DNA of 64,000 bases from Anaerolineae bacterium (lineage in GTDB: Bacteria > Chloroflexota > Anaerolineae > B4-G1 > SLSP01). A program made the translations under genes and the position numbers. A model generated the notes under the pieces. That model ran no database searches. It worked only from the letters and a program-made list of their open reading frames with translations, and had not been told where the DNA came from. This document shows positions 1 to 64,000 of the stretch, piece by piece (within the stretch, counting starts at the first letter, position 1; each line of letters starts with the position of its first letter). The DNA is taken from NCBI GenBank assembly GCA_026645815.1, contig JAPKMR010000007.1, forward strand, positions 49,029 to 113,028, written 5' to 3'.

Positions 1-646
1 CAACCAGGGTGACGTTTGGGCCAGTGATGCGGATAATGGTCTCTGCAAGAAAAGGGTAGTGTGTGCATCCCAGCACCAGATGGTCCGCGCCAGCTTGCAA
101 CAGCGGATTGAGGCATTCGCGCAGCGTTGCCTCGGTTTCTGGTGTGTCCAATTCCCCGCGCTCTACTAGATCTACCAGCCCAGGGCAAAATTGCGTTTCT
201 AGTCGAACGCCGGTGGCAAAACGTTCCACCAAGCTGTGGAAGAGTTCGCCCTGAAAGGTGGCTTGCGTCGCAATGACGGCAATCACGCCACTTTGGGTAT
301 TTTCTGCCGCAGGTTTGACTGCCGGTTCCATGCCCACAAATGCCAGGCCCGGGAAAGAGTCGCGCAGGGTGCGGAGAGCTGCCCCGGAGGCAGTATTACA
401 CGCGACTACAATAATCTTGGCGCCTTGAGCCAGGAGAAACCGCGTAATGCCCTTTGCGTATTCGCGCACCTCCGCCAGCGAGCGTATGCCATAGGGAACG
501 TGTCCCTGGTCGGCAACGTAGAGCGTGCTTTCGTGGGGGAGTTGTCTGGCAATCTCCCTCCACACGGAAAGCCCCCCGACACCAGAATCGAAGATGCCGA
601 TGGGACTTTCCGGGCTGAGGTTGAAGGGTAATCTTGCTTCTGTCAT
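1..646 (-). CDS. murI: Glutamate racemase (3' part runs off the left edge)
   Basis: Reverse complement from the ATG at 646 reads MTEARLPFNLSPESPIGIFDSGVGGLSVWREIARQLP...VACNTASGAALRTL...LGCTHYPFLAETI; FDSGVGGL, ACNTAS and GCTHYPFL are racemase motifs. Confidence 0.93.
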   Translation of the reverse strand, partial: MTEARLPFNLSPESPIGIFDSGVGGLSVWREIARQLPHESTLYVADQGHVPYGIRSLAEVREYAKGITRFLLAQGAKIIVVACNTASGAALRTLRDSFPGLAFVGMEPAVKPAAENTQSGVIAVIATQATFQGELFHSLVERFATGVRLETQFCPGLVDLVERGELDTPETEATLRECLNPLLQAGADHLVLGCTHYPFLAETIIRITGPNVTLV

Positions 647-657
647 CCAGACGCGGT

Positions 658-2763
658 TTAGTCCGAGCTAGTTAGGGAGATTTGATAGGGCGCAAGTTCT
701 GTTGTCACGGGCGCTAGTGCTGATATCGCCAAAACGACCCGATCATTTGCGCTGCTGAGTGGCAACTCCCATTGACCAGTGCTGGTATCCCAACGCACCA
801 GGGGTGTTACCGTAATGCCATCACGTCCAAAGGTTACTGCCTGCAGCAGCCATTCCTGGGGCAAGACATTTGCATGTCGCACGAAACCTTCGGCGATCCA
901 CTCCGAGTCCTCAGATTCCGCGTCGTCCATAAATTGCTCGACGCCATTGACCATCAGGCGGATGTCATCGAGGGCAAATCCCGATTGATTTACTGCAGCA
1001 TCGGTAATGTATTCGAAGCGTACGGCGATAGTTTTGCCCGCATAAGCGGAAAGATCAATGGCGCGTTCAACCCAACCGTTGCTTTTCCCGGTTAGACCGC
1101 ATCCGTAATTATTCCCATTGGGGTTGCTGCGCGTGCAGCGCAAGCTCGGATCCTCCACCAGATGCCATTGAATTGCAGGCGAGCTCAGGTCTTCGGGAAG
1201 ACTGCCATCTGCGGTGTAGCCTACCGCCACATAAGCATAATCCCATTCATCTTCAATGTGATACCAGGCCTGGAACGATAGTTCGGCGGTGCGCGCCTCA
1301 CTCAGATTCAGAATCCGGGTCAATCTGGTGTCTGATTCATCTTCGCGGTTGGACCACCAGAGATACTTCCCACTGTAAGCATCGGTATCGAGCAGCTTCA
1401 CCTGCGTTGTGCCGGTAAAATTGATCACTATGGGTTGGTCGCCATTGATTTCGACATAATCTACGCCATATTGGCTGACCGTGCCGTTGATGGAAACCGG
1501 GGCGCCTCTAAAGGTCACTGTGTCGCTGGTATCAGGAGTGATAGGATTGATCTGGCTATAGCCATAACGCCCATCCTCCAATTCGGTGTCGTCCAGCAGG
1601 TTAGCTACTGTCCAATCAGCGAACAGGTCTTTGTGGTCCAGGTTTAGACCCAGATTGTCCTGCAATACCAGGTCCACGCTTTCCATGCCATTTTGGGTGT
1701 GACCGACTAACGCCTTGGTTGCTTCTTCCCCGAAACGGTCCAGGAAGTACTCCATGAACAGATAAGCGGCGCCATAGTGCGGTGAGGTGTCATCTTCCTC
1801 AGGCCACGTGGTGAGCTGTGTGTCCGGTTGCACCATATAGGCATAGTCGCTACCGCCGACATCGTAAACCCCGCTGCGCCGATACGATCGTTCATTGAGC
1901 GCCATCGCCATTTCAGAACAACCCTCGTTGAGCCAGGTGCTCTCGTTGCGATCGCGATACCAGTGAATCATATGCTGGAATTCGTGCGCCAATACACCGT
2001 TGTAGAAAGCATCATTAACATTCACGTTCTCCAAATTGATGTAGAACATCTCCATCTGGTTGGAATCCGGGCGCACGGCTTGTACATATTGGTCGGTGCT
2101 GGAGAAATATCCCGCGATGTTGTATCCCAAGCCATTCGCATGAAGGATATTCAGGTGGGGATCGCCGTCAATGCCAGGGTTAGGTTCGCCGCCGTAGAAT
2201 TCGCGGTTGGTTGGGTAAGTATGGGTTTCGAAGAGCTCGGCAGCTTCTTCAATCTCCTTACGATTGAAACGTGCGTCTTTCTCAACCCACATGTACACAT
2301 GATCGGTTTTGTACGCCAGCACTGCGGTAATCTCGAATTGTTGTTCGGTATCGAGGTTGTGAGCATTGAAGGTGCGTTCTGTTCCCACAGGATAATCAGG
2401 ATTTGTAGTGCTGGCGACACGAGAGGTTTCCGCCGGCACCCCCAGGTATAGAACGCCAAGTTCGTGCATGTCAGAAACTGGGATCTCGCTTTCCAAAATG
2501 GCGTTCAGCGTCTCCAGCGCTTCATTGGGCAGCGGTTCCACCACGATGGGCGTTTGGGGAAGTGGTTCGGGTGTGATTCTCCCATCAAGGCCTGGTTCAA
2601 GCGTTGGCCATTCGATTTCGGGCCCATCTACCGGGTTGGTGCTGCCTTCTAGTGTTGCCCACCACAATACGCCACCAACACAACAGCAACACGTGCATAG
2701 CAGTACCAGAACCAATATGGCAATGATGGCATACAGCAGCCGACGGTCCTGTTTCTCGTTCAT
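658..2763 (-). CDS. Secreted/membrane-anchored zinc metallopeptidase (HExxH; immune inhibitor A-like)
   Basis: N-terminal TM segment; HEFQHMIHWYRDRNESTWLNEGCSEMA metallopeptidase motif; C-terminal MAM/jelly-roll-like region. Confidence 0.75.
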   Translation of the reverse strand: MNEKQDRRLLYAIIAILVLVLLCTCCCCVGGVLWWATLEGSTNPVDGPEIEWPTLEPGLDGRITPEPLPQTPIVVEPLPNEALETLNAILESEIPVSDMHELGVLYLGVPAETSRVASTTNPDYPVGTERTFNAHNLDTEQQFEITAVLAYKTDHVYMWVEKDARFNRKEIEEAAELFETHTYPTNREFYGGEPNPGIDGDPHLNILHANGLGYNIAGYFSSTDQYVQAVRPDSNQMEMFYINLENVNVNDAFYNGVLAHEFQHMIHWYRDRNESTWLNEGCSEMAMALNERSYRRSGVYDVGGSDYAYMVQPDTQLTTWPEEDDTSPHYGAAYLFMEYFLDRFGEEATKALVGHTQNGMESVDLVLQDNLGLNLDHKDLFADWTVANLLDDTELEDGRYGYSQINPITPDTSDTVTFRGAPVSINGTVSQYGVDYVEINGDQPIVINFTGTTQVKLLDTDAYSGKYLWWSNREDESDTRLTRILNLSEARTAELSFQAWYHIEDEWDYAYVAVGYTADGSLPEDLSSPAIQWHLVEDPSLRCTRSNPNGNNYGCGLTGKSNGWVERAIDLSAYAGKTIAVRFEYITDAAVNQSGFALDDIRLMVNGVEQFMDDAESEDSEWIAEGFVRHANVLPQEWLLQAVTFGRDGITVTPLVRWDTSTGQWELPLSSANDRVVLAISALAPVTTELAPYQISLTSSD

Positions 2764-2843
2764 GTACGGATCCTTTCGATATGTTCTCTGAACCTGAACT
2801 CATTATAGGCGAGCATTTCAGGAAAGCAATTCAGTGGGGTATA

Positions 2844-3000
2844 GGGCATTCGTAGCAGGTGAAAGGGCTTCTGCGTCCCCTATGAGGCTTGCAGTGCAAA
2901 TCAGTTGCTTCGCCAACCCCGGGCGAATGCCTTGCTCGCGCTTCAGCGGCATTGTGCGAGGCGTAGCGTGATTTCGGTCAGCGACCTGCTACGAATGCCC
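2844..3000. repeat. MITE-like element with perfect 17-bp terminal inverted repeats
   Basis: gggcattcgtagcaggt (2844-2860) and its exact reverse complement acctgctacgaatgccc (2984-3000); related sequence at 37137-37180 and 46385-46440. Confidence 0.65.
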
Positions 3001-3015
3001 ATTTTTGTTTCGAAT

Positions 3016-3057
3016 TGACCTCAAGTCGAAAGCTTTTATACTGGATGCAGTATAAAA
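3016..3057 (+). promoter_or_regulatory. Putative promoter/operator of the glutaredoxin gene
   Basis: TTGACC (3016) then TATACT (3037); perfect inverted repeat TTTTATACT-GGATGC-AGTATAAAA at 3034-3057 covers the -10. Confidence 0.45.
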
Positions 3058-3087
3058 CGTTCCAGGGTTCTTTCTTGAGGAGGTGTG

Positions 3088-3342
3088 ATGATGGTTACAC
3101 GATCCTGGCCTCGAGTGATTGTCTTCTCTACACCCACCTGTCCCTATTGCCAGGCAGCCAAGAAATACTTGCAGCAGCGTGGCGTGCCCTTTGAGGATGA
3201 GGACGTCTCCCGGAATATCATTGCTGCGCAGTACATGGTGCAGCGCAGTGGGCAGCAAGGAGTACCAGTTATCCAGGTAGGTGGAGAGATTGTTATCGGT
3301 TTTGACCGCGCCCGGTTGGATGCGCTGCTGGGATTGAAGTGA
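3088..3342 (+). CDS. Glutaredoxin family protein
   Basis: VFSTPTCPYCQAAKKYLQQRGVPFEDEDVSRN...GVPVIQVGGEIVIGFD; CPYC active site; RBS gaggagg. Confidence 0.9.
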   Translation: MMVTRSWPRVIVFSTPTCPYCQAAKKYLQQRGVPFEDEDVSRNIIAAQYMVQRSGQQGVPVIQVGGEIVIGFDRARLDALLGLK

Positions 3343-3465
3343 GTGTGCGTTCGACAGACCCGCGAAATGCGTTATAATTCCGCGCGTAGTCTATTCTGCA
3401 ATCTCGGTTGGTTATAGATTGCAATAAACGAATCCGCGCGGTATGGATCTTGACGAGGAGATTCC

Positions 3466-3948
3466 ATGGAAAGTGTTTTGATTCCCTGGGTGATTGCTTC
3501 GACGCTGCTGCTGTTTGTGGCAGCCTATTGGATTTACACATTGGAGAAGCGCTTTAACGGCTTGGAGAAACAGTACAAGCGTTTATTGACCCTCTCTGAA
3601 AGCAGTGACCAGGCCACGTTGGCAGATTTTCTTCACCGACTCGAGGAACACGACACCCGTATACAGACAGCTGAGGGCGCACTTTCGCAAATACAGGGCA
3701 TTCTGCCGCATACAATTCAGGGCTATGGTGTGCAACGTTATCAGGGATTCGCCAACGTTGGCGGTGATCAGAGTTTCTCCATCGCTCTGGTAGATGGTCG
3801 TGGCAGTGGCTTTCTGTTATCTGGCCTGCATGGGCGGGATGAGACTCGCGTATATGCCAAACCGCTGGTACAATGGCGCGCCTCCTACACGCTGGGCGCC
3901 GAGGAGCAGGCGGTCCTGGCTCTTGCTCGTAAGATGACTGAGGCTTAA
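3466..3948 (+). CDS. DUF4446 family protein
   Basis: Single N-terminal TM then coiled region and YQGFANVGGDQSFSIALVDGRGSGFLLSGLHGR. Confidence 0.75.
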   Translation: MESVLIPWVIASTLLLFVAAYWIYTLEKRFNGLEKQYKRLLTLSESSDQATLADFLHRLEEHDTRIQTAEGALSQIQGILPHTIQGYGVQRYQGFANVGGDQSFSIALVDGRGSGFLLSGLHGRDETRVYAKPLVQWRASYTLGAEEQAVLALARKMTEA

Positions 3949-4097
3949 GAAGTTTCTGTACGATGAGAATCTGAACAGTAACCTCAAAACGGGTTTTGAC
4001 ATTTTCCGCAAGTGTAAGTATGATGGGGTGTAGTTTGCGCAGCAGTTGCTGTGCGTAGTATGTCTAAATCGAGTTAGCATTTATCAGGAGGATTTCC

Positions 4098-4568
4098 ATG
4101 TGGGGTAAGGAAAAAACGCGAGATGAGGAGGTTGTGGCGACGCCAGTCGCGGCTGCTACACGGCAGCCTGCTGCTGCCTCCAAACCCATTGAGACCACCA
4201 TCGGTCCGAATACCCATTTCAAAGGCGATATCCAGGGGGATGGTAGCCTGCGAGTTGAAGGTGTGGTTGAGGGCACTATTTCAACTACGGGCAATTTGGT
4301 CATCACCGAGAGTGCTAAGGTACTCGCAGAAGTCAAGGCCGCCAATGTGTCCGTAGCCGGCGCGGTGAAAGGTAATATCCACGCGAATCGCGTTGAGGTT
4401 TTGGCGACTGGTCGCGTGTGGGGTGATTTGACTGTCAAGGTCATGCTCACCAATGAAGGCGCTTATGTAAGCGGGCAGATTATCATGCCGAAGGATGTCA
4501 AACCGCCACAGTTGGAGCCGGAGCCAGCAAAGCCGGCAGTCCCGGCGCCAGCACCAGCAGCTAAGTAG
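4098..4568 (+). CDS. Bactofilin family polymer-forming protein
   Basis: IGPNTHFKGDIQGDGSLRVEGVVEGTISTTGNLVITESAKVLAEVKAANVSVAGAVKGNIHA. Confidence 0.92.
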   Translation: MWGKEKTRDEEVVATPVAAATRQPAAASKPIETTIGPNTHFKGDIQGDGSLRVEGVVEGTISTTGNLVITESAKVLAEVKAANVSVAGAVKGNIHANRVEVLATGRVWGDLTVKVMLTNEGAYVSGQIIMPKDVKPPQLEPEPAKPAVPAPAPAAK

Positions 4569-4582
4569 GTAGGTTATCCGCG

Positions 4583-4620
4583 CCGCCCTCCGGTAAATCT
4601 GTTCCGGGGGGCGGTTTGCT
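4583..4620 (+). terminator. Rho-independent-like terminator after bactofilin
   Basis: CCGCCCTCCGG ... CCGGGGGGCGG followed by TTTGCTTT. Confidence 0.6.
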
Positions 4621-4690
4621 TTGCCCCTTAGAGAATTGCCGCGCGCCCGATGGTTGTTAAAAGCATCGCTGCGCGTATTTTGTTCCCCGT

Positions 4691-6142
4691 TTAGGCATGT
4701 GTGATGCGCGCCTGCAACACTGTGGCTCCTACCATAAGGGTTTCTCCACTGAGTGCGATGAGGGCTAGCGGCAGAAGCTCTACCTGCCCCCCGAGCGTTG
4801 CCTGCCATGCCGCAACCAGGGCGTAGATACCCAACAGCATTTCTCCTAGTGTGGAACGGTCTGGTTTGAGGCTATAACGTGCGTGTCGCCAGCGTCCGGT
4901 CCGGGCTTGAAGGTTGAATTTGGGTGTGCGATGAAATGGCCCGCCCCAATGTGTTAAGCCGTCCAGGAGCGCGAGTGTATTACTCCACGCCAGCCCCATT
5001 CCCAGCGCCATCAATACCGGATAGGCGAGGATGCGCCGGGGCCAGTCTCGATAAAGCGTTATCTGTCCCAGGAAATAGAGCAGTGGTGGAACGGCGATGA
5101 TCGCCCCCAGAATGCCGCTCAGCGCTGGCAGTGATGGGGGATAGAGTGTCATGGGCAGCAAGAGTATCATCAGCGCCAGAAACAACGGCTGTGTGAAATA
5201 ACCACTCAGGTGCAGGAGCGCCATGATCTTTTGCGCCAGATTGAGACGTGATGAGCACGCGATGGGCCTGGCAAGCTTTCGCAGGCATTGCACTGCGCCC
5301 TTTGCCCACCGGTATTGTTGTTGCTTGAATGCCGCGACCAGTGGGGGAAGCTCTGCTGCTGCGGTCACTCCCGGTAGATAGCGGACACGCCACCCCTTAA
5401 GCTGCGCGCGATAGCTCAAATCCAGGTCTTCCGCAACCGTATCGAATTGCCAACCGCCCGCATCTTCAATCGCGTTTTTACGCCAGATGCCTGCGGTCCC
5501 GTTGAAGTTCATTAAGAGGCCACTGCGATTGCGGGCGATATGTTCGATAGCGAAGTGTGCGTCGAGAGCCAGAGCTTGCGCTCTGGTGATGGGCGAATAC
5601 TCCGCGTTGAGATGGCTCCAGCGTGCCTGTACCATAGCCAAATGAGGCTCAGCAAGCAGATGCGGAACGGTGTGCTTGAGGAAATCCGGTTTCGGGTAGA
5701 AATCCGCGTCGAAAAGTGCGATGATTTCACCGTGTGCCTGTTGTAATCCCGCTGCCAACGCACCTGCTTTGTAGCCGGTGAGATGGTCGCGATGCAACAG
5801 TGTGATTGTATAGCCCTGGGCACGCAAGCGCGCACATTCGGCTTCGGCCAAAGCCGTTGTCTCGTCGTTAGAATCATCGAGAACCTGTATCTCCAGTTGC
5901 TTTTGAGGCCACTCCAGAGCGGCAATGGCCTGTAGCACGCGTTGCACAACATAGCGCTCATTGCGCAGGGGAACTTGCACGGTGACTACCGGCAAGCTCG
6001 ATTCGGGCGGCAATGTTGGCGCCGGTTCTGAATCATTGCGGTGTTTGAAATACAGAGCAATCAGGATGACGATGTGTGTGGCATAGATTGCTAACATTGC
6101 CAGCACTGCTGTATAGAAATATCCAATGATTGTGTTTATCAT
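4691..6142 (-). CDS. Family 2 glycosyltransferase (cellulose synthase/hyaluronan synthase-like)
   Basis: VTVQVPLRNERYVVQRVLQAIAALEWPQKQLEIQVLDDSND...ALFDADFYP...QQQYRWAKGAVQ; multiple TM segments. Confidence 0.9.
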   Translation of the reverse strand: MINTIIGYFYTAVLAMLAIYATHIVILIALYFKHRNDSEPAPTLPPESSLPVVTVQVPLRNERYVVQRVLQAIAALEWPQKQLEIQVLDDSNDETTALAEAECARLRAQGYTITLLHRDHLTGYKAGALAAGLQQAHGEIIALFDADFYPKPDFLKHTVPHLLAEPHLAMVQARWSHLNAEYSPITRAQALALDAHFAIEHIARNRSGLLMNFNGTAGIWRKNAIEDAGGWQFDTVAEDLDLSYRAQLKGWRVRYLPGVTAAAELPPLVAAFKQQQYRWAKGAVQCLRKLARPIACSSRLNLAQKIMALLHLSGYFTQPLFLALMILLLPMTLYPPSLPALSGILGAIIAVPPLLYFLGQITLYRDWPRRILAYPVLMALGMGLAWSNTLALLDGLTHWGGPFHRTPKFNLQARTGRWRHARYSLKPDRSTLGEMLLGIYALVAAWQATLGGQVELLPLALIALSGETLMVGATVLQARITHA

Positions 6143-6321
6143 ATCGAGGATTATACCTGAAGTACGTATTTCGTTTCAGGTTTGGCAGGGCGATGTAGGT
6201 TGGGTGACTGCATGACTAATCTGCTATTTGTTTGCAGTTGTGTGGGCGTGGGCATTTCTGTCTGGCTGTAGCTGTGATAAGATACTGTTTTGTAACTTCA
6301 GAGTGCTTCAGGAGGTGGGGC

Positions 6322-9300
6322 GTGGAAATTCTGCATCGTGGCAAAACCCTGTTACTGGTTCTTGTTCTGTGTTTCACTTTTATCAGCCCGTTTCCCAATC
6401 CCGGCAACGCGGTTGTGGCTGCGGCGCCAAATGCTGATTATACCCTGACCTTGGGCGGTGTGGCATTTGATCCGTTAGTTTCTCAGCCAGCTTTGCCTTT
6501 GGCGTGGCGTCAGTCTTCTACGCCCGGACCTGATTTGCACCTGGTGCAATTCTCCGGTCCAACTCGGGAGCTCTGGATGGAGACGTTAGCGAAAGTTGGA
6601 TTGGAAATTGTGCAGTATATTCACCCTTTCACATACGTGGTGTGGGGTGATTCTGCGGCAATGAGCCTGGTGTCTGAATTGGACTATGTGCGCTGGACCG
6701 GTCCTTTCTTGCCTGCCTATCGCGTCTTACCGCAATGGCGCACCCTGGATGCGACGGCGCGCGCTTTCGAGGTGATGGTTTATCGCACCGCCGGACGGGC
6801 TTCTGTGTTGAGCAGCCTCACGGCGCTGGGGGCGCAGTTGCAGGAGGCTATTGACTTAGGGTACGGTTTCGATGGGCTGGCTGTGACGCTATCTGGCGAG
6901 CGATTGTTGGAGGCGGCGCGAATTCCTGGCGTTTATACCATACAGCCCATCTCCACTGAGCGCGCTACGCGTGGCGAGATGAGCAGTCAGGTCAATGTCA
7001 ACAATGTGGATCAGAATAACCAGGCCTTCACGGGTTACCGTACCTGGTTGACGAGTGTGGGACTTGATGGGACTGGCGTTGTCATTGCCAACGTGGATAG
7101 CGGGATTCAAGAATCGCATCCTGATCTTATCCACCGGATGCAAACCTGTGTTGGGACAACTTGCGGCAATACAGCTTCAAGCAGTCATGGAACGCATACT
7201 GCTGGCATTATGGCGGCGGATGGGAGCTCGGGGGTCGTTGATAGCCGGGGTTTCCTGCGTGGCTTAGGCGTTGCCCCTGGCGCCAACCTTGTGGAGCAGG
7301 TTTATAGCAGCTACAATCTCACATTGTTGATCAAGGATTCCTCCACCAATGGGGCGCTCATCTCCGGCAATAGCTGGGGACCCGCGAGTACGCCGCAGGG
7401 CTATGATGCGGATACGCGTGAGGTGGATGTGGGTGTGCGTGACGCGAACCTGACGCTTGCGGGCAACCAACCGCTGAATTATGTGCTTTCGATTATGAAT
7501 GGCGATGGTGGAACGAGCTCGCAGGGAAGTCCTGATGAGGGCAAGAATATCTTTACCATTGGCTCAACTAAAATGCAGACATCGAGCGGCTCTCAGGAAC
7601 TGGCAATTAACGATGTTTCCAGCAACTCGGCGCATGGTCCTGCCCTGGATGGGCGCAAGATTCCGCACATGGTTGCACCGGGCTGTTATGTAGACTCAAC
7701 TGTGCCCACCAACTCCTATGGCACCATGTGTGGCACGAGTATGTCTTCTCCCCAAGTGAGTGGTGCGGCAGCGCTCTTTATTCAATACTACCGGGGCTTG
7801 TTCGGTGTAGACCCAAGTCCAGCGTTGCTCAAGGCGGCTTTCTTGCCGGTTGCGCATGATCTGGCGGGTTTCCATGACGCAGATGGTGGTGTTTTGGGGC
7901 ATCCCTTCGATAGCAAGCAGGGGTGGGGGCGCATGGATTTGGAAGCGGTTGTGGACCCTGCATTGCCGGTGTTGTACTTCGACAACCCACAGATTTTCGA
8001 TGCTACGGGCGAAATTTGGGAACAGAGTTTTGGTGCAGCAGATCCCACGCAACCCGTACGTTTGATGCTGGTGTGGACGGATGCCCCCGGTCATGGTCTG
8101 GGTGGCGCTACGCCCGCCTGGGTCAGCGACCTCAATCTGGAAGTGAGTGCTGATGGCAATACCTACCGCGGCAATGCTTTCAACGCGAGCGGGTGGTCGC
8201 AATCAGGGGGCACTGCGGATGGTATGAACAACACGGAGGGCATTTTCCTGGGACCAACGGCGCCCGAGACTTTTACCGTGCGCGTGAGTGCTGCCAACAT
8301 CGCCGGCGATGGTGTGCCGAACTCTGGTGATGCAACCGATCAGGATTTTGCGTTGGTTTGTTATAACTGCTTGCAGCAAGCGGATTTCACCTTGGTGGTT
8401 GAGCCACAATCAACGGCAGTGTGTGCACCGGGTGTCATCACCGCGACCATCTCTTTAGGACAATTGCTGGGATATGCGGAGGATGTTTCCTTGAATGTGC
8501 AGGCGCCGCCTGCGGTGTCAGCGATTTTCTCTCCCACGGTGGTGACTGTGCCCGGTGAAGCACTTCTGACACTGGATGTGAGTGCTGAGGCGATCGCCGG
8601 GCAGGTGACCTTGCTCATTTCGGCTACAGCAGAAATAACAAAAGTGCATACAGCGGAGCTATCATTGTTGGTTAACACCTGTGCCCCTGATGCGCCGGTG
8701 CTATTGACGCCTTCTGATGGCGCTGTGGCGCAACCCTTTGATAGTCTGACTCTTGCTTGGCAGGTACAGCCGCTCTCTACTGGTTATCGCGTGCAGGTGG
8801 CTCGTAGCCCGCTTTTTGCTGCCCCATTTGTAGATGCGCCGGTGGCTACTGCGGCATATTCCGACTCTGTGACTCTGGAGAGCGGCACCTGTTACTGGTG
8901 GCGCGCGCAGGGTGAAAACGCTTGTAGTAGCAGTCCGTGGGCTGAGCCTTTCCATTTTGCGACTGCCGCGTTGGGGATTGGCCTTGCCGATGACATGGAA
9001 TCTGGCGACGGCAATTGGAGCGAGGAGGTCGCTGTCGGCAGTGCTACTTGGGGGCTTTCAACAGCACAATCGTATAGCCCAACGCGTGCCTGGTTTGTGC
9101 CTGATGCAGCTGTCCCGACCGACAGTCGTTTATGGAACACGGTTGCCGTTCCAGTCGGCGCCGGCAGTACGCTAAGCTTTTGGCATCGCTATCAATTCGA
9201 GGGGAGTGACCCGTACGCTTGGGATGGCGCCGTGCTGGAGATTTCCACGGATGGAGGTCTACATTGGGATGATTTGGGCCCAGCTATCGTGGCTAATGGT

Positions 9301-10347
9301 TATAACGGGTCGATTCAGGCTGGAACTGTCAATCCTTTGGCGGGGCGCTCAGGCTGGACTGGCGCGTTGACTACCTGGACCGAAGTCACGGTAGATTTGA
9401 GCGCCTATGCCGGTAGCGCTGTCCAGATTCGCTGGCGGATGGGTTGCGATTCTTTCGTGGGCGCTGAGGGCTGGTTTGTTGATGATGTGCAGATCACAAC
9501 CCCGTTGCCTCCCAATCCGGCGCCTGTTATCAATGCAGTCACGCCGGCTTCTGTGGTGGGAGATGAGCCGGTGCTGTTGACGTTGACGGGCGCTGGGTTT
9601 GTGGGGATGCCTGCTATCAGAGTTGATGCAACCTGGTTGCTCTCGGTAACGCTGGTCAATTCGACGACGGTTACCGGGATACTGCCGCCGGTGCTGGCGC
9701 CCGGCGTCTATACCGTGACGCTTTTCAACGGTGATTGCGTCTCCGCGACCCTGCCGGACGCGCTGACTGTACGCGGCGTTGTGAGCGCCCCTGAACTCAT
9801 CAGCCCGCCTGACGGGGCAGTGATCACGGATACTACACCCACGCTTTTGTGGCAACCGGTGGTGGGGGCAGCGGGCTATCATGTCAATCTTGCTGGGGTG
9901 CTGCAGGATGTCGGTGCGAGCACAGCTTTTACGACGCCTTTGCTGGCACAAGGCGTTTATACCTGGACTGTGACAGCTTACAACTCTTGGGGGGCTTTGA
10001 GCCCGGCTCAGACCCCGTGGTCCTTCCGTGTGATGACACCGCTGCTCGCGCCCGAGCGACTCAATCCCGCAGACGGTGCGGTTATCACTGATACCACGCC
10101 GACGCTGCTCTGGGAGCCTGTAACAGGCGCTGCCGGTTATCGTGTTACATTCTTGGGTGAAAACCATGATGTGGGCGCTACATCGGCTTACACGCTTTCT
10201 GTGTTGGCAGATGGAGTCTACACCTGGACGGTGACAGCTTACAATGTGTGGGATGATGTCAGTCCAGGCCAGACGCCGTGGACATTCACGGTGCGTGAGA
10301 AACCTGTCTGGTTCGTTTACCTGCCGCTGCTTTTACGCCAGCCTTAA
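6322..10347 (+). CDS. Secreted subtilisin-like (S8) serine peptidase with IPT/TIG and repeated FN3-like C-terminal domains
   Basis: VVIANVDSGIQESHPDL, SSHGTHTAGI, GTSMSSPQVSGAAALF triad; RBS GGAGG before GTG 6322, in frame with ORF 6232-10347. Confidence 0.88.
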   Translation: MEILHRGKTLLLVLVLCFTFISPFPNPGNAVVAAAPNADYTLTLGGVAFDPLVSQPALPLAWRQSSTPGPDLHLVQFSGPTRELWMETLAKVGLEIVQYIHPFTYVVWGDSAAMSLVSELDYVRWTGPFLPAYRVLPQWRTLDATARAFEVMVYRTAGRASVLSSLTALGAQLQEAIDLGYGFDGLAVTLSGERLLEAARIPGVYTIQPISTERATRGEMSSQVNVNNVDQNNQAFTGYRTWLTSVGLDGTGVVIANVDSGIQESHPDLIHRMQTCVGTTCGNTASSSHGTHTAGIMAADGSSGVVDSRGFLRGLGVAPGANLVEQVYSSYNLTLLIKDSSTNGALISGNSWGPASTPQGYDADTREVDVGVRDANLTLAGNQPLNYVLSIMNGDGGTSSQGSPDEGKNIFTIGSTKMQTSSGSQELAINDVSSNSAHGPALDGRKIPHMVAPGCYVDSTVPTNSYGTMCGTSMSSPQVSGAAALFIQYYRGLFGVDPSPALLKAAFLPVAHDLAGFHDADGGVLGHPFDSKQGWGRMDLEAVVDPALPVLYFDNPQIFDATGEIWEQSFGAADPTQPVRLMLVWTDAPGHGLGGATPAWVSDLNLEVSADGNTYRGNAFNASGWSQSGGTADGMNNTEGIFLGPTAPETFTVRVSAANIAGDGVPNSGDATDQDFALVCYNCLQQADFTLVVEPQSTAVCAPGVITATISLGQLLGYAEDVSLNVQAPPAVSAIFSPTVVTVPGEALLTLDVSAEAIAGQVTLLISATAEITKVHTAELSLLVNTCAPDAPVLLTPSDGAVAQPFDSLTLAWQVQPLSTGYRVQVARSPLFAAPFVDAPVATAAYSDSVTLESGTCYWWRAQGENACSSSPWAEPFHFATAALGIGLADDMESGDGNWSEEVAVGSATWGLSTAQSYSPTRAWFVPDAAVPTDSRLWNTVAVPVGAGSTLSFWHRYQFEGSDPYAWDGAVLEISTDGGLHWDDLGPAIVANGYNGSIQAGTVNPLAGRSGWTGALTTWTEVTVDLSAYAGSAVQIRWRMGCDSFVGAEGWFVDDVQITTPLPPNPAPVINAVTPASVVGDEPVLLTLTGAGFVGMPAIRVDATWLLSVTLVNSTTVTGILPPVLAPGVYTVTLFNGDCVSATLPDALTVRGVVSAPELISPPDGAVITDTTPTLLWQPVVGAAGYHVNLAGVLQDVGASTAFTTPLLAQGVYTWTVTAYNSWGALSPAQTPWSFRVMTPLLAPERLNPADGAVITDTTPTLLWEPVTGAAGYRVTFLGENHDVGATSAYTLSVLADGVYTWTVTAYNVWDDVSPGQTPWTFTVREKPVWFVYLPLLLRQP

Positions 10348-10383
10348 CACAGGCTTTCAAATCGGGGGTCATTTCAAAAGCAT

Positions 10384-10415
10384 TTTGGGGCGGGAGGATC
10401 TTCTCCCGCCCCAAA
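10384..10415. terminator. Bidirectional hairpin between convergent genes
   Basis: TTTGGGGCGGGAG-GATCTT-CTCCCGCCCCAAA, perfect 13-bp stem. Confidence 0.6.
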
Positions 10416-10435
10416 CCGCTCATCGAAGAGGCTGA

Positions 10436-11461
10436 TCAGACAAAGGCTTCCAATATGGCGACGGCATTCGCCCCCAACATATCCAGTCGGTAGCCGCCTT
10501 CCTGGATGATAACGGTGGGTAAGTTTAATGCGGCGATGCGTTTGCCAATCGCTCTGAAACCCATGGGTGTGATTTCCATACCGCCAACTTCATCACCTTC
10601 TGCTATGTCAAGCCCTAGAGAAAGTATCAACACTTCTGGTGTAAAGGCGCCTAGCGCTTCCAGAGCTCTATCTAGTGCTGTAAGATAGATGCTGTCCGTT
10701 GTGCCTTTGGGGAGCGGGATATTCAGGTTTGTTCCCAGACCTGCCCCCGCCCCGCGTTCTTCGGCAAAGCCCCAGTAAAACGGATACTCGTAGCGTGGAT
10801 CGGCGTGCAGCGAGCCATAGAACACAGCTGGGTCTTCGTAGAAAATCGCTTGTGTGCCGTTACCGTGATGGAAGTCCACATCCAGAATCGCCACACGGTT
10901 CTGGGTGCGTTGTTGCAGATAGCGGGCGGCGATAGCTGCGTTGTTCAGATAGCAGAAACCGCCATAGAGGTCGCGGGCGGCGTGGTGACCTGGCGGGCGG
11001 CACAGCGCGTAGGCGCTGTGCTCGGAGGCAAGCACTGCATCTGATGCAGTGAGCGCACATTGTGCGGACCAGTAAGCAGCTTCCCATGTGCCTGCCAGAA
11101 TTGGGCTACCGATGCCAAAGGCATAGAAACCGCGTTTCCCGGCGATGCTCACTGGTGGGGGAGTGTCGCGGCGCCCGACGGCAAAAGTGCCTGGGATGAC
11201 GGCTTCTTCGTAACCAAGCCAGGCGGCATTTTCTACATAGGCGTTGCGTAGGTAAGTGACAAAATCGGCATCATGGACCGCAAGCACGGCTTCTAAACCG
11301 TGATCCTCCGGTGATGCTACAGGCCCGAGTGAGGTCCTCTGAAGCGCTGCCAGGATGATTTCAGCGCGCGCTGGTAGCTCTTCAACGATGAAGGGTTGCC
11401 CATCAAGGGTGATATTCTCGGTGGCATGCAAAATGTGTTTTGAGCTATAGATGATTTTCAT
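10436..11461 (-). CDS. Histone deacetylase / acetoin utilization family deacetylase
   Basis: CRPPGHHAARDLYGGFCYLNNAAIAARYL...VAILDVDFHHGNGTQAIFYED. Confidence 0.93.
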   Translation of the reverse strand: MKIIYSSKHILHATENITLDGQPFIVEELPARAEIILAALQRTSLGPVASPEDHGLEAVLAVHDADFVTYLRNAYVENAAWLGYEEAVIPGTFAVGRRDTPPPVSIAGKRGFYAFGIGSPILAGTWEAAYWSAQCALTASDAVLASEHSAYALCRPPGHHAARDLYGGFCYLNNAAIAARYLQQRTQNRVAILDVDFHHGNGTQAIFYEDPAVFYGSLHADPRYEYPFYWGFAEERGAGAGLGTNLNIPLPKGTTDSIYLTALDRALEALGAFTPEVLILSLGLDIAEGDEVGGMEITPMGFRAIGKRIAALNLPTVIIQEGGYRLDMLGANAVAILEAFV

Positions 11462-11530
11462 GGCAGTGCCTGCGATTTGATTGCTAGTAATTCCAGTGTC
11501 GCTCCGTGCAATGTTGCCACTGGCTTTATT

Positions 11531-13378
11531 CTACACGCGTTCACTAGCTTTGCTGAACCCATTGTTCTGCATGAACTGGCGCTCGTAAAGGTCGCGGTAG
11601 AGTCCACCGAGCGCCAACAGCTCTGTATGGGTACCCCGTTCGACGATGTGTCCACCTTCCAAGACGCAGATCAAATCGGCGTTGGTGATGGTGCTGAGCC
11701 GGTGTGCAATAACGACTGCTGTGCGCCCCTTTAACAGTCGCGCCAGGGCTTCCTGGATCAACGCCTCTGTGATGGTGTCTACGCTGGCAGTCGCTTCATC
11801 CAGGATGAGGATGCGCGGGTCAGCCAGGATGGCGCGGGCGATACAGAGGAGCTGTCGTTGCCCTAGCGAGAGGTTGATGCCGCCTTCCAGGACGCGCGTT
11901 GCATAGCCTTCGGGCATCGCGCTAATGAATTCATGGGCGTTAGCGGCTTTTGCAGCAGCGATGACGGCTTCTTCAGAGGCGTCAGGGCAACCAAAACGTA
12001 TATTATCGGCGATAGCGCCGGCAAACAAGAAGGGGTCTTGCGGCACCAGGCCCATTTGTTGGCGCAAAGAGGGCTGGTTGACACTGCGCACGTCAACACC
12101 ATCAATGCACACATTGCCTTCTGTCACTTCATAGAAGCGCGCGATCAAGTTGGCGATGGAGGTCTTCCCGGCGCCTGTGGGACCAACCAGGGCAATAGTT
12201 TGTCCTGGCGCGATGTGCAAATCTACGTTGTGAAGCACAGTGTGTGTGCCCCGGTAGGCAAATGAGACGTTGTTGAGGACGATTTCTCCACGAATTGACG
12301 GCATATCCGGCGCCGCGGGTTGATCCTGTACATCTGGGATGGTATCAAGCAGCTCGAGCACCCGTTCGCCGCCCGCCATAGCGGTTTGGAGTGTGTTGTA
12401 GAGCTGGCTTAGCTCCTGGATAGGTTGGAAAAAACGCCCAACGTAGGAGATGAAGGCGACCACAACGCCTAGCGTCAACGTCTCTGTAGCAACCGCTCGT
12501 CCTCCTGCCCAGAGCACAACGGCAGTTGCCAGAATGCCCAGAAATTCGACACCTGGGAGAAAGGTAAGCGAGAGCGACATCGCATTGACAAAGGCGTCGC
12601 GATTAGCGCTGTTGACTTTGTCAAAACGCTCTTCAGAGGCCCCCTCTTGTGCAAAAGCCTGGATGACGCGCATTCCAGAGAGGTCCTCGGCTAAATCGCC
12701 AATCACAGCAGCTGTGCTGGAGCGGGTCTGGCGGAAAGCGATGCGGGCACGGCGTGAGAACCACAGGGTCATCAGTACCATTAGTGGCACTACGCTGAAA
12801 GCGAAGAGTGCCAAATGCGGACTCATGGATACCATGACGCCGACGATCCCGAACAGAAGCAGGATGTCGCCTGCCAGTGTGATCAGGCCTTCGGAAAGCA
12901 ACTCGTTGATGACGCCAACATCGCTCATCACACGCGATATGGTTACGCCGACGATGTGCGTATCGTGATAGCCCAGGGAAAGTCGTTGGAGGTGATCAAA
13001 GAGCTGGTTGCGCAGAGTCATCAGAATACGTTGACCTACCCAGGTGAGCAGGTATTGCTGTGCGGAAGACGCCAGATAGATACCGAACAGCGCGCCGCCA
13101 AGCAAGAGCGCCAGGCGACTCAGCCCTCTCAAGTCGCCGTTGGTGATGTATTGGTCAATGACGATTTTTGTCAGATAGGGGATAGCGAGAGTCAATGCAG
13201 AGACGATGAGCATCATGGCAAAGGCGCCGAGCATCTGTCGTGTGTAGGGGCGTAGATAACCGAGCAGGCGCAATGTAACGCGACGATCAAAGACGCGTCC
13301 TGTGCCATCGCCCTCACCGTGGCTTTCCAGGGCGCCACGAGGTCCCATGTTCAATCCACCGCCGAAACTAAAGCTCAT
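11531..13378 (-). CDS. ABC transporter ATP-binding/permease (exporter half-transporter)
   Basis: TM domain plus GPTGAGKTS Walker A, INLSLGQRQLLCIARAILADPRILILDEATASVD; likely start MSFSFGGG at 13378. Confidence 0.92.
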   Translation of the reverse strand: MSFSFGGGLNMGPRGALESHGEGDGTGRVFDRRVTLRLLGYLRPYTRQMLGAFAMMLIVSALTLAIPYLTKIVIDQYITNGDLRGLSRLALLLGGALFGIYLASSAQQYLLTWVGQRILMTLRNQLFDHLQRLSLGYHDTHIVGVTISRVMSDVGVINELLSEGLITLAGDILLLFGIVGVMVSMSPHLALFAFSVVPLMVLMTLWFSRRARIAFRQTRSSTAAVIGDLAEDLSGMRVIQAFAQEGASEERFDKVNSANRDAFVNAMSLSLTFLPGVEFLGILATAVVLWAGGRAVATETLTLGVVVAFISYVGRFFQPIQELSQLYNTLQTAMAGGERVLELLDTIPDVQDQPAAPDMPSIRGEIVLNNVSFAYRGTHTVLHNVDLHIAPGQTIALVGPTGAGKTSIANLIARFYEVTEGNVCIDGVDVRSVNQPSLRQQMGLVPQDPFLFAGAIADNIRFGCPDASEEAVIAAAKAANAHEFISAMPEGYATRVLEGGINLSLGQRQLLCIARAILADPRILILDEATASVDTITEALIQEALARLLKGRTAVVIAHRLSTITNADLICVLEGGHIVERGTHTELLALGGLYRDLYERQFMQNNGFSKASERV

Positions 13379-13418
13379 AATTGTGTTGCCTCCCCCAAAA
13401 CAGTCAATAGCCGTCTTC

Positions 13419-15221
13419 TCACTCTTCTTCCGTCCTATCTTCCTCACGGAGCTGTCGTTGATAGATTTCCGTGTATAGCCCAGAACTGCGGAGAAGTTCT
13501 GCGTGAGTACCGGAGGCGGCGATGCGTCCCTTTTCCAAGACGAGAACGAGATTGGCGGCGCGAACGGTGCTGAGTCGCTGGGCGATGACAAGGCTGGTGC
13601 GCCCCTGCATCAAATGCTCTAAAGCCAGTTGGATGAGGTGTTCAGTTTCGGTGTCAACACTTGCCAGGGCATCGTCGAGGATGAGGATGCGTGGATCCTT
13701 GAGCAGGGCGCGAGCGATAGCAATGCGTTGCTTTTGCCCCCCGGAAAGTGTCGTGCCGCGCTCTCCAACACGGGTGGCGTAGCCTTCCGGTAATTCTTGA
13801 ATAAACTCATGGGCCTGTGCGGCTTCTGCCGCGGCGAAAATCTCTGCGTCAGTGGCGTCAGGCTTTCCAAATGCCAGGTTCTCGCGGATGCTGGCAGCAA
13901 AGAGCGTGGTCTCCTGCAACACGATACCGATTTGATCGCGCAATGATTTCAAGGTTACATCGCGAATATCGTGGCCATCAACCGTGATGCGTCCTGTTGT
14001 GGGGTCGTAGAAACGTGGTAGCAGGTTGATGATGGTTGACTTCCCTGAGCCAGTTGCGCCCAGGAGCGCGATTACCTGCCCGGGTTGTGCTTCAAAGCTG
14101 ACCCCGTTAAGGACCTTGTGGCGTCCAAAGTAGGCAAAAGAGACGTTGTCGAAACGTATGTTTCCGCGCACGGGGGGCAGGGCAATTGCGTTGGGTGCGT
14201 CGTGTACTTCCGATTGAGCATCCAGGATCTCGAAAACGCGCTCGCCAGAGGCGATGGCTTGCACGACTGCCGGCAAAATCATTCCGAGGCGCCGCACCGG
14301 TTGTACTAATTGACCCAAATAAGCGGTGAAAGCAACCATTTCGCCAAGCGTGAGTTGCCCCCGAATGACGAGTGACCCCCCGTACCAGAGAATCAGTACC
14401 GTTCCCACATTTGCCAATAGCTCAATGAGCGGCATGGTGCGGGCGCGCATAGCCGCAGCTTGAGTCGAAAGTTTGAACCATGCCAGATTATCGGCTTCAA
14501 AGCGGGTGATCTCGGCGCGCTCTTGGGCAAAGGCTTTGACGATGCGCGCTCCGCGAAGATTCTGTTCCAGGCGGGTGGTGAGCACTGCGAGTTGGTCTTG
14601 GATATCACGCGAGAGGGGACGGAAACGTCGCCCAAAATCCCAGGCGCGATAGGCGACAAGGGGCATTGTTCCCAAAGCGAGGAGCGCCAACCCGGGATTC
14701 ATCTGCAGCATGACTACAGCTGTGCTGATGAGCAAAGTGCTACCTTCAAGGAGGCGCAGAGCGGCACGTCCGGTCAGGAAACGGAGGCGTTCAACATCCT
14801 GGATAGCACGCGAGAGTAATTGTCCTGTTTCTGTGCGATCGTGATACGAGAAAGATAACGCCGATAGCTTGCTGTGCAACGCTTTGCGGAGGTCATAAGC
14901 GGCGCCTTGCGAGCCAATTTCGATCCAGCGTCCCTGATAATAGGTAAGAACGCTTTTGAGTAGGGCTAAGCCCAATAAGACCAGTGTAGCCGTGGTGAGG
15001 AAACTGAGATTTTGTGCCCGGATACCTTCATCCACGATACGGCGGATGAATTGTGGAATGAGCATGATCAGGATATTGATGAGGGCGAGCAGAATGTAAG
15101 CGCCTGCAACATAACGGCGGTAATTGCGCAAGTACCCAAAACACCGTCGCAGAATGCGTCCCGCGCCAGGCGTCTGCGCCAGTAGAGGAATAGTCTCAGT
15201 TTGATCTTTTTCAGTTGTCAT
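13419..15221 (-). CDS. ABC transporter ATP-binding/permease (exporter half-transporter)
   Basis: GATGSGKST, LSGGQKQRIAIARALLKDPRILILDDALASVD; paired with the downstream half-transporter. Confidence 0.93.
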   Translation of the reverse strand: MTTEKDQTETIPLLAQTPGAGRILRRCFGYLRNYRRYVAGAYILLALINILIMLIPQFIRRIVDEGIRAQNLSFLTTATLVLLGLALLKSVLTYYQGRWIEIGSQGAAYDLRKALHSKLSALSFSYHDRTETGQLLSRAIQDVERLRFLTGRAALRLLEGSTLLISTAVVMLQMNPGLALLALGTMPLVAYRAWDFGRRFRPLSRDIQDQLAVLTTRLEQNLRGARIVKAFAQERAEITRFEADNLAWFKLSTQAAAMRARTMPLIELLANVGTVLILWYGGSLVIRGQLTLGEMVAFTAYLGQLVQPVRRLGMILPAVVQAIASGERVFEILDAQSEVHDAPNAIALPPVRGNIRFDNVSFAYFGRHKVLNGVSFEAQPGQVIALLGATGSGKSTIINLLPRFYDPTTGRITVDGHDIRDVTLKSLRDQIGIVLQETTLFAASIRENLAFGKPDATDAEIFAAAEAAQAHEFIQELPEGYATRVGERGTTLSGGQKQRIAIARALLKDPRILILDDALASVDTETEHLIQLALEHLMQGRTSLVIAQRLSTVRAANLVLVLEKGRIAASGTHAELLRSSGLYTEIYQRQLREEDRTEEE

Positions 15222-15513
15222 GCGATCCTATATCATGGTTGACGGCTTCTTAAATTACTTAACTAGGCTAAGTATATCATAATCGGAGAAAATGTCACTA
15301 GCTAAGTGGTATTTGACAGGATTGTAGAATCGGTTGAAAATATAGGCAGTGGCAGCTCCTGAAGATTTCGTGTTGGAGTGGTGCTGTGTACCCTATGTAC
15401 TTGTGTTCTTCCTTGCATGCGTATGATTTGCGTATAGAATTGAGTATATAGGTGTAGTGGGACCCTCTTCCCCTGGTGTCTGCTTTGTTTGAAAGGGGTG
15501 TGTCAGATTTGCT

Positions 15514-15798
15514 ATGAACGTAGTCGTAGAATTTGCGGGCATTTCCCGCGTGTTGACTGGCGTCCGTGACTTATCCTATTCCTTGGAACCTGATACCTCT
15601 TACCGGGATCTGATCTGCCAACTTGGAATCCGCTTTCCAGCATTGGTTGGAGTGGTAATCACTCCTGACGGTGATACGTTGCTTCCAGAAAATAAAATTG
15701 CGCTCAACGGAAAGCGTATGATTCAGGATTCTGAAATGGATACATTCCTGAATGATGGCGATCGCCTTACGTTAATGTCAATTTTGGCTGGTGGCTGA
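15514..15798 (+). CDS. MoaD/ThiS family ubiquitin-like sulfur-carrier protein
   Basis: 94 aa ending DGDRLTLMSILAGG (C-terminal GG); immediately upstream of AOR. Confidence 0.85.
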   Translation: MNVVVEFAGISRVLTGVRDLSYSLEPDTSYRDLICQLGIRFPALVGVVITPDGDTLLPENKIALNGKRMIQDSEMDTFLNDGDRLTLMSILAGG

Positions 15799-15859
15799 AT
15801 ATCCTTAACTGCGCTGGCATGCATTGTGAACCCTATTTTAATAACCGGGAGGTTCTTTT

Positions 15860-17746
15860 ATGTACGGTTACAGTGGCAAAATCCTTCACATTGATCTGAA
15901 TACTCGCAAAACATGGACTGAGGAAAAACCAGAAGCCTGGTACAAGCTGTACATTGGCGGTGTCTCAATGGCGGCGCGACTGCTTTGGGAAAACATCGAG
16001 GTGGGCTGCGATCCGCTTTCTCCTGGCAATCCTATCTGCATCGCCAACGGTATTTTTGCCGGCACGCCGGTGCCTGTCGGCGGCAAATATGGATTGGCCT
16101 CCAAGTCCCCGTTGACGGGTTTGATTGGCGATAGCCTTTCGGGTAGCTGGTTTTCTGTAGCTCTCAAGCGCACCGGTTGGGATGGTTTGGTCGTTCATGG
16201 CGCCAGCGACAAGTGGATCACGATATTCATTGATGATGAGCGGGTGCAATTCCGTGATGCCAAGAAACTGTTGGGTTTGGGCACCTACGCCACGGAGGAA
16301 GCCATCCGCGAGGAGCTTGGTGATGATCAGGTACGCTCCGCCACTATTGGCCCAGCGGGGGAGAACGGGGTACTTTTCGCCAACGTGACCAACGATGGGC
16401 GTCAGGCGGGGCGCACGGGGCATGGCGCGGTATGGGGATCTAAGAAGATCAAGGCGATTTCCGTGCGCGGCACGAAAGGTGTGGTGGTAGCCGATCCAGA
16501 TACCTTGCTGCAGATGTCCTTTGATATCTCCGAGACTTCGCAGGGACCTTATACGGTGAAGTATCGAATGTTGGGCACGGCGACCAACGTGCTCAATATG
16601 AACAAACTCGGCTTGTTGCCCACGCGCAACTACCAGGAAGGCACATTTGAGGATGCCGAGCTGGTGAGCGGCGAGTATCTCGAGGAACATTACAAGGTGA
16701 AGAAGATTGCGTGCGCGCAATGTCCTATCGCCTGCGAGCAGATGTCCGCAGCCCCGGATGGTCCTTATAAGGGGGCGATGACGGGAATCGAGTACGAGTG
16801 TCTTTATGCCAACGGTCCAAATTTGGGCATCAACGACCTTCGCGCCGTCATCAAGCTTATCGCAACCTGCGATCAGGGCGGTATGGATGCTATGAGTGGC
16901 GGTGTGACTGTTTCCTGGGCGATGGAGACTTTCGAGCGTGGCGTCTTCACCAAAGAGGATTTCAAGTGCGCCAAGTATCCAGAGGGTTTCGAGCCGTACT
17001 TTGGTAATGCCGAGGCGGCAGTGACCCTCATGGAGATGATTCGCGACCGGGAAGGTATTGGCGACTTGCTCTCGAAGGGGACGCGTCGCGCCAGCGCCAT
17101 TGTGGATGCGGAGCGTGGCACTGAGACCTATAAGTGGGCGATGAATAGCAAGGGCTTGGAAAGCCCCGGCTATGATGCGCGCGGGCTCAAGACGTTTTCT
17201 GTGGGTATCGCCGTGGGAACGCGTGGCGGTTGTCACAACCGTACTGCGGCTTACGACCCAGATATCCAGGGCGAGGTGGATCGCTTCTCAATTGATGACA
17301 CGCGCGGCAGGTTAGCTGCCAGCAGTGAGGAATATGCTGCTGTCTACGACACGTTGCCGCTGTGTAAATTCATCCGCCGTTGCTTTACCGGTAAGGCGGA
17401 CCGCGCCGGCGCCTGGCCCGCCATTGCCAAACTCATCAATGCTACTACCGGTTGGGACTTCGGTTACGATGATGTGGAGCTTATCGGCATTCGTGCGCAT
17501 ACCATCAAGAAGGCCTTCAATATCCGCGAGGGGTGGAAGCGTGCTGATGATGATTTGCCATATCGCTGGAAGCACGACCCTATGACCAAAGGCGCTTCCG
17601 CGGGGCATGTGGTCACCGATGAAGAGCTGGAGTATCTCAAGGACCTCTACTACGCGGCTAAGGGCTGGACCAATGAAGGGCTGATTCCTAAGGCGAAGCT
17701 CATTGAACTGGGGATGGACGATGTCGCCGAGGCAATCGGTGTTTAG
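15860..17746 (+). CDS. Aldehyde:ferredoxin oxidoreductase (W/Mo-bis-pterin family)
   Basis: MYGYSGKILHIDLNTRKTWTEE...KYGLASKSPLTGLIGDSLSGSW...CAQCPIACEQ; RBS ggaggt. Confidence 0.93.
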   Translation: MYGYSGKILHIDLNTRKTWTEEKPEAWYKLYIGGVSMAARLLWENIEVGCDPLSPGNPICIANGIFAGTPVPVGGKYGLASKSPLTGLIGDSLSGSWFSVALKRTGWDGLVVHGASDKWITIFIDDERVQFRDAKKLLGLGTYATEEAIREELGDDQVRSATIGPAGENGVLFANVTNDGRQAGRTGHGAVWGSKKIKAISVRGTKGVVVADPDTLLQMSFDISETSQGPYTVKYRMLGTATNVLNMNKLGLLPTRNYQEGTFEDAELVSGEYLEEHYKVKKIACAQCPIACEQMSAAPDGPYKGAMTGIEYECLYANGPNLGINDLRAVIKLIATCDQGGMDAMSGGVTVSWAMETFERGVFTKEDFKCAKYPEGFEPYFGNAEAAVTLMEMIRDREGIGDLLSKGTRRASAIVDAERGTETYKWAMNSKGLESPGYDARGLKTFSVGIAVGTRGGCHNRTAAYDPDIQGEVDRFSIDDTRGRLAASSEEYAAVYDTLPLCKFIRRCFTGKADRAGAWPAIAKLINATTGWDFGYDDVELIGIRAHTIKKAFNIREGWKRADDDLPYRWKHDPMTKGASAGHVVTDEELEYLKDLYYAAKGWTNEGLIPKAKLIELGMDDVAEAIGV

Positions 17747-17767
17747 TTGATGGATTAGGAGCGACTA

Positions 17768-18259
17768 ATGACAACTTCAACTTCAAAGTATAAATATATC
17801 ACGTGCGATCCCGAGTTGTGCATCGGTTGTCAGCTGTGTGAGTATATTTGCTCTTACACGAAGACAGGGGAGTACAACACCTATCGCAGTCGCATTCGCA
17901 CAATCCGGGCAGAGGAGATTCTCATTACTGCTGTCGCTTGCCGTACCTGCGAGAATGCGCCTTGCGTCATCGCTTGCACTCGCGATGCTCTCACGCAGGA
18001 TCCCGAGACCGGCATCATTCATATCAATGCGGAGCGCTGTGATGGTTGCGCCTGGTGCATCGAGGCTTGCGATTTTGGGGCGATTTCTATCAATCCAGCA
18101 ACTAAACTGGCGGAAATCTGTGATCAGTGTGAAGACCTTGAGGATGGACCGCAGTGTGTCAAGTGGTGTCCGAAAGATGCTCTGGAACTCACAACCCCTG
18201 ATCAGCGTGCTCAACGCGCCCGTCGTAAGCTGGCGAAAGAAGACGTGCTTGGGATGTAG
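17768..18259 (+). CDS. 4Fe-4S ferredoxin-type electron transfer protein
   Basis: CIGCQLCEYICSYTKTG...CRTCENAPCVIACTRDAL...CDGCAWCIEACDFGAI. Confidence 0.9.
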   Translation: MTTSTSKYKYITCDPELCIGCQLCEYICSYTKTGEYNTYRSRIRTIRAEEILITAVACRTCENAPCVIACTRDALTQDPETGIIHINAERCDGCAWCIEACDFGAISINPATKLAEICDQCEDLEDGPQCVKWCPKDALELTTPDQRAQRARRKLAKEDVLGM

Positions 18260-18368
18260 TGCAGGGACAAGAGAACGAAAAACGATACTGTAAAAAAAAG
18301 GCGAGTGGACGATGGGCGCGTGGGGGCAGCGTTACATTCGCCTTTTTCTGTGATAAGGAGCGCAATCT

Positions 18369-21029
18369 GTGGCTAAGACAACACGTGAAATAGATTACGA
18401 AAATGATCCGCCGCGTATTGGCGTCTATGTATGCCATTGCGGGTCCAATATTGCCAGCGTCATAACGCCTGCGGAGGTCGTGGACTACGCTAAGAACCTG
18501 CCCGGTGTGGTAGTTGCTAAGGAACATCGTTATGCCTGCTCTGATCCGGGACAGAGTATGATTCAGCAAGATATCAAAGAATACGGTTTGAATCGTGTGG
18601 TAGTGGCTGCGTGTAGTGTTGCCATGCACGAACCGACCTTCAAAGCGTGTATCGCCGATGCGGGGCTCAATCCCTTCATGTTCCAGATGGCAAATATCCG
18701 CGAGCACTCCTCGTGGGTGCATTCCCATGAGAAGGCAGCTGCTACCGAAAAGGCCAAGGAACTTGTCGCATCGGCGGTGGCCAAGGTAACTTATGTGCAC
18801 CCACTGGAGATGTTTGAGGTGCCGGTGACGCGCCGCGCATTGATTATTGGGGGTGGCATTGCCGGTATCAGTGCGGCGCTTGATTTGGCAGATATGAATA
18901 TTGAGACCTATTTGGTGGAGAAAACGCCCACCATCGGCGGGCGGATGGCGCAGCTGGACAAGACTTTCCCCACCATGGACTGCTCTATCTGCATTGAAGC
19001 GCCGAAGATGGTAGATGTGGGCAAGAATCGCAACATTCATATCCTGAGCTATTCTGAAGTTAAGGAAGTCAATGGCTATATCGGCAACTTCACGGTGAAG
19101 ATCGAACGCAAGCCACGTTATGTATTAGAAAGCAAGTGTACCGGCTGCGGCCTTTGTGCTGAAGTTTGTCCCATTGATGTGCCCAATGTTTTCGAGGAGG
19201 GCTTGGGTCCCCGCAAAGCCATCTACGTGCCCATGGCGCAGGCAGTGCCTTCGATTTACACCATTGACATGGATGCCTGCATCAAGTGTTTTAAGTGTGT
19301 GGATGCCTGTGGCGCGCTCAGTGCCATTGACTTCGCGCAACAACCGGAGATTGTCGAGCTTGAGATCGGCGCCATTATCGTTGCTACGGGTTACGATACG
19401 TGGGACCCCTCGGAAATCGAGGAATATGGTTTTGGCGTTTATGAGAACGTGACGACGATGATGGAGATTGAGCGGTTGCACTGCGCGGGAGGTCCAACGG
19501 TGGGTGAATTTGTACGCCCATCCGATGGCAAAGTGCCCAAGAATCTGGCACTGATCCAGTGCGTGGGTTCGCGAGACAAGCGTTATCACGAATACTGTTC
19601 CGGCTTCTGCTGCATGTACACAATCAAGAACGCGATGCTGCTCAAGTGGCTTTATCCGGAGATGGACATCACTATTTTCCGTATTGATATCCGCACACCC
19701 GGAAAAACCTATGAGGAATTCTACGAGCGCGCACGGGAAGCGGGTATTCACTTCATTCAGGGGCGCCCTTCGGAGATTGTGCAGGATCCGATCACCAAGA
19801 ATTTAATTGTCCATGCTGAGAACATTGCCACCGGGCGCCATGTGGCGCTTGAAGTAGAGATGGTGGGGTTGGCAAACGCTGCCGTTCCTTCGGAAGGCTC
19901 TTTTGATTTAGGTCGCGTTTTGACGGTGCCGAACGATACCCACGGTTGGTTCATGGAATCCCATCCCAAGCTGAAGCCGCTGGATACGCCCACCGAGGGC
20001 ATCTATCTGGCGGGTTCGACGCAGGGTCCCAAGGACATCCCCCAGAGTGTGAGCCAGGGTAGTGGTGCGGCGGGACGTGCCTCACGGGTGCTGAATGCGG
20101 CGACATGGGAGATTGATCCCATCATTGCCTATGTGGACCCCGAGCGCTGCATCAATTCCCGCGGTGGCAAGTGCGACATTTGTTATCGCGCTTGCCCTTA
20201 TGGTGCAGTCATCAACCTGCCAGGAACGGGGCAACCTTCGAGTATCATCCCGGCGAAATGCCATGGTTGTGGCACGTGTGTTGCAGAGTGTCCCCAGAAC
20301 GCGATTTCACAGCACCACTTCACCGATGGACAGATTGTGGCGCAATTGCATGCGTTGTTGGCGGAAAAACCGGAGGAGAAGGTGATTGCCTTCACCTGCC
20401 GCTGGTGCAGCGGCATGGGCGCCGATAACGCCGGAACGAGCCACTTTGAGTATCCTGCGAACACGCGGAATATTCTGGTTATGTGCGCCGGGCGTGTGGA
20501 TGCGGACTTCGTCATGGAGGCGTTCCGGCTTGGAGCCGGCGCGGTGCTGGTTTCAGGTTGTCACCCACAGGACTGCCACTACATTTCCGGACGTAACTTT
20601 GCCGAGACCCGCATTACGCGGCTCTTTGGGCAGTTGGAAAAACTGGGCATCTCACCAGGGCGCTTTCGTTTGGACTCGGTCTCGGCTACAGAGGGTGCCA
20701 AGTGGGCGCGCATCATGCGTGAGATGAGCACTGTGATCCAGGAGTTGGGACCGGAAGGGGTACGTGCAGAAAATGAGAAGGCCCTGCCTCAACTCACCAA
20801 GCGTTTGGCGCGGATGCGCGAGGTGCCTGAGGTAGGCTACTTCATGCGCCTCGTTGAAGGCGCGCCGCTCAAAGACGCTGAAACTGGGGTGCAACAAGCG
20901 CGTGATAAGGGATTGAGCCAGACAGTGGCGGTGACAGAATGCCAGCTGCCAGAGGTGACTGCTTGTGATGCCTGTCAACTTGCCGCAGCCTGCGCACCCG
21001 AAACAAAACAGGCGAAAGGAGGCAAGTGA
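18369..21029 (+). CDS. hdrA: HdrA-like FAD/4Fe-4S protein with C-terminal MvhD (hydrogenase iron-sulfur subunit) domain
   Basis: GVYVCHCGSNIA, GGGIAGISAALDLADMNIETYLVEKTPTIGGRMAQLDKTFPTMDCSICI, several CxxCxxCxxxC; C-terminus VIAFTCRWCSGMGADNAG...VSGCHPQDCHYISGN-like MvhD signature. Confidence 0.9.
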   Translation: MAKTTREIDYENDPPRIGVYVCHCGSNIASVITPAEVVDYAKNLPGVVVAKEHRYACSDPGQSMIQQDIKEYGLNRVVVAACSVAMHEPTFKACIADAGLNPFMFQMANIREHSSWVHSHEKAAATEKAKELVASAVAKVTYVHPLEMFEVPVTRRALIIGGGIAGISAALDLADMNIETYLVEKTPTIGGRMAQLDKTFPTMDCSICIEAPKMVDVGKNRNIHILSYSEVKEVNGYIGNFTVKIERKPRYVLESKCTGCGLCAEVCPIDVPNVFEEGLGPRKAIYVPMAQAVPSIYTIDMDACIKCFKCVDACGALSAIDFAQQPEIVELEIGAIIVATGYDTWDPSEIEEYGFGVYENVTTMMEIERLHCAGGPTVGEFVRPSDGKVPKNLALIQCVGSRDKRYHEYCSGFCCMYTIKNAMLLKWLYPEMDITIFRIDIRTPGKTYEEFYERAREAGIHFIQGRPSEIVQDPITKNLIVHAENIATGRHVALEVEMVGLANAAVPSEGSFDLGRVLTVPNDTHGWFMESHPKLKPLDTPTEGIYLAGSTQGPKDIPQSVSQGSGAAGRASRVLNAATWEIDPIIAYVDPERCINSRGGKCDICYRACPYGAVINLPGTGQPSSIIPAKCHGCGTCVAECPQNAISQHHFTDGQIVAQLHALLAEKPEEKVIAFTCRWCSGMGADNAGTSHFEYPANTRNILVMCAGRVDADFVMEAFRLGAGAVLVSGCHPQDCHYISGRNFAETRITRLFGQLEKLGISPGRFRLDSVSATEGAKWARIMREMSTVIQELGPEGVRAENEKALPQLTKRLARMREVPEVGYFMRLVEGAPLKDAETGVQQARDKGLSQTVAVTECQLPEVTACDACQLAAACAPETKQAKGGK

Positions 21030-21706
21030 TGGCAAACGTACTGAATCCCTTCGTCGTTGAACTATCGGGACGGCGTGGCGGGGATAAGGTGCTGCAATGT
21101 TATCAGTGCGGTACTTGCTCGGGTTCCTGCCCGGTGATTGATGAGATGGAATACGGTCCGCGCCGCATCTTGAACATGATTCAGATGGGAGAAGAAGCGC
21201 GCGTACTTTCCAGCCACGATATGTGGTTCTGTGTCTCATGTTATTCCTGTGCAAGCCGTTGCCCTCGTGAGATTCCTATCACCGAGCTAATGGCGACGTT
21301 GCGTGAGATGGCGGTAGAGAAAGGCTATGCTGAGGACCTTGAGGCTGAGTTTGGGCAATCGTTTGCCGAGACCTTCAAGCATTATGGGCGGCTTTTTGAG
21401 CCGGAATTGATGATTCGTTACTACCTGCGCACCTTTGATATCAAGGGATTGTTGGGGATGATTCCCCTGGCGTTGCCGATGGTGTTGAAAGACAAACTGC
21501 CTTTCTTCCCCGAGCGGGTGAAGGAGCCTGCGCACATGACGGCGCTTTGCCCCGAGCCACATGATGCGCCACCAAAGGCGGCAACGCGCCGGAAACCGCG
21601 CTGGTTGCCCTGGTTGGCGAGCGGCGTAACCCTGCTTCTGGCTGCGGGCATGAGCAGCGTCTTTTGGCGTTCTACGTCGCGACGCTCAAAGGAGGCTCGG
21701 CGATGA
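21029..21706 (+). CDS. hdrC: HdrC-like 4Fe-4S protein with C-terminal hydrophobic segment
   Basis: CYQCGTCSGSCPVIDEMEYGPRRILNMIQMGEE...CVSCYSCASRCPREIPI; C-terminal PWLASGVTLLLAAGMSSVFW. Confidence 0.88.
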   Translation: MANVLNPFVVELSGRRGGDKVLQCYQCGTCSGSCPVIDEMEYGPRRILNMIQMGEEARVLSSHDMWFCVSCYSCASRCPREIPITELMATLREMAVEKGYAEDLEAEFGQSFAETFKHYGRLFEPELMIRYYLRTFDIKGLLGMIPLALPMVLKDKLPFFPERVKEPAHMTALCPEPHDAPPKAATRRKPRWLPWLASGVTLLLAAGMSSVFWRSTSRRSKEARR

Positions 21707-22551
21707 AATACGGTTATTATCCCGGATGTAGTTTGCTTTCCAGCGCCAAGGAATACGATGCCTCATTGCGGTTGAGCTTTGCAGAACTGGGCATTGAGTT
21801 AGTGGAGTTGGAAGATTGGAATTGCTGTGGTGCGGTGCATGGCGAGGGAAAGGGCGTGATTGCGCTTCCGGCGCGTAACCTGGCGCTGGCAGAGGTTCAG
21901 GGCTTGGATACCATTATCGCACCATGCAGCGGGTGCTATCGCAACCTGCGCCGAGCGAGTCAGGCAGTCGAGAAAGATAAGGCAACGCGCCAGATGGTCA
22001 ACGAGAGCCTGGCTGAAGGATTGCAGCTCAAGGGAAATATCCGGGTGTTGCACCCGCTCTATGTGCTGTTGCAGGAGTATGGCCTGGAGCAGGTTAAGCA
22101 GCGGGTTACACACCCGCTTAAAGGGATGAAAGTAGCAGCTTATTACGGCTGTATGCTAACCCGTCCCAAGGATGAATTCGACAGCACTGAGCGCCCGCAG
22201 GGATTGGACGATTTCCTTGATGTTCTAGGAGCGGAACCCGTAGATTATCCTTTCAAGGCTAAGTGTTGTGGTGGGGCATTGGCAATCTCACACAGCGGAG
22301 TGACTGCGAAGCTCACCGGGAAGGTGCTTGATTCGGCGAAGACAGCTGGCGCAGATGCTGTGACCCTGGCATGTCCCATGTGTCATACAGCTCTGGACCT
22401 CTATCAGAGCAAAGCTGAGGCCGCTGTGGGTCACGATTTGGATTTGCCGGTGTTGTACTTCACCCAGCTGTTGGGCCTGGCTCTGGGGATAGAAGCGTCT
22501 CGGCTGGGTTTCAAACGCCATATTGTCTCTCCGGCGCGGCTTGGGTTATAA
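21703..22551 (+). CDS. hdrB: HdrB-like CoB-CoM heterodisulfide reductase subunit (two CCG domains)
   Basis: YYPGCSLLSSAKEYDAS...WNCCGA...APCSGCYRN...YYGCMLTRP...KCCGGALAISH...CPMCHTALD; ATGA overlap with hdrC. Confidence 0.93.
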   Translation: MKYGYYPGCSLLSSAKEYDASLRLSFAELGIELVELEDWNCCGAVHGEGKGVIALPARNLALAEVQGLDTIIAPCSGCYRNLRRASQAVEKDKATRQMVNESLAEGLQLKGNIRVLHPLYVLLQEYGLEQVKQRVTHPLKGMKVAAYYGCMLTRPKDEFDSTERPQGLDDFLDVLGAEPVDYPFKAKCCGGALAISHSGVTAKLTGKVLDSAKTAGADAVTLACPMCHTALDLYQSKAEAAVGHDLDLPVLYFTQLLGLALGIEASRLGFKRHIVSPARLGL

Positions 22552-22562
22552 GGAGCTCTACA

Positions 22563-23525
22563 ATGCGACGTGGTGCTACAGTAAAAACCAAAACAGAGCA
22601 AAAGATTGTCCTCGACCGCAAGATGGTCACCTTGCATCATACGCAGACCTGGGACCTTGAACGCTGCGTGGGTTGCCAGATTGGTCCCCTCGTCTGTCCC
22701 AAGGATGCGATCAGCCATGTGCCGGCAGTCTTGGAAAATGGGCGGTTGAAGCAAAAGGCTTCGGTGGATATTGATCCCGAGAAATGCGTTTTTTGTGGCA
22801 TGTGCAGTGTCATGTGCCCGACAAATGCTATCACTATGGTGGTTAATGGCAAAGAGGAAGCCCCAGTGCAAAAGTACGAAGCCTTCCCTTTGTTGATCGA
22901 ATCCAACAAGTTCAATCGTGATGCTTTCGATATGAGCCGCAAGGATTTCGTGATTGAGAACTGTCCCACAGATGTGATCAGCTACGATGCAAAGGCGGAT
23001 ACACTAAAAGTGGATCAGAAGTATTGCATCCGCTGCCGGCAATGTGAGGTCGCGAGCGATGGCGCATTCACGGTGGTGCAGCCATGGCAAGGTAGTGTGA
23101 CTCTGCGGCGCGAGTTGTGTGTGGAGGGGTGTCTTGCCTGCGCCGATATCTGTCCCACGCGCGCGCTACACATTGACGAGAATGGGGACCTGGCATTGGC
23201 GGATTATTACTGCATTAAGTGCGGCGCCTGTATGCAGGTTTGCCCAATAAAGGCTGCAGTCGAGCCTTATGAGGTGCCTTTTGAGTACGCCGGTACAACG
23301 TATACTCGCCAGCATGAGCGCATCACCAATCTTGATGAATTGCCCATCGTGGTAGAACGCTGGCGTGTTGGTCATACGGAAGTTCAGAGCGGTTCCTGGG
23401 TCGCGGCGTTGATTCGCCTGGCAGATGATAAGGCTGGCGCGACGGAGATTGATCGAAAACGCGCGCTCAAGCGACGGGATTTGCTCACTGCACTTAAGGG
23501 TGGGCGTTCACTGCTAGATAAGTGA
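22563..23525 (+). CDS. Polyferredoxin-like multi-4Fe-4S protein with two degenerate cluster motifs
   Basis: CVGCQIGPLVCP, CVFCGMCSVMCP, CIRCRQCEVASDGA, CVEGCLACADICP, CIKCGACMQVCP. Confidence 0.82.
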   Translation: MRRGATVKTKTEQKIVLDRKMVTLHHTQTWDLERCVGCQIGPLVCPKDAISHVPAVLENGRLKQKASVDIDPEKCVFCGMCSVMCPTNAITMVVNGKEEAPVQKYEAFPLLIESNKFNRDAFDMSRKDFVIENCPTDVISYDAKADTLKVDQKYCIRCRQCEVASDGAFTVVQPWQGSVTLRRELCVEGCLACADICPTRALHIDENGDLALADYYCIKCGACMQVCPIKAAVEPYEVPFEYAGTTYTRQHERITNLDELPIVVERWRVGHTEVQSGSWVAALIRLADDKAGATEIDRKRALKRRDLLTALKGGRSLLDK

Positions 23526-23555
23526 GCCTTGTGGTTGGCTTAGAGTGACTTTCTG

Positions 23556-23591
23556 ATTTTTCGCGGCGGGGTTTTACCCGCCGCGAAAAAT
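23556..23591. repeat. Long perfect hairpin (TTTTT/AAAAA stem family)
   Basis: ATTTTTCGCGGCGGG-GTTTTA-CCCGCCGCGAAAAAT, 15-bp perfect stem. Confidence 0.75.
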
Positions 23592-23682
23592 TGTTTCTTT
23601 CCGACGATTACCCCTGGCATGATATGTATCCGCGCGGGATTCTCATTTGTCCTTCCACCTAAACAGCTCTATAATCCGCCTT

Positions 23683-24039
23683 ATGTCTGACCAATATGGT
23701 TTTGTAGTGATTTTTTTCTTACTAACGGCAGCTTTTGCTGTTGCGCCAGTGGCGCTGGCGTGGATTCTCAGCCCCAAGAAATCCAGCTCGCGCAAGCGCG
23801 AGACTTATGAGAGCGGTCTTCGCACCTTTGGTAAAACCTGGATCGAGTTCAAACCCCAGTATTATCTTTATGCGCTGGCGTATGTGGTTTTTGGGGTGGA
23901 GGCAGTGTTGTTGCTGCCCTGGGCTGTTGCCTATGCTTTTTTGCCCTTTTATGCTGTGGCTGAAGCCACCCTGTTTCTATTGCTTCTGGGTTTTGGCCTG
24001 GTATACGTCTGGAAGAAGGGTTGGCTTCACTGGATGTAA
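23683..24039 (+). CDS. nuoA: NADH-quinone oxidoreductase subunit A
   Basis: KRETYESGLRTFGKTWIEFKPQYYLYALAYVVFGVEAVLLLPWAVAY. Confidence 0.9.
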   Translation: MSDQYGFVVIFFLLTAAFAVAPVALAWILSPKKSSSRKRETYESGLRTFGKTWIEFKPQYYLYALAYVVFGVEAVLLLPWAVAYAFLPFYAVAEATLFLLLLGFGLVYVWKKGWLHWM

Positions 24040-24077
24040 CCTGACTGTGCGGCAGAAGCTGCGAGAATTATCGGTTA

Positions 24078-25211
24078 ATGACCATGCCTATCTATCTCCG
24101 TTATGCCCTGAATAGCCTGATCCTGTTGGCAACCCCGTTTGTCTCGGTGCTGATCCTTATTTGGGTGGCTCGCAAGGTCATTGCGCGGATGCAGGACCGT
24201 CTGGGCCCCAACAACTCGGGGACTTGGGCCGGTCCGTATGCTTTATTCCAGACGCTCGCGGACGCTATCAAGATTCTCACCAAGGAGTTGATCATTCCTG
24301 AAGGTGCAGACCTGTGGGTCTTTTTGGCAGCGCCAATGGTGGTTTTGGGTTCGGCGCTGCTGGTGTGGTTGGTCATTCCCTTCAGCCCCACTTTGCAGGG
24401 AATGGATCCCGATGTTGGCATTTTCTATGTGGTTGTGATCACGCCGTTTGCGCTTTTTGCCATGATTATGGCTGGATGGAGTTCCCGCAACAAATATGCG
24501 GCTTTGGGAACTTTCCGGGCGGTGGCGCAAATTATCAGTTATGAGATTCCTCAATTCCTCTCGTTGCTAATTCCGATTATGCTCACCGGGTCGCTCTCAT
24601 TGCAGCATCTAGTCCTGGCGCAACAATTGCCATTTGCATTAGTGCTGCCCATTCCCGCATTGATTTATTTCCTGGCGATGACAGCAGAAGTGGGGCGGTT
24701 GCCGTTCGAGCAGGCAGAGGCGGATGCGGAGATTGTTGCCGGTTACTTTACTGAGTATAGCGGGATGATGTTCGGGTCTTTCTATCTGGCGGAATTTATC
24801 AACAACTTCTCGGTCTCCTTGATTTTCGCGACAATCTTCCTTGGCGGTTGGCGCGGTCCTTGGGTGATGGACATCCCTATTTTGGGACCGGTCTGGCTAT
24901 TGCTAAAGGGATTTTTGGTTTTCCTGGTGTTGATGTTGTTTTGGGGGGCCATGCCACGGCTCCGCATTGATCAGATTCTGAATATCAATTGGAAATTCCT
25001 GACTCCCCTGGCGCTGGTGATGCTCATTGTGGTGGCATGGGTCAACCGGCTTGCCTTCGACCAGGGCGCCACAACCCTCGTGGCGCGGGCACCCTGGTTA
25101 TTTGCGGCAAACCTTGTTGTCGGATTAATAACCATTGGCTTACTGAAGTTGAGTTCGCGGCGCGCGCAGCTCCGTAGGGACGCACAGAGTTTTGAGCTGC
25201 TTCGTGAGTGA
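24078..25211 (+). CDS. nuoH: NADH-quinone oxidoreductase subunit H
   Basis: ARKVIARMQDRLGPNNSGTWAGPYALFQTLADAIKILTKELIIPEGAD...AEVGRLPFEQAEADAEIVAGYFTEYSGMMFG. Confidence 0.96.
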   Translation: MTMPIYLRYALNSLILLATPFVSVLILIWVARKVIARMQDRLGPNNSGTWAGPYALFQTLADAIKILTKELIIPEGADLWVFLAAPMVVLGSALLVWLVIPFSPTLQGMDPDVGIFYVVVITPFALFAMIMAGWSSRNKYAALGTFRAVAQIISYEIPQFLSLLIPIMLTGSLSLQHLVLAQQLPFALVLPIPALIYFLAMTAEVGRLPFEQAEADAEIVAGYFTEYSGMMFGSFYLAEFINNFSVSLIFATIFLGGWRGPWVMDIPILGPVWLLLKGFLVFLVLMLFWGAMPRLRIDQILNINWKFLTPLALVMLIVVAWVNRLAFDQGATTLVARAPWLFAANLVVGLITIGLLKLSSRRAQLRRDAQSFELLRE

Positions 25212-25737
25212 TGCGGTCATGAGGTTTGATGTGAGCTTTGGATTTGAGCAAATTGCCTTTCTACTTACGGCGGTAGTGACGTTGGCTGCTGCACTGGCGA
25301 TGGTGTTCTCGCGCCAGGTCTTCCATGCGATATTGCTGATGATTGCGGTTTTCGTCGGGGTGGCGACGCTTTATGTTTTGTTGGGCGTCTCTTTCATGGC
25401 GGGAATGCAGTTATTCATCTACGTAGGAGGCGTGTCGGTATTGGCGGTTATCGCCATTATGGTGACCCGTGGCTTTATGGGGAGTGACCGCCCGCGGCCC
25501 GCTCGCACTACCTATGGGGCTGCTATCGTTGCCGGGAGTGTTTTCATCGGCTTGGCCTGGCTGATTCTGCGCGTGCCCTGGCCTGCGGTTCCGCTCGTGG
25601 CTGCTTCGGCGAATGATCTTGCACTTTTGGGACAGGTGCTGGTATCTCGAGCCGGATTTGTAGTCCCCTTTGAATTATCCTCGCTATTGCTTTTTGTTGT
25701 GTTGTTGGGGGCGCTTTACATTGCCCGGGAGCGTTGA
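25210..25737 (+). CDS. nuoJ: NADH-quinone oxidoreductase subunit J
   Basis: VFSRQVFHAILLMIAVFVGVATLYVLLGVSFMAGMQLFIYVGGVSVLAVIAIMVT. Confidence 0.92.
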   Translation, partial: DAVMRFDVSFGFEQIAFLLTAVVTLAAALAMVFSRQVFHAILLMIAVFVGVATLYVLLGVSFMAGMQLFIYVGGVSVLAVIAIMVTRGFMGSDRPRPARTTYGAAIVAGSVFIGLAWLILRVPWPAVPLVAASANDLALLGQVLVSRAGFVVPFELSSLLLFVVLLGALYIARER

Positions 25738-25738
25738 A

Positions 25739-26047
25739 ATGGTGCCTCTTTCGTGGTACTTACTTTTAGCTGCTGCATTATTCTCTATTGGCCTGTATGG
25801 CATTCTGGCACGGCGTAATCTGGTGATGATTCTGATGTCTCTGGAGCTGCTTTTGAATGCCGTCAACATCAACCTGATTGCCTTCTCGCGATATCTGGAG
25901 GAGGGGCAGATAGTCGGACGTGTTTTTGCGTTGTTTGTTTATGTGGTTGCTGCCGCCGAGACTGCTCTGGGGCTTGCGATTATGATTGCTGTCTGGCGCA
26001 CGCACCAAACTGTTGCTGTAGACGAAATTGATGCATTGAAGGGTTAA
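25739..26047 (+). CDS. nuoK: NADH-quinone oxidoreductase subunit K
   Basis: LFSIGLYGILARRNLVMILMSLELLLNAVNINLIAFSRYLE...AAAETALGLAI. Confidence 0.96.
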   Translation: MVPLSWYLLLAAALFSIGLYGILARRNLVMILMSLELLLNAVNINLIAFSRYLEEGQIVGRVFALFVYVVAAAETALGLAIMIAVWRTHQTVAVDEIDALKG

Positions 26048-26051
26048 CTTG

Positions 26052-28274
26052 ATGTCTGGGAATATCGCCTGGTTGATACCCTTATTTCCATTGCTCGCCT
26101 TCGCTGTGATTTTGTTAGCAACGCAGCGATACGCGCGATTGAGCCTCTGGTTGGCAATTGGAGGCATCGCTGCCGCATTTTTGCTGGCGCAACTTGTTTT
26201 CTGGGCGGCGGTGCTTAACGCCCTGGAACTCTCCAATCTGGGAGCGTTATCCTGGCTTATCAACGGCGGCGATGTCACTGCTTTGGGGATAATCCTCGAT
26301 CCGCCAGCGTTGATCATGCTGTTTATGGTTCCGCTGGTTTGCCTGATGATCTTCATTTATAGCACAGGCTATATGCGCGGTGATCCGCATTATGGGCGTT
26401 TCTTCGCGTATATCTCTCTTTTTGCTGCTGCCATGCTGGGACTGGTTCTTTTCGATAACCTGCTGGCTTTCTTTGTCTGCTGGGAATTGATGGGGCTGTG
26501 CTCCTATCTGCTGATTGGCTTTTGGTGCGAGCGCCCAACCGCCGCTGCGGCGGGGTTAAAAGCCTTCTTGGTGACCAAGGTGGGCGATCTGTTCTTCTTC
26601 CTTGGGTTGATGGTGCTCTATGCAACTACCGGATCGCTGGCGTATCGCGATCTCTTTGCGCCTGAGACGCTGGCACAATTAGCTCAGTCTGGCTACCTGG
26701 GTTTGCCTGTGACGCCGGCGTTGGTGATTGCCCTGCTCCTATTCGGTGGCACGGTGGGCAAGAGCGCTCAGTTCCCGCTACATATCTGGCTTCCGGATGC
26801 CATGGCAGGCCCTACGCCAGTCTCTGCTCTGATTCATGCGGCAACCATGGTTTCTGCAGGCGTTTTCTTGCTGGTGCGAATGTTCCCTTTGCTGGCGGTA
26901 GCCGGATTGCCATTGCCAGCGATTGCGTACATCGGTGCTTTCACCGCACTTTTTGGAGCACTGGTGGCGCTAGGGCAAAACGATGTCAAGCGGGTGCTCG
27001 CCTTCTCTACGATGAGTCAGCTGGGGTATATGGTGGCGGCTTTAGGGCTAGGCGCTTACGCGGCAGCATTCTTCCACTTGTTTACACATGCTTTTTTTAA
27101 GGCCTTGCTCTTCCTTGGCGCAGGGTCAGTGATTCATGGGATGGAGCATGGTCATCATCATAGCGGCGCTGAGGGCCAATTTGACCCTAACGATTTGCTC
27201 GCCATGGGGGGATTGCGTCATGCAATGCCGCGCACCTTTGCAACGTTTCTTATCGGGGGGCTTTCTCTGGCGGGTTTCCCCTTGTTCACGGCGGGATTTT
27301 GGTCGAAGGATGAAATTCTGGCGCAGGCTTTCGGGCGGAACCCGGTCATCTTTTGGGTGCTGGCGACTGCTGCCTTGCTTACGGCTTTCTACACCGCCCG
27401 TCAGATTAGTCTGATGTTCTTAGGTTCGCCCCGCTCTGAATCTGCGACGCATGCACGGGAGAGTAACCGTGCTATGACTACGCCGTTGTGGATTCTGGCG
27501 GGATTTGCGATTGTGCTCGGATGGGCTGGGGTCCCGGAACATTTCCCCGTGCTGGGTGGCGTTATTCCTAACTGGTTTGACAACTTTGTTGGGGTTCCAA
27601 CCTCACCGCTTTTTGAACTGCCGGAGTTGTCGTCCGCTCTTCACGCGTGGCAACCATTAGCCGCCGGAGCGGGCGCCTGTTTGCTTGGGTTGGCTTTGGG
27701 GTGGGTGGTCTATGGTTGGCGCCCGTTGGCGGCAGGTGCGCCTGATCGGATCGCGGTTGGGTTGGGACGTCTTCGTTTAGGTTGGTTCTATAAGGCACTG
27801 CAGGAGCGTCTCTACTTCGATTGGCTCTATCAACGGACCATCGTTTGGGGAACTTTGGCTTTGGCAGGACTTTCCGCACGTTTTGATGATGGCGTCCCCG
27901 ATGGCGCTGTGCGGGGTGTGGCAACCACAGTACGCGCTCTTGCGGCATTGGCTGCGGGTTTCGATGATAAGGTTGTAGACGCGTTTGTGAATTTTTGGGC
28001 GACTTTTGCCCGTTGGGTGGCGCGGAGTCTCAACTGGCTCGATTTGCACCTGGTGGACCCGGTGATCAACTTTGCCGGTTGGTTGGGACAGTTAGGTCCT
28101 TGGGCAACCGGCTCTGTAGAACCGGAGGTGCCCGATGCCCCAGTCGGCCCCATCCCACGCCTATTGACGCGTGTGGGAAGCGCCTTGAGCGCTTTGCAGA
28201 CAGGCGAGGTACAGGATTATCTGGGATTTGCTTTCTTCGCTGCTATTGCGTTGACTGTCGCCTTTCTGCTGTGA
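26052..28274 (+). CDS. nuoL: NADH-quinone oxidoreductase subunit L
   Basis: FVCWELMGLCSYLLIGFW...GKSAQFPLHIWLPDAMAGPTPVSALIHAATMVSAGVFL. Confidence 0.96.
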   Translation: MSGNIAWLIPLFPLLAFAVILLATQRYARLSLWLAIGGIAAAFLLAQLVFWAAVLNALELSNLGALSWLINGGDVTALGIILDPPALIMLFMVPLVCLMIFIYSTGYMRGDPHYGRFFAYISLFAAAMLGLVLFDNLLAFFVCWELMGLCSYLLIGFWCERPTAAAAGLKAFLVTKVGDLFFFLGLMVLYATTGSLAYRDLFAPETLAQLAQSGYLGLPVTPALVIALLLFGGTVGKSAQFPLHIWLPDAMAGPTPVSALIHAATMVSAGVFLLVRMFPLLAVAGLPLPAIAYIGAFTALFGALVALGQNDVKRVLAFSTMSQLGYMVAALGLGAYAAAFFHLFTHAFFKALLFLGAGSVIHGMEHGHHHSGAEGQFDPNDLLAMGGLRHAMPRTFATFLIGGLSLAGFPLFTAGFWSKDEILAQAFGRNPVIFWVLATAALLTAFYTARQISLMFLGSPRSESATHARESNRAMTTPLWILAGFAIVLGWAGVPEHFPVLGGVIPNWFDNFVGVPTSPLFELPELSSALHAWQPLAAGAGACLLGLALGWVVYGWRPLAAGAPDRIAVGLGRLRLGWFYKALQERLYFDWLYQRTIVWGTLALAGLSARFDDGVPDGAVRGVATTVRALAALAAGFDDKVVDAFVNFWATFARWVARSLNWLDLHLVDPVINFAGWLGQLGPWATGSVEPEVPDAPVGPIPRLLTRVGSALSALQTGEVQDYLGFAFFAAIALTVAFLL

Positions 28275-28350
28275 GAGGGTGTTTTGAAGGGGCAGTTCTT
28301 TGCTTTGATTTTTTACACTTGCTGGTAAGTTCTTTGATAGAGGTCAGGCT

Positions 28351-29865
28351 ATGCAATTTCCAATTCTCAGCGCTATTTTGATCACGCCTTTGTTAGGGGC
28401 GTTGTTAATTCTGGTGATTCCTCGCGAGGATGCGCGAACGATCCGCCGTGTGGGCGTTGCCTTTGCGGTGATCAGTCTTGTGCTGGCAACGGTGCTTTGG
28501 GTGCGTGTGGAACAGCTGGGGGCAGACGCGCTGCAGTTGATTGAGCATTACCCCTGGATTGCGTCTTTTGATATATGGTATCATGTCGGCGCTGATGGCC
28601 TTAGCGTGCCGTTAGTCTGGTTAACGGCGTTTCTGATGACACTAGCGCTGTTTTATTCTGCGCATGTGATTGAAGACCGGGTAAAAGAATACTTTTTCCT
28701 CTTTCTGTTACTTGAGACCGGCTTAATCGGCGTTTTCCTGGCATTGGATTTGGTATTGTTCTATGTCTTCTGGGAAATTGGCCTGGTGCCGATGTTCCTG
28801 ATTATTGGTATTTGGGGTGGTAAACGGCGCGATTATGCGGCGATCAAGTTCTTCCTGTATACACTTGCAGGTAGTGTATTTGCGCTGCTGGCAATCATCG
28901 CGATCTATTTCAATACGGGTACTTTCGATATCATCGAATTGGCGCGCTTAAAGCCTTTCGCCGATAACTGGTTATGGGCGAACCTCGCTTTCTGGGGGCT
29001 GTGGCTTGCCTTTGCCATCAAGATTCCCGTTTTCCCGCTGCACACCTGGTTGCCTGATGCGCATACTGAAGCGCCTACGGCGGGTAGTGTGATGTTGGCT
29101 GGGGTGTTGCTCAAGCTTGGCGCTTACGGTATGTTGCGGATTGGCCTGCCGCTGTTCCCCCAGTTGTTCCGCTACTATGTGCTCGACGTTCCGATCTTGC
29201 CTGTTCTGGCACTGTTCAGCATTGTCTATGGAGCGCTGGTTTGCCTGGCGCAATGGGATTTCAAGCGTTTGATCGCTTATTCTTCTGTAGCGCATATGGG
29301 TTATTTCACGCTGGGGTTGTGCGCGGCAGCGGTTGGCGGCGCCGGTACGCAGATGGCTGCGGTTTCGGCGCTCAACGGCGCTGCCTGGCAACTTTTCTCG
29401 CACGGGATTATCACCGGTGGCATGTTCTTCCTGGTTGGGATGTTGTATGACCGGGCACATACCCGCGATTTGCGGGCTTTCGGTGGATTTTCGGGACAGA
29501 TGCCGGTCTATTACGGTTTGACACTGGTATTTGCATTGGCTTCTTTGGGACTGCCGGGGCTTGCGGGCTTCTGGAGCGAGCTGCTTGTTTTCCGCGGTAC
29601 CGCTCAGTTATTGCCTTTGGCAGCCTACATTGGCGTGTTGGGAATGGTTTTCACCGCGGCATATATTCTGTGGAAGGTGATCCAGCATGTTTTCTTGGGC
29701 ACGTTTGATGCCATTCGCTGGGGCACGCTTACCGACCTGAAGTGGTGGGAACAGGTTGCAGTGGTGCCGTTGTTGGTGCTGACTATTGGGTTGGGACTTT
29801 ACCCTGCGCCATTATTGGCAACATTTGACTCGGCTGTGACGGCGCTGCTGCACGTTTTACCCTGA
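28351..29865 (+). CDS. nuoM: NADH-quinone oxidoreductase subunit M
   Basis: FFLFLLLETGLIGVFLALDLVLFYVFWEIGLVPMFLIIGIWGG...KIPVFPLHTWLPDAHTEAPTAGSVMLAGVLLKLG. Confidence 0.96.
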   Translation: MQFPILSAILITPLLGALLILVIPREDARTIRRVGVAFAVISLVLATVLWVRVEQLGADALQLIEHYPWIASFDIWYHVGADGLSVPLVWLTAFLMTLALFYSAHVIEDRVKEYFFLFLLLETGLIGVFLALDLVLFYVFWEIGLVPMFLIIGIWGGKRRDYAAIKFFLYTLAGSVFALLAIIAIYFNTGTFDIIELARLKPFADNWLWANLAFWGLWLAFAIKIPVFPLHTWLPDAHTEAPTAGSVMLAGVLLKLGAYGMLRIGLPLFPQLFRYYVLDVPILPVLALFSIVYGALVCLAQWDFKRLIAYSSVAHMGYFTLGLCAAAVGGAGTQMAAVSALNGAAWQLFSHGIITGGMFFLVGMLYDRAHTRDLRAFGGFSGQMPVYYGLTLVFALASLGLPGLAGFWSELLVFRGTAQLLPLAAYIGVLGMVFTAAYILWKVIQHVFLGTFDAIRWGTLTDLKWWEQVAVVPLLVLTIGLGLYPAPLLATFDSAVTALLHVLP

Positions 29866-29875
29866 AGGGAGCCTC

Positions 29876-31369
29876 ATGCTGGACCCGATTTCGGTCTTTC
29901 GCGCCTTTGCCCCTGAGCTGGTGTTGCTTCTCGCCACCTTGTTGGTGTTGTCGGGCGATCTGATCTTTCACCCGCGCGGTCGGCGCTACTGCACCGCGTT
30001 TACCGTCGGCGGTTTATTTTTGGCTTTCCTGTTCGCTATTGTATTTCGCTTGCCTGATGACACGTCCTTTGTGCCTGCGGGTCTCACGATTGATGCTTTC
30101 GCGCTCGCTGTCAAGCTGTTGGGTTTCTTCTGTATCGCCATGATCGCACTATTGGCTGAGGCGGGCGATTGCTGTAAGTCATCGTCAACAGCACTGTATT
30201 GTGCTCTGCTCCTTGTTGCGGCTCTTGTGATTTCCATCCTTGGCGCCGCCTCCGATCTGGTGCTCATACTCCTGGCGCTTGATTTTCTTGGCGTGATTGC
30301 CTATATCATGACCGGCTACGACCGTGTGAGTCCCAGCGCTTCAGAAGCGGCGCTCAAGTATCTTCTTTACGGCAGCACGCTCTCCGCACTGATGCTCTTT
30401 GGCTTTTCCTGGCTCTATGGTGTTTCGGCGACGACAGACCTCGTGGGCTTAGGCGCTTTCCTTGACCGGGGGGCGACATCATCGGCACTTTTGCTTCGCG
30501 CCGCTGAATTGGACTATGTGGTTTTGCCTGCCTTGATCATGGTTGGCGCAGGTTTTGCCACGAAACTTGCGGCGGCGCCTTTCCATCAGTGGGCGCCGGA
30601 TACTTATCAAGGTGCGCCTACATGTTCTACCGCCTTTATTGCTGTCGTGCCGAAGATCGGAGGGTTAATTGCCCTGGTGCGCTTTACCCTCGTGGCGATT
30701 CCTGCATCTTCCTCGGAGCATGGCGGTGATTGGCAGGCCTTGCTGGTGGCATTGGCCATAGTGACGATGATTGTGGGTAGTTTGGCTGCTCTGTTGCAGA
30801 AGGACATCAAACGGCTATTGGCTTATTCAGGGGTTGCCCAAGTCGGGTATCTGGTGATCGGTGTGGTCACACAGTCTCCCACAGGTCTGGCGGCATTGCT
30901 ATTCTATCTGTTAGTCTATGCGTTGGCTACTGTTGGTATCTTTGCCGCGATTATTGCAGTAACGGGGAAATTGACACCCGTTTCGACTGAAATTTCGACG
31001 TTCTCAGGGTTGCATCGGCGCGCGCCGTGGGTCGCCTTTGGTGTATTGGTGGGATTGTTGGCGCTCATTGGTTTGCCTCTCACAGGTGGCTTCATTGGCA
31101 AATTTTGGTTGTTCATTGCTGCGCTTGAAAAGGGTTTCCCCTGGCTTACCGTAGTTGTGGTGCTCAGTAGCGTCATTTCGATTGCTTATTATTGGAAGAT
31201 CATTCGCGCTATGTATTTTCTGCCGGTGTATACCGATGAGGCATTGCACATGCCAACCTGGCTTTCGATGGCATTGGGCATATGTGCGATCCTCGTGATT
31301 CTGTTGGGCTTGTTTCCAAATAGCGTGCTCGCGTTTTTCCGTCTGGCGGTTGCTGATTTTAGGTTCTAA
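29876..31369 (+). CDS. nuoN: NADH-quinone oxidoreductase subunit N
   Basis: ASEAALKYLLYGSTLSALMLFGFSWLYG...KLAAAPFHQWAPDTYQGAPTCSTAFIAVVPKIGG. Confidence 0.95.
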   Translation: MLDPISVFRAFAPELVLLLATLLVLSGDLIFHPRGRRYCTAFTVGGLFLAFLFAIVFRLPDDTSFVPAGLTIDAFALAVKLLGFFCIAMIALLAEAGDCCKSSSTALYCALLLVAALVISILGAASDLVLILLALDFLGVIAYIMTGYDRVSPSASEAALKYLLYGSTLSALMLFGFSWLYGVSATTDLVGLGAFLDRGATSSALLLRAAELDYVVLPALIMVGAGFATKLAAAPFHQWAPDTYQGAPTCSTAFIAVVPKIGGLIALVRFTLVAIPASSSEHGGDWQALLVALAIVTMIVGSLAALLQKDIKRLLAYSGVAQVGYLVIGVVTQSPTGLAALLFYLLVYALATVGIFAAIIAVTGKLTPVSTEISTFSGLHRRAPWVAFGVLVGLLALIGLPLTGGFIGKFWLFIAALEKGFPWLTVVVVLSSVISIAYYWKIIRAMYFLPVYTDEALHMPTWLSMALGICAILVILLGLFPNSVLAFFRLAVADFRF

Positions 31370-31392
31370 ACTCCAATTGGGGAGAGCGACAA

Positions 31393-32937
31393 ATGCGTTT
31401 CAGTGAATTGCTGCCTCTGATTCCGGGTGTGTTGGGCCGTACGGATGTAGATACCGATGTTATCAGTGTTACGGCGGATTCCCGGCGCGTCGTTGCCGGC
31501 AGTATTTTTGTTGCCATTCCAGGCCTCACCCGTGACGGGCACGACTTTATTCCACAAGCTTTGGCGTCCGGCGCAGCTGCCATCGTGGGTGAGCGCCAGC
31601 CTGTTGATCTGTCTTTGCCGCCTGAGACACCCTATGGGTTGGTCGCGAATGCCGCCCAGGCTTTTGGTTGGCTGAAATCTGGGTTGCTTGGATTCCCCTC
31701 CCGAAAGATGACATTGATCGGTGTCACCGGCACAGATGGAAAAACAACGACCACCAATTTAATCCACATGATCCTCCTTGCCGCCGGTCATAATGCCGGG
31801 ATGATCAGCACGGTAAACGCGCAGATTGGCGCGCGCACTCTGGATACGGGTCTGCATACCACGACCCCGCCGGCTGACGAGATTCAGGAATACCTTGCGG
31901 AGATGGTGGCGGGCGACAGCTCTCACGCCGTCGTTGAAGCAACCTCGCATGGGCTGGCGCAGCACCGGTTGGCAGGTTGTGATTTCGATGTGGCTGTGGT
32001 GACCAACATCACTCACGAGCACCTGGATTACCATGGCACCTGGGAAGCTTATCGCGAAGCGAAGGCAGGTCTGTTCCGCGGGCTATATTCTTCCTATCGC
32101 AAACCTGATGCGCCCAAAATCTCGGTGCTCAATGCCGATGATCATGGCTCCTATGATTATCTCCGCCATATTCCGGCAGATTGGCAGGTGGTCTATGGGC
32201 TTGATGTTGAAGAAGCCGATGTGACTGCGGTGGATATCTGTCATACGCCTGCAGGGTTGCAGTTTATGGTGTTAAGCCCATGGGGGCAGGTTGAGATCAA
32301 TTCGAATCTGGTTGGCGCCTTTAATATCAGCAATATCCTTGCTGCGGTAACTACAGGACTGGCTCTGGAGGTTGCTCCTGAACGGGTAGCGGCGGGAATC
32401 GCCGCTTTCAAGGGTGTCCCCGGTCGCATGGAGCGTATTGATGCGGGGCAGGATTTCACGGCGATTGTGGACTTCGCGCATACGCCGAATGCGCTTCGGC
32501 GTGCTCTGGAGGCGGCGAGAGGGTTGGTGCCGGAGCAGGGGCGCGTGATAGTGGCTTTTGGCTGTGCGGGATTGCGTGATCGTGAAAAACGGCGCTTGAT
32601 GGGCGAGGTCGCCGCCGCGGGAGCAGATATCACAGTTATTACAGCTGAGGACCCTCGTACGGAGTCGTTGGACGCGATTGTGGCGGAGACCGCACATGCT
32701 CTGGAACTCGGCGGCAAGGTTGAGGGACGAGATTTCTTCCGTGTTTCAGATCGGGGTAAGGCTTTGCTGCATGCGGTATCTTTGGCGCGCCCCGGTGACC
32801 TTGTGATGGCTTGTGGCAAGGGTCATGAACAGAGTATGTGCTTTGGAGAGGTCGAGTATCCGTGGGATGATCGTGAGGCGATACGTAAGGCTTTACAGGG
32901 TGATTTTCTGGCGACATTGCCCACCGCGGGGATTTGA
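31393..32937 (+). CDS. murE: UDP-N-acetylmuramyl-tripeptide synthetase
   Basis: LIGVTGTDGKTTTTNLIHMIL...VVTNITHEHLDYHGTWEAYREAKAGLF...VIVAFGCAGLRDREKRRLMGEVA. Confidence 0.93.
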   Translation: MRFSELLPLIPGVLGRTDVDTDVISVTADSRRVVAGSIFVAIPGLTRDGHDFIPQALASGAAAIVGERQPVDLSLPPETPYGLVANAAQAFGWLKSGLLGFPSRKMTLIGVTGTDGKTTTTNLIHMILLAAGHNAGMISTVNAQIGARTLDTGLHTTTPPADEIQEYLAEMVAGDSSHAVVEATSHGLAQHRLAGCDFDVAVVTNITHEHLDYHGTWEAYREAKAGLFRGLYSSYRKPDAPKISVLNADDHGSYDYLRHIPADWQVVYGLDVEEADVTAVDICHTPAGLQFMVLSPWGQVEINSNLVGAFNISNILAAVTTGLALEVAPERVAAGIAAFKGVPGRMERIDAGQDFTAIVDFAHTPNALRRALEAARGLVPEQGRVIVAFGCAGLRDREKRRLMGEVAAAGADITVITAEDPRTESLDAIVAETAHALELGGKVEGRDFFRVSDRGKALLHAVSLARPGDLVMACGKGHEQSMCFGEVEYPWDDREAIRKALQGDFLATLPTAGI

Positions 32938-32998
32938 GGGCGGTTTTGTCAGAGTTTAGCAGCGTCATGTGCGGGGTTCAAGCCCTGAGAGGGTGTTT

Positions 32999-34093
32999 AT
33001 GCGACTAGCCCTGGTTCATGATTGGCTCAACCAGCTAGGCGGGGCAGAACGGGTTCTGGAAGATTTACACCAGTTTTTCCCCACTGCACCAATCCACACC
33101 AGTATTTACTGGCGCGAGAAGCTCCCCCAATCCTACCGCGAGTGGGATATCCATACAACATGGATGGACCGTTTGCCGGGAGTACACCGGCACCATCAAT
33201 GGTACTTCCCGTTTTATGCCTTGGCTTTTGCCCGCATGAACCTGGCGTCTGCTGGCTATGATGCGATTCTGAGTAACAAGAGCGGCTTTTGTCATGGTAT
33301 TCAGGCGGGTGAGATACCCCATCTCTGTTATTGTCTAGCGCCAACTCGCTATGTTTGGGAGTATGAGTCCTATGCGGCGCGCGAGAATCTGCCGCCGGTT
33401 TTGCGTGTGGCGCTCAAGCCAATAATAAGCGCGTTGCGGCGTTGGGATCATGCAGCAGCACAGCGACCTCACACTCACTTTATCGCCATCTCTACTGAAA
33501 TTCAAGAACGTATTCGCCGTTATTACCAGCGTGAATCCGAGATCATTTACCCTCCCGTGGATGTGAAGCGCTACTCTGTGTTCGGGAATCCCGGGGATTA
33601 TTATCTCATTGTCTCGCGTTTAATTCCCTACAAGCGTATTGACCTGGCGGTGCGCGCCTTCACAGCTTTGGGGTTGCCATTACGAATTGCTGGCAGTGGA
33701 CGGGATCGCGCCGCGCTGGAGGCCATTGCAGGCCCAAACGTGGAGTTTCTCGGTTATGTGCCCGATGCGGATTTGCGTCTGTTGCTGGGGCAGTGTAAAG
33801 CCTTTGTCTTCCCCGGCAGGGAGGATTTTGGAATTGCTCCGTTAGAGGCGCAGGCAGCTGGGCGTCCGGTTATCGCTTTTGGTGCAGCTGGTGCGCTTGA
33901 TACGGTTATCGAAGGGGAGACGGGCGTCTTCTTCCGGGAGCAGACGGTGGAAGCTTTAATTGCAGCTGTTGAGACATTCGATGCGTGGGCTGTAGATCCG
34001 TGGGCTTGTCGCGCCAACGCTGAACGTTTCTCTGTGGAGCGCTTTCAGCAAGAGATCACTGCGGCGTTGCACTCCCTCTGCGTCAAATCGTAG
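32999..34093 (+). CDS. Group 1 (GT4-like) glycosyltransferase
   Basis: MRLALVHDWLNQLGGAERVLEDLHQFFPTAPIHTSIY...FVFPGREDFGIAPLEAQAAGRPVIAFGAAGALDTV. Confidence 0.92.
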   Translation: MRLALVHDWLNQLGGAERVLEDLHQFFPTAPIHTSIYWREKLPQSYREWDIHTTWMDRLPGVHRHHQWYFPFYALAFARMNLASAGYDAILSNKSGFCHGIQAGEIPHLCYCLAPTRYVWEYESYAARENLPPVLRVALKPIISALRRWDHAAAQRPHTHFIAISTEIQERIRRYYQRESEIIYPPVDVKRYSVFGNPGDYYLIVSRLIPYKRIDLAVRAFTALGLPLRIAGSGRDRAALEAIAGPNVEFLGYVPDADLRLLLGQCKAFVFPGREDFGIAPLEAQAAGRPVIAFGAAGALDTVIEGETGVFFREQTVEALIAAVETFDAWAVDPWACRANAERFSVERFQQEITAALHSLCVKS

Positions 34094-34150
34094 ATTGGCG
34101 GAAATCCCAGGCGCTAAAGAACGAGTTTTCCTGGGGGTGTGCGTCGGTTT

Positions 34151-35974
34151 TTACCATGGGTAGGACTGCACTTCCCACTCTGGACGGTACGTCCACCAGG
34201 GCAGAATCCCATAAGAGGCATTGACTTCTTCCTCATCGTAGAGTTCCAGCATGCACTGGTACCAACTTAGCCCCTCGGTTTTCTGGAAGTGCCACCATTC
34301 GATATCAAACCACGAAGTACGCCACCCGGAAAGGGCGTTGCGGCGTTCCCAGTCGTAATCTGCAGCAAGCGCAGTGAAATCTACATAATATCCGGCTGGA
34401 ACTTCGCTCTTGAGTTCTCCTCCCTGGACTGCTGCAAGCCCACCTTTGGACCGCGCTGACAGGTCCCAGGGGCGATCGCGCATCGGTTCTCCAAGGCTGC
34501 CATCCTGGCGTGCGGCTTTGATGTAGACGCGCCAGTAAGTAACGCCGCCGATATCTTCTCGAACCAGCTCGATTTGCCCGTTGCTCAGGAAACCCTGGTT
34601 GATATCAACAGCGCGACCGCAAACGTGCCAGGAGATGCGACCCTGTCCTGGGCGCGGCGTATGGTTCATTGTGCGCCATGAATCACCCAGGATGCTCAAA
34701 TAGTCCCAACCAGTGTCCTCTTGCACGCGCTGTCGTAAAGCATTAAAGCTATCATTGACACGGTCGCTCAGTTTTTCGACATTATCGCCATTGTTCACGC
34801 CTGGAAGCCCTACCAGATCGTAGGCGCTCGGCTTTGCTTCGGTGTTGAGCAGTAGTTCTACATACAGTGGCGATTCTTGTTGTGTCATGCGTGCCGCTAA
34901 CTGCTGTGAGAGTTCTGCGGGAATAGCGTGCCGACTCCAACTGGGGCTGGACATCCAATCGGTTGAGCTATAACCCTCTTGCGCCAATGCCCAACCGGCA
35001 ATGTTAGCCGCGACCAGGTACGAGGTATCACTGCGCCGGTAGATGTATGCCAGCGCCCCTCCATCCGGTGACCAGGTGGGCTGTCCACCGGTGCCAAAGA
35101 GCATCGGGCGCAATTCGCCAGTTGTGACCGCGGCAGTATCAAAGGGCAGGATGCGGTTCTCTTCATTGCCTGGTGTACCGGCTGAATATGCCAGAAAAGC
35201 ACCATCGGGCGCCCAGGCAGCATAGTCTTCTTGTTGCTCCAACGAATTGGTGAGATTGAGCACCTCGCCTGTATCGAGGGAGATGACGTGAATATCCTTG
35301 CTCCCATCACGCAAGGAAGTAAAGGCAATATGGCGTCCATTGGGCGACCAGGCCGGCGAGAAATCGGGGGCAGGGTGATTGGTGAGCTCGTATTTCTCTT
35401 CGCCATTGACATTGATTACGTAAATGTCGAAGTTCTCGCCGTTGTATACTTCATAGGCAAGCCATTGGCTATCTGGGGACCATGTAGGACGCGCTTCGAA
35501 CAGGGTGTCGCGAGTGAGACGCAGCACAGTGCCTGTTTGCATATCCATGAGATAGATATCCCAACTGTGGGAGCGTTGCGACGCAAATGCCAACCAACGA
35601 CCGTCTGGAGACCAGGCTGGGTCGCGATCAGCTGCTGGATCATACGTGAGGCGAAGCAATTGCCCATCATTTTGTGAGAGCAGGTAGATGTCGCTATTGC
35701 CATTATGGCGCATGGTAAAGGCCAATGTTCCACCACTGCCCACCGGGGTAGGGCTTGGTTCGGGAGCAACTGGTGTACCAGGGGTGGGGGTCACGACAAT
35801 GATTTGTGTCTCGCCTGGCAGCGACAGCGTCGTTTTGGGTAAAGTTGCCAATCGTATCAGGGCCGCCATCACGAAAAAGAGGCAAACCCAGAATAGAACC
35901 GGCAGCTGCACCACTCGTGGGCGGAAGAGCGCCTTAATCCAACGGAAGAGCACAAACCCCTTTGGTTGTTCCAT
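34151..35974 (-). CDS. TolB-like/WD40-type beta-propeller protein, membrane anchored
   Basis: Repeated GNSDIYLL...PAWSPDGRWLAFAS, WSPDSQWLAYEV, WSPNGRHIAFTSLRDGSKDIHV motifs; N-terminal TM. Confidence 0.8.
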   Translation of the reverse strand: MEQPKGFVLFRWIKALFRPRVVQLPVLFWVCLFFVMAALIRLATLPKTTLSLPGETQIIVVTPTPGTPVAPEPSPTPVGSGGTLAFTMRHNGNSDIYLLSQNDGQLLRLTYDPAADRDPAWSPDGRWLAFASQRSHSWDIYLMDMQTGTVLRLTRDTLFEARPTWSPDSQWLAYEVYNGENFDIYVINVNGEEKYELTNHPAPDFSPAWSPNGRHIAFTSLRDGSKDIHVISLDTGEVLNLTNSLEQQEDYAAWAPDGAFLAYSAGTPGNEENRILPFDTAAVTTGELRPMLFGTGGQPTWSPDGGALAYIYRRSDTSYLVAANIAGWALAQEGYSSTDWMSSPSWSRHAIPAELSQQLAARMTQQESPLYVELLLNTEAKPSAYDLVGLPGVNNGDNVEKLSDRVNDSFNALRQRVQEDTGWDYLSILGDSWRTMNHTPRPGQGRISWHVCGRAVDINQGFLSNGQIELVREDIGGVTYWRVYIKAARQDGSLGEPMRDRPWDLSARSKGGLAAVQGGELKSEVPAGYYVDFTALAADYDWERRNALSGWRTSWFDIEWWHFQKTEGLSWYQCMLELYDEEEVNASYGILPWWTYRPEWEVQSYPW

Positions 35975-36052
35975 GGTATGAAAGATAGTCGTTTTGGGGT
36001 GAATGTCAAGTAGAGGCTTGGGATTTGGGCGTTTGCGGCAACAGGTTGAAGG

Positions 36053-36874
36053 TTATTCCAGATTGTAGTATGTTAGTAGCAGGCGCTCGAAAAGGCGTGA
36101 GGGCAAGAAGGGTTTTATGCGCGCTGCAAGCCGTTGGGGGAAGGGCCCGATGAGATAGCGCATCCTCGGTTTTCTGGCAGCGACAATCTTGACCACGCTA
36201 CAAGCCACTTTCTCCGGCGAAAAACCGTTGCGCTCATCGGTTTCGATTTTCATAAGCGCCTGGCGATAGCGTGTGGCATAAGGCGAATCTAGATCGGTGG
36301 CAGCTGCCGCGTGCAGCCGGTTGGCGGTGAATGCCGTGCTCACATCACCTGGCTCGACTAGCACGACGTGAATGCCTGAACCGGTTAGCTCCAATCGCAG
36401 CGATTCTGTGAAGCCCTCGACGGCGTATTTGCTGGCACTGTACGGCGCCTGGTAGGGTAACCCCATCAAGCCACCGATTGAACTCATATTGATGATGAGC
36501 CCCGTTCTCTGTTTTCGCATGATGGGCAGCACCGCACGGCACACTCGAACTACGCCGAAGAAGTTCACATCAAAGAGCGACTGGGCTTCCTCAAGTGTCG
36601 TATCTTCCACTGCCCCACCAAAGCCTTTACCGCTGTTGTTCAGGACGCAATCGAGCCGACCCTCATGCTCCATGATTTTCTGGATGGCGGCATCCACTGA
36701 TGCCTCTTGGGTCACATCCATGCATAGTGGTGTAAATGCGGTAGCTGTGCGGAAGGTCTGACGACTGGTACCGTAGACCCGGTGTCCCAGCGCGGCGAGG
36801 TCTGTCGCGCAGGCAAACCCTATCCCAGAAGATGCGCCGGTAATGAGAATCACTTTTGCGTGGGTAGCATTCAT
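36053..36874 (-). CDS. SDR family oxidoreductase
   Basis: VILITGASSGIGFACATDLAALGHRVYGTSR...LNNSGKGFGGA...YSASKYAVEGFTESLRLEL. Confidence 0.93.
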   Translation of the reverse strand: MNATHAKVILITGASSGIGFACATDLAALGHRVYGTSRQTFRTATAFTPLCMDVTQEASVDAAIQKIMEHEGRLDCVLNNSGKGFGGAVEDTTLEEAQSLFDVNFFGVVRVCRAVLPIMRKQRTGLIINMSSIGGLMGLPYQAPYSASKYAVEGFTESLRLELTGSGIHVVLVEPGDVSTAFTANRLHAAAATDLDSPYATRYRQALMKIETDERNGFSPEKVACSVVKIVAARKPRMRYLIGPFPQRLAARIKPFLPSRLFERLLLTYYNLE

Positions 36875-37004
36875 GGCTCTCGATATTCCTCCAGGAGGTT
36901 AATGATATGTTACAGCTTTATCTTTGTCCCAGGATTCTTGTGACAAAGTAATACGTATCAGTATATGGGAGGTCGTTGCGCTGTCAACGCTAGTTCTTTG
37001 GTGA

Positions 37005-37047
37005 GTGATTTTTCACGTCGTGGCGCAGCCACACCGTGAAAAATCAC
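37005..37047. repeat. Intergenic hairpin (TTTTT/AAAAA stem family)
   Basis: GTGATTTTTCACG ... CGTGAAAAATCAC with inner GTGGC-GCA-GCCAC. Confidence 0.65.
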
Positions 37048-37050
37048 CTC

Positions 37051-37094
37051 TCTCACACGTCCCTACAGGGCGCGTCCTGTAGGGACGTGTGAGA
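37051..37094. repeat. Perfect 19-bp inverted repeat
   Basis: TCTCACACGTCCCTACAGG-GCGCGT-CCTGTAGGGACGTGTGAGA. Confidence 0.8.
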
Positions 37095-37190
37095 TTGTCG
37101 CCCGGCATGAAATACACCCCGGAAAGGGATTCCGTTGCAGGTCGCTGACCGAGAAGCCCTCTGAATGGCTACAAATGCCCGGAAAAACCG

Positions 37191-37222
37191 TCTATTGACA
37201 AATTGACAATAGATGTTATACT
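37191..37222 (+). promoter_or_regulatory. Sigma70-like promoter overlapped by operator TCTATTG-N9-CAATAGA
   Basis: Operator 37191-37213; TTGACA (37195-37200)-N16-TATACT (37217-37222); same operator at 43178-43200. Confidence 0.72.
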
Positions 37223-37304
37223 TTTAGCAGGGTATGTACCGGAATGGTCTTCACCAAGTGGTGGGGAGCGGTCATATTTCCATCAATTGAGGAGGTTTTT
37301 GAAT

Positions 37305-37685
37305 ATGTCTATTGTAATTTCCGCCAGCGCTGCCGATTTGGATGCGCCTGTTAGTCCGATTTTTGCACGTTGTCAGTACTTCATCTTTGTGAATCCGGAG
37401 ACGTTGGAATTTGAGGCGTTGCCCAATCCTGCGATTGGCGCATCTGGGGGAGCTGGTGTTCAGGCGGCGCAGTTGGTCCTTCGACGTGGTGTGCGGGCCG
37501 TTATTGCGCCTAATCTTGGACCTAATGCCTTTCGGATCGTTGTAGCCGCGGGCGTGCCGGCTTATCAGCAGCAGGGTGCAACTGTACGTGAAGTGATTGC
37601 CGCCTTCAACGCTGGGCAATTGTTGCGGTTGGATACACCTGGCGCTGATCATGTCGGTTTGGTTGGCGGACGGCACCACCGGTAA
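37305..37685 (+). CDS. NifB/NifX-type dinitrogenase iron-molybdenum cofactor-binding family protein (ORP/MTH1175-like)
   Basis: MSIVISASAADLDAPVSPIFARCQYFIFVNPETLEFEALPNPAIGASGGAGVQAAQLVLRRGVRAVIAPNLGPNAFRIVVAAGVPAY. Confidence 0.9.
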   Translation: MSIVISASAADLDAPVSPIFARCQYFIFVNPETLEFEALPNPAIGASGGAGVQAAQLVLRRGVRAVIAPNLGPNAFRIVVAAGVPAYQQQGATVREVIAAFNAGQLLRLDTPGADHVGLVGGRHHR

Positions 37686-37794
37686 TAGTGATGGGGGATG
37701 GTGGATAGCGATTTTAGCCATGCGATGGCATAACAAATGGCTTCGCGGGGGGTGTTTTGCATGATCAGGGTACTGGATTATTCGTAGAGGTGAG

Positions 37795-38013
37795 ATGATG
37801 AATCGTGGACAGGGTGGTGGTAGTGGCGGTGGTCGTGGCGGCGGCGTGGGGCGTGGGCGAGGTTTAGGCCCCGGACGTGGTGGCGGTACGGCAGCTGGTC
37901 CCGGAGGTGTTTGCGTTTGTCCGGCTTGTGGGCATCGTGAGTCACACGTGCCCGGACAGCCCTGCACCAGTAGAGTTTGTCCTGAATGCGGAACGCGGAT
38001 GATTCGGGAATGA
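37795..38013 (+). CDS. Small Gly-rich protein with C-terminal zinc-ribbon-like Cys4 motif
   Basis: MNRGQGGGSGGGRGGG...GVCVCPACGHRESHVPGQPCTSRVCPECGTRMIRE; ATGA overlap with next gene. Confidence 0.78.
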   Translation: MMNRGQGGGSGGGRGGGVGRGRGLGPGRGGGTAAGPGGVCVCPACGHRESHVPGQPCTSRVCPECGTRMIRE

Positions 38014-38879
38014 GGGTTGCAATTGCCAGTGGCAAGGGGGGCACGGGGAAAACTACCGTGGCGGTAAGCCTGGCGCTTAGTCTGGCGGAGTATCACCCCC
38101 TGTTACTCGATTGTGATGTGGAGGAGCCGAATGCCGCACTCTTTTTGCGTCCAGCGTTTACCGCTCAACGTGAGGTGGGGCAATGGGTTCCGGTGGTGAA
38201 TCCGGCGGTGTGCACCGGTTGTGGGCGCTGTGCTGAGGTGTGTGAATATCATGCAATCACGGTGGTTGGCAAGCAGGTCTTTATCTTTCCGGAACTCTGT
38301 CATGGCTGCGGCAGTTGCTCGCGTCAATGTCCGGTAGGTGCATTGCACGAGGATCTGGATGTGATCGGCTCATTGGATCAGGGTCAGGCTGAGCAGATCA
38401 CCTTCTTCCAGGGGACGCTCAACGTAGGCGAGGCGATGGCTGTGCCGGTAATTCGGCAACTGAAGCAATGGGGGCTTCAGAGTAACGTCCATCAGGCTCA
38501 GCCAGTGATTCTTGACGCGCCACCGGGTGCTTCCTGCCCCGTTGTCGAGACATTGCGCGGTGCAGATGCGGTGTTGTTGGTGACAGAACCAACACCCTTT
38601 GGTCTGCATGATCTCCGTGTGGCTGTGGAAGTGGTTCGTGAGATGGAGACTGCTCGGGGAACCTCGTTGCCGGTGGCGGTCGTCGTAAACCGTGATGGTG
38701 CTGGAGATAGCGGTGTAGATGCTTTCTGCGCTGCTGAAGGCATACCTATCCTGATGAGGATTCCGTTGGAGCGTGGTATTGCGGAGGGTATTGCCCAGGG
38801 AAAGACGTTGATAGACATCTATCCCGAATACAGTGCGCAATTTGCCCAACTTTGGCAGGAACTGGTGGCGTTGCGATGA
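38010..38879 (+). CDS. MinD/ParA-superfamily ATPase with inserted 4Fe-4S ferredoxin domain (1)
   Basis: IASGKGGTGKTTVAVSLALSL...CTGCGRCAEVCEYHAI...CHGCGSCSRQCPVGAL...DAPPGASCPVVETLRGADAVLLVTEPT. Confidence 0.93.
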   Translation: MRVAIASGKGGTGKTTVAVSLALSLAEYHPLLLDCDVEEPNAALFLRPAFTAQREVGQWVPVVNPAVCTGCGRCAEVCEYHAITVVGKQVFIFPELCHGCGSCSRQCPVGALHEDLDVIGSLDQGQAEQITFFQGTLNVGEAMAVPVIRQLKQWGLQSNVHQAQPVILDAPPGASCPVVETLRGADAVLLVTEPTPFGLHDLRVAVEVVREMETARGTSLPVAVVVNRDGAGDSGVDAFCAAEGIPILMRIPLERGIAEGIAQGKTLIDIYPEYSAQFAQLWQELVALR

Positions 38880-39751
38880 AACAGCTCGTCATTCTTAGTG
38901 GCAAAGGCGGGACAGGCAAGACTACGGTGACGGCAGCGCTGGCGCATCTGGCATCGCAGTCCCACCGCGTAGTCCTTGCTGACGCTGACGTGGACGCGGC
39001 CAACCTGGGTCTGGTGCTCTCTCCCGTTACGGAGGCAACTTCCGATTTCATGGGGGGGAAAATAGCAGAGATTGATCCGGCTGTGTGCATCGCTTGCGGT
39101 CGTTGCGCTGAGGTGTGTCGCTTCGATGCGGTACGTCCCGGGGGGGTCTATACTATAGATTCATTGGGCTGTGAGGGCTGTGCTGCCTGCTTCTATGAAT
39201 GTCCGGTGCAAGCCATTACCATGGTGCCGCAACATGCCGGACAGTGGTTTATTGCATCCACGCGCTATGGGCCGTTGTACCATGCACGCCTTTTTGCCGG
39301 ACAGGAGAATTCCGGGAAATTGGTCACCTTGGTCAAGCAGATGGCGCGGCTACGCGCGTCGGAGGAAAGCGCCGACCTGCTCTTGGTGGACGGACCTCCC
39401 GGTATCGGTTGTCCGGTAATTGCTGCGCTCTCAGGGGCTGACCTGGTATTGATTGTGACCGAACCGACGGTATCGGGCGTGCACGATTTGGAGCGGATTC
39501 TAGGGCTTAGCGCGCATTTCAAGACGAAGGCGGTAGTGTTGTTGAACAAGGCTGATCTCAGCCCGGTGCATGCCGAAGCTGTTGTATCTGCCTGTGCGGC
39601 GCGAGAAGTCCTGGTAGTGGGGCATCTGCCTTATGATCCAGAAGTGACCACAAGCATGGTGCGCGGCGAACCGGTTACAACAGGAGATGGTCCCTTGAAT
39701 GCGGGATTGCGGCAGGTTTGGGCGTTGCTTGTGGAGCAGCTGGCTTTATAG
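38876..39751 (+). CDS. MinD/ParA-superfamily ATPase with inserted 4Fe-4S ferredoxin domain (2)
   Basis: MKQLVILSGKGGTGKTTVTAALAHLA...CIACGRCAEVCRFDAV...CEGCAACFYECPVQAI...DGPPGIGCPVIAALSGADLVLIVTEPT. Confidence 0.93.
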   Translation: MKQLVILSGKGGTGKTTVTAALAHLASQSHRVVLADADVDAANLGLVLSPVTEATSDFMGGKIAEIDPAVCIACGRCAEVCRFDAVRPGGVYTIDSLGCEGCAACFYECPVQAITMVPQHAGQWFIASTRYGPLYHARLFAGQENSGKLVTLVKQMARLRASEESADLLLVDGPPGIGCPVIAALSGADLVLIVTEPTVSGVHDLERILGLSAHFKTKAVVLLNKADLSPVHAEAVVSACAAREVLVVGHLPYDPEVTTSMVRGEPVTTGDGPLNAGLRQVWALLVEQLAL

Positions 39752-39770
39752 ATGAGTCGAGGGGGCGCCA

Positions 39771-40232
39771 ATGTTGAACGATTCAGGATGGATGCAGGTA
39801 TTGAGCAAGGTTCTGCGACCGGCTTTTGGACTGGCTCTGTTCCTTTCGCAATTCACTGCCACTCGCGATACATTGTTCACTGAGAGTGGTGCTTTACTCG
39901 GATTGGGTGTTGTGTTGATTGGAGCTGGCGTGGGTTTGTGGGTGAGTGCCTCGCGTCACTTGCAGCGGGTTAAGAATCAGGATATCTTTGCACAAACGGG
40001 ACCGTATCAGGTTGTCCGGCATCCAATCTATGCCAGTATTTACCTTTTTTCATTGGGCTTAGGATTTCTGTTTTTTGCCTGGGCGTGGTTTGGCGTGCTC
40101 TTGGTATTCGCGCCACTATGGGTAATGGAATGCCGGGCAGAGGAGCGCGAGATGGAGAGAATCCACGGACCGGCATACCGAACATATCAACAGCGCACAG
40201 GCATGTTCTTTCCCAAGGTGCAGCTTAAGTAG
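39771..40232 (+). CDS. Isoprenylcysteine carboxyl methyltransferase (ICMT)-like membrane methyltransferase
   Basis: QTGPYQVVRHPIYASIYLFSLGLGFLFFAWAWFGVLLVFAPLWVMECRAEEREMERIHGPAYRTYQQRTGMFFP. Confidence 0.85.
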   Translation: MLNDSGWMQVLSKVLRPAFGLALFLSQFTATRDTLFTESGALLGLGVVLIGAGVGLWVSASRHLQRVKNQDIFAQTGPYQVVRHPIYASIYLFSLGLGFLFFAWAWFGVLLVFAPLWVMECRAEEREMERIHGPAYRTYQQRTGMFFPKVQLK

Positions 40233-40233
40233 T

Positions 40234-41079
40234 ATGCGCACATACCTGGATTGTCACCCTTGTTTTTTGCGCCAGGCATTGAGTGCGGCGCGGCACGCAG
40301 GTGCGGATGAAGTGACACAGCATGAGATTATGGGCGCCGCCTTGGATTTGCTGCAGACGCTCTCCCCAGGGCAAAGCCCACCGGAGATCGGTCACGCTGT
40401 GCATCGTATCGTACGCGAACGAATGGGTCACAGTGATCCCTACCACGCTATCAAGGCCTTGAGCACCCGTGAGGCATTGGCGCTCTATCCCCGGATGAAG
40501 GCGTTGACGGCTGAGAGCGCCGATTCGCTGGAGATGGCGGTACGCCTGAGCATAGCTGGGAATATCATTGACTTTGCCCAATCGGATGAACTGGCGGACC
40601 TATGGGCAACGGCGGAACGGGTGCTGGTCGCTCCGCTGGTGCTCAACGATTTGGAGGCATTGCGTACGCAATTGGCGAGTGCCAGTCACGTGCTCTTTCT
40701 GGCTGATAATGCCGGGGAGACGGTTTTCGATAGAGTACTGATCGAGGTTCTACCGGTACCTGTGATTTATGTGGTGAAAGGCGGACCTACGCTCAACGAT
40801 GCGACTCTGGAAGACGCGGTTGCTGCTGGCTTGGATGCGTGCGCCACATTGATGGATAACGGTGCGGATGCACCGGGCACAATTCTATCGCTTTGTTCAG
40901 AGGAATTCCGCCAGGTCTACGCTGCCGCGCCGTTGGTGATTGCTAAGGGACAGGCGAATTACGAGACGCTCAGCGAAGCGGGCGCACGTGTATTTTGCCT
41001 GTTGCAGGTCAAATGCCCTGTCATCGGGCGTGATTTGGGCATGCCTGTGGGGAGCGTCGTTGTACGGCAGAGCCTGTAA
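40234..41079 (+). CDS. DUF89/ARMT1-like family protein
   Basis: MRTYLDCHPCFLRQALSAARHAGADE...HVLFLADNAGETVFDRVLIEVLPVPVIYVVKGGPTLNDATLEDA. Confidence 0.9.
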   Translation: MRTYLDCHPCFLRQALSAARHAGADEVTQHEIMGAALDLLQTLSPGQSPPEIGHAVHRIVRERMGHSDPYHAIKALSTREALALYPRMKALTAESADSLEMAVRLSIAGNIIDFAQSDELADLWATAERVLVAPLVLNDLEALRTQLASASHVLFLADNAGETVFDRVLIEVLPVPVIYVVKGGPTLNDATLEDAVAAGLDACATLMDNGADAPGTILSLCSEEFRQVYAAAPLVIAKGQANYETLSEAGARVFCLLQVKCPVIGRDLGMPVGSVVVRQSL

Positions 41080-41113
41080 GGCACGCCCTGTGAACTGTTA
41101 TTCGAAAACTTGT

Positions 41114-41560
41114 CTAGTTGTAGGCGTCGCGAGTTTCTTTATCGGCCATGGTGGGCGCGAGGAGCTCTTCCCAGGCAGGTGAGTCCCACGTGCCCAGGCG
41201 CGTATGGAGTTCCAGGTATTTGGTGGGGATGGGGTGTGTTCCCACGACAACCGGTATCCCGTAACGTGTCTCCAGATAGGATTTGAAGGTGCGGATACGC
41301 GGGCAGGGAGGGTAGCCTACGACCATTCCCGTGGCCAGATGGATGACCTGAACGCCGTTCTTGACCATTTCATCCCCGGTGTACTCGACGTTGCCCCCCG
41401 GACAGCCATCGCAGGATGTGTAGCCCACCAGTTCAACTTCTTTGCCCGCATAAATGCTGAAAGCGCCTTCCCGGTTGCGAAGGGCGCGCAGGCATTTCCC
41501 GCCCGCGCAGCGGCGATAGCGATCACAGATGATGATGCCAATTTTGATAGTTTCGCTCAT
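41114..41560 (-). CDS. CGGC domain-containing (putative metal-binding) protein
   Basis: IGIIICDRYRRCAGGKCLRALRNREGAFSIYAGKEVELVGYTSCDGCPGGNVEY...HLATGMVVGYPPCPRI. Confidence 0.82.
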   Translation of the reverse strand: MSETIKIGIIICDRYRRCAGGKCLRALRNREGAFSIYAGKEVELVGYTSCDGCPGGNVEYTGDEMVKNGVQVIHLATGMVVGYPPCPRIRTFKSYLETRYGIPVVVGTHPIPTKYLELHTRLGTWDSPAWEELLAPTMADKETRDAYN

Positions 41561-41577
41561 GTGGAAACTCCCCTTTG

Positions 41578-41955
41578 CTAAGCTATTTGCTCACGACCAG
41601 CAAAAACCTGCTCCACCCGTAAGGCTGCTACGGCATGCCCTGGTAACCGGGTTGGATTCCAGCTCTTCATATTTTCGAAAAGAGGCCCTTCGGTATAGTA
41701 TTCCAGGGCGCCTTTGATCTGATAAGCTTTTCCTTCTTTGGTGATGAACAACAGCGCACCGTGGCTTCCTTCCAGGATGTTGGCTTTGGTTTTGTTGAAG
41801 TAGTTATCCGCGATCAGCAGTGTTGCTTCGTCGTATTTGCTGACGCAAGTGGCATAAATAGCGTTTGGCACTCCCGTCGCACTTACTGTGGTCAATACGA
41901 TAGGTCCTTCACGCTGTTCCCAGGCTTGACTGACGATTGTTGGTAATGCGGTCAT
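41578..41955 (-). CDS. Pyridoxamine 5'-phosphate oxidase-like FMN-binding protein
   Basis: GPIVLTTVSATGVPNAIYATCVSKYDEATLLIADNYFNKTKANILEGSHGALLFITKEGKAYQIKG. Confidence 0.85.
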   Translation of the reverse strand: MTALPTIVSQAWEQREGPIVLTTVSATGVPNAIYATCVSKYDEATLLIADNYFNKTKANILEGSHGALLFITKEGKAYQIKGALEYYTEGPLFENMKSWNPTRLPGHAVAALRVEQVFAGREQIA

Positions 41956-41980
41956 AGGGTTTCTCCTTGTTGATTGGTAT

Positions 41981-43138
41981 TCAGGAATGGGTTGCAAGTG
42001 AGCGCACTGCTACAGCCGCGGGGCGCAGCAAGGGAGCCACAAGCCACAATAGCGCGGTCATGATAACGGCTGAAGTGAGGCACCAGGCGCAGGTAGCGCC
42101 AATAACAAAAGGTTCCAGGAAAGTCAGATAGATGGAAAAGGCAACTCCAAACCAGACCATGCCTGCAAGTGCCAGTTGCGCCAGGTTTGCCCATGGAGGG
42201 CGTGACCAGCGCGCTACTACCCATGCTGCGCCAATGGCTATGTAGCCCGACAAGCCCAGCACTGCGATGGGGAGGAAACCGAACAGCAGTGCATAGTCGC
42301 TCTGTTGTACGGCGTTACAATCGCCTACTGGGCCGCAGACCGCCGTTACTTGTTGCGTTTCCACATAGGCCAGGTAGCCTGCTACGATTAATCCTAATAT
42401 GACAAGGGGTGGCACTGCCTGACGCCAGTGATTGCTGACCAGGCTGGTGGACGGCTGAAGCAGTCTCCAACCCTGGAAAAGGATACTAACCAGCATCCCT
42501 ACCAGCACCAGGATTGATAAACCGTTGCCAAACGGGTCGCGCGCAAAACGGTCGCGCCAGTCCTCTTTCTCGATAATGATGCCAGTAATGGCTGGCTCAG
42601 CGGTTGCTGTGGGAAGTGGTTTGTTCTCTGATGCGATGTCGGTGGGCGCAGGCGTTTCGATTGTAACCTCAGCTGTCGCTGCGTTTGGTTGTGTCGTGGG
42701 GGTAGGTGCGCTTGTAGCAAGGGCGTCGGCAAAGCCAGGGATGGCAGGCCAATCCACACCGTCTTGCCCTAGATAACTTTCAACCAGGCCTGGCAATTGT
42801 TCGGGAATCTCGACAGAGCCGACAAGTACGTCTTCGCCGATGATGAGCGTGGGGACTCCCTGGCGCTCTGGCGGAATGGCGAATGTTTCGATTGCTGCCT
42901 GATACAGTTGTTGTCCACCTTCCTCAGCCACATTGACGCCGACAACTTCGAGTTGCCCTTTGTATTGTTGGATCAACGGCGTCAAGACGTTTTCGATGAC
43001 GTAATGGCAATGCCCACAGGAGGGGGAATAGAACATTACTGCCCTGACAACAATCTCACCTTCAGCGTTTACAGGAACTACAAATAGCTTGCTTAGCAGG
43101 CATAGGCCCAGAAGTGCTCCAAGGGTAAATCTTTTCAT
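41981..43138 (-). CDS. Thioredoxin-like domain fused to vitamin K epoxide reductase (VKOR) membrane domain
   Basis: MFYSPSCGHCHYVIENVLTPL...GVPTLIIGEDVLVGS; VKOR part YVETQQVTAVCGPVGDCNAVQQSDYALLFGFLPIAVLGLSGYI...CAWCLTSAVI. Confidence 0.88.
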   Translation of the reverse strand: MKRFTLGALLGLCLLSKLFVVPVNAEGEIVVRAVMFYSPSCGHCHYVIENVLTPLIQQYKGQLEVVGVNVAEEGGQQLYQAAIETFAIPPERQGVPTLIIGEDVLVGSVEIPEQLPGLVESYLGQDGVDWPAIPGFADALATSAPTPTTQPNAATAEVTIETPAPTDIASENKPLPTATAEPAITGIIIEKEDWRDRFARDPFGNGLSILVLVGMLVSILFQGWRLLQPSTSLVSNHWRQAVPPLVILGLIVAGYLAYVETQQVTAVCGPVGDCNAVQQSDYALLFGFLPIAVLGLSGYIAIGAAWVVARWSRPPWANLAQLALAGMVWFGVAFSIYLTFLEPFVIGATCAWCLTSAVIMTALLWLVAPLLRPAAVAVRSLATHS

Positions 43139-43153
43139 TCATGACCTCAAGAT

Positions 43154-43200
43154 GCGAGTTACTTAGCATTATAGGTGTCTATTGGAAGATTGTCAATAGA
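43154..43200 (-). promoter_or_regulatory. Consensus sigma70-like promoter overlapped by operator TCTATTG-N9-CAATAGA
   Basis: Reverse strand TTGACA-N17-TATAAT (ttattttttTATCTATTGACAATCTTCCAATAGACACCTATAATGC); operator 43178-43200. Confidence 0.75.
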
Positions 43201-43269
43201 TAAAAAAATAAGTAAGTGTTCAGATTTCCATCGCAGGGCGTGAATTTCGGGCTGAAGCCCGCGGGAAAG

Positions 43270-43312
43270 AGTGTTTTTGGCTGCCGCGCTACGCGCGGCA
43301 GCCAAAAACACT
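43270..43312. repeat. Perfect 20-bp-stem hairpin (TTTTT/AAAAA family)
   Basis: AGTGTTTTTGGCTGCCGCGC-TAC-GCGCGGCAGCCAAAAACACT. Confidence 0.8.
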
Positions 43313-43408
43313 TTCTAAAACCGCGGCTTTAGCCTGAAGCGGCGATTCAGTCGCTTCTTGTTGGGGCAAGTGAGGGAACGTTGAACAGTGACAAAAATAA
43401 TCAGAAAG

Positions 43409-43449
43409 GTGATTTTTGCGGCGCGGCGTAGCCGCGCCGCAAAAATCAC
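43409..43449. repeat. Perfect 19-bp-stem hairpin (TTTTT/AAAAA family), overlapping flavodoxin stop
   Basis: GTGATTTTTGCGGCGCGGC-GTA-GCCGCGCCGCAAAAATCAC. Confidence 0.8.
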
Positions 43450-43970
43450 TCAGATTTGAGATAGCCAACGACAGAAGCTGCCCAGGCGCGGATCGCATCC
43501 CAATTTCGTGTATCGTTTGCCGGTGCGTTGTAAAGTGGACTGGCAGGGAACGCTTTCAGCAGTGTGTCTGGAAATCGCAACTTCGCCGGGTCGTATTTGC
43601 CACCAAACAATTCAGTTGTCACGGGTTTGAGCCAGGGAACCCTACCCAGCTCTTGGTCCAGTTGGGTGCGTACTACCGGGTCATTCACTTCCTCTGTCTT
43701 TGTGGGACCCAGCACGAAAAGCGCCACCGGGCGTGCAACCAGGGCTTGTTGGTGTCGCGCCAGGAATTTATGTGCTTCCTTGAGCCAACGCCCGATGTAG
43801 AGGGGCGCGCCCAAGACCACGGCGCGGTAGTCTTCCAGTGATTGCACCTGACGCATGGCTTGCACGTCCACGCTCAGTCCGTTTTGGCGCAGCACTGCAG
43901 CAATTTGCTCGGCGACTTCCTGTGTAGAGCCATAGCGCGTAGCATAAGTGACCAGAATGGTTTCTGACAT
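43446..43970 (-). CDS. Flavodoxin domain protein (HemG/protoporphyrinogen oxidase-like)
   Basis: MSETILVTYATRYGSTQEVAEQIAAVLRQNGLSVDVQAM...YRAVVLGAPLYIGRWLKEAHKFLARH. Confidence 0.9.
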   Translation of the reverse strand: MSETILVTYATRYGSTQEVAEQIAAVLRQNGLSVDVQAMRQVQSLEDYRAVVLGAPLYIGRWLKEAHKFLARHQQALVARPVALFVLGPTKTEEVNDPVVRTQLDQELGRVPWLKPVTTELFGGKYDPAKLRFPDTLLKAFPASPLYNAPANDTRNWDAIRAWAASVVGYLKSE

Positions 43971-44078
43971 GGTTTCCTCCTTGCGGTAATTGGCTAAGAA
44001 CCTATCCTGAAATTGTCGCGGCAACACCGAATGATTGCTCCAAGGTTCGGCATTGAGCCGCTAAAGCGACTTTTGAAG

Positions 44079-44119
44079 GGTATTTTTGTGGTGGGGCGAG
44101 GCCCCACCACAAAAATACC
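44079..44119. repeat. Perfect 19-bp-stem hairpin (TTTTT/AAAAA family)
   Basis: GGTATTTTTGTGGTGGGGC-GAG-GCCCCACCACAAAAATACC. Confidence 0.8.
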
Positions 44120-44143
44120 TCATTTCTCAGAACCCGGCGAAAA

Positions 44144-45265
44144 TCAATCTACGGGCGGTGGAACTTCAGTACGGAGTAGTTGGATTTCGATTTTGAGACC
44201 GGTTGGGGTAGAGCCTAGAGTGATGGTTGCGACTTCTTGCATGGTCACTGTCTCATCGTCTGCAGTGATTGGTCGCACGAAGAACAGTACCGTGCGTTCG
44301 GGCGTAGCATTGAAGGCGTCCTGCTCTTGCCATCCGTTGGTTACCAGCTCTTGGCGGTAGAACTCGGCAGCTGCATTTAGGTCACTGCCGGTAAGGTAGC
44401 TCAGGAATCCTGGCATACGTAGGGATTCTGTGGCGTCAGAGAGCATAGGAAAATCTGTTAGCACGGGGGCGCAGCCTTCTGGAAGGAGGTTGGCATCTTC
44501 GGCTAGGGGGCTAAGATCAAACTGCCAGGTCTGTTCACCGCCAGCGGCACTCAGCACGCCCGCTGGCGCCTGCATGGTCAACCGGTAACGCACTAAAAAG
44601 CCGCCGCCTTTGGCTACCCACAGCTCACCTTGCGCAGTTGTTCCAGTGGCCCAGCGAATGGCGCGTTGATCGAAGCTGTAGTGCTCGGTCTCGAAATCGT
44701 TAATGGTCTCTTCTCCGACCAGCTCCGCGCCATAGATGGCAGGCAGTTCACGCCACGGGTCGCCAAAAGTAGGGATTTCGGTGTCTTCGGAGTCAACCAA
44801 TGAACTGCAAGGGGTATCGCTGGCGGATTGAATGAAGCGTGTCCCGGCAACCTCGCCTGCCAGTAGAAAAATCGGTTCTTCTCCGGTGGCGCGACTTTCG
44901 AGGCGGGTTACCTGCGCGCCTGTGCCGGCGTAGGCCAGCGTCAGGTGCGTGCTACGTTCGATGGTTTGCCCATCTTGTGTCCCGCTAAACTGTATTTGCA
45001 GCTCAGCCTGGTAGCGGCTGAGGATGTCAATCTGGGCGTCGGGTTTGGGTAGATTGAAAGCGCCTGGACCGCCGACAGTGACGGGAGCGGCTATGGTTGG
45101 TTCTGCTGTGCCGGGTTCTGGGGTCAGATTTGAGGCAGCTGGTTCGGTCGGCAGTGACGCTGTAGGCTCAGCGGTTGGTGAGGATTGTTCACCGTTGCAG
45201 GCACTCAGAAGTAACACAACAAGGATGAAATTCATGCAGTAGTAAAGAAGGGATTTGCGGGTCAT
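44144..45265 (-). CDS. Putative lipoprotein of unknown function
   Basis: Signal peptide with lipobox LLLSACNGEQSSPTAEPTAS; no recognised catalytic motif. Confidence 0.7.
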   Translation of the reverse strand: MTRKSLLYYCMNFILVVLLLSACNGEQSSPTAEPTASLPTEPAASNLTPEPGTAEPTIAAPVTVGGPGAFNLPKPDAQIDILSRYQAELQIQFSGTQDGQTIERSTHLTLAYAGTGAQVTRLESRATGEEPIFLLAGEVAGTRFIQSASDTPCSSLVDSEDTEIPTFGDPWRELPAIYGAELVGEETINDFETEHYSFDQRAIRWATGTTAQGELWVAKGGGFLVRYRLTMQAPAGVLSAAGGEQTWQFDLSPLAEDANLLPEGCAPVLTDFPMLSDATESLRMPGFLSYLTGSDLNAAAEFYRQELVTNGWQEQDAFNATPERTVLFFVRPITADDETVTMQEVATITLGSTPTGLKIEIQLLRTEVPPPVD

Positions 45266-45267
45266 TT

Positions 45268-46242
45268 CTACCTCCGTGTGACTACAACGTATCCGTAGCC
45301 GTTAGGAACTTCGAATTCTTCCACACCTCCCTGTAATGGGAAGGTGAGGCCTACCATGTCCATGGTATCTGGGTCCGTTGTGGTATCCCCGATGGGCACG
45401 GATAGGTCCATGGCGCCTATACCTACGCCATTGCAGTGCCATACCATCGTGCCGGGCAATACCACTGGGGCGAAGCGGAGGTTGACGTGGAGGAAGTTGT
45501 AGGGTTCGGCATTGAGCATGCCCTCTACTTCAAAGGTGCTGTTGGCGGTGATTTTATCCATCGTGCAGGAAAAGGCGCCGGGAGCGAAAGCCCACATGAG
45601 CCAGGCCAGGTCATCTTGGCCGTTGCCCGCCAATTCGCCCACAGATTCGGAAGTGCGGTTGACAAAGAACTCACCATCGCCTTTGAAGGTTACATAAAAA
45701 CCGCCCGTATCAATCGTCTGTGAGGATAGTTCTAGAAACGAGATATCATATTCGCAGGTAGGCAGAACACTGATCCGTTTTTCGACGCTGGCTGAGCCAT
45801 CATCAATGACTGCGGTGATGGTATCTTGCCCCTCGCCGGCAGCGGTGTAGGTGAAGCGCATATATTGGCTCGGACTGGTCAGCAAAACCCTGCTGGGGCT
45901 GACCTGCCCATTCAGAGCACTGATTTCCACATATCGGACCAGTGGAGCCAATGAGGGAGGCCCTGCTGGCGGCTCTGACGGAACTATAGGGCGGTTGGGG
46001 TCAACCGGTGACTCGTAATAATATGACCAAAGAGTGAATGTGGTCGAGTCGCCCTTACACAGCTGTCGCATCTGCGCAGGCAGGAATTTGAGGTGCATGC
46101 CATCCTCTTCCTCAGTGAGTTGCCCCGCGAGAAGGCTGGCTTGAACCTGTCGTTGAGGTGGGGAAGCCCAGCTGAAAACGAACAACAATATGCCGATTAA
46201 GGTAAAGATAGCCCTTCGGGCTGGGAGAACGTGGTATTTCAT
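45268..46242 (-). CDS. Secreted hypothetical protein
   Basis: Signal-peptide-like N-terminus MKYHVLPARRAIFTLIGILLFVFSWASP; 3 bp before the lipoprotein gene; RBS aggagg upstream of ATG 46242. Confidence 0.65.
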   Translation of the reverse strand: MKYHVLPARRAIFTLIGILLFVFSWASPPQRQVQASLLAGQLTEEEDGMHLKFLPAQMRQLCKGDSTTFTLWSYYYESPVDPNRPIVPSEPPAGPPSLAPLVRYVEISALNGQVSPSRVLLTSPSQYMRFTYTAAGEGQDTITAVIDDGSASVEKRISVLPTCEYDISFLELSSQTIDTGGFYVTFKGDGEFFVNRTSESVGELAGNGQDDLAWLMWAFAPGAFSCTMDKITANSTFEVEGMLNAEPYNFLHVNLRFAPVVLPGTMVWHCNGVGIGAMDLSVPIGDTTTDPDTMDMVGLTFPLQGGVEEFEVPNGYGYVVVTRR

Positions 46243-46384
46243 GCAAACCTCCTGAATGGTTGTAATCTTACCGACGGGTATGAAGGAGTTTGTCCCCGCT
46301 TGCACGTCTGTCGGCATCCGGGGCGGTCACGCCCAGAGCCAGATTATACCGCTAACCGGCAGAATGGGTAGCTTTTGGGGTATT

Positions 46385-46440
46385 GGGCATTTGTAGCAGG
46401 TGAGAGGCCCTTTGCGTCCCCTGTGAGGCTCGCAGTGGGA
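46385..46440. repeat. Partial copy of the 2844-3000 intergenic repeat
   Basis: gggcatttgtagcaggtgagaggccctttgcgtcccctgtgaggctcgcagtg aligns with 2844-2897. Confidence 0.7.
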
Positions 46441-46549
46441 ATTGGATTATTGTTTCCCAGAAATGGGTTTATAATAGTACGTGGTCGTTGCGTCTGCGCG
46501 CTCACGTTTTCATATAAGTAGCATCGTCATCATCAGGAGAGACGACCTT

Positions 46550-48136
46550 ATGCTGATACGCAATTCTGAGAAACTGTTTGTACCGCTATGGGTCCACATC
46601 TTGATGGCTCTGCTGGTCACAGGCTATCTTGCTATCAATGTCTTTGCTATCGGTGGTGACGCCTTTGTGATTGCATTGAATAACGTTGCTGCTAACCCAC
46701 TGGCGCTGGCGGTGGTGCTTGTGACGTTGTTATTGTGGCGGCACTTGGCGGTAGGACGTCTCAATCGCAGGCTGTGGTTTGGCCTGCTGTTGGGATGGGT
46801 TTTGTGGACGGTGGGGGAATTTTGGTGGCCCATCGCCGCTTATGCTGGTGGTGAGGTGCCCTATCCCTCCGGGGCTGATTTCTTCTGGTTGCTTGGGAGC
46901 GTTGTTATGGGGGCTGCGCTATGGCTACGGCTGCGTTCTTTGCCTGAACCATCCCGTGGAGCACGTGCGATAGGCTGGGGGGTGGCGATGGTTTTCATCA
47001 GCATAGCTGTGGTCTTTGTCTTGCTTCCTATTTTGCGCGACCCTGATCCTTCATGGCTCACCAACGCCCTGAATCTGCTCTATCCGGCTTTGGATCTCAC
47101 CCTACTCGTACTGGTATTGCAGGTCCTGCTTACGTATCGGCAGGGTGTCTACGGCGCTACCTGGACCTGGTTGGGTATTGGTTTTGCACTTCATTCCGTA
47201 TCAAACCTTGTCTTTTCTGCAGCGGATACGATGGGATTGTATTTGCCCAATCAGCGCCTCAATCTAATCAGCACGTTGGGTGTGGATGTGCCTTACACCT
47301 TGGGTTATGGCGCCTGGTTGGTTGGCTTAGGAATGTTAGCTCAATTGTTAAGCCGCCATCACGCACGCCAGAATGTACCGCTCAAACTCATTCCGGTTCC
47401 CGATACACACGTGGTAGTGTTCTGTGGATCAAATGACCGGGTGATGGGCGTGAGTCATAATTATGATCGGGTTTTTGCGCCAAAGGTGATAGGCGAACTT
47501 CCGGCAACGGCATTAGGGCTTCTGCAGGAGGACTTGGCGCCGTTGTTGCAGCGTCTCAAAACGGCGCGAGTTCAGGAGCCTCGTACTTTCACGAGCCGGT
47601 GCCAGCTGGGAACCGTGCCGATCACCGTTTCCGGCATTGTTGTGACGAGTGTGCAAGGTAAGTATCAGGGAATGACCTTACTTGCGCAGCTTGTGACTGG
47701 CGATCCGACACTGGATGGCCTACTGACCAGCGAAGAACAATCGGTGGTGCGTTCATTGCTCAAGAAAACAGGTGCGCAGGCAGAAGAGGATGCCGCAACC
47801 AAACAATTGGTTTCCGGTTTTTACATGGCGCAATTGCAGGCGCTCCGCGCTCGTGTTCTGGTTGCTGGAGGGGGGATTATGGTGGATGCTTTGCAGGCAG
47901 ATCTAAGTAGGGTGATTGCGCAGCAAGGGTTGCGGGTTGCTGTAAGTGCCGACTCGGGTTTGGATGCGGAAGCGCTTTCGCTGGAGGATGCTCGCCGTCT
48001 GTTTCCGATCTTGCTCGAAAAGGCGCGCGCCTTTGTGGCGAGTTTGAGCAGTGAAGAAGAGGTTGAAACGATCATTCGAGAAGTGCGCGCGACCTTTGAT
48101 CCCATATCTTCGCAGCAGGTTGCTCGCTTCGGTTAA
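46550..48136 (+). CDS. Multi-TM membrane protein with cytoplasmic PAS-like C-terminal region (possible sensor lacking a kinase)
   Basis: Many hydrophobic segments to about 47,370, then soluble C-terminus; no H-box/GGDEF motif seen. Confidence 0.6.
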   Translation: MLIRNSEKLFVPLWVHILMALLVTGYLAINVFAIGGDAFVIALNNVAANPLALAVVLVTLLLWRHLAVGRLNRRLWFGLLLGWVLWTVGEFWWPIAAYAGGEVPYPSGADFFWLLGSVVMGAALWLRLRSLPEPSRGARAIGWGVAMVFISIAVVFVLLPILRDPDPSWLTNALNLLYPALDLTLLVLVLQVLLTYRQGVYGATWTWLGIGFALHSVSNLVFSAADTMGLYLPNQRLNLISTLGVDVPYTLGYGAWLVGLGMLAQLLSRHHARQNVPLKLIPVPDTHVVVFCGSNDRVMGVSHNYDRVFAPKVIGELPATALGLLQEDLAPLLQRLKTARVQEPRTFTSRCQLGTVPITVSGIVVTSVQGKYQGMTLLAQLVTGDPTLDGLLTSEEQSVVRSLLKKTGAQAEEDAATKQLVSGFYMAQLQALRARVLVAGGGIMVDALQADLSRVIAQQGLRVAVSADSGLDAEALSLEDARRLFPILLEKARAFVASLSSEEEVETIIREVRATFDPISSQQVARFG

Positions 48137-48206
48137 GAATTCGGGGTGTACGACAGATTATTGGGGAAAACCAAAAGAGGTTCTGTTCCCAAGATTCCGA
48201 TAGGCA

Positions 48207-48235
48207 TTGCATTCCAGATTTTTCGATGCTATAAT
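48207..48235 (+). promoter_or_regulatory. Sigma70-like promoter upstream of the Moco leader
   Basis: TTGCAT (48207-48212)-N17-TATAAT (48230-48235). Confidence 0.6.
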
Positions 48236-48354
48236 TGTGTGTATAGCAAACTATTGGAGTTGCTATCTTAGCTTCAGATGAGGGTTATTGGTTGAGGTAA
48301 TACCAACTTATTCGCCACATGACTAGTTTGCGTGCTCCGAGTTTCATTGCCTAA

Positions 48355-48492
48355 GAACCGTTGCTGGTTGATGGTGTGAAACCGATAGGGTGTAGTGGGA
48401 AACGACTACGCCTCCCGTGTTTGGAAAGGAGCCTCGCCCGCATGCTTTGCCGAAATCCTGGCAGAATGACTGCTTGGAGTTTGGGAGAGGAT
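48355..48492 (+). ncRNA. Candidate molybdenum/tungsten cofactor (Moco RNA motif) riboswitch
   Basis: CGCCTCCCGTGTTTGGAAAGGAGCCTCGCCCGCATGCTTTGCCGAAA resembles remembered Moco RNA core blocks; precedes a Moco enzyme; boundaries approximate. Confidence 0.72.
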
Positions 48493-48495
48493 TAG

Positions 48496-48526
48496 AGCGG
48501 CGTTCCTTTCTGGAACGCCGCTTTTG
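48496..48526 (+). terminator. Intrinsic terminator downstream of riboswitch candidate
   Basis: AGCGGCGTTCC-TTTCT-GGAACGCCGCT followed by TTTTG. Confidence 0.8.
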
Positions 48527-48679
48527 TTATCGGTGTCAGAGTGCCGCAAATGGCCCTTATATCGGCGGGGCGAAGCGTTATTTGATTATCAATGGGGTGT
48601 TTGACTCCACTGCGGTGTGCAGTCGGAGAGGATTCAGTCTGGTATCTGTGACTAGCTACTATCACTTATGGAGGGCGTT

Positions 48680-51403
48680 ATGGAGAAAAAGAGACTGATT
48701 GTCAATGGCACGACCTATATGGTCATTGTTGATCCCGAAGCTTCCCTGGCGACAGTGCTGCGAGAGCAGTTGGGATTGACAGGAACCAAAATTGGTTGTG
48801 GGGTTGGGCAGTGTGGTGCCTGCTCTGTTATTCTTGATGGCAAGTTGGTCCGTTCGTGTGTCACCAAGATGAAGCGCGTGTCAGATGGCGCTGAAGTCGT
48901 GACGGTGGAGGGTGTCGGTAAGCCAGATTCTCTCCACATCATTCAGCAGGCTTTTGTGGTACACGGTGCAGCGCAATGCGGTTTCTGTACACCCGGTTTT
49001 GTGGTCTCCACCAAGGCGCTACTGGATGAGAACCCCAATCCTACCCGTGCTGAAGTTCGCGCCTGGTTCAAAAAGCACCGCAATATCTGCCGCTGTAATG
49101 GCTATAAGCCCTATGTAGATGGCGTGATGGATGCAGCTGCTGTGATGCGCGGTGAAAAATCTTTGGAGACATTGCATTTCGTGATGCCTGAGGATGGCAA
49201 GGTTTGGGGTAGCAAGTACCCGCGACCTTCAGCGGTGCCCAAAGTAACCGGCACCTGGGACTACGGCGCTGACCTGGGTCTGAAGATGCCGCCTGGCACA
49301 CTTCAACTGGCGTTAGTGCAAGCTGAGGTTTCGCACGCGAACATTCTCGGTGTTGATACTTCTGAAGCCGAAGCTATGCCCGGTGTCTACAAGGTTGTCA
49401 CTCACAAGGATGTGCAAGGCAAGAACCGCATCACAGGCTTGATCACCTTCCCCACGAACAAGGGAGACGGCTGGGACCGCCCGATTCTGTGCGATAGCAA
49501 GGTTTTCCAGTATGGTGATGCTATTGCCATCGTTTGTGCGGATACGGAAGCGCATGCACGTGAGGCGGCGAAGAAGGTCAAGGTGGACCTGGAAATACTC
49601 CCTCCGTATATGAGTGCGCCTGCTGCAATGGCGGAGGATGCGCTGGAGATTCACCCCGGCACACCCAATGTTTACTTCGAGATCCCCATCGTCAAGGGTG
49701 AGGATACCAAGCCCATCATGGATTCCGCGGCCTATGTGGTGGAAGGTAACTACTATCTGCAGCGCCAACCACACCTGACTATCGAGCCAGATGTTGGTCT
49801 GGCATACTTTGATGAGGCGGGTCGTCTCACCATTCACTCCAAGAGTATTGGCATTCACCTGCACCATGCCATGATCGCTCCCGGTCTGGGCATTGAGCCA
49901 GAGAAACTGCGTCTGGTGCAGAACAATGCGGGTGGCACGTTTGGGTACAAGTTCAGCCCGACGATGGAAGCGCTGTTGGGTGTTGCCGCGATGGCGACGG
50001 GATGCCCGGTCGTGCTCAAGTATGATTACAAGCAGCACATCACCTATACTGGGAAGCGCTCGCCATTCTTCATCAGCCTCAAATTCGCTGCTGATAAGGA
50101 TGGCAAGCTGTTGGCGATGGAGAGCGACTGGACAGTGGACCACGGTCCCTATTCTGAGTTTGGCGATCTGTTGACGTTGCGTGGCGCGCAGTATATCGGC
50201 TCGGGCTACAATATCCCCAGCATTCGTGGTTTGGGACGGACGGTGTGCACCAATCACGCCTGGGGGTCGGCTTTCCGGGCATATGGTTCGCCGCAGGCCT
50301 TCCTGGCTTCCGAGAGCTTGATGGACGAACTGGCAGAGAAGATGGGGATGGATCCGTGGGAACTGCGTTACAGGAATGTCTATCGCAAAGGCTCGACGAC
50401 GCCTACGGGGCAAGACCCGGAGGTGTACAGCCTGCCGGATTTGCTGGAGGCGATCCGCCCGCACTATGAAGCCGCCAAGAAGCGTGTAAAGGAGACCTCC
50501 ACCGCTGAAGTTAAGCGCGGTGTCGGCATCTCTATTGGCCTCTATGGTTGTGGCCTGGATGGGGTGGATAGCTCTGCGGCGACGGTGGAACTGACGCCAG
50601 AAGGTGTGACGGTCTACTCAAGCTGGGAGGATCACGGACAAGGCGCTGATATGGGCGTTCTGGGGACTGCACATGAGGGATTGCGCCCTCTGGGTATTGC
50701 ACCAGATAAGATCAAACTGGTGATGAACGATACCGCTGTTACGCCCAACAGTGGCCCTGCTGGTGGAAGTCGCTCGCAGGTGATGACCGGTAACGCGATC
50801 AAGAACGCTTGTGAGAAACTGGTCGCCGCGATGCAGAAGCCCGGCGGCGGCTTCTATACCTATAACGAGGCGGTTGCAGCCGGTTTGGCGCTCAAGTATG
50901 AGGGGCAATGGGCCGCCGCTATGAACAGCAACTGCGATCTTACAACCTCGCAGGGCAACCCCTTCGCGGTTTACATGTACGGTGCCTTTGTCGTTGAGGT
51001 AGCAGTTGAGTTGAAGACGGGCAAGACAACGGTCGAGCGGATGGTGGTCGCTGCCGATATCGGCAAGATCAACAACAAGCTGGTCGTGGACGGGCAGATC
51101 TATGGTGGCGTAGCGCAGGGTATCGGCCTGGCGCTCACTGAGGATTTTGAGGACCTGGAGAAGCACACCAGCATGGTTGCTTGCGGTATCCCCGAGGCCA
51201 CGGATATTCCCGATGACTTCGAGATCATCTATATCGAGACGCCGCGCGAGCACGGCCCGTTCGGGGCTGCTGGCGTAGGCGAGTTGCCGTTGACTTCGCC
51301 GCATGTAGCGATTGTCAATGCTATCGCTAATGCCACCGGGGTGCGCATCCATGCACTCCCCGCGCTGCCTGAGAAGGTGCTGGCCGGGTTGAATCGGGCC
51401 TAA
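48680..51403 (+). CDS. Xanthine dehydrogenase/aldehyde oxidoreductase-family Moco protein with fused N-terminal 2x[2Fe-2S] domain (Mop-like)
   Basis: CGVGQCGACSVILDGKLVRSC, AQCGFCTPGFVVS, HRNICRCNGYKPYV; Moco region GGTFGYKFSPTMEALLG, WGSAFRAYGSPQ, GPFGAAGVGELPL; RBS GGAGG before 48680. Confidence 0.93.
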   Translation: MEKKRLIVNGTTYMVIVDPEASLATVLREQLGLTGTKIGCGVGQCGACSVILDGKLVRSCVTKMKRVSDGAEVVTVEGVGKPDSLHIIQQAFVVHGAAQCGFCTPGFVVSTKALLDENPNPTRAEVRAWFKKHRNICRCNGYKPYVDGVMDAAAVMRGEKSLETLHFVMPEDGKVWGSKYPRPSAVPKVTGTWDYGADLGLKMPPGTLQLALVQAEVSHANILGVDTSEAEAMPGVYKVVTHKDVQGKNRITGLITFPTNKGDGWDRPILCDSKVFQYGDAIAIVCADTEAHAREAAKKVKVDLEILPPYMSAPAAMAEDALEIHPGTPNVYFEIPIVKGEDTKPIMDSAAYVVEGNYYLQRQPHLTIEPDVGLAYFDEAGRLTIHSKSIGIHLHHAMIAPGLGIEPEKLRLVQNNAGGTFGYKFSPTMEALLGVAAMATGCPVVLKYDYKQHITYTGKRSPFFISLKFAADKDGKLLAMESDWTVDHGPYSEFGDLLTLRGAQYIGSGYNIPSIRGLGRTVCTNHAWGSAFRAYGSPQAFLASESLMDELAEKMGMDPWELRYRNVYRKGSTTPTGQDPEVYSLPDLLEAIRPHYEAAKKRVKETSTAEVKRGVGISIGLYGCGLDGVDSSAATVELTPEGVTVYSSWEDHGQGADMGVLGTAHEGLRPLGIAPDKIKLVMNDTAVTPNSGPAGGSRSQVMTGNAIKNACEKLVAAMQKPGGGFYTYNEAVAAGLALKYEGQWAAAMNSNCDLTTSQGNPFAVYMYGAFVVEVAVELKTGKTTVERMVVAADIGKINNKLVVDGQIYGGVAQGIGLALTEDFEDLEKHTSMVACGIPEATDIPDDFEIIYIETPREHGPFGAAGVGELPLTSPHVAIVNAIANATGVRIHALPALPEKVLAGLNRA

Positions 51404-51440
51404 GCCGCACTGAGGGGCAAGGCGTTGCGAAGGTAGTATC

Positions 51441-51483
51441 AGACGTCAGGCATCGAACGTCTAGTGGGAGATGCCTGACGTCT
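51441..51483. repeat. Hairpin between Mop-like and oxidoreductase genes
   Basis: AGACGTCAGGCATC ... GATGCCTGACGTCT, perfect 14-bp stem. Confidence 0.6.
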
Positions 51484-51527
51484 CTTGCTATTTATTCTGT
51501 GTCTCTCATGGTGTTGTGTGAGGTGCG

Positions 51528-53837
51528 ATGGATCAGAAGGAACTGCGCGAGCTGGAATCTCAATGTATTCAGGAACACGCGCCGCCCTGTACAGCGGCGT
51601 GCCCATTGCACGTAGATGTGCGTGGCGTTTTAGCCGCTTTGGCTAATGAAGATTTCGATGCGGCATTGCAGTCACTGGTCAAGCGGCTTCCCTTTCCCGG
51701 AATCATCGGTCGCGTCTGCGAGCAGCCCTGTCGTAGCGTTTGCAACCGCAAGGATGTGGGGGAGGCGCTAGAAATTGCAGCACTAGAGCGCGCCTGTGCC
51801 ACTTTTGGGACGCTTTCGGGTTCTGCCCGGCGCATTCCACCGCGTGGGAAGCGTGTGGCGGTGATTGGGGGTGGCTTGAGTGGCGTCATGACGGCATTAT
51901 TGCTAACACGGAAGGCGCACAGTGTGACGCTCTTCGAGGCCACAGAGCGCCTGGGTGGCGCCCTGTGGCTCACGCCGGAGGATTTGTTGCCGCGCGAGGT
52001 GCTGGTAGCGGAGTTGGAATTGGCCGTGCGCGATGTGGATCTGCGAATGCAGCATCCGGTGGCAGTTCCTGACCTGGAATCCTTGCGCGCGGAGTATGAC
52101 GCAATCTATCTGGGGGTGGGGAGCTCTGCGACGGGCGATTTTGGTGCTTTGCTGGCGGAGGTAGATTCTTTAACTCTGGCAACGCCGAGAATGGGGATTT
52201 TTGCCGGCGGGCGTGCAACTTCGGAAACGCCCGGTTTCATTGACTCGCTCAGCAGCGGGCATCGCGCGGCGATCTCCATTGACCGCTATCTTCAGAAGGC
52301 TTCACTCACAGCCTCGCGCGATAACGAAGGATCGTATACGACCCGGCTATTCACCAATCTGGAGGGAGTGGCACCAACGCCCGCAGTAATTCCTGCTACA
52401 CCAGTCTTGGGCTATACCCGCGCCGAAGCTGTGGCGGAGGCTCGGCGTTGTATTCAGTGCGAGTGCATGGAATGTGTCAAGGTCTGCGCTTATCTCCAGC
52501 ACTTTGGCAGTTATCCCAAACAGTACTTGCGCCAGATTTACAACAACCTGTCCATCGTGATGGGTGAGAGACATTTCAATATCCTGATCAACTCGTGCAG
52601 CTTATGTGGACTGTGCGGCGAGGTGTGCCCTGAGGGGTTGAACATGGCGCCGGTGTGCCGTGACGCCCGGCAGTTGATGGTAACGCAGAAACGGATGCCG
52701 CCCTCGGCGCATGACTTTGCCCTGCGTGATATGGCTTTTAGCAACAGCTCGACGGCGGCGCTGGCACGCTGCGCTCCGGGGACTGAACGCTGTGATTACA
52801 TTTTCTTCCCAGGCTGTCAATTGGATGCTTCAGCGCCAGAGCACGTGATGCAGGTGTATGATTATCTGCACAAGACTTTGCCCAATGTGGGGCTTCTGCT
52901 GCGGTGTTGCGGCGCACCCGCTGATTGGGCCGGGCGCCGTGATCTCTTCGAGGAGACCGTTGCGGCTTTCCGCGCAGATTATGCGGCGCTGGGCGGTGGG
53001 ACGGTTATTCTGGCGTGCTCTACCTGCTACCAGATGTTCAAAACGCATCTGCCGGATGTGCCGGTGGTTTCGTTGTGGGAGATTTTCGACACCTATGGTT
53101 TGCCAGAACATGTGCCTTTGATTCAACCGCCGGCATTGGCAATCCACGATCCTTGTACTACACGTTACGAAAGTGGTGTGCAGGACAGTGCCCGGAACGT
53201 ACTGTCCACTTTGGGTTGTGAGATTGAAGAGTTGCCATTGAACCGTGAGCACACGGAGTGCTGTAGTTATGGTGGCTTGATGTGGTTGGCAAATCGCTCA
53301 CTGGCGGAGACCGTGGTGCAGCGCCGTATCGCTGAGCACCCGGCGGATTATGTGACCTATTGCGCCATGTGTCGTGATTTCTTTGCGGATCAAGGGAAAC
53401 CTACATTGCACGTGCTGGATGTGCTTTTTGAGCGCGATTTGCCGGCGCGGGCGATGCGCCCGGGTCCACGTTTCTCGCAACGCCATGATAATCGGGCGTG
53501 GTTGAAACGCACTTTGTTAGCTGATGTCTGGGAGGAGACGATGGGCGAAGTCCAAGCTGCGACCGTTCCCTTGCACTTCGCGGAGGCTGTTGCCGAGCGA
53601 ATTGATCGAAGATTGATCCTTGAGGAGGATATTCGCGAGGTCATTGGCTATGTGGAACGCACCGGGAATTGCTTCCGCCACCCCAGTACCGGACACTTTT
53701 TGGCTTACTACAAACCTGCCAATGTGACCTATTGGGTAGAATACAGCCCCGCTGAGGATGGCTACACCATCTACAACGCTTACAGTCACCGGATGGAGAT
53801 TGTCATGCAGCCGAAAGCACAGGAGGCTCAAGAATGA
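51528..53837 (+). CDS. FAD/NAD(P) oxidoreductase with dicluster-binding and CCG (HdrB/GlpC-like) domains (DVU_1558-like)
   Basis: CIQEHAPPCTAACPLHVDVRG, RVAVIGGGLSGVMTALLL, CSLCGLCGEVCPEGLNM, FPGCQLDAS, RCCGAPADWAG, CSTCYQMF, ECCSYGGL. Confidence 0.88.
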   Translation: MDQKELRELESQCIQEHAPPCTAACPLHVDVRGVLAALANEDFDAALQSLVKRLPFPGIIGRVCEQPCRSVCNRKDVGEALEIAALERACATFGTLSGSARRIPPRGKRVAVIGGGLSGVMTALLLTRKAHSVTLFEATERLGGALWLTPEDLLPREVLVAELELAVRDVDLRMQHPVAVPDLESLRAEYDAIYLGVGSSATGDFGALLAEVDSLTLATPRMGIFAGGRATSETPGFIDSLSSGHRAAISIDRYLQKASLTASRDNEGSYTTRLFTNLEGVAPTPAVIPATPVLGYTRAEAVAEARRCIQCECMECVKVCAYLQHFGSYPKQYLRQIYNNLSIVMGERHFNILINSCSLCGLCGEVCPEGLNMAPVCRDARQLMVTQKRMPPSAHDFALRDMAFSNSSTAALARCAPGTERCDYIFFPGCQLDASAPEHVMQVYDYLHKTLPNVGLLLRCCGAPADWAGRRDLFEETVAAFRADYAALGGGTVILACSTCYQMFKTHLPDVPVVSLWEIFDTYGLPEHVPLIQPPALAIHDPCTTRYESGVQDSARNVLSTLGCEIEELPLNREHTECCSYGGLMWLANRSLAETVVQRRIAEHPADYVTYCAMCRDFFADQGKPTLHVLDVLFERDLPARAMRPGPRFSQRHDNRAWLKRTLLADVWEETMGEVQAATVPLHFAEAVAERIDRRLILEEDIREVIGYVERTGNCFRHPSTGHFLAYYKPANVTYWVEYSPAEDGYTIYNAYSHRMEIVMQPKAQEAQE

Positions 53838-54043
53838 GTATGCCTTCTCCAACCACAGAGGTCCCCTGGATTTGTAGCCGCTGTGGCGCACCACTGACTT
53901 TGGGTAAGATTGAGATTGCTTATCTGGGTAGCGCCTTCCCGGTGGAACTCTGGCATTGTGCGCATTGTGGTTTGGTCCTAATTCCCGAGGAATTGGCGCT
54001 CGGTCGCATGGTAGAAGTCGAGAAGATGTTGGAGGATAAGTAG
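53834..54043 (+). CDS. Small zinc-ribbon redox protein (DVU_1557-like)
   Basis: WICSRCGAPLTLGKIEIAYLGSAFPVELWHCAHCGLVLIPEELALGRMVEVEKMLEDK; ATGA overlap. Confidence 0.82.
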   Translation: MSMPSPTTEVPWICSRCGAPLTLGKIEIAYLGSAFPVELWHCAHCGLVLIPEELALGRMVEVEKMLEDK

Positions 54044-54047
54044 CCAG

Positions 54048-54758
54048 GTGGGTGATAGTGTAAGCTGTGTTTATGAGCAGCGCGCTATCCGCCAGGTGGC
54101 GGGCGACGTTATTCGCCCTGGTGGATTGGCGCTTACGCGCCACGCGCTATCCCTGGCAGCGCTTCAGGAGGGGGCGCCGCTGCTCGATGTGGGATGCGGC
54201 GTGGGGTCCACGGTGGCGCTCTGCCGTGAGGAATTTGCACTGCGGGCGGTGGGGCTAGACCTTTCTACGGTTTTACTTTGTGAAGGGCACACTCACGTCC
54301 CGGCGCGTCCTTTGTTACAGGCGATGGCTCAGCAACTGCCATTTGCCTCGGGGACCTTTGCTGCGGTAATGGCGGAGTGCAGCCTTTCCCTTATGCCGGA
54401 TTGGAGCGCAATGCTGGGGGAGCTGCGACGGGTGTTGCGACCGGGAGGATTAGCTATCATCAGTGATATCTATGTTGCCGCCGGCGTTGCTGCGCCGCCA
54501 CCTGAATCTACTTTGCGGTGTTGTTTGAACGGCGCGCGCTCTAGAGATGAGATCGAGGGGTTGCTCGCGGCACAGGGGTTAGCGCTGCTATTCTGGGAGG
54601 ATCATACACCAGCGTTGAGGCAGTTTGCGGCTCGACTAGTTTGGCAGCATGGCTCACTACAGTCGTTCTGGGCCTGCGCCGGGGCGAAAGAAGGCGATAT
54701 CGCCGCGTTCCCTGCAAAGCCTGGCTATTTCTTGCTTGTGGCGCGTCATGCTGGATAA
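54048..54758 (+). CDS. Class I SAM-dependent methyltransferase (DVU_1556-like)
   Basis: YEQRAIRQVAGDVIRPGGLALTRHALSLAALQEGAPLLDVGCGVGSTVALC...LRPGGLAIISDIYV. Confidence 0.87.
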   Translation: MGDSVSCVYEQRAIRQVAGDVIRPGGLALTRHALSLAALQEGAPLLDVGCGVGSTVALCREEFALRAVGLDLSTVLLCEGHTHVPARPLLQAMAQQLPFASGTFAAVMAECSLSLMPDWSAMLGELRRVLRPGGLAIISDIYVAAGVAAPPPESTLRCCLNGARSRDEIEGLLAAQGLALLFWEDHTPALRQFAARLVWQHGSLQSFWACAGAKEGDIAAFPAKPGYFLLVARHAG

Positions 54759-54785
54759 TCTATACATCGCGAGTGCAGAACAGGA

Positions 54786-55235
54786 GTGATGATGATGGAT
54801 GATTTGATGCTGCAAATGGCCCGATACAAGCAGCAGGGTTTCTATTGCAGCCAAATTCTAGTGCTTTTTGGATTGGAGAACCTGGGTAGGGAGAATCCTG
54901 ATTTGGTGCGCACGATGCACGGATTGGCAAGGGGGCTGGGCTCGGGCGAAGTCTGTGGCGCGTTGACAGGCGGGGTAGCACTGTTGAGTCTCTATGCCGG
55001 GTGTGGCGAATCTGGTGCTCAGGAGGACCCGCGCCTGGGCGTGATGTTGCAGGATTTTGTTGCGTGGTTCAAAGAGACTTATGGCGTGCCCTTTGGCGGT
55101 ATTCGTTGCGCTGAAATCCTGGGCGATGACCCACGGAACCAGAATCGCTGTGGGCAGATGGTGCTGGGCGTCTACGAAAAAGTGACAGCTTTGCTCATCG
55201 AAAACGGTTTCGACCTCTACGGATTGGAAGAATGA
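54786..55235 (+). CDS. C_GCAxxG_C_C family redox protein (DVU_1555-like)
   Basis: GFYCSQILVLFGLENLG...GSGEVCGALTGGVALLSLYAG...RCAEILGDD...CGQMVLGVYEKV. Confidence 0.85.
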   Translation: MMMMDDLMLQMARYKQQGFYCSQILVLFGLENLGRENPDLVRTMHGLARGLGSGEVCGALTGGVALLSLYAGCGESGAQEDPRLGVMLQDFVAWFKETYGVPFGGIRCAEILGDDPRNQNRCGQMVLGVYEKVTALLIENGFDLYGLEE

Positions 55236-56590
55236 CCCACGGGGTGATTCTGGCGACAACGCAGAGCGTTTGCCCTGAATGCTTGCGTCGCATCACAGCA
55301 TGGCGTGTGCAGCGCGGTTCCGACGTTTATCTGGTAAAAACCTGCGAGGAGCATGGTACCTTCGAGACCATCATCTGGCGTGGCGAACCGGGGCATGCTT
55401 CCTGGGTGCGTATCAAGACTCCCAGCCCCCCAGAGACCCCGCTTACTGTGGTGGGGGAGGGTTGTCCCTTCGATTGCGGTCTTTGCCCGGAGCACCGTCA
55501 ACAGACCTGCACTGCGTTGCTGGAAGTGACGCAGCGCTGCAACCTGGCATGTGATTTTTGCTTTGCTTCCGCTAACAGCGACTTGGCAGATCCAGATCTC
55601 GCGACCATTGAAGGGTGGTACCGCAGTGTGCTACGCACGGGTGTGACTGCGAATGTACAGATCTCTGGTGGCGAGCCTACGGTGCGTGATGATTTGCCCG
55701 CCATTGTGGCATTGGGGCGCGACCTGGGTTTTGGCTTCATCCAGGTGAACACCAATGGTTTGCGCTTTGCTCAGGATCCAGATTACGTCGCAGCGTTGAA
55801 GGCTGCTGGACTCGGCTCAGTGTTCCTGCAATTTGACGGGACTGACGATGCCATCTATCGAGCGCTGCGTGGTCGCGCATTGCTGGCGGAAAAGGAAGCT
55901 GCTATCGCAGCATGCACGAAGCAAGACCTGGGTGTGATTCTTGTCCCCACGCTGGTGCCGGGCGTCAATGTTCATGCTATTGGCGACATTGTGCGTTTCG
56001 CCCTGGCGCATACTCCCGTGGTGCGCGGCGTGCATTTTCAGCCGGTGAGCTACTTTGGGCGCTACCCTGCTGCTCCTACAGATGCTTCCCGGATTACCTT
56101 GCCGGAGGTTATCCGCGCCCTGGAGGTGCAAACCGAAGGCTTGGTGCGGGTTGCGAACTTTATTCCACCGGGCTGCGAGAATGCGTTGTGCTCCTTCCAT
56201 GGCAATTTCGTGCAGCTTGAAGATGGACGTCTACATGCCTGGACGCAACACCAACCACGCACATGTTGCTGCAAGCCTAAGCCCGCCGCTGAGGGCGCGG
56301 CGGAAGCACGCTCCTTTGTGGCTCATCAATGGCGAGCGCCAGAGTTGGCACCTGAATCGAAAGGACCGAGCCTCGGCGGTTGGGATGCGCTATTGGAACG
56401 TGCTAAGACCCATGTTTTCTGTATTTCCGGTATGGCTTTTCAGGATGCCTGGACGCTAGACCTGGAGCGCCTGCGTGATTGTTGTATTCACACGGTGGCG
56501 CCTGATGGACGACTCATACCTTTTTGTGCGTACAACCTCACTGCGCGCGATGGCAAAACGCTCTATCGCCAGGTGGCAGCGGAAGGTTAG
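55232..56590 (+). CDS. trsS: Radical SAM protein, TrsS-like (Cys form; no in-frame TGA)
   Basis: CPECLRRITAW...CEEHG, RCNLACDFCFASAN radical SAM CxxxCxxC, NVQISGGEPTVRDDLPAIV, FQDAWTLDLERLRDCCIHTVAPDGRLIPFCAYNLT. Confidence 0.85.
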   Translation: MTHGVILATTQSVCPECLRRITAWRVQRGSDVYLVKTCEEHGTFETIIWRGEPGHASWVRIKTPSPPETPLTVVGEGCPFDCGLCPEHRQQTCTALLEVTQRCNLACDFCFASANSDLADPDLATIEGWYRSVLRTGVTANVQISGGEPTVRDDLPAIVALGRDLGFGFIQVNTNGLRFAQDPDYVAALKAAGLGSVFLQFDGTDDAIYRALRGRALLAEKEAAIAACTKQDLGVILVPTLVPGVNVHAIGDIVRFALAHTPVVRGVHFQPVSYFGRYPAAPTDASRITLPEVIRALEVQTEGLVRVANFIPPGCENALCSFHGNFVQLEDGRLHAWTQHQPRTCCCKPKPAAEGAAEARSFVAHQWRAPELAPESKGPSLGGWDALLERAKTHVFCISGMAFQDAWTLDLERLRDCCIHTVAPDGRLIPFCAYNLTARDGKTLYRQVAAEG

Positions 56591-56592
56591 CG

Positions 56593-57912
56593 ATGAAAGC
56601 AACGCCATTGACGCCGTTGGAACCCTGGATCAGACGCAAGATGGGGGGACGTTCCGGTGCATTCGAACCTCTCCGGCGTGTGGATCTCGAGGCGTACCAA
56701 CTCGCTGCGCTGCGTGAGACCCTGGTTTGGGTAAAGCAGCGCAATGCCTTTTACCGTGCTCATCTGGCTACGGCGCCTGCAACGGTAGAGACGTTGGAAG
56801 ATTGGAACATGATTCCATTTCTTACTGCTGATGATCTGCGTGCGGAACCGCAACGCCTGGTCTGCGTCTCTCAGGGGGATATCGCCCGTGTGGTGACGCT
56901 GGACACATCGGGAACGATGGGTCAGCCCAAACGGTTATATTTCACGGCTGAGGAACAGGAACTGACGGTGGACTTCTTCCAGGTTGGAATGTCTACCTTC
57001 ACCGTGCCGGGCGATCGGGTCGTGATTCTGCTGCCTTATGCGCGTCCCGGAAGTGTGGGGAATCTGCTGGCATTGGCGCTGGCGCGTATGGGCGTGGAGG
57101 GAATCTGCCATGGTCCTGTGAGCGATATTGCGGAGACGTTGGCGCTTCTGGAGACTACCAGGGCGAATGGGTTGGTGGGCATCCCGGCGCAGGTGTTGGC
57201 TTTAGCACGCGCGTCGCAGCCGAAAGGTGGGTTTGCCCCCCGCTTTGCGCTTCTTACCACAGATCACGTGCCTGCTGCCATTGTGAGTGCTGTGGAAGGT
57301 GCATGGGGTTGCACTGTCTACAATCATTACGGTATGACGGAAATGGGGTTGGGGGGTGGTGTGGACTGCGCGGCGCGACGCGGCTATCATTTGCGCGAGG
57401 CCGACCTTTACGTAGAGATTGTGGATGTTGCGGGGAAACCGGTAGCGCCTGGGGAATATGGGGAGATTGTCTTTACTACGCTTACGCGCCGCGGGATGCC
57501 GCTATTGCGATATCGCACGGGTGATTGGGGGCGTTTTCTGCCGGATTCGTGCCCGTGTGGAACGGTGCTCAAGACGCTGGAGCATGTTAGCTGCCGGCTT
57601 GCTGACAGGGTGCTGGTAGGAACTGAGGTATTGTCGTTAGCGGCGTTAAGTGAAGCGCTCTTCGCCTTGGATGGGGTGGTGGATTTTACGGCGACATTAG
57701 ATCGTAGTGCCGGTCAGAACGTGCTTTTGATTCGCGTAGTCGCAGTTACTGAGGTTCCGGCGCGTGCAGTATTGCTGGCACTGCCAGTGATAGCGAATGC
57801 TATAGCGATAGAAGGCTTGCGATTGGAGGTCACTATGGTGCCGGTTGCGCCGGAAGAGGGTTATGTCCCGATGCCGGCGAAGCGCCACTTCAGGGTGGTG
57901 GGGAGTGGATGA
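56593..57912 (+). CDS. AMP-dependent ligase, phenylacetate-CoA ligase-like (DVU_1553-like)
   Basis: VTLDTSGTMGQPKRLYFTAEEQ...YNHYGMTEMGLGGGVDC...YGEIVFTTLTRRGMPLLRYRTGDWGRF. Confidence 0.87.
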   Translation: MKATPLTPLEPWIRRKMGGRSGAFEPLRRVDLEAYQLAALRETLVWVKQRNAFYRAHLATAPATVETLEDWNMIPFLTADDLRAEPQRLVCVSQGDIARVVTLDTSGTMGQPKRLYFTAEEQELTVDFFQVGMSTFTVPGDRVVILLPYARPGSVGNLLALALARMGVEGICHGPVSDIAETLALLETTRANGLVGIPAQVLALARASQPKGGFAPRFALLTTDHVPAAIVSAVEGAWGCTVYNHYGMTEMGLGGGVDCAARRGYHLREADLYVEIVDVAGKPVAPGEYGEIVFTTLTRRGMPLLRYRTGDWGRFLPDSCPCGTVLKTLEHVSCRLADRVLVGTEVLSLAALSEALFALDGVVDFTATLDRSAGQNVLLIRVVAVTEVPARAVLLALPVIANAIAIEGLRLEVTMVPVAPEEGYVPMPAKRHFRVVGSG

Positions 57913-57983
57913 CTGTCTCCATTACCACCGCTCTTTATCGTTCGTCTTGTTGTCTGAACTTCATTGATAGGGGGAGGTAGGCA

Positions 57984-58823
57984 TTGGAACTCGTGACAGA
58001 TTGGCTCGAGTTATGGCGTCAGTTGGTGGAAGCCCAACGTGAGGGATGGCGAGTCGAGGGAAGGGCTGATGCTGATGTGTGGCGCGCCAAGGCGCGTGCT
58101 TATCATGAGACTGTAATGCGGCGCTGGGCAACGCCGGATTCCAGTCGTGATTTCATCGCTGCTGATTTGAGTGTGCATGGCAGCGATACGGTAGTTGATG
58201 TGGGCGCCGGCAGTGGCTCATGGACGGTGTTTCTGGCGAGGATGGCGCGTCATGTTACGGCGATTGACCCTTCGCCAGCCATGCTAGAGGTGCTGCATGA
58301 GAATGTCGCGGCGGCAGGACTCTCCAATGTGAGTGTCATGGAGGGAGGGTGGTTGCAAGTAGATGTGGCGCCGCACGACGTGGTATTTTGTTCTCACGCG
58401 ATCTATGGCACGGCAGATATTGAGGCATTTGTGCGAAAGATGGAAGCTGCGGCACGGCGGCGGTGTTATTTGTTGTTGCGCACGCCTCTGCCTAACGGGG
58501 TCATGGCTGAGGCGGCGCGTCGCATTTGGGGACAGCCCTATGATAGCGCGAATTTCCAGGTGGCGTACAATGCACTGCTGCAGATGGGGATTTGTGCCAA
58601 CGTGGTCTTTGAGGACAGTGGTTGCTGGCAGCCCTGGACAAGTGCCAGTTTGGATGAGGCTCTGGCGGATGCGAAACGCCGCTTTGGGCTGGAAGCGACT
58701 TCCGAGTATGACGCGTTTCTTTGGGATTTGTTAAACCGGCGATTGGTGCGCGAGCAGGAGCAGTTAGTGTGGCCAAGTGCCACACGTTCCGCGCTGGTTT
58801 ATTGGGATGTACAGGCTTTGTGA
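57984..58823 (+). CDS. Second class I SAM-dependent methyltransferase
   Basis: DTVVDVGAGSGSWTVFLARMARHVTAIDPSPAMLEVLHENVAAAGLSNVSVMEGGW; TTG start after gggggagg RBS. Confidence 0.85.
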   Translation: MELVTDWLELWRQLVEAQREGWRVEGRADADVWRAKARAYHETVMRRWATPDSSRDFIAADLSVHGSDTVVDVGAGSGSWTVFLARMARHVTAIDPSPAMLEVLHENVAAAGLSNVSVMEGGWLQVDVAPHDVVFCSHAIYGTADIEAFVRKMEAAARRRCYLLLRTPLPNGVMAEAARRIWGQPYDSANFQVAYNALLQMGICANVVFEDSGCWQPWTSASLDEALADAKRRFGLEATSEYDAFLWDLLNRRLVREQEQLVWPSATRSALVYWDVQAL

Positions 58824-59059
58824 TGGAGATTTTATCTTATGCTGAGGCAGTGCATTTGTTTGAGCAGTGGGGCTTCCGGGTGGAGTCTGGACCTCGTGCT
58901 GGGGAGGTGACGCTGATCCTCGAAACGCCTGAGGGACGCACTTACGCGGTGCACCCGGTGGAATTGTTGCCGCAGATGGCGGCATCAGCCCTGGCGGTGC
59001 GATGGCACAATGGGGTCGGCGCGCAGGCAGCGACTGGAGTGCAGCTCTGCCGGCATTAG
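58823..59059 (+). CDS. Small conserved-looking hypothetical protein (78 aa)
   Basis: MEILSYAEAVHLFEQWGFRVESGPRAGEVTLILETPEGRTYAVHPVELLPQM; start overlaps upstream stop (TGATG). Confidence 0.55.
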   Translation: MEILSYAEAVHLFEQWGFRVESGPRAGEVTLILETPEGRTYAVHPVELLPQMAASALAVRWHNGVGAQAATGVQLCRH

Positions 59060-59077
59060 TTTGCGGTAAAGGAAAAC

Positions 59078-59112
59078 CTATCGCGGGGCAGGTCGAACCT
59101 GTCCCGCGATAG
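59078..59112. terminator. Bidirectional terminator hairpin between convergent operons
   Basis: CTATCGCGGGGCAGGT-CGA-ACCTGTCCCGCGATAG. Confidence 0.65.
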
Positions 59113-59150
59113 AGTTTATTTAGTGTAGAACTTGGATGATGGCTGCGCGT

Positions 59151-59525
59151 TTAGTCGAGCATCTGACCTAGCTGCGCGATTAGATGGTCGGCAATCTGTT
59201 CATAGGGAATGCTTGTGGGCCATTCAGCCTGGAATTTCCAATCCGGCAGAAGGTGCAGCTGCAGCGTCTCTTCATGCCAGGATAAACAGACTCCGTAGAG
59301 GTAGCTCTGCGGGGGTTTCTGCGTTCCCGGCTTTGGCGGGGTGCAGGGGGTATCGCGTGCTCGCTCGATAGCCCGCGCTAGCTGGGTCGAGAGTGATCGC
59401 CCGCGTGTCAAGCTGATGCGTGGTAGGGGTTGAAGTGCTACCCACTCGTTATCTGGTTCATGGCACATGGGGATGATGATGAAGCCTCGTCCACTGGCGT
59501 AGATGTAGATTTTCCGTTCGTTCAT
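59151..59525 (-). CDS. Hypothetical protein
   Basis: 125-aa ORF (MNERKIYIYASGRGFIIIPMCHEPDNEWVAL...), last gene of the PadR-ABC operon direction. Confidence 0.5.
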   Translation of the reverse strand: MNERKIYIYASGRGFIIIPMCHEPDNEWVALQPLPRISLTRGRSLSTQLARAIERARDTPCTPPKPGTQKPPQSYLYGVCLSWHEETLQLHLLPDWKFQAEWPTSIPYEQIADHLIAQLGQMLD

Positions 59526-59561
59526 TGTACTTTTACCTGCCTTGTTCAATTTCGAAACCGC

Positions 59562-60338
59562 TTACTGTGCCAGAACAATGCGGTGACCTTCTACCTGCAT
59601 GACCTGGATAGGGACATTGTAAGTGCGGGTGAGATTCTCGGCGGTGAAGATGTCCTCAAGGGGTCCGGCAGCAAGCGCCTGACCTTCGCGCATCAGCACG
59701 ACGTAGTCAGCGAGGGCGGCAGCTAGATCTGGTTCGTGAGTGGTGAGGATAGCGGTGACGCCCGCGGCGACCTGTTCTTTTACCAATGAGAGCACCCGCC
59801 CTTTGTTTCCCAAGTCGAGGTGCGCCGTGGGTTCATCCAGCAGGAGCACCCGTGGTTCCTGTGCCAGAGCGCGCGCAAGCAACACCAGCTGGCGCTCTCC
59901 ACCACTTAAGGTTTGCAGCGGTCGCGTTGCCATTTCCGTTGCCCCTACCCGCGCCAGAGCGCTGTGAGCGATGGCAAAGTCTTCGGGGCGTGGCGATTCC
60001 AGCAGGCTGAGATAGGGCGCACGTCCCAAGAGCACATATTCTTGCACGGTAAAACTGAAAGGGATGGCTTCTTCCTGAGCCACAAGGCCCACCAGACGCC
60101 CCAACTCGCGCCGGGAATAACTGCGCTGGGGACGCTGCGCTAATAGCACGTCACCTGTAGCAGGTGTGAGTAAACCCAGAATCAGGTGGAGCAGGGTGGA
60201 CTTCCCGGCGCCGTTGGGACCAAGGATCGCCGTGATGGAACCGGGTGGAATTTCCAACGAGAGACCTTCAAAGACGGATATCTCGCGTCCGTCGTAGCGG
60301 AAATGAATGTTGGAGAGGGTGATGGGAATGGATGTCAT
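59562..60338 (-). CDS. FecE/BtuD-type ABC transporter ATP-binding protein
   Basis: ITAILGPNGAGKSTLLHLILGLL...TLSGGERQLVLLARALAQEPRVLLLDEPTAHLDLGNK. Confidence 0.95.
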   Translation of the reverse strand: MTSIPITLSNIHFRYDGREISVFEGLSLEIPPGSITAILGPNGAGKSTLLHLILGLLTPATGDVLLAQRPQRSYSRRELGRLVGLVAQEEAIPFSFTVQEYVLLGRAPYLSLLESPRPEDFAIAHSALARVGATEMATRPLQTLSGGERQLVLLARALAQEPRVLLLDEPTAHLDLGNKGRVLSLVKEQVAAGVTAILTTHEPDLAAALADYVVLMREGQALAAGPLEDIFTAENLTRTYNVPIQVMQVEGHRIVLAQ

Positions 60339-60350
60339 TGTGCCTGACTC

Positions 60351-61463
60351 TTAACCTGTAGTGCCGTGCCCCAACGAGCGCGGCTGAATCAACATGAGTG
60401 CGATGAAGATGCTTGCTCCGATAAGTGAGGCAAGGATGCCCAGGGGGATTTCGCCAGGGAGCATGGTGCGGGCGAGTGTATCACAGAATACGGCAAAAGC
60501 GCCGCCGATCAGTAAGGCTCCAGGAAGTGAGCCTTGTGCATCTGCCCCCAAGAGGCGCCGTGCGAGATGCGGTACAATGAGGCCAATCCAACCGACAATG
60601 CCGGAGACGGAGACGACGACGGAGACGGCAGCAACGGCGGCAACTAACAACACCATCCGTTCGCGGGCGGGGGCGGCGCCTAGGGAGAAGGCAGTTGCAT
60701 CATCTAGCGCCAGTAGATTGAGCCTCCAACGTAGAAGGAGCAGTAATGCCAGTGCAGCAACTGTCACGGGGAGAATCGAGAGCGTTTTGGTCCAGGTAAC
60801 GCTCCATAAAGCCCCTAACATCCAGAAAACGAGCTCCGGCAGTTGCGTTAGTGGGTCGGCGACATATTTGAGGATACCCACACCCGCCGAAAACAGCGCG
60901 GAGACGGCAATGCCGGCGAGGACGAGTCGCAGCGTCCAACCTCCGTAGCGGATACGGCGCGCGAGAGTGCTAGAGAGCAGCAGCCCCAGGAAACCAAAGG
61001 TCGCTGCTGAAGCTTGAATGCCGGGTCCGGCGGCGTTCCACGCGACGATACTCAACGCTGCACCAAAGGCAGCGCCCTGAGAGACCCCCAGAAAGCCGGG
61101 TTCGACCAGTGGATTGCGAAAGATCATCTGGAAAACAGTGCCTGCGCCTGCAAGAGTCATTCCCAGGAGCACTGCTGCGAGGATGCGCGGCAATCGCAGA
61201 TTGAGGACAATCTGACGCGCCATGGGGTCTTCGGCGAGCAGTCGAGGCGACATCCAGTAGGGTGCGGGATAGCGCCCACTAAAAATCGCCACGACGACCA
61301 TGAGTAACAGCATTGCGGCAAGCCCCCACAGCAGGCGCCTGCGTCCCGAAGAACTCCCATGAGTTTCTGGAGAGCTCCTATTCTTGGAGCTCTCCAAACC
61401 TTCGTGAGGGTTGCGTATTTGTGATAACGCATTTTGGGGGTGATCTGTGCTGCTATGCTCCAT
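60351..61463 (-). CDS. FecCD-family ABC transporter permease
   Basis: LNLRLPRILAAVLLGMTLAGAGTVFQMIFRNPLVEPGFLGVSQGAAFGAALSI...WIGLIVPHLARRLLG. Confidence 0.94.
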   Translation of the reverse strand: MEHSSTDHPQNALSQIRNPHEGLESSKNRSSPETHGSSSGRRRLLWGLAAMLLLMVVVAIFSGRYPAPYWMSPRLLAEDPMARQIVLNLRLPRILAAVLLGMTLAGAGTVFQMIFRNPLVEPGFLGVSQGAAFGAALSIVAWNAAGPGIQASAATFGFLGLLLSSTLARRIRYGGWTLRLVLAGIAVSALFSAGVGILKYVADPLTQLPELVFWMLGALWSVTWTKTLSILPVTVAALALLLLLRWRLNLLALDDATAFSLGAAPARERMVLLVAAVAAVSVVVSVSGIVGWIGLIVPHLARRLLGADAQGSLPGALLIGGAFAVFCDTLARTMLPGEIPLGILASLIGASIFIALMLIQPRSLGHGTTG

Positions 61464-61470
61464 CAATTTG

Positions 61471-62559
61471 CTAATCCAGACGAGTGATAGGCAGAATCTC
61501 CGCATCAATCGCGGCACGATCCAGGCCGTAGAGATCTTCGTAGAAGCGATAGAATTCAGCCTGCATATCTATATCTGCAAAACGCTCCGGTTGGATTTGC
61601 TTCGCCAACCAGAGTAGACCCAACCCCCAACGGGTGTCGGGCTGATCCCAACTATAGAAATCCGAGGCAAAGGGGTAGATCTGTTCGCTGCTAACCGCAG
61701 GCATCTGTGCCCATTGTGGATCCGCTTTAAGGGTTGCGACGATTTCAGCTGAGGAACCGGAGTAGTTGATGATATAGATCTGATCGGGGTTCCATGCTGC
61801 GATTTGTTCGAGATTGACCACTGCCCAACCGCCGCCTTGTGCCGCCTCGAGCCAGATGGGTTGCCCGCCTGCCAGAGTGACGAGGGTGGTTTGGATCCAT
61901 GATGCGGGTGGTACCTTGAAGGCTATCTCTTCGCCCGTTGCTGCGTACTGGAGAAGAAGCACACGGGGTTTATCTGCATCCGTTAATCCCTCGGTGCCCT
62001 TTGCCGCACGATCGAGGATGTCGCGGTAATATTCCCACAATTCAGTGGCGCGCTCTGTGTTGCCAAGTGCTTGCCCCATGGTTTTGAGGTCGCGTTCGTA
62101 TTGCTCAGGCGTTTCTAGATCCAGATAGATGACCGGGATTCCCAATTGTTCGAGCGTTGTGCCGACAGAGTCGCGCATGTAGCTCTTCAGAAGGACGAGA
62201 TCTGGCTGTGTAGCTGCAATCTCCTCCGCAGGGGCATCGGATTCAAAGAGCGATTTGGTTTGTGCGTCAGGATCTAGCATCTGTGCAAAGGCTACAGCAG
62301 CCTGTTTCGTGGATTTGGTCAGCGCGGAGACCCGCGAGGGCATATCAGGAAAAAGGTAAAGCGCGTCGCTGATCATGAAGTTGGCCCGTCCGCCGATGGC
62401 GATGCGCTGCGGCGGTGCGGGTAGGGTGACCTCGCGACCGAGTGCATCGGTTGCTGTCAACGTGGTAGATTCGGGTGTGGTTGGTTGCGCACCTGAACAG
62501 GCAACCGATCCCCAGAGCAATACCAACAGCACTATTCCAGAAAGCAGTTTGTGTGTCAT
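61471..62559 (-). CDS. ABC transporter periplasmic substrate-binding lipoprotein (FecB/BtuF-type)
   Basis: Lipobox LLWGSVACSGAQ; TDALGREVTLPAPPQRIAIGGRANFM...EEIAATQPDLVLL. Confidence 0.92.
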   Translation of the reverse strand: MTHKLLSGIVLLVLLWGSVACSGAQPTTPESTTLTATDALGREVTLPAPPQRIAIGGRANFMISDALYLFPDMPSRVSALTKSTKQAAVAFAQMLDPDAQTKSLFESDAPAEEIAATQPDLVLLKSYMRDSVGTTLEQLGIPVIYLDLETPEQYERDLKTMGQALGNTERATELWEYYRDILDRAAKGTEGLTDADKPRVLLLQYAATGEEIAFKVPPASWIQTTLVTLAGGQPIWLEAAQGGGWAVVNLEQIAAWNPDQIYIINYSGSSAEIVATLKADPQWAQMPAVSSEQIYPFASDFYSWDQPDTRWGLGLLWLAKQIQPERFADIDMQAEFYRFYEDLYGLDRAAIDAEILPITRLD

Positions 62560-62711
62560 GATGATCTCCTTGAGCGAAATAGGTAAACTGGATACGCCAT
62601 TTGGAAAGCTATCTTCCTACCCTTGATCCTTGACCATGGAGGACAGACGCTTCTCTGCTTTCTGGAACAAGTCTTCATCTGCCATCCGTGGTCAAAAAGA
62701 CGTGAATTCTA

Positions 62712-63278
62712 CTATTCATCCAGGGTGTTGGTTGCTGCCGCTGTGTCTTCGGTCTCTATCTGCTTCAGCCACGCGAGCATGGCCTGCACCTGTCCCACAC
62801 GAAAACGGTAGACGAGAGCTTCGTAGCTGGTGGGGTTGAGGGCATCGAGCGTGTTTTGCAGCTCTGCTAACCACTTGTAGAAAATGGTCTCCTGCGCTGC
62901 CAATAACACGTGAAGTGCTGCATCACCTTGTTGCTGGGCGAAATAGACCTTCGCCAAAAACTCCAGGCGAAGATCGCGCCCGCGCGGTACCGGGGTACGA
63001 ACCCAGGCTTCCAACGCAGTGCGTCCGGCGGGGGTGGGGGTGTGAATTTTCCGCGGCGGACGCGCCTCCTGTGTCTCGAGCGTGGTTGTAAGATAACCGC
63101 GCTCTTCCAGGCGGGCGAGGACGGCATAGAGCTGGCTCTGCTTGATGTGCCAAACCAGTCTCAAGCCGGTGGTTACGGTCAAACGCTGGTGTAGCTCGTA
63201 ACCGTGCATCGGCTTTTCGGCGAGTAAGCCGAGCAGGCTCCATTCGATGGTCAAGGGTGCTACAGGTAATGGGCTCAA
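62712..63278 (-). CDS. PadR family transcriptional regulator
   Basis: EWSLLGLLAEKPMHGYELHQRL...LRLVWHIKQSQLYAVLARLEERGYLTTTLE; start codon uncertain (TTG at 63278). Confidence 0.9.
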   Translation of the reverse strand: MSPLPVAPLTIEWSLLGLLAEKPMHGYELHQRLTVTTGLRLVWHIKQSQLYAVLARLEERGYLTTTLETQEARPPRKIHTPTPAGRTALEAWVRTPVPRGRDLRLEFLAKVYFAQQQGDAALHVLLAAQETIFYKWLAELQNTLDALNPTSYEALVYRFRVGQVQAMLAWLKQIETEDTAAATNTLDE

Positions 63279-63280
63279 AG

Positions 63281-63316
63281 TATACTCATTGATTGATTAC
63301 TTATTTAATGAGTATA
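63281..63316. promoter_or_regulatory. Probable PadR operator
   Basis: Perfect inverted repeat TATACTCATT-N16-AATGAGTATA directly upstream of padR. Confidence 0.72.
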
Positions 63317-63411
63317 AAGGATAAAGCAGAGGTGTCAAGCTCAATGATGACGAGGGTGCGTTTCAAAACGGAGGTGAAAACCTCAGGCGCCCCTACAGGG
63401 CGCAGAAGAGA

Positions 63412-63455
63412 ATTGATTTTTGGCGGCGGGACAAGCCCCGCCGCCAAAAATCAAT
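63412..63455. repeat. Perfect 19-bp-stem hairpin (TTTTT/AAAAA family)
   Basis: ATTGATTTTTGGCGGCGGG-ACAAGC-CCCGCCGCCAAAAATCAAT. Confidence 0.8.
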
Positions 63456-63529
63456 CAAAGAAAGGCATTTGTATGGTAGTCGTCTTGCTTTTACCCCTAA
63501 GTTGAAACGCACCCGATGACGACTGTGGC

Positions 63530-63707
63530 CCAGTAGTGCATAGCTGATGGTGGATTTGCCAGCGCCGCTCGCGCCAGAGACGATCAGGAGCGGCAGGCGC
63601 GGGAAGTGATGTTGGTGACCGCATTCTGGGCAGATGGCAACGTTACGATCTGGATCAATGGTTTTATCCGCGCGATAAGCGCCACATTGAAGGCAGGCGT
63701 TGAACAT
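63530..63707 (-). pseudogene. Truncated zinc-ribbon + P-loop nucleoside/nucleotide kinase-like gene
   Basis: MFNACLQCGAYRADKTIDPDRNVAICPECGHQHHFPRLPLLIVSGASGAGKSTISYALLG, then non-homologous-looking tail into the hairpin region. Confidence 0.6.
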
Positions 63708-63774
63708 GCGAGATCGGCTTCGTTTACTTGCGTTGCGCCCGTAGTAACGGGATTTGGTTTGATTGTGTGTGGAG

Positions 63775-63848
63775 TGGGCGGTACAGGACTCGAACCTGTG
63801 ACCTCCTCCGTGTAAAGGAGGCGCTCTAACCGACTGAGCTAACCGCCC
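63775..63848 (-). tRNA. tRNA-Val (anticodon TAC)
   Basis: gggcggttagctcagtcggttagagcgcctccttTACacggaggaggtcacaggttcgagtcctgtaccgccca; full cloverleaf, acceptor GGGCGGT/ACCGCCC. Confidence 0.95.
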
Positions 63849-63908
63849 AAGGACGTATCATACCAGGGTTCGATTTGAAGTCAACCTGGCTATTGGATAG
63901 TCTCCCTG

Positions 63909-64000
63909 TTAAGCGTTGTTGATGTTTGGTACAGGTAGCATTGTCAATAGTTCTTTAACAGTCCAAATACGATCGGTCAGCTTGGCCACCATGGCTGGCG
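63909..64000 (-). mobile_element. C-terminal end of a transposase (runs off right edge)
   Basis: Reverse strand reads ...PAMVAKLTDRIWTVKELLTMLPVPNINNA*, similar to the PAMAAGLTDHxWTxxELL end of IS transposases. Confidence 0.5.

Follow-up and report, generated by a model that had tools for sequence, protein, structure and literature searches.

A P3-less RF01055 riboswitch predicted to act as an OFF attenuator of a molybdenum aldehyde oxidoreductase gene in an Anaerolineae bacterium

The leader of a molybdenum aldehyde oxidoreductase (MOP) gene of an Anaerolineae bacterium contains an element that is almost certainly a genuine aptamer of the Moco/Wco riboswitch class RF01055. From its sequence and predicted folding, this P3-less switch probably attenuates the transcription of the MOP gene as an OFF switch (probability about 0.85). 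The fuller statement, that the OFF attenuator controls the MOP gene in response to a ligand of the Moco or Wco type, is nearly as probable. The window, meaning the whole stretch of 64,000 nucleotides that was analysed, includes the following features, with the basis of each assignment.

48207..48235 (+): promoter with −35 TTGCAT (48207-48212), 17-nt spacer and hexamer TATAAT (48230-48235; extended −10 TGCTATAAT); from the sequence.
48324..48447 (+): P3-less RF01055 aptamer; cmscan, our own model and covariation in 25 aptamers.
48334..48338 (+): P1 5' strand GCUCC, partner 48428-48432; cmscan alignment and folding.
48388..48413 (+): P4 helix with GAAA tetraloop cap, including GTAGT/ACTAC; cmscan alignment and covariation.
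48424..48432 (+): putative switching strand GAAAGGAGC, P1 3' strand when bound and antiterminator 5' strand when free; truncated-transcript folding, covariation and permutation tests.
48442..48492 (+): linker hairpin joining both antiterminator strands; folding only.
48495..48528 (+): predicted intrinsic terminator, stem 48495-48506/48512-48523 plus U tail; folding, conserved in five Chloroflexota MOP leaders.
48680..51403 (+): gene for MOP-type molybdenum aldehyde oxidoreductase, 907 aa; Pfam, NCBIfam NF045668 and PDB relatives.
51528..53837 (+): next gene, for a pyridine nucleotide-disulfide oxidoreductase/dicluster-binding protein; NCBIfam NF045663, 1012 bits.

A sequence-only reading of this DNA had proposed a candidate Moco riboswitch, to be checked by cmscan, and this search gave RF01055 on the plus strand at 48324-48447 with 69.4 bits (E 1.2e-14), about twice the gathering cut-off of 36 bits. 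The alignment covers model positions 1-135 in full, and this is the sole riboswitch match of the Rfam scan within the 64 kb. A custom covariance model built from 25 aptamers, the window's own included, scored the same site at 112.5 bits and matched no other place in the window. Within these 25 aptamers, compensatory changes, in which both partners vary and pairing is retained, were detected for 19 of the 29 consensus pairs, with P1, P2 and P4 each covarying; the covariation expected by the sequence-only reading in homologous leaders is thus present in the aptamer helices. The leader segment 48242-48530 folds with z = −4.6 relative to dinucleotide shuffles. Helix P3 is absent, its model positions being deleted in the cmscan alignment. 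The P4 loop GGGAAAC and the P2 receptor CCUAAG...UGAUGG provide the sequences of both a GNRA tetraloop and its receptor, the contact between them being predicted, and the CCUA of the receptor is invariant in alignment A1. The GTAGT/ACTAC helix, formerly described as an element on the 5' side of the core, is actually the aptamer's own P4 with its GAAA cap. The interval originally proposed, 48355-48526, opens inside P2 and cuts off the 5' part of the aptamer, which begins 31 nt further upstream. RF01055 is expected upstream of genes for synthesis, transport or use of the molybdenum or tungsten cofactor, and the MOP gene lies directly downstream. The window element adds one more member to a riboswitch class already known.

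The predicted promoter was located where TTGCAT-N17-TATAAT had been recognized, and its extended −10 element is shared by each of the five orthologous Chloroflexota leaders in the comparison, while the −35 element is kept in one or two of the five, including the closest one. With the start site placed at about 48242 and the ATG at 48680, the leader measures about 438 nt, in agreement with the earlier estimate of about 440 nt. The GC-rich terminator stem noticed at the same time has a folding energy of −23 kcal/mol and is followed by the tail UUGUU, an interrupted U-run. A stricter consensus scan for promoters and terminators listed neither the promoter nor the terminator of this leader, owing to the poor −35 element and the break in the U-run.

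The sequence GUUCCUUUC (48502-48510), which forms part of the terminator 5' arm and loop, is also the predicted 3' strand of an antiterminator, being complementary to GAAAGGAGC (48424-48432), within which the P1 3' strand lies. In the folding of truncated transcripts, P1 was kept up to 48506, was displaced by the antiterminator at 48510-48516, and was favoured again, together with the terminator, once the terminator 3' arm had been transcribed. For the transcript ending at 48513, the antiterminator form reached −75.7 kcal/mol, as compared with −70.8 kcal/mol with P1 forced. The minimum-energy fold of the full-length leader is the terminated form, with aptamer and terminator together, and therefore the switch must act during transcription. 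In the absence of ligand, GAAAGGAGC would quit P1 and pair with GUUCCUUUC as RNA polymerase passes about 48510-48516, and the antiterminator so formed would allow transcription to carry on into the MOP gene. In its presence, the aptamer would hold GAAAGGAGC in P1, the terminator at 48495-48523 would form and the gene would be turned off. By keeping P1 paired, a bound ligand would block the path to the antiterminator, an arrangement typical of OFF attenuators; the ligand itself, the kinetics and the effect in the cell are inferred.

For a comparison over related leaders, 132 aptamer loci were oriented and typed; the organism's own genome and its relatives supplied 106 of them, and the remaining 26 came from genomes in which other MOP loci lie. 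The test set consisted of the 63 leaders whose terminator is separate from the aptamer; these leaders share descent and the counts are hence not independent. The native tail/terminator duplex in this set was −17.3 kcal/mol versus −14.8 kcal/mol after swapping, and none of 5000 permutations reached the native value. When permutation was allowed inside gene classes only, the values were −18.3 and −16.7 kcal/mol, again with none of 5000 reaching the native one. A CCUUUC-like motif was present in 35 of the 63 separate-terminator arms and in 7 of the 134 remaining terminators at these loci, and partition-function folding predicted an antiterminator in 48 of 63 leaders versus 11% with shuffled arms. 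The terminator loop follows the aptamer sequence: GAAAGG aptamers were accompanied by the loop UUUC in 34 cases and UUGC in 2, the GCAAGG aptamers of Synergistota by UUGC in 3 and UUUC in none. The GAAAGG and GCAAGG leaders could be told apart by this loop motif only when counting was confined to the terminator arm; over 130 nt downstream, no separation was seen. For the direct MOP leader of Desulfomicrobium (L199), no antiterminator was predicted. The predicted terminator/antiterminator platform recurs in most relatives and exceeds both the shuffled and the cross-paired controls, and the attenuation architecture suspected from the single sequence, still a prediction, is conserved in homologous leaders. 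The aptamer, the terminator, their mutually exclusive pairing, the covariation and the recurrence are well supported at the level of sequence.

Two other explanations of the hairpin were weighed against the OFF attenuator. The aptamer could be an ON switch or lack a transcriptional role, the terminator being constitutive or part of another transcript and the aptamer acting otherwise, for instance on translation. This would agree with the minimum-energy fold that holds aptamer and terminator together, with the gene start 150 nt further downstream, and with the lack of a typed terminator in four MOP-classed leaders and about one third of the WtpA/TupA leaders. The terminator loop and arm, however, match the switching strand far above the controls and covary across many leaders, and a true ON layout looks different, as found at AOR (tungsten aldehyde ferredoxin oxidoreductase) genes, which makes this explanation improbable. 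A lax search also matched the ribosomal protein L20 leader (RF00558) at 48420-48535 with 30.8 bits; this is far under the gathering score of 58.7, the similarity comes from a GC hairpin and its U tail, and the gene downstream does not encode a ribosomal protein. The L20 assignment was rejected; it and the alternative of a terminator hairpin arisen by chance are both extremely improbable.

The gene after the switch, where a Moco enzyme had been expected, is by its sequence a Desulfovibrio-gigas-type molybdenum aldehyde oxidoreductase: the protein scores 1669 bits against NF045668 (cut-off, 1100), and its closest solved relatives are 1sij and 1dgj, both aldehyde oxidoreductases. An alternative in-frame start is possible at ATG 48668, and the gene at 51528..53837 is possibly co-transcribed. 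Elsewhere in the window, an AOR-family match (AFOR_C) is located at 16544-17716 (+) (G000:C205:65572-66744), with no RF01055 match nearby.

RF01055 was detected in 52 of 60 relatives, and four copies exist in the organism's own genome. The nearest MOP locus (96% identity) belongs to Chloroflexi bacterium UR.bin201, and the next three to organisms named Anaerolineae or Chloroflexi bacterium. When 80 MOP loci, drawn from a wide range of phyla, were surveyed, an RF01055-type aptamer was found upstream in nine, four in Chloroflexota, three in Synergistota, one in Desulfomicrobium and one, with two aptamers in tandem, in Thermodesulfobacteriota; most Desulfovibrio-type mop loci in this survey were without it. 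Tandem RF01055 elements were also observed in four Chloroflexota-type relatives (G033:C292, G039:C119, G053:C28 and G006:C259); the tandem before the MOP gene of the Thermodesulfobacteriota MAG is at L046:2321-2727.

The same genomes carry sister switches. Before AOR genes stands a shorter RF01055 form of about 111 nt, with a GCAA loop and without the P2 receptor, and P3 is absent in most of these short aptamers. The terminator of the AOR leaders starts at AAAGGAGG, inside the P1 3' strand, so that closing P1 would remove the terminator, as in an ON switch. Automatic typing of AOR-classed leaders gave 33 of 41 as ON and none as OFF, the AOR match lying 1.3 kb away for one of the 33 (G054_L142). 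Eight leaders were left untyped: the hairpin is present in seven, not always with a good U-run, and absent from one (Desulfomicrobium L206); with these seven included, the ON layout is found in 40 of 41. MOP-classed leaders were typed as OFF in nine cases and as ON in none; the MOP match is 1 kb off in one of them (L215), and an antiterminator was predicted for seven of the eight direct ones. All three leaders of NAD-dependent aldehyde dehydrogenase genes, including one of the own genome, were OFF, as were all typed leaders of tupB, wtpA, tupA, moaA, molybdopterin-domain and AA_kinase-type genes, while two leaders of formate-dehydrogenase-like genes were ON. A MOP-OFF and an AOR-ON leader occur together in the own genome (L003 and L004) and likewise in G003, G005 and G038. 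In two Synergistota genomes, an AOR-type ON leader accompanies a MOP switch, the MOP terminator being without a U-run in one (L198). The MOP-OFF/AOR-ON pair is found in both Chloroflexota and Synergistota.

Several further loci were noted. The NAD-dependent aldehyde dehydrogenases behind the P3-less RF01055 elements L001, L124 and L125 are metal-free enzymes close to glutamate semialdehyde dehydrogenase. Genus g15 has AOR-type ON leaders (L181, L158, L179 and L174) with no AOR gene within the 0.65-1.5 kb examined downstream; these leaders may be orphans, their genes may have moved, or they may act on another target. At 14 loci (L002, L012, L128, L005, L019, L023, L028, L030 and others), RF01055 precedes a fusion of an ECF S-component-like domain (PF09819) with PF00174, a molybdopterin-oxidoreductase-type domain. 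This fusion is a membrane protein, its platforms are mostly OFF, and it may take part in uptake connected with the cofactor or with its metal. The switches at L138, L192 and L205 precede AA_kinase-family proteins (PF00696), which we take to resemble molybdenum storage protein subunits. Palindromic GGTTGC-NNN-GCAACC repeats, which look like a small mobile repeat, are inserted where P3 would lie in the 153-nt L012 aptamer and occur in the L001 stretch as well.

As to the ligand, 17 of 19 organisms hosting P3-less RNAs carry tungsten genes, and molybdenum-enzyme genes under P3-less RNAs might be repressed by the tungsten cofactor (Tuco) given a tungsten alternative (Regulski et al. 2008, PMC2408646). 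The present case matches that situation: P3 is absent, AOR was found in 49 of 49 genomes searched in the order, and the own genome, which has seven AFOR_C matches, contains a TupA-like protein (62% identity), while ModA and WtpA, sought in the same genome, gave no match. The absence of P3 alone is not decisive, because AOR-type aptamers of genus g10 (L163, L150, L152 and L149) carry a P3-like hairpin, which goes against equating P3-less aptamers with tungsten; assignment of the ligand from P3 alone was ruled out. The controlled gene encodes a molybdenum enzyme, which fits the tungsten-cofactor subtype only if Wco represses MOP. Tungsten in place of molybdenum inactivates enzymes of the xanthine-oxidase family.

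The same OFF attenuator could instead respond to the ordinary molybdenum cofactor, as feedback repression of MOP when free Moco is plentiful. The controlled gene is that of a molybdenum enzyme, and the sole Moco RNA tested, that of E. coli, reacts to Moco but shows no response to tungsten (PMC2408646); that RNA, however, has P3, which the window aptamer lacks. Moreover, the sister AOR switches are ON, and it would make little sense for Moco to repress a Moco-using enzyme and yet activate a tungsten AOR; the presence of TupA without a ModA match in the own genome also argues against Moco, leaving this ligand rather unlikely. A tungsten-cofactor ligand makes both OFF at MOP and ON at AOR sensible, while a molybdenum cofactor makes the sign at MOP odd. 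We therefore lean somewhat towards the tungsten cofactor as ligand. Under sufficient tungsten, MOP would then be shut off and the tungsten AOR turned on through the sister ON switches. Growth of D. gigas with tungsten leads to a tungsten AOR (PMC10221389), which fits the tungsten reading. The wider scheme, in which P3-less RF01055 senses the tungsten cofactor, with AOR ON and MOP, NAD-dependent aldehyde dehydrogenase and metal uptake genes OFF, and aldehyde oxidisers are swapped by tungsten supply, has about an even chance of being correct.

Compared with the RF01055 motif as originally described (PMC2408646), the window RNA shares the full-length model, the conserved core, the P4 GAAA tetraloop, a Moco-enzyme gene downstream and, as in some described members, a terminator-type platform. 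It differs in lacking P3, as does the proposed Tuco subtype, and in its host, since Chloroflexota are absent from the 2008 list; unlike what is expected for a tungsten-linked subtype, it controls a molybdenum enzyme. The closest parallel is Syntrophomonas wolfei, where P3-less RNAs precede putative Moco sulphite oxidases, so that in both cases the tungsten-linked subtype stands before a molybdenum-enzyme gene; for S. wolfei the authors suggested Tuco repression if a tungsten alternative exists (PMC2408646). What sets the present case apart is that a switch of opposite wiring precedes the tungsten alternative, AOR, within one genome, and that the layout of the OFF platform has been worked out. 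The E. coli moaA Moco riboswitch (PMC2408646) is likewise an OFF switch with P1 as part of the platform, but it acts on a ribosome binding site and has P3, whereas the window switch is P3-less with a predicted terminator/antiterminator.

Opposed wiring of functionally similar tungsten, molybdenum and metal-free enzymes, of which no description was found in the literature searched, is the added interest of this system, although it had earlier been suggested in outline. Whether P3-less RF01055 RNAs sense the tungsten cofactor has been a standing question since 2008, because the cofactor is too unstable for direct binding assays. With an ON switch at the tungsten enzyme and an OFF switch at its molybdenum counterpart, opposite reporter responses to one metal would be expected, which brings the question within reach of a laboratory strain. 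If the tungsten reading is true, a single riboswitch class would, depending on the metal supply, regulate enzymes of similar function with opposite sign.
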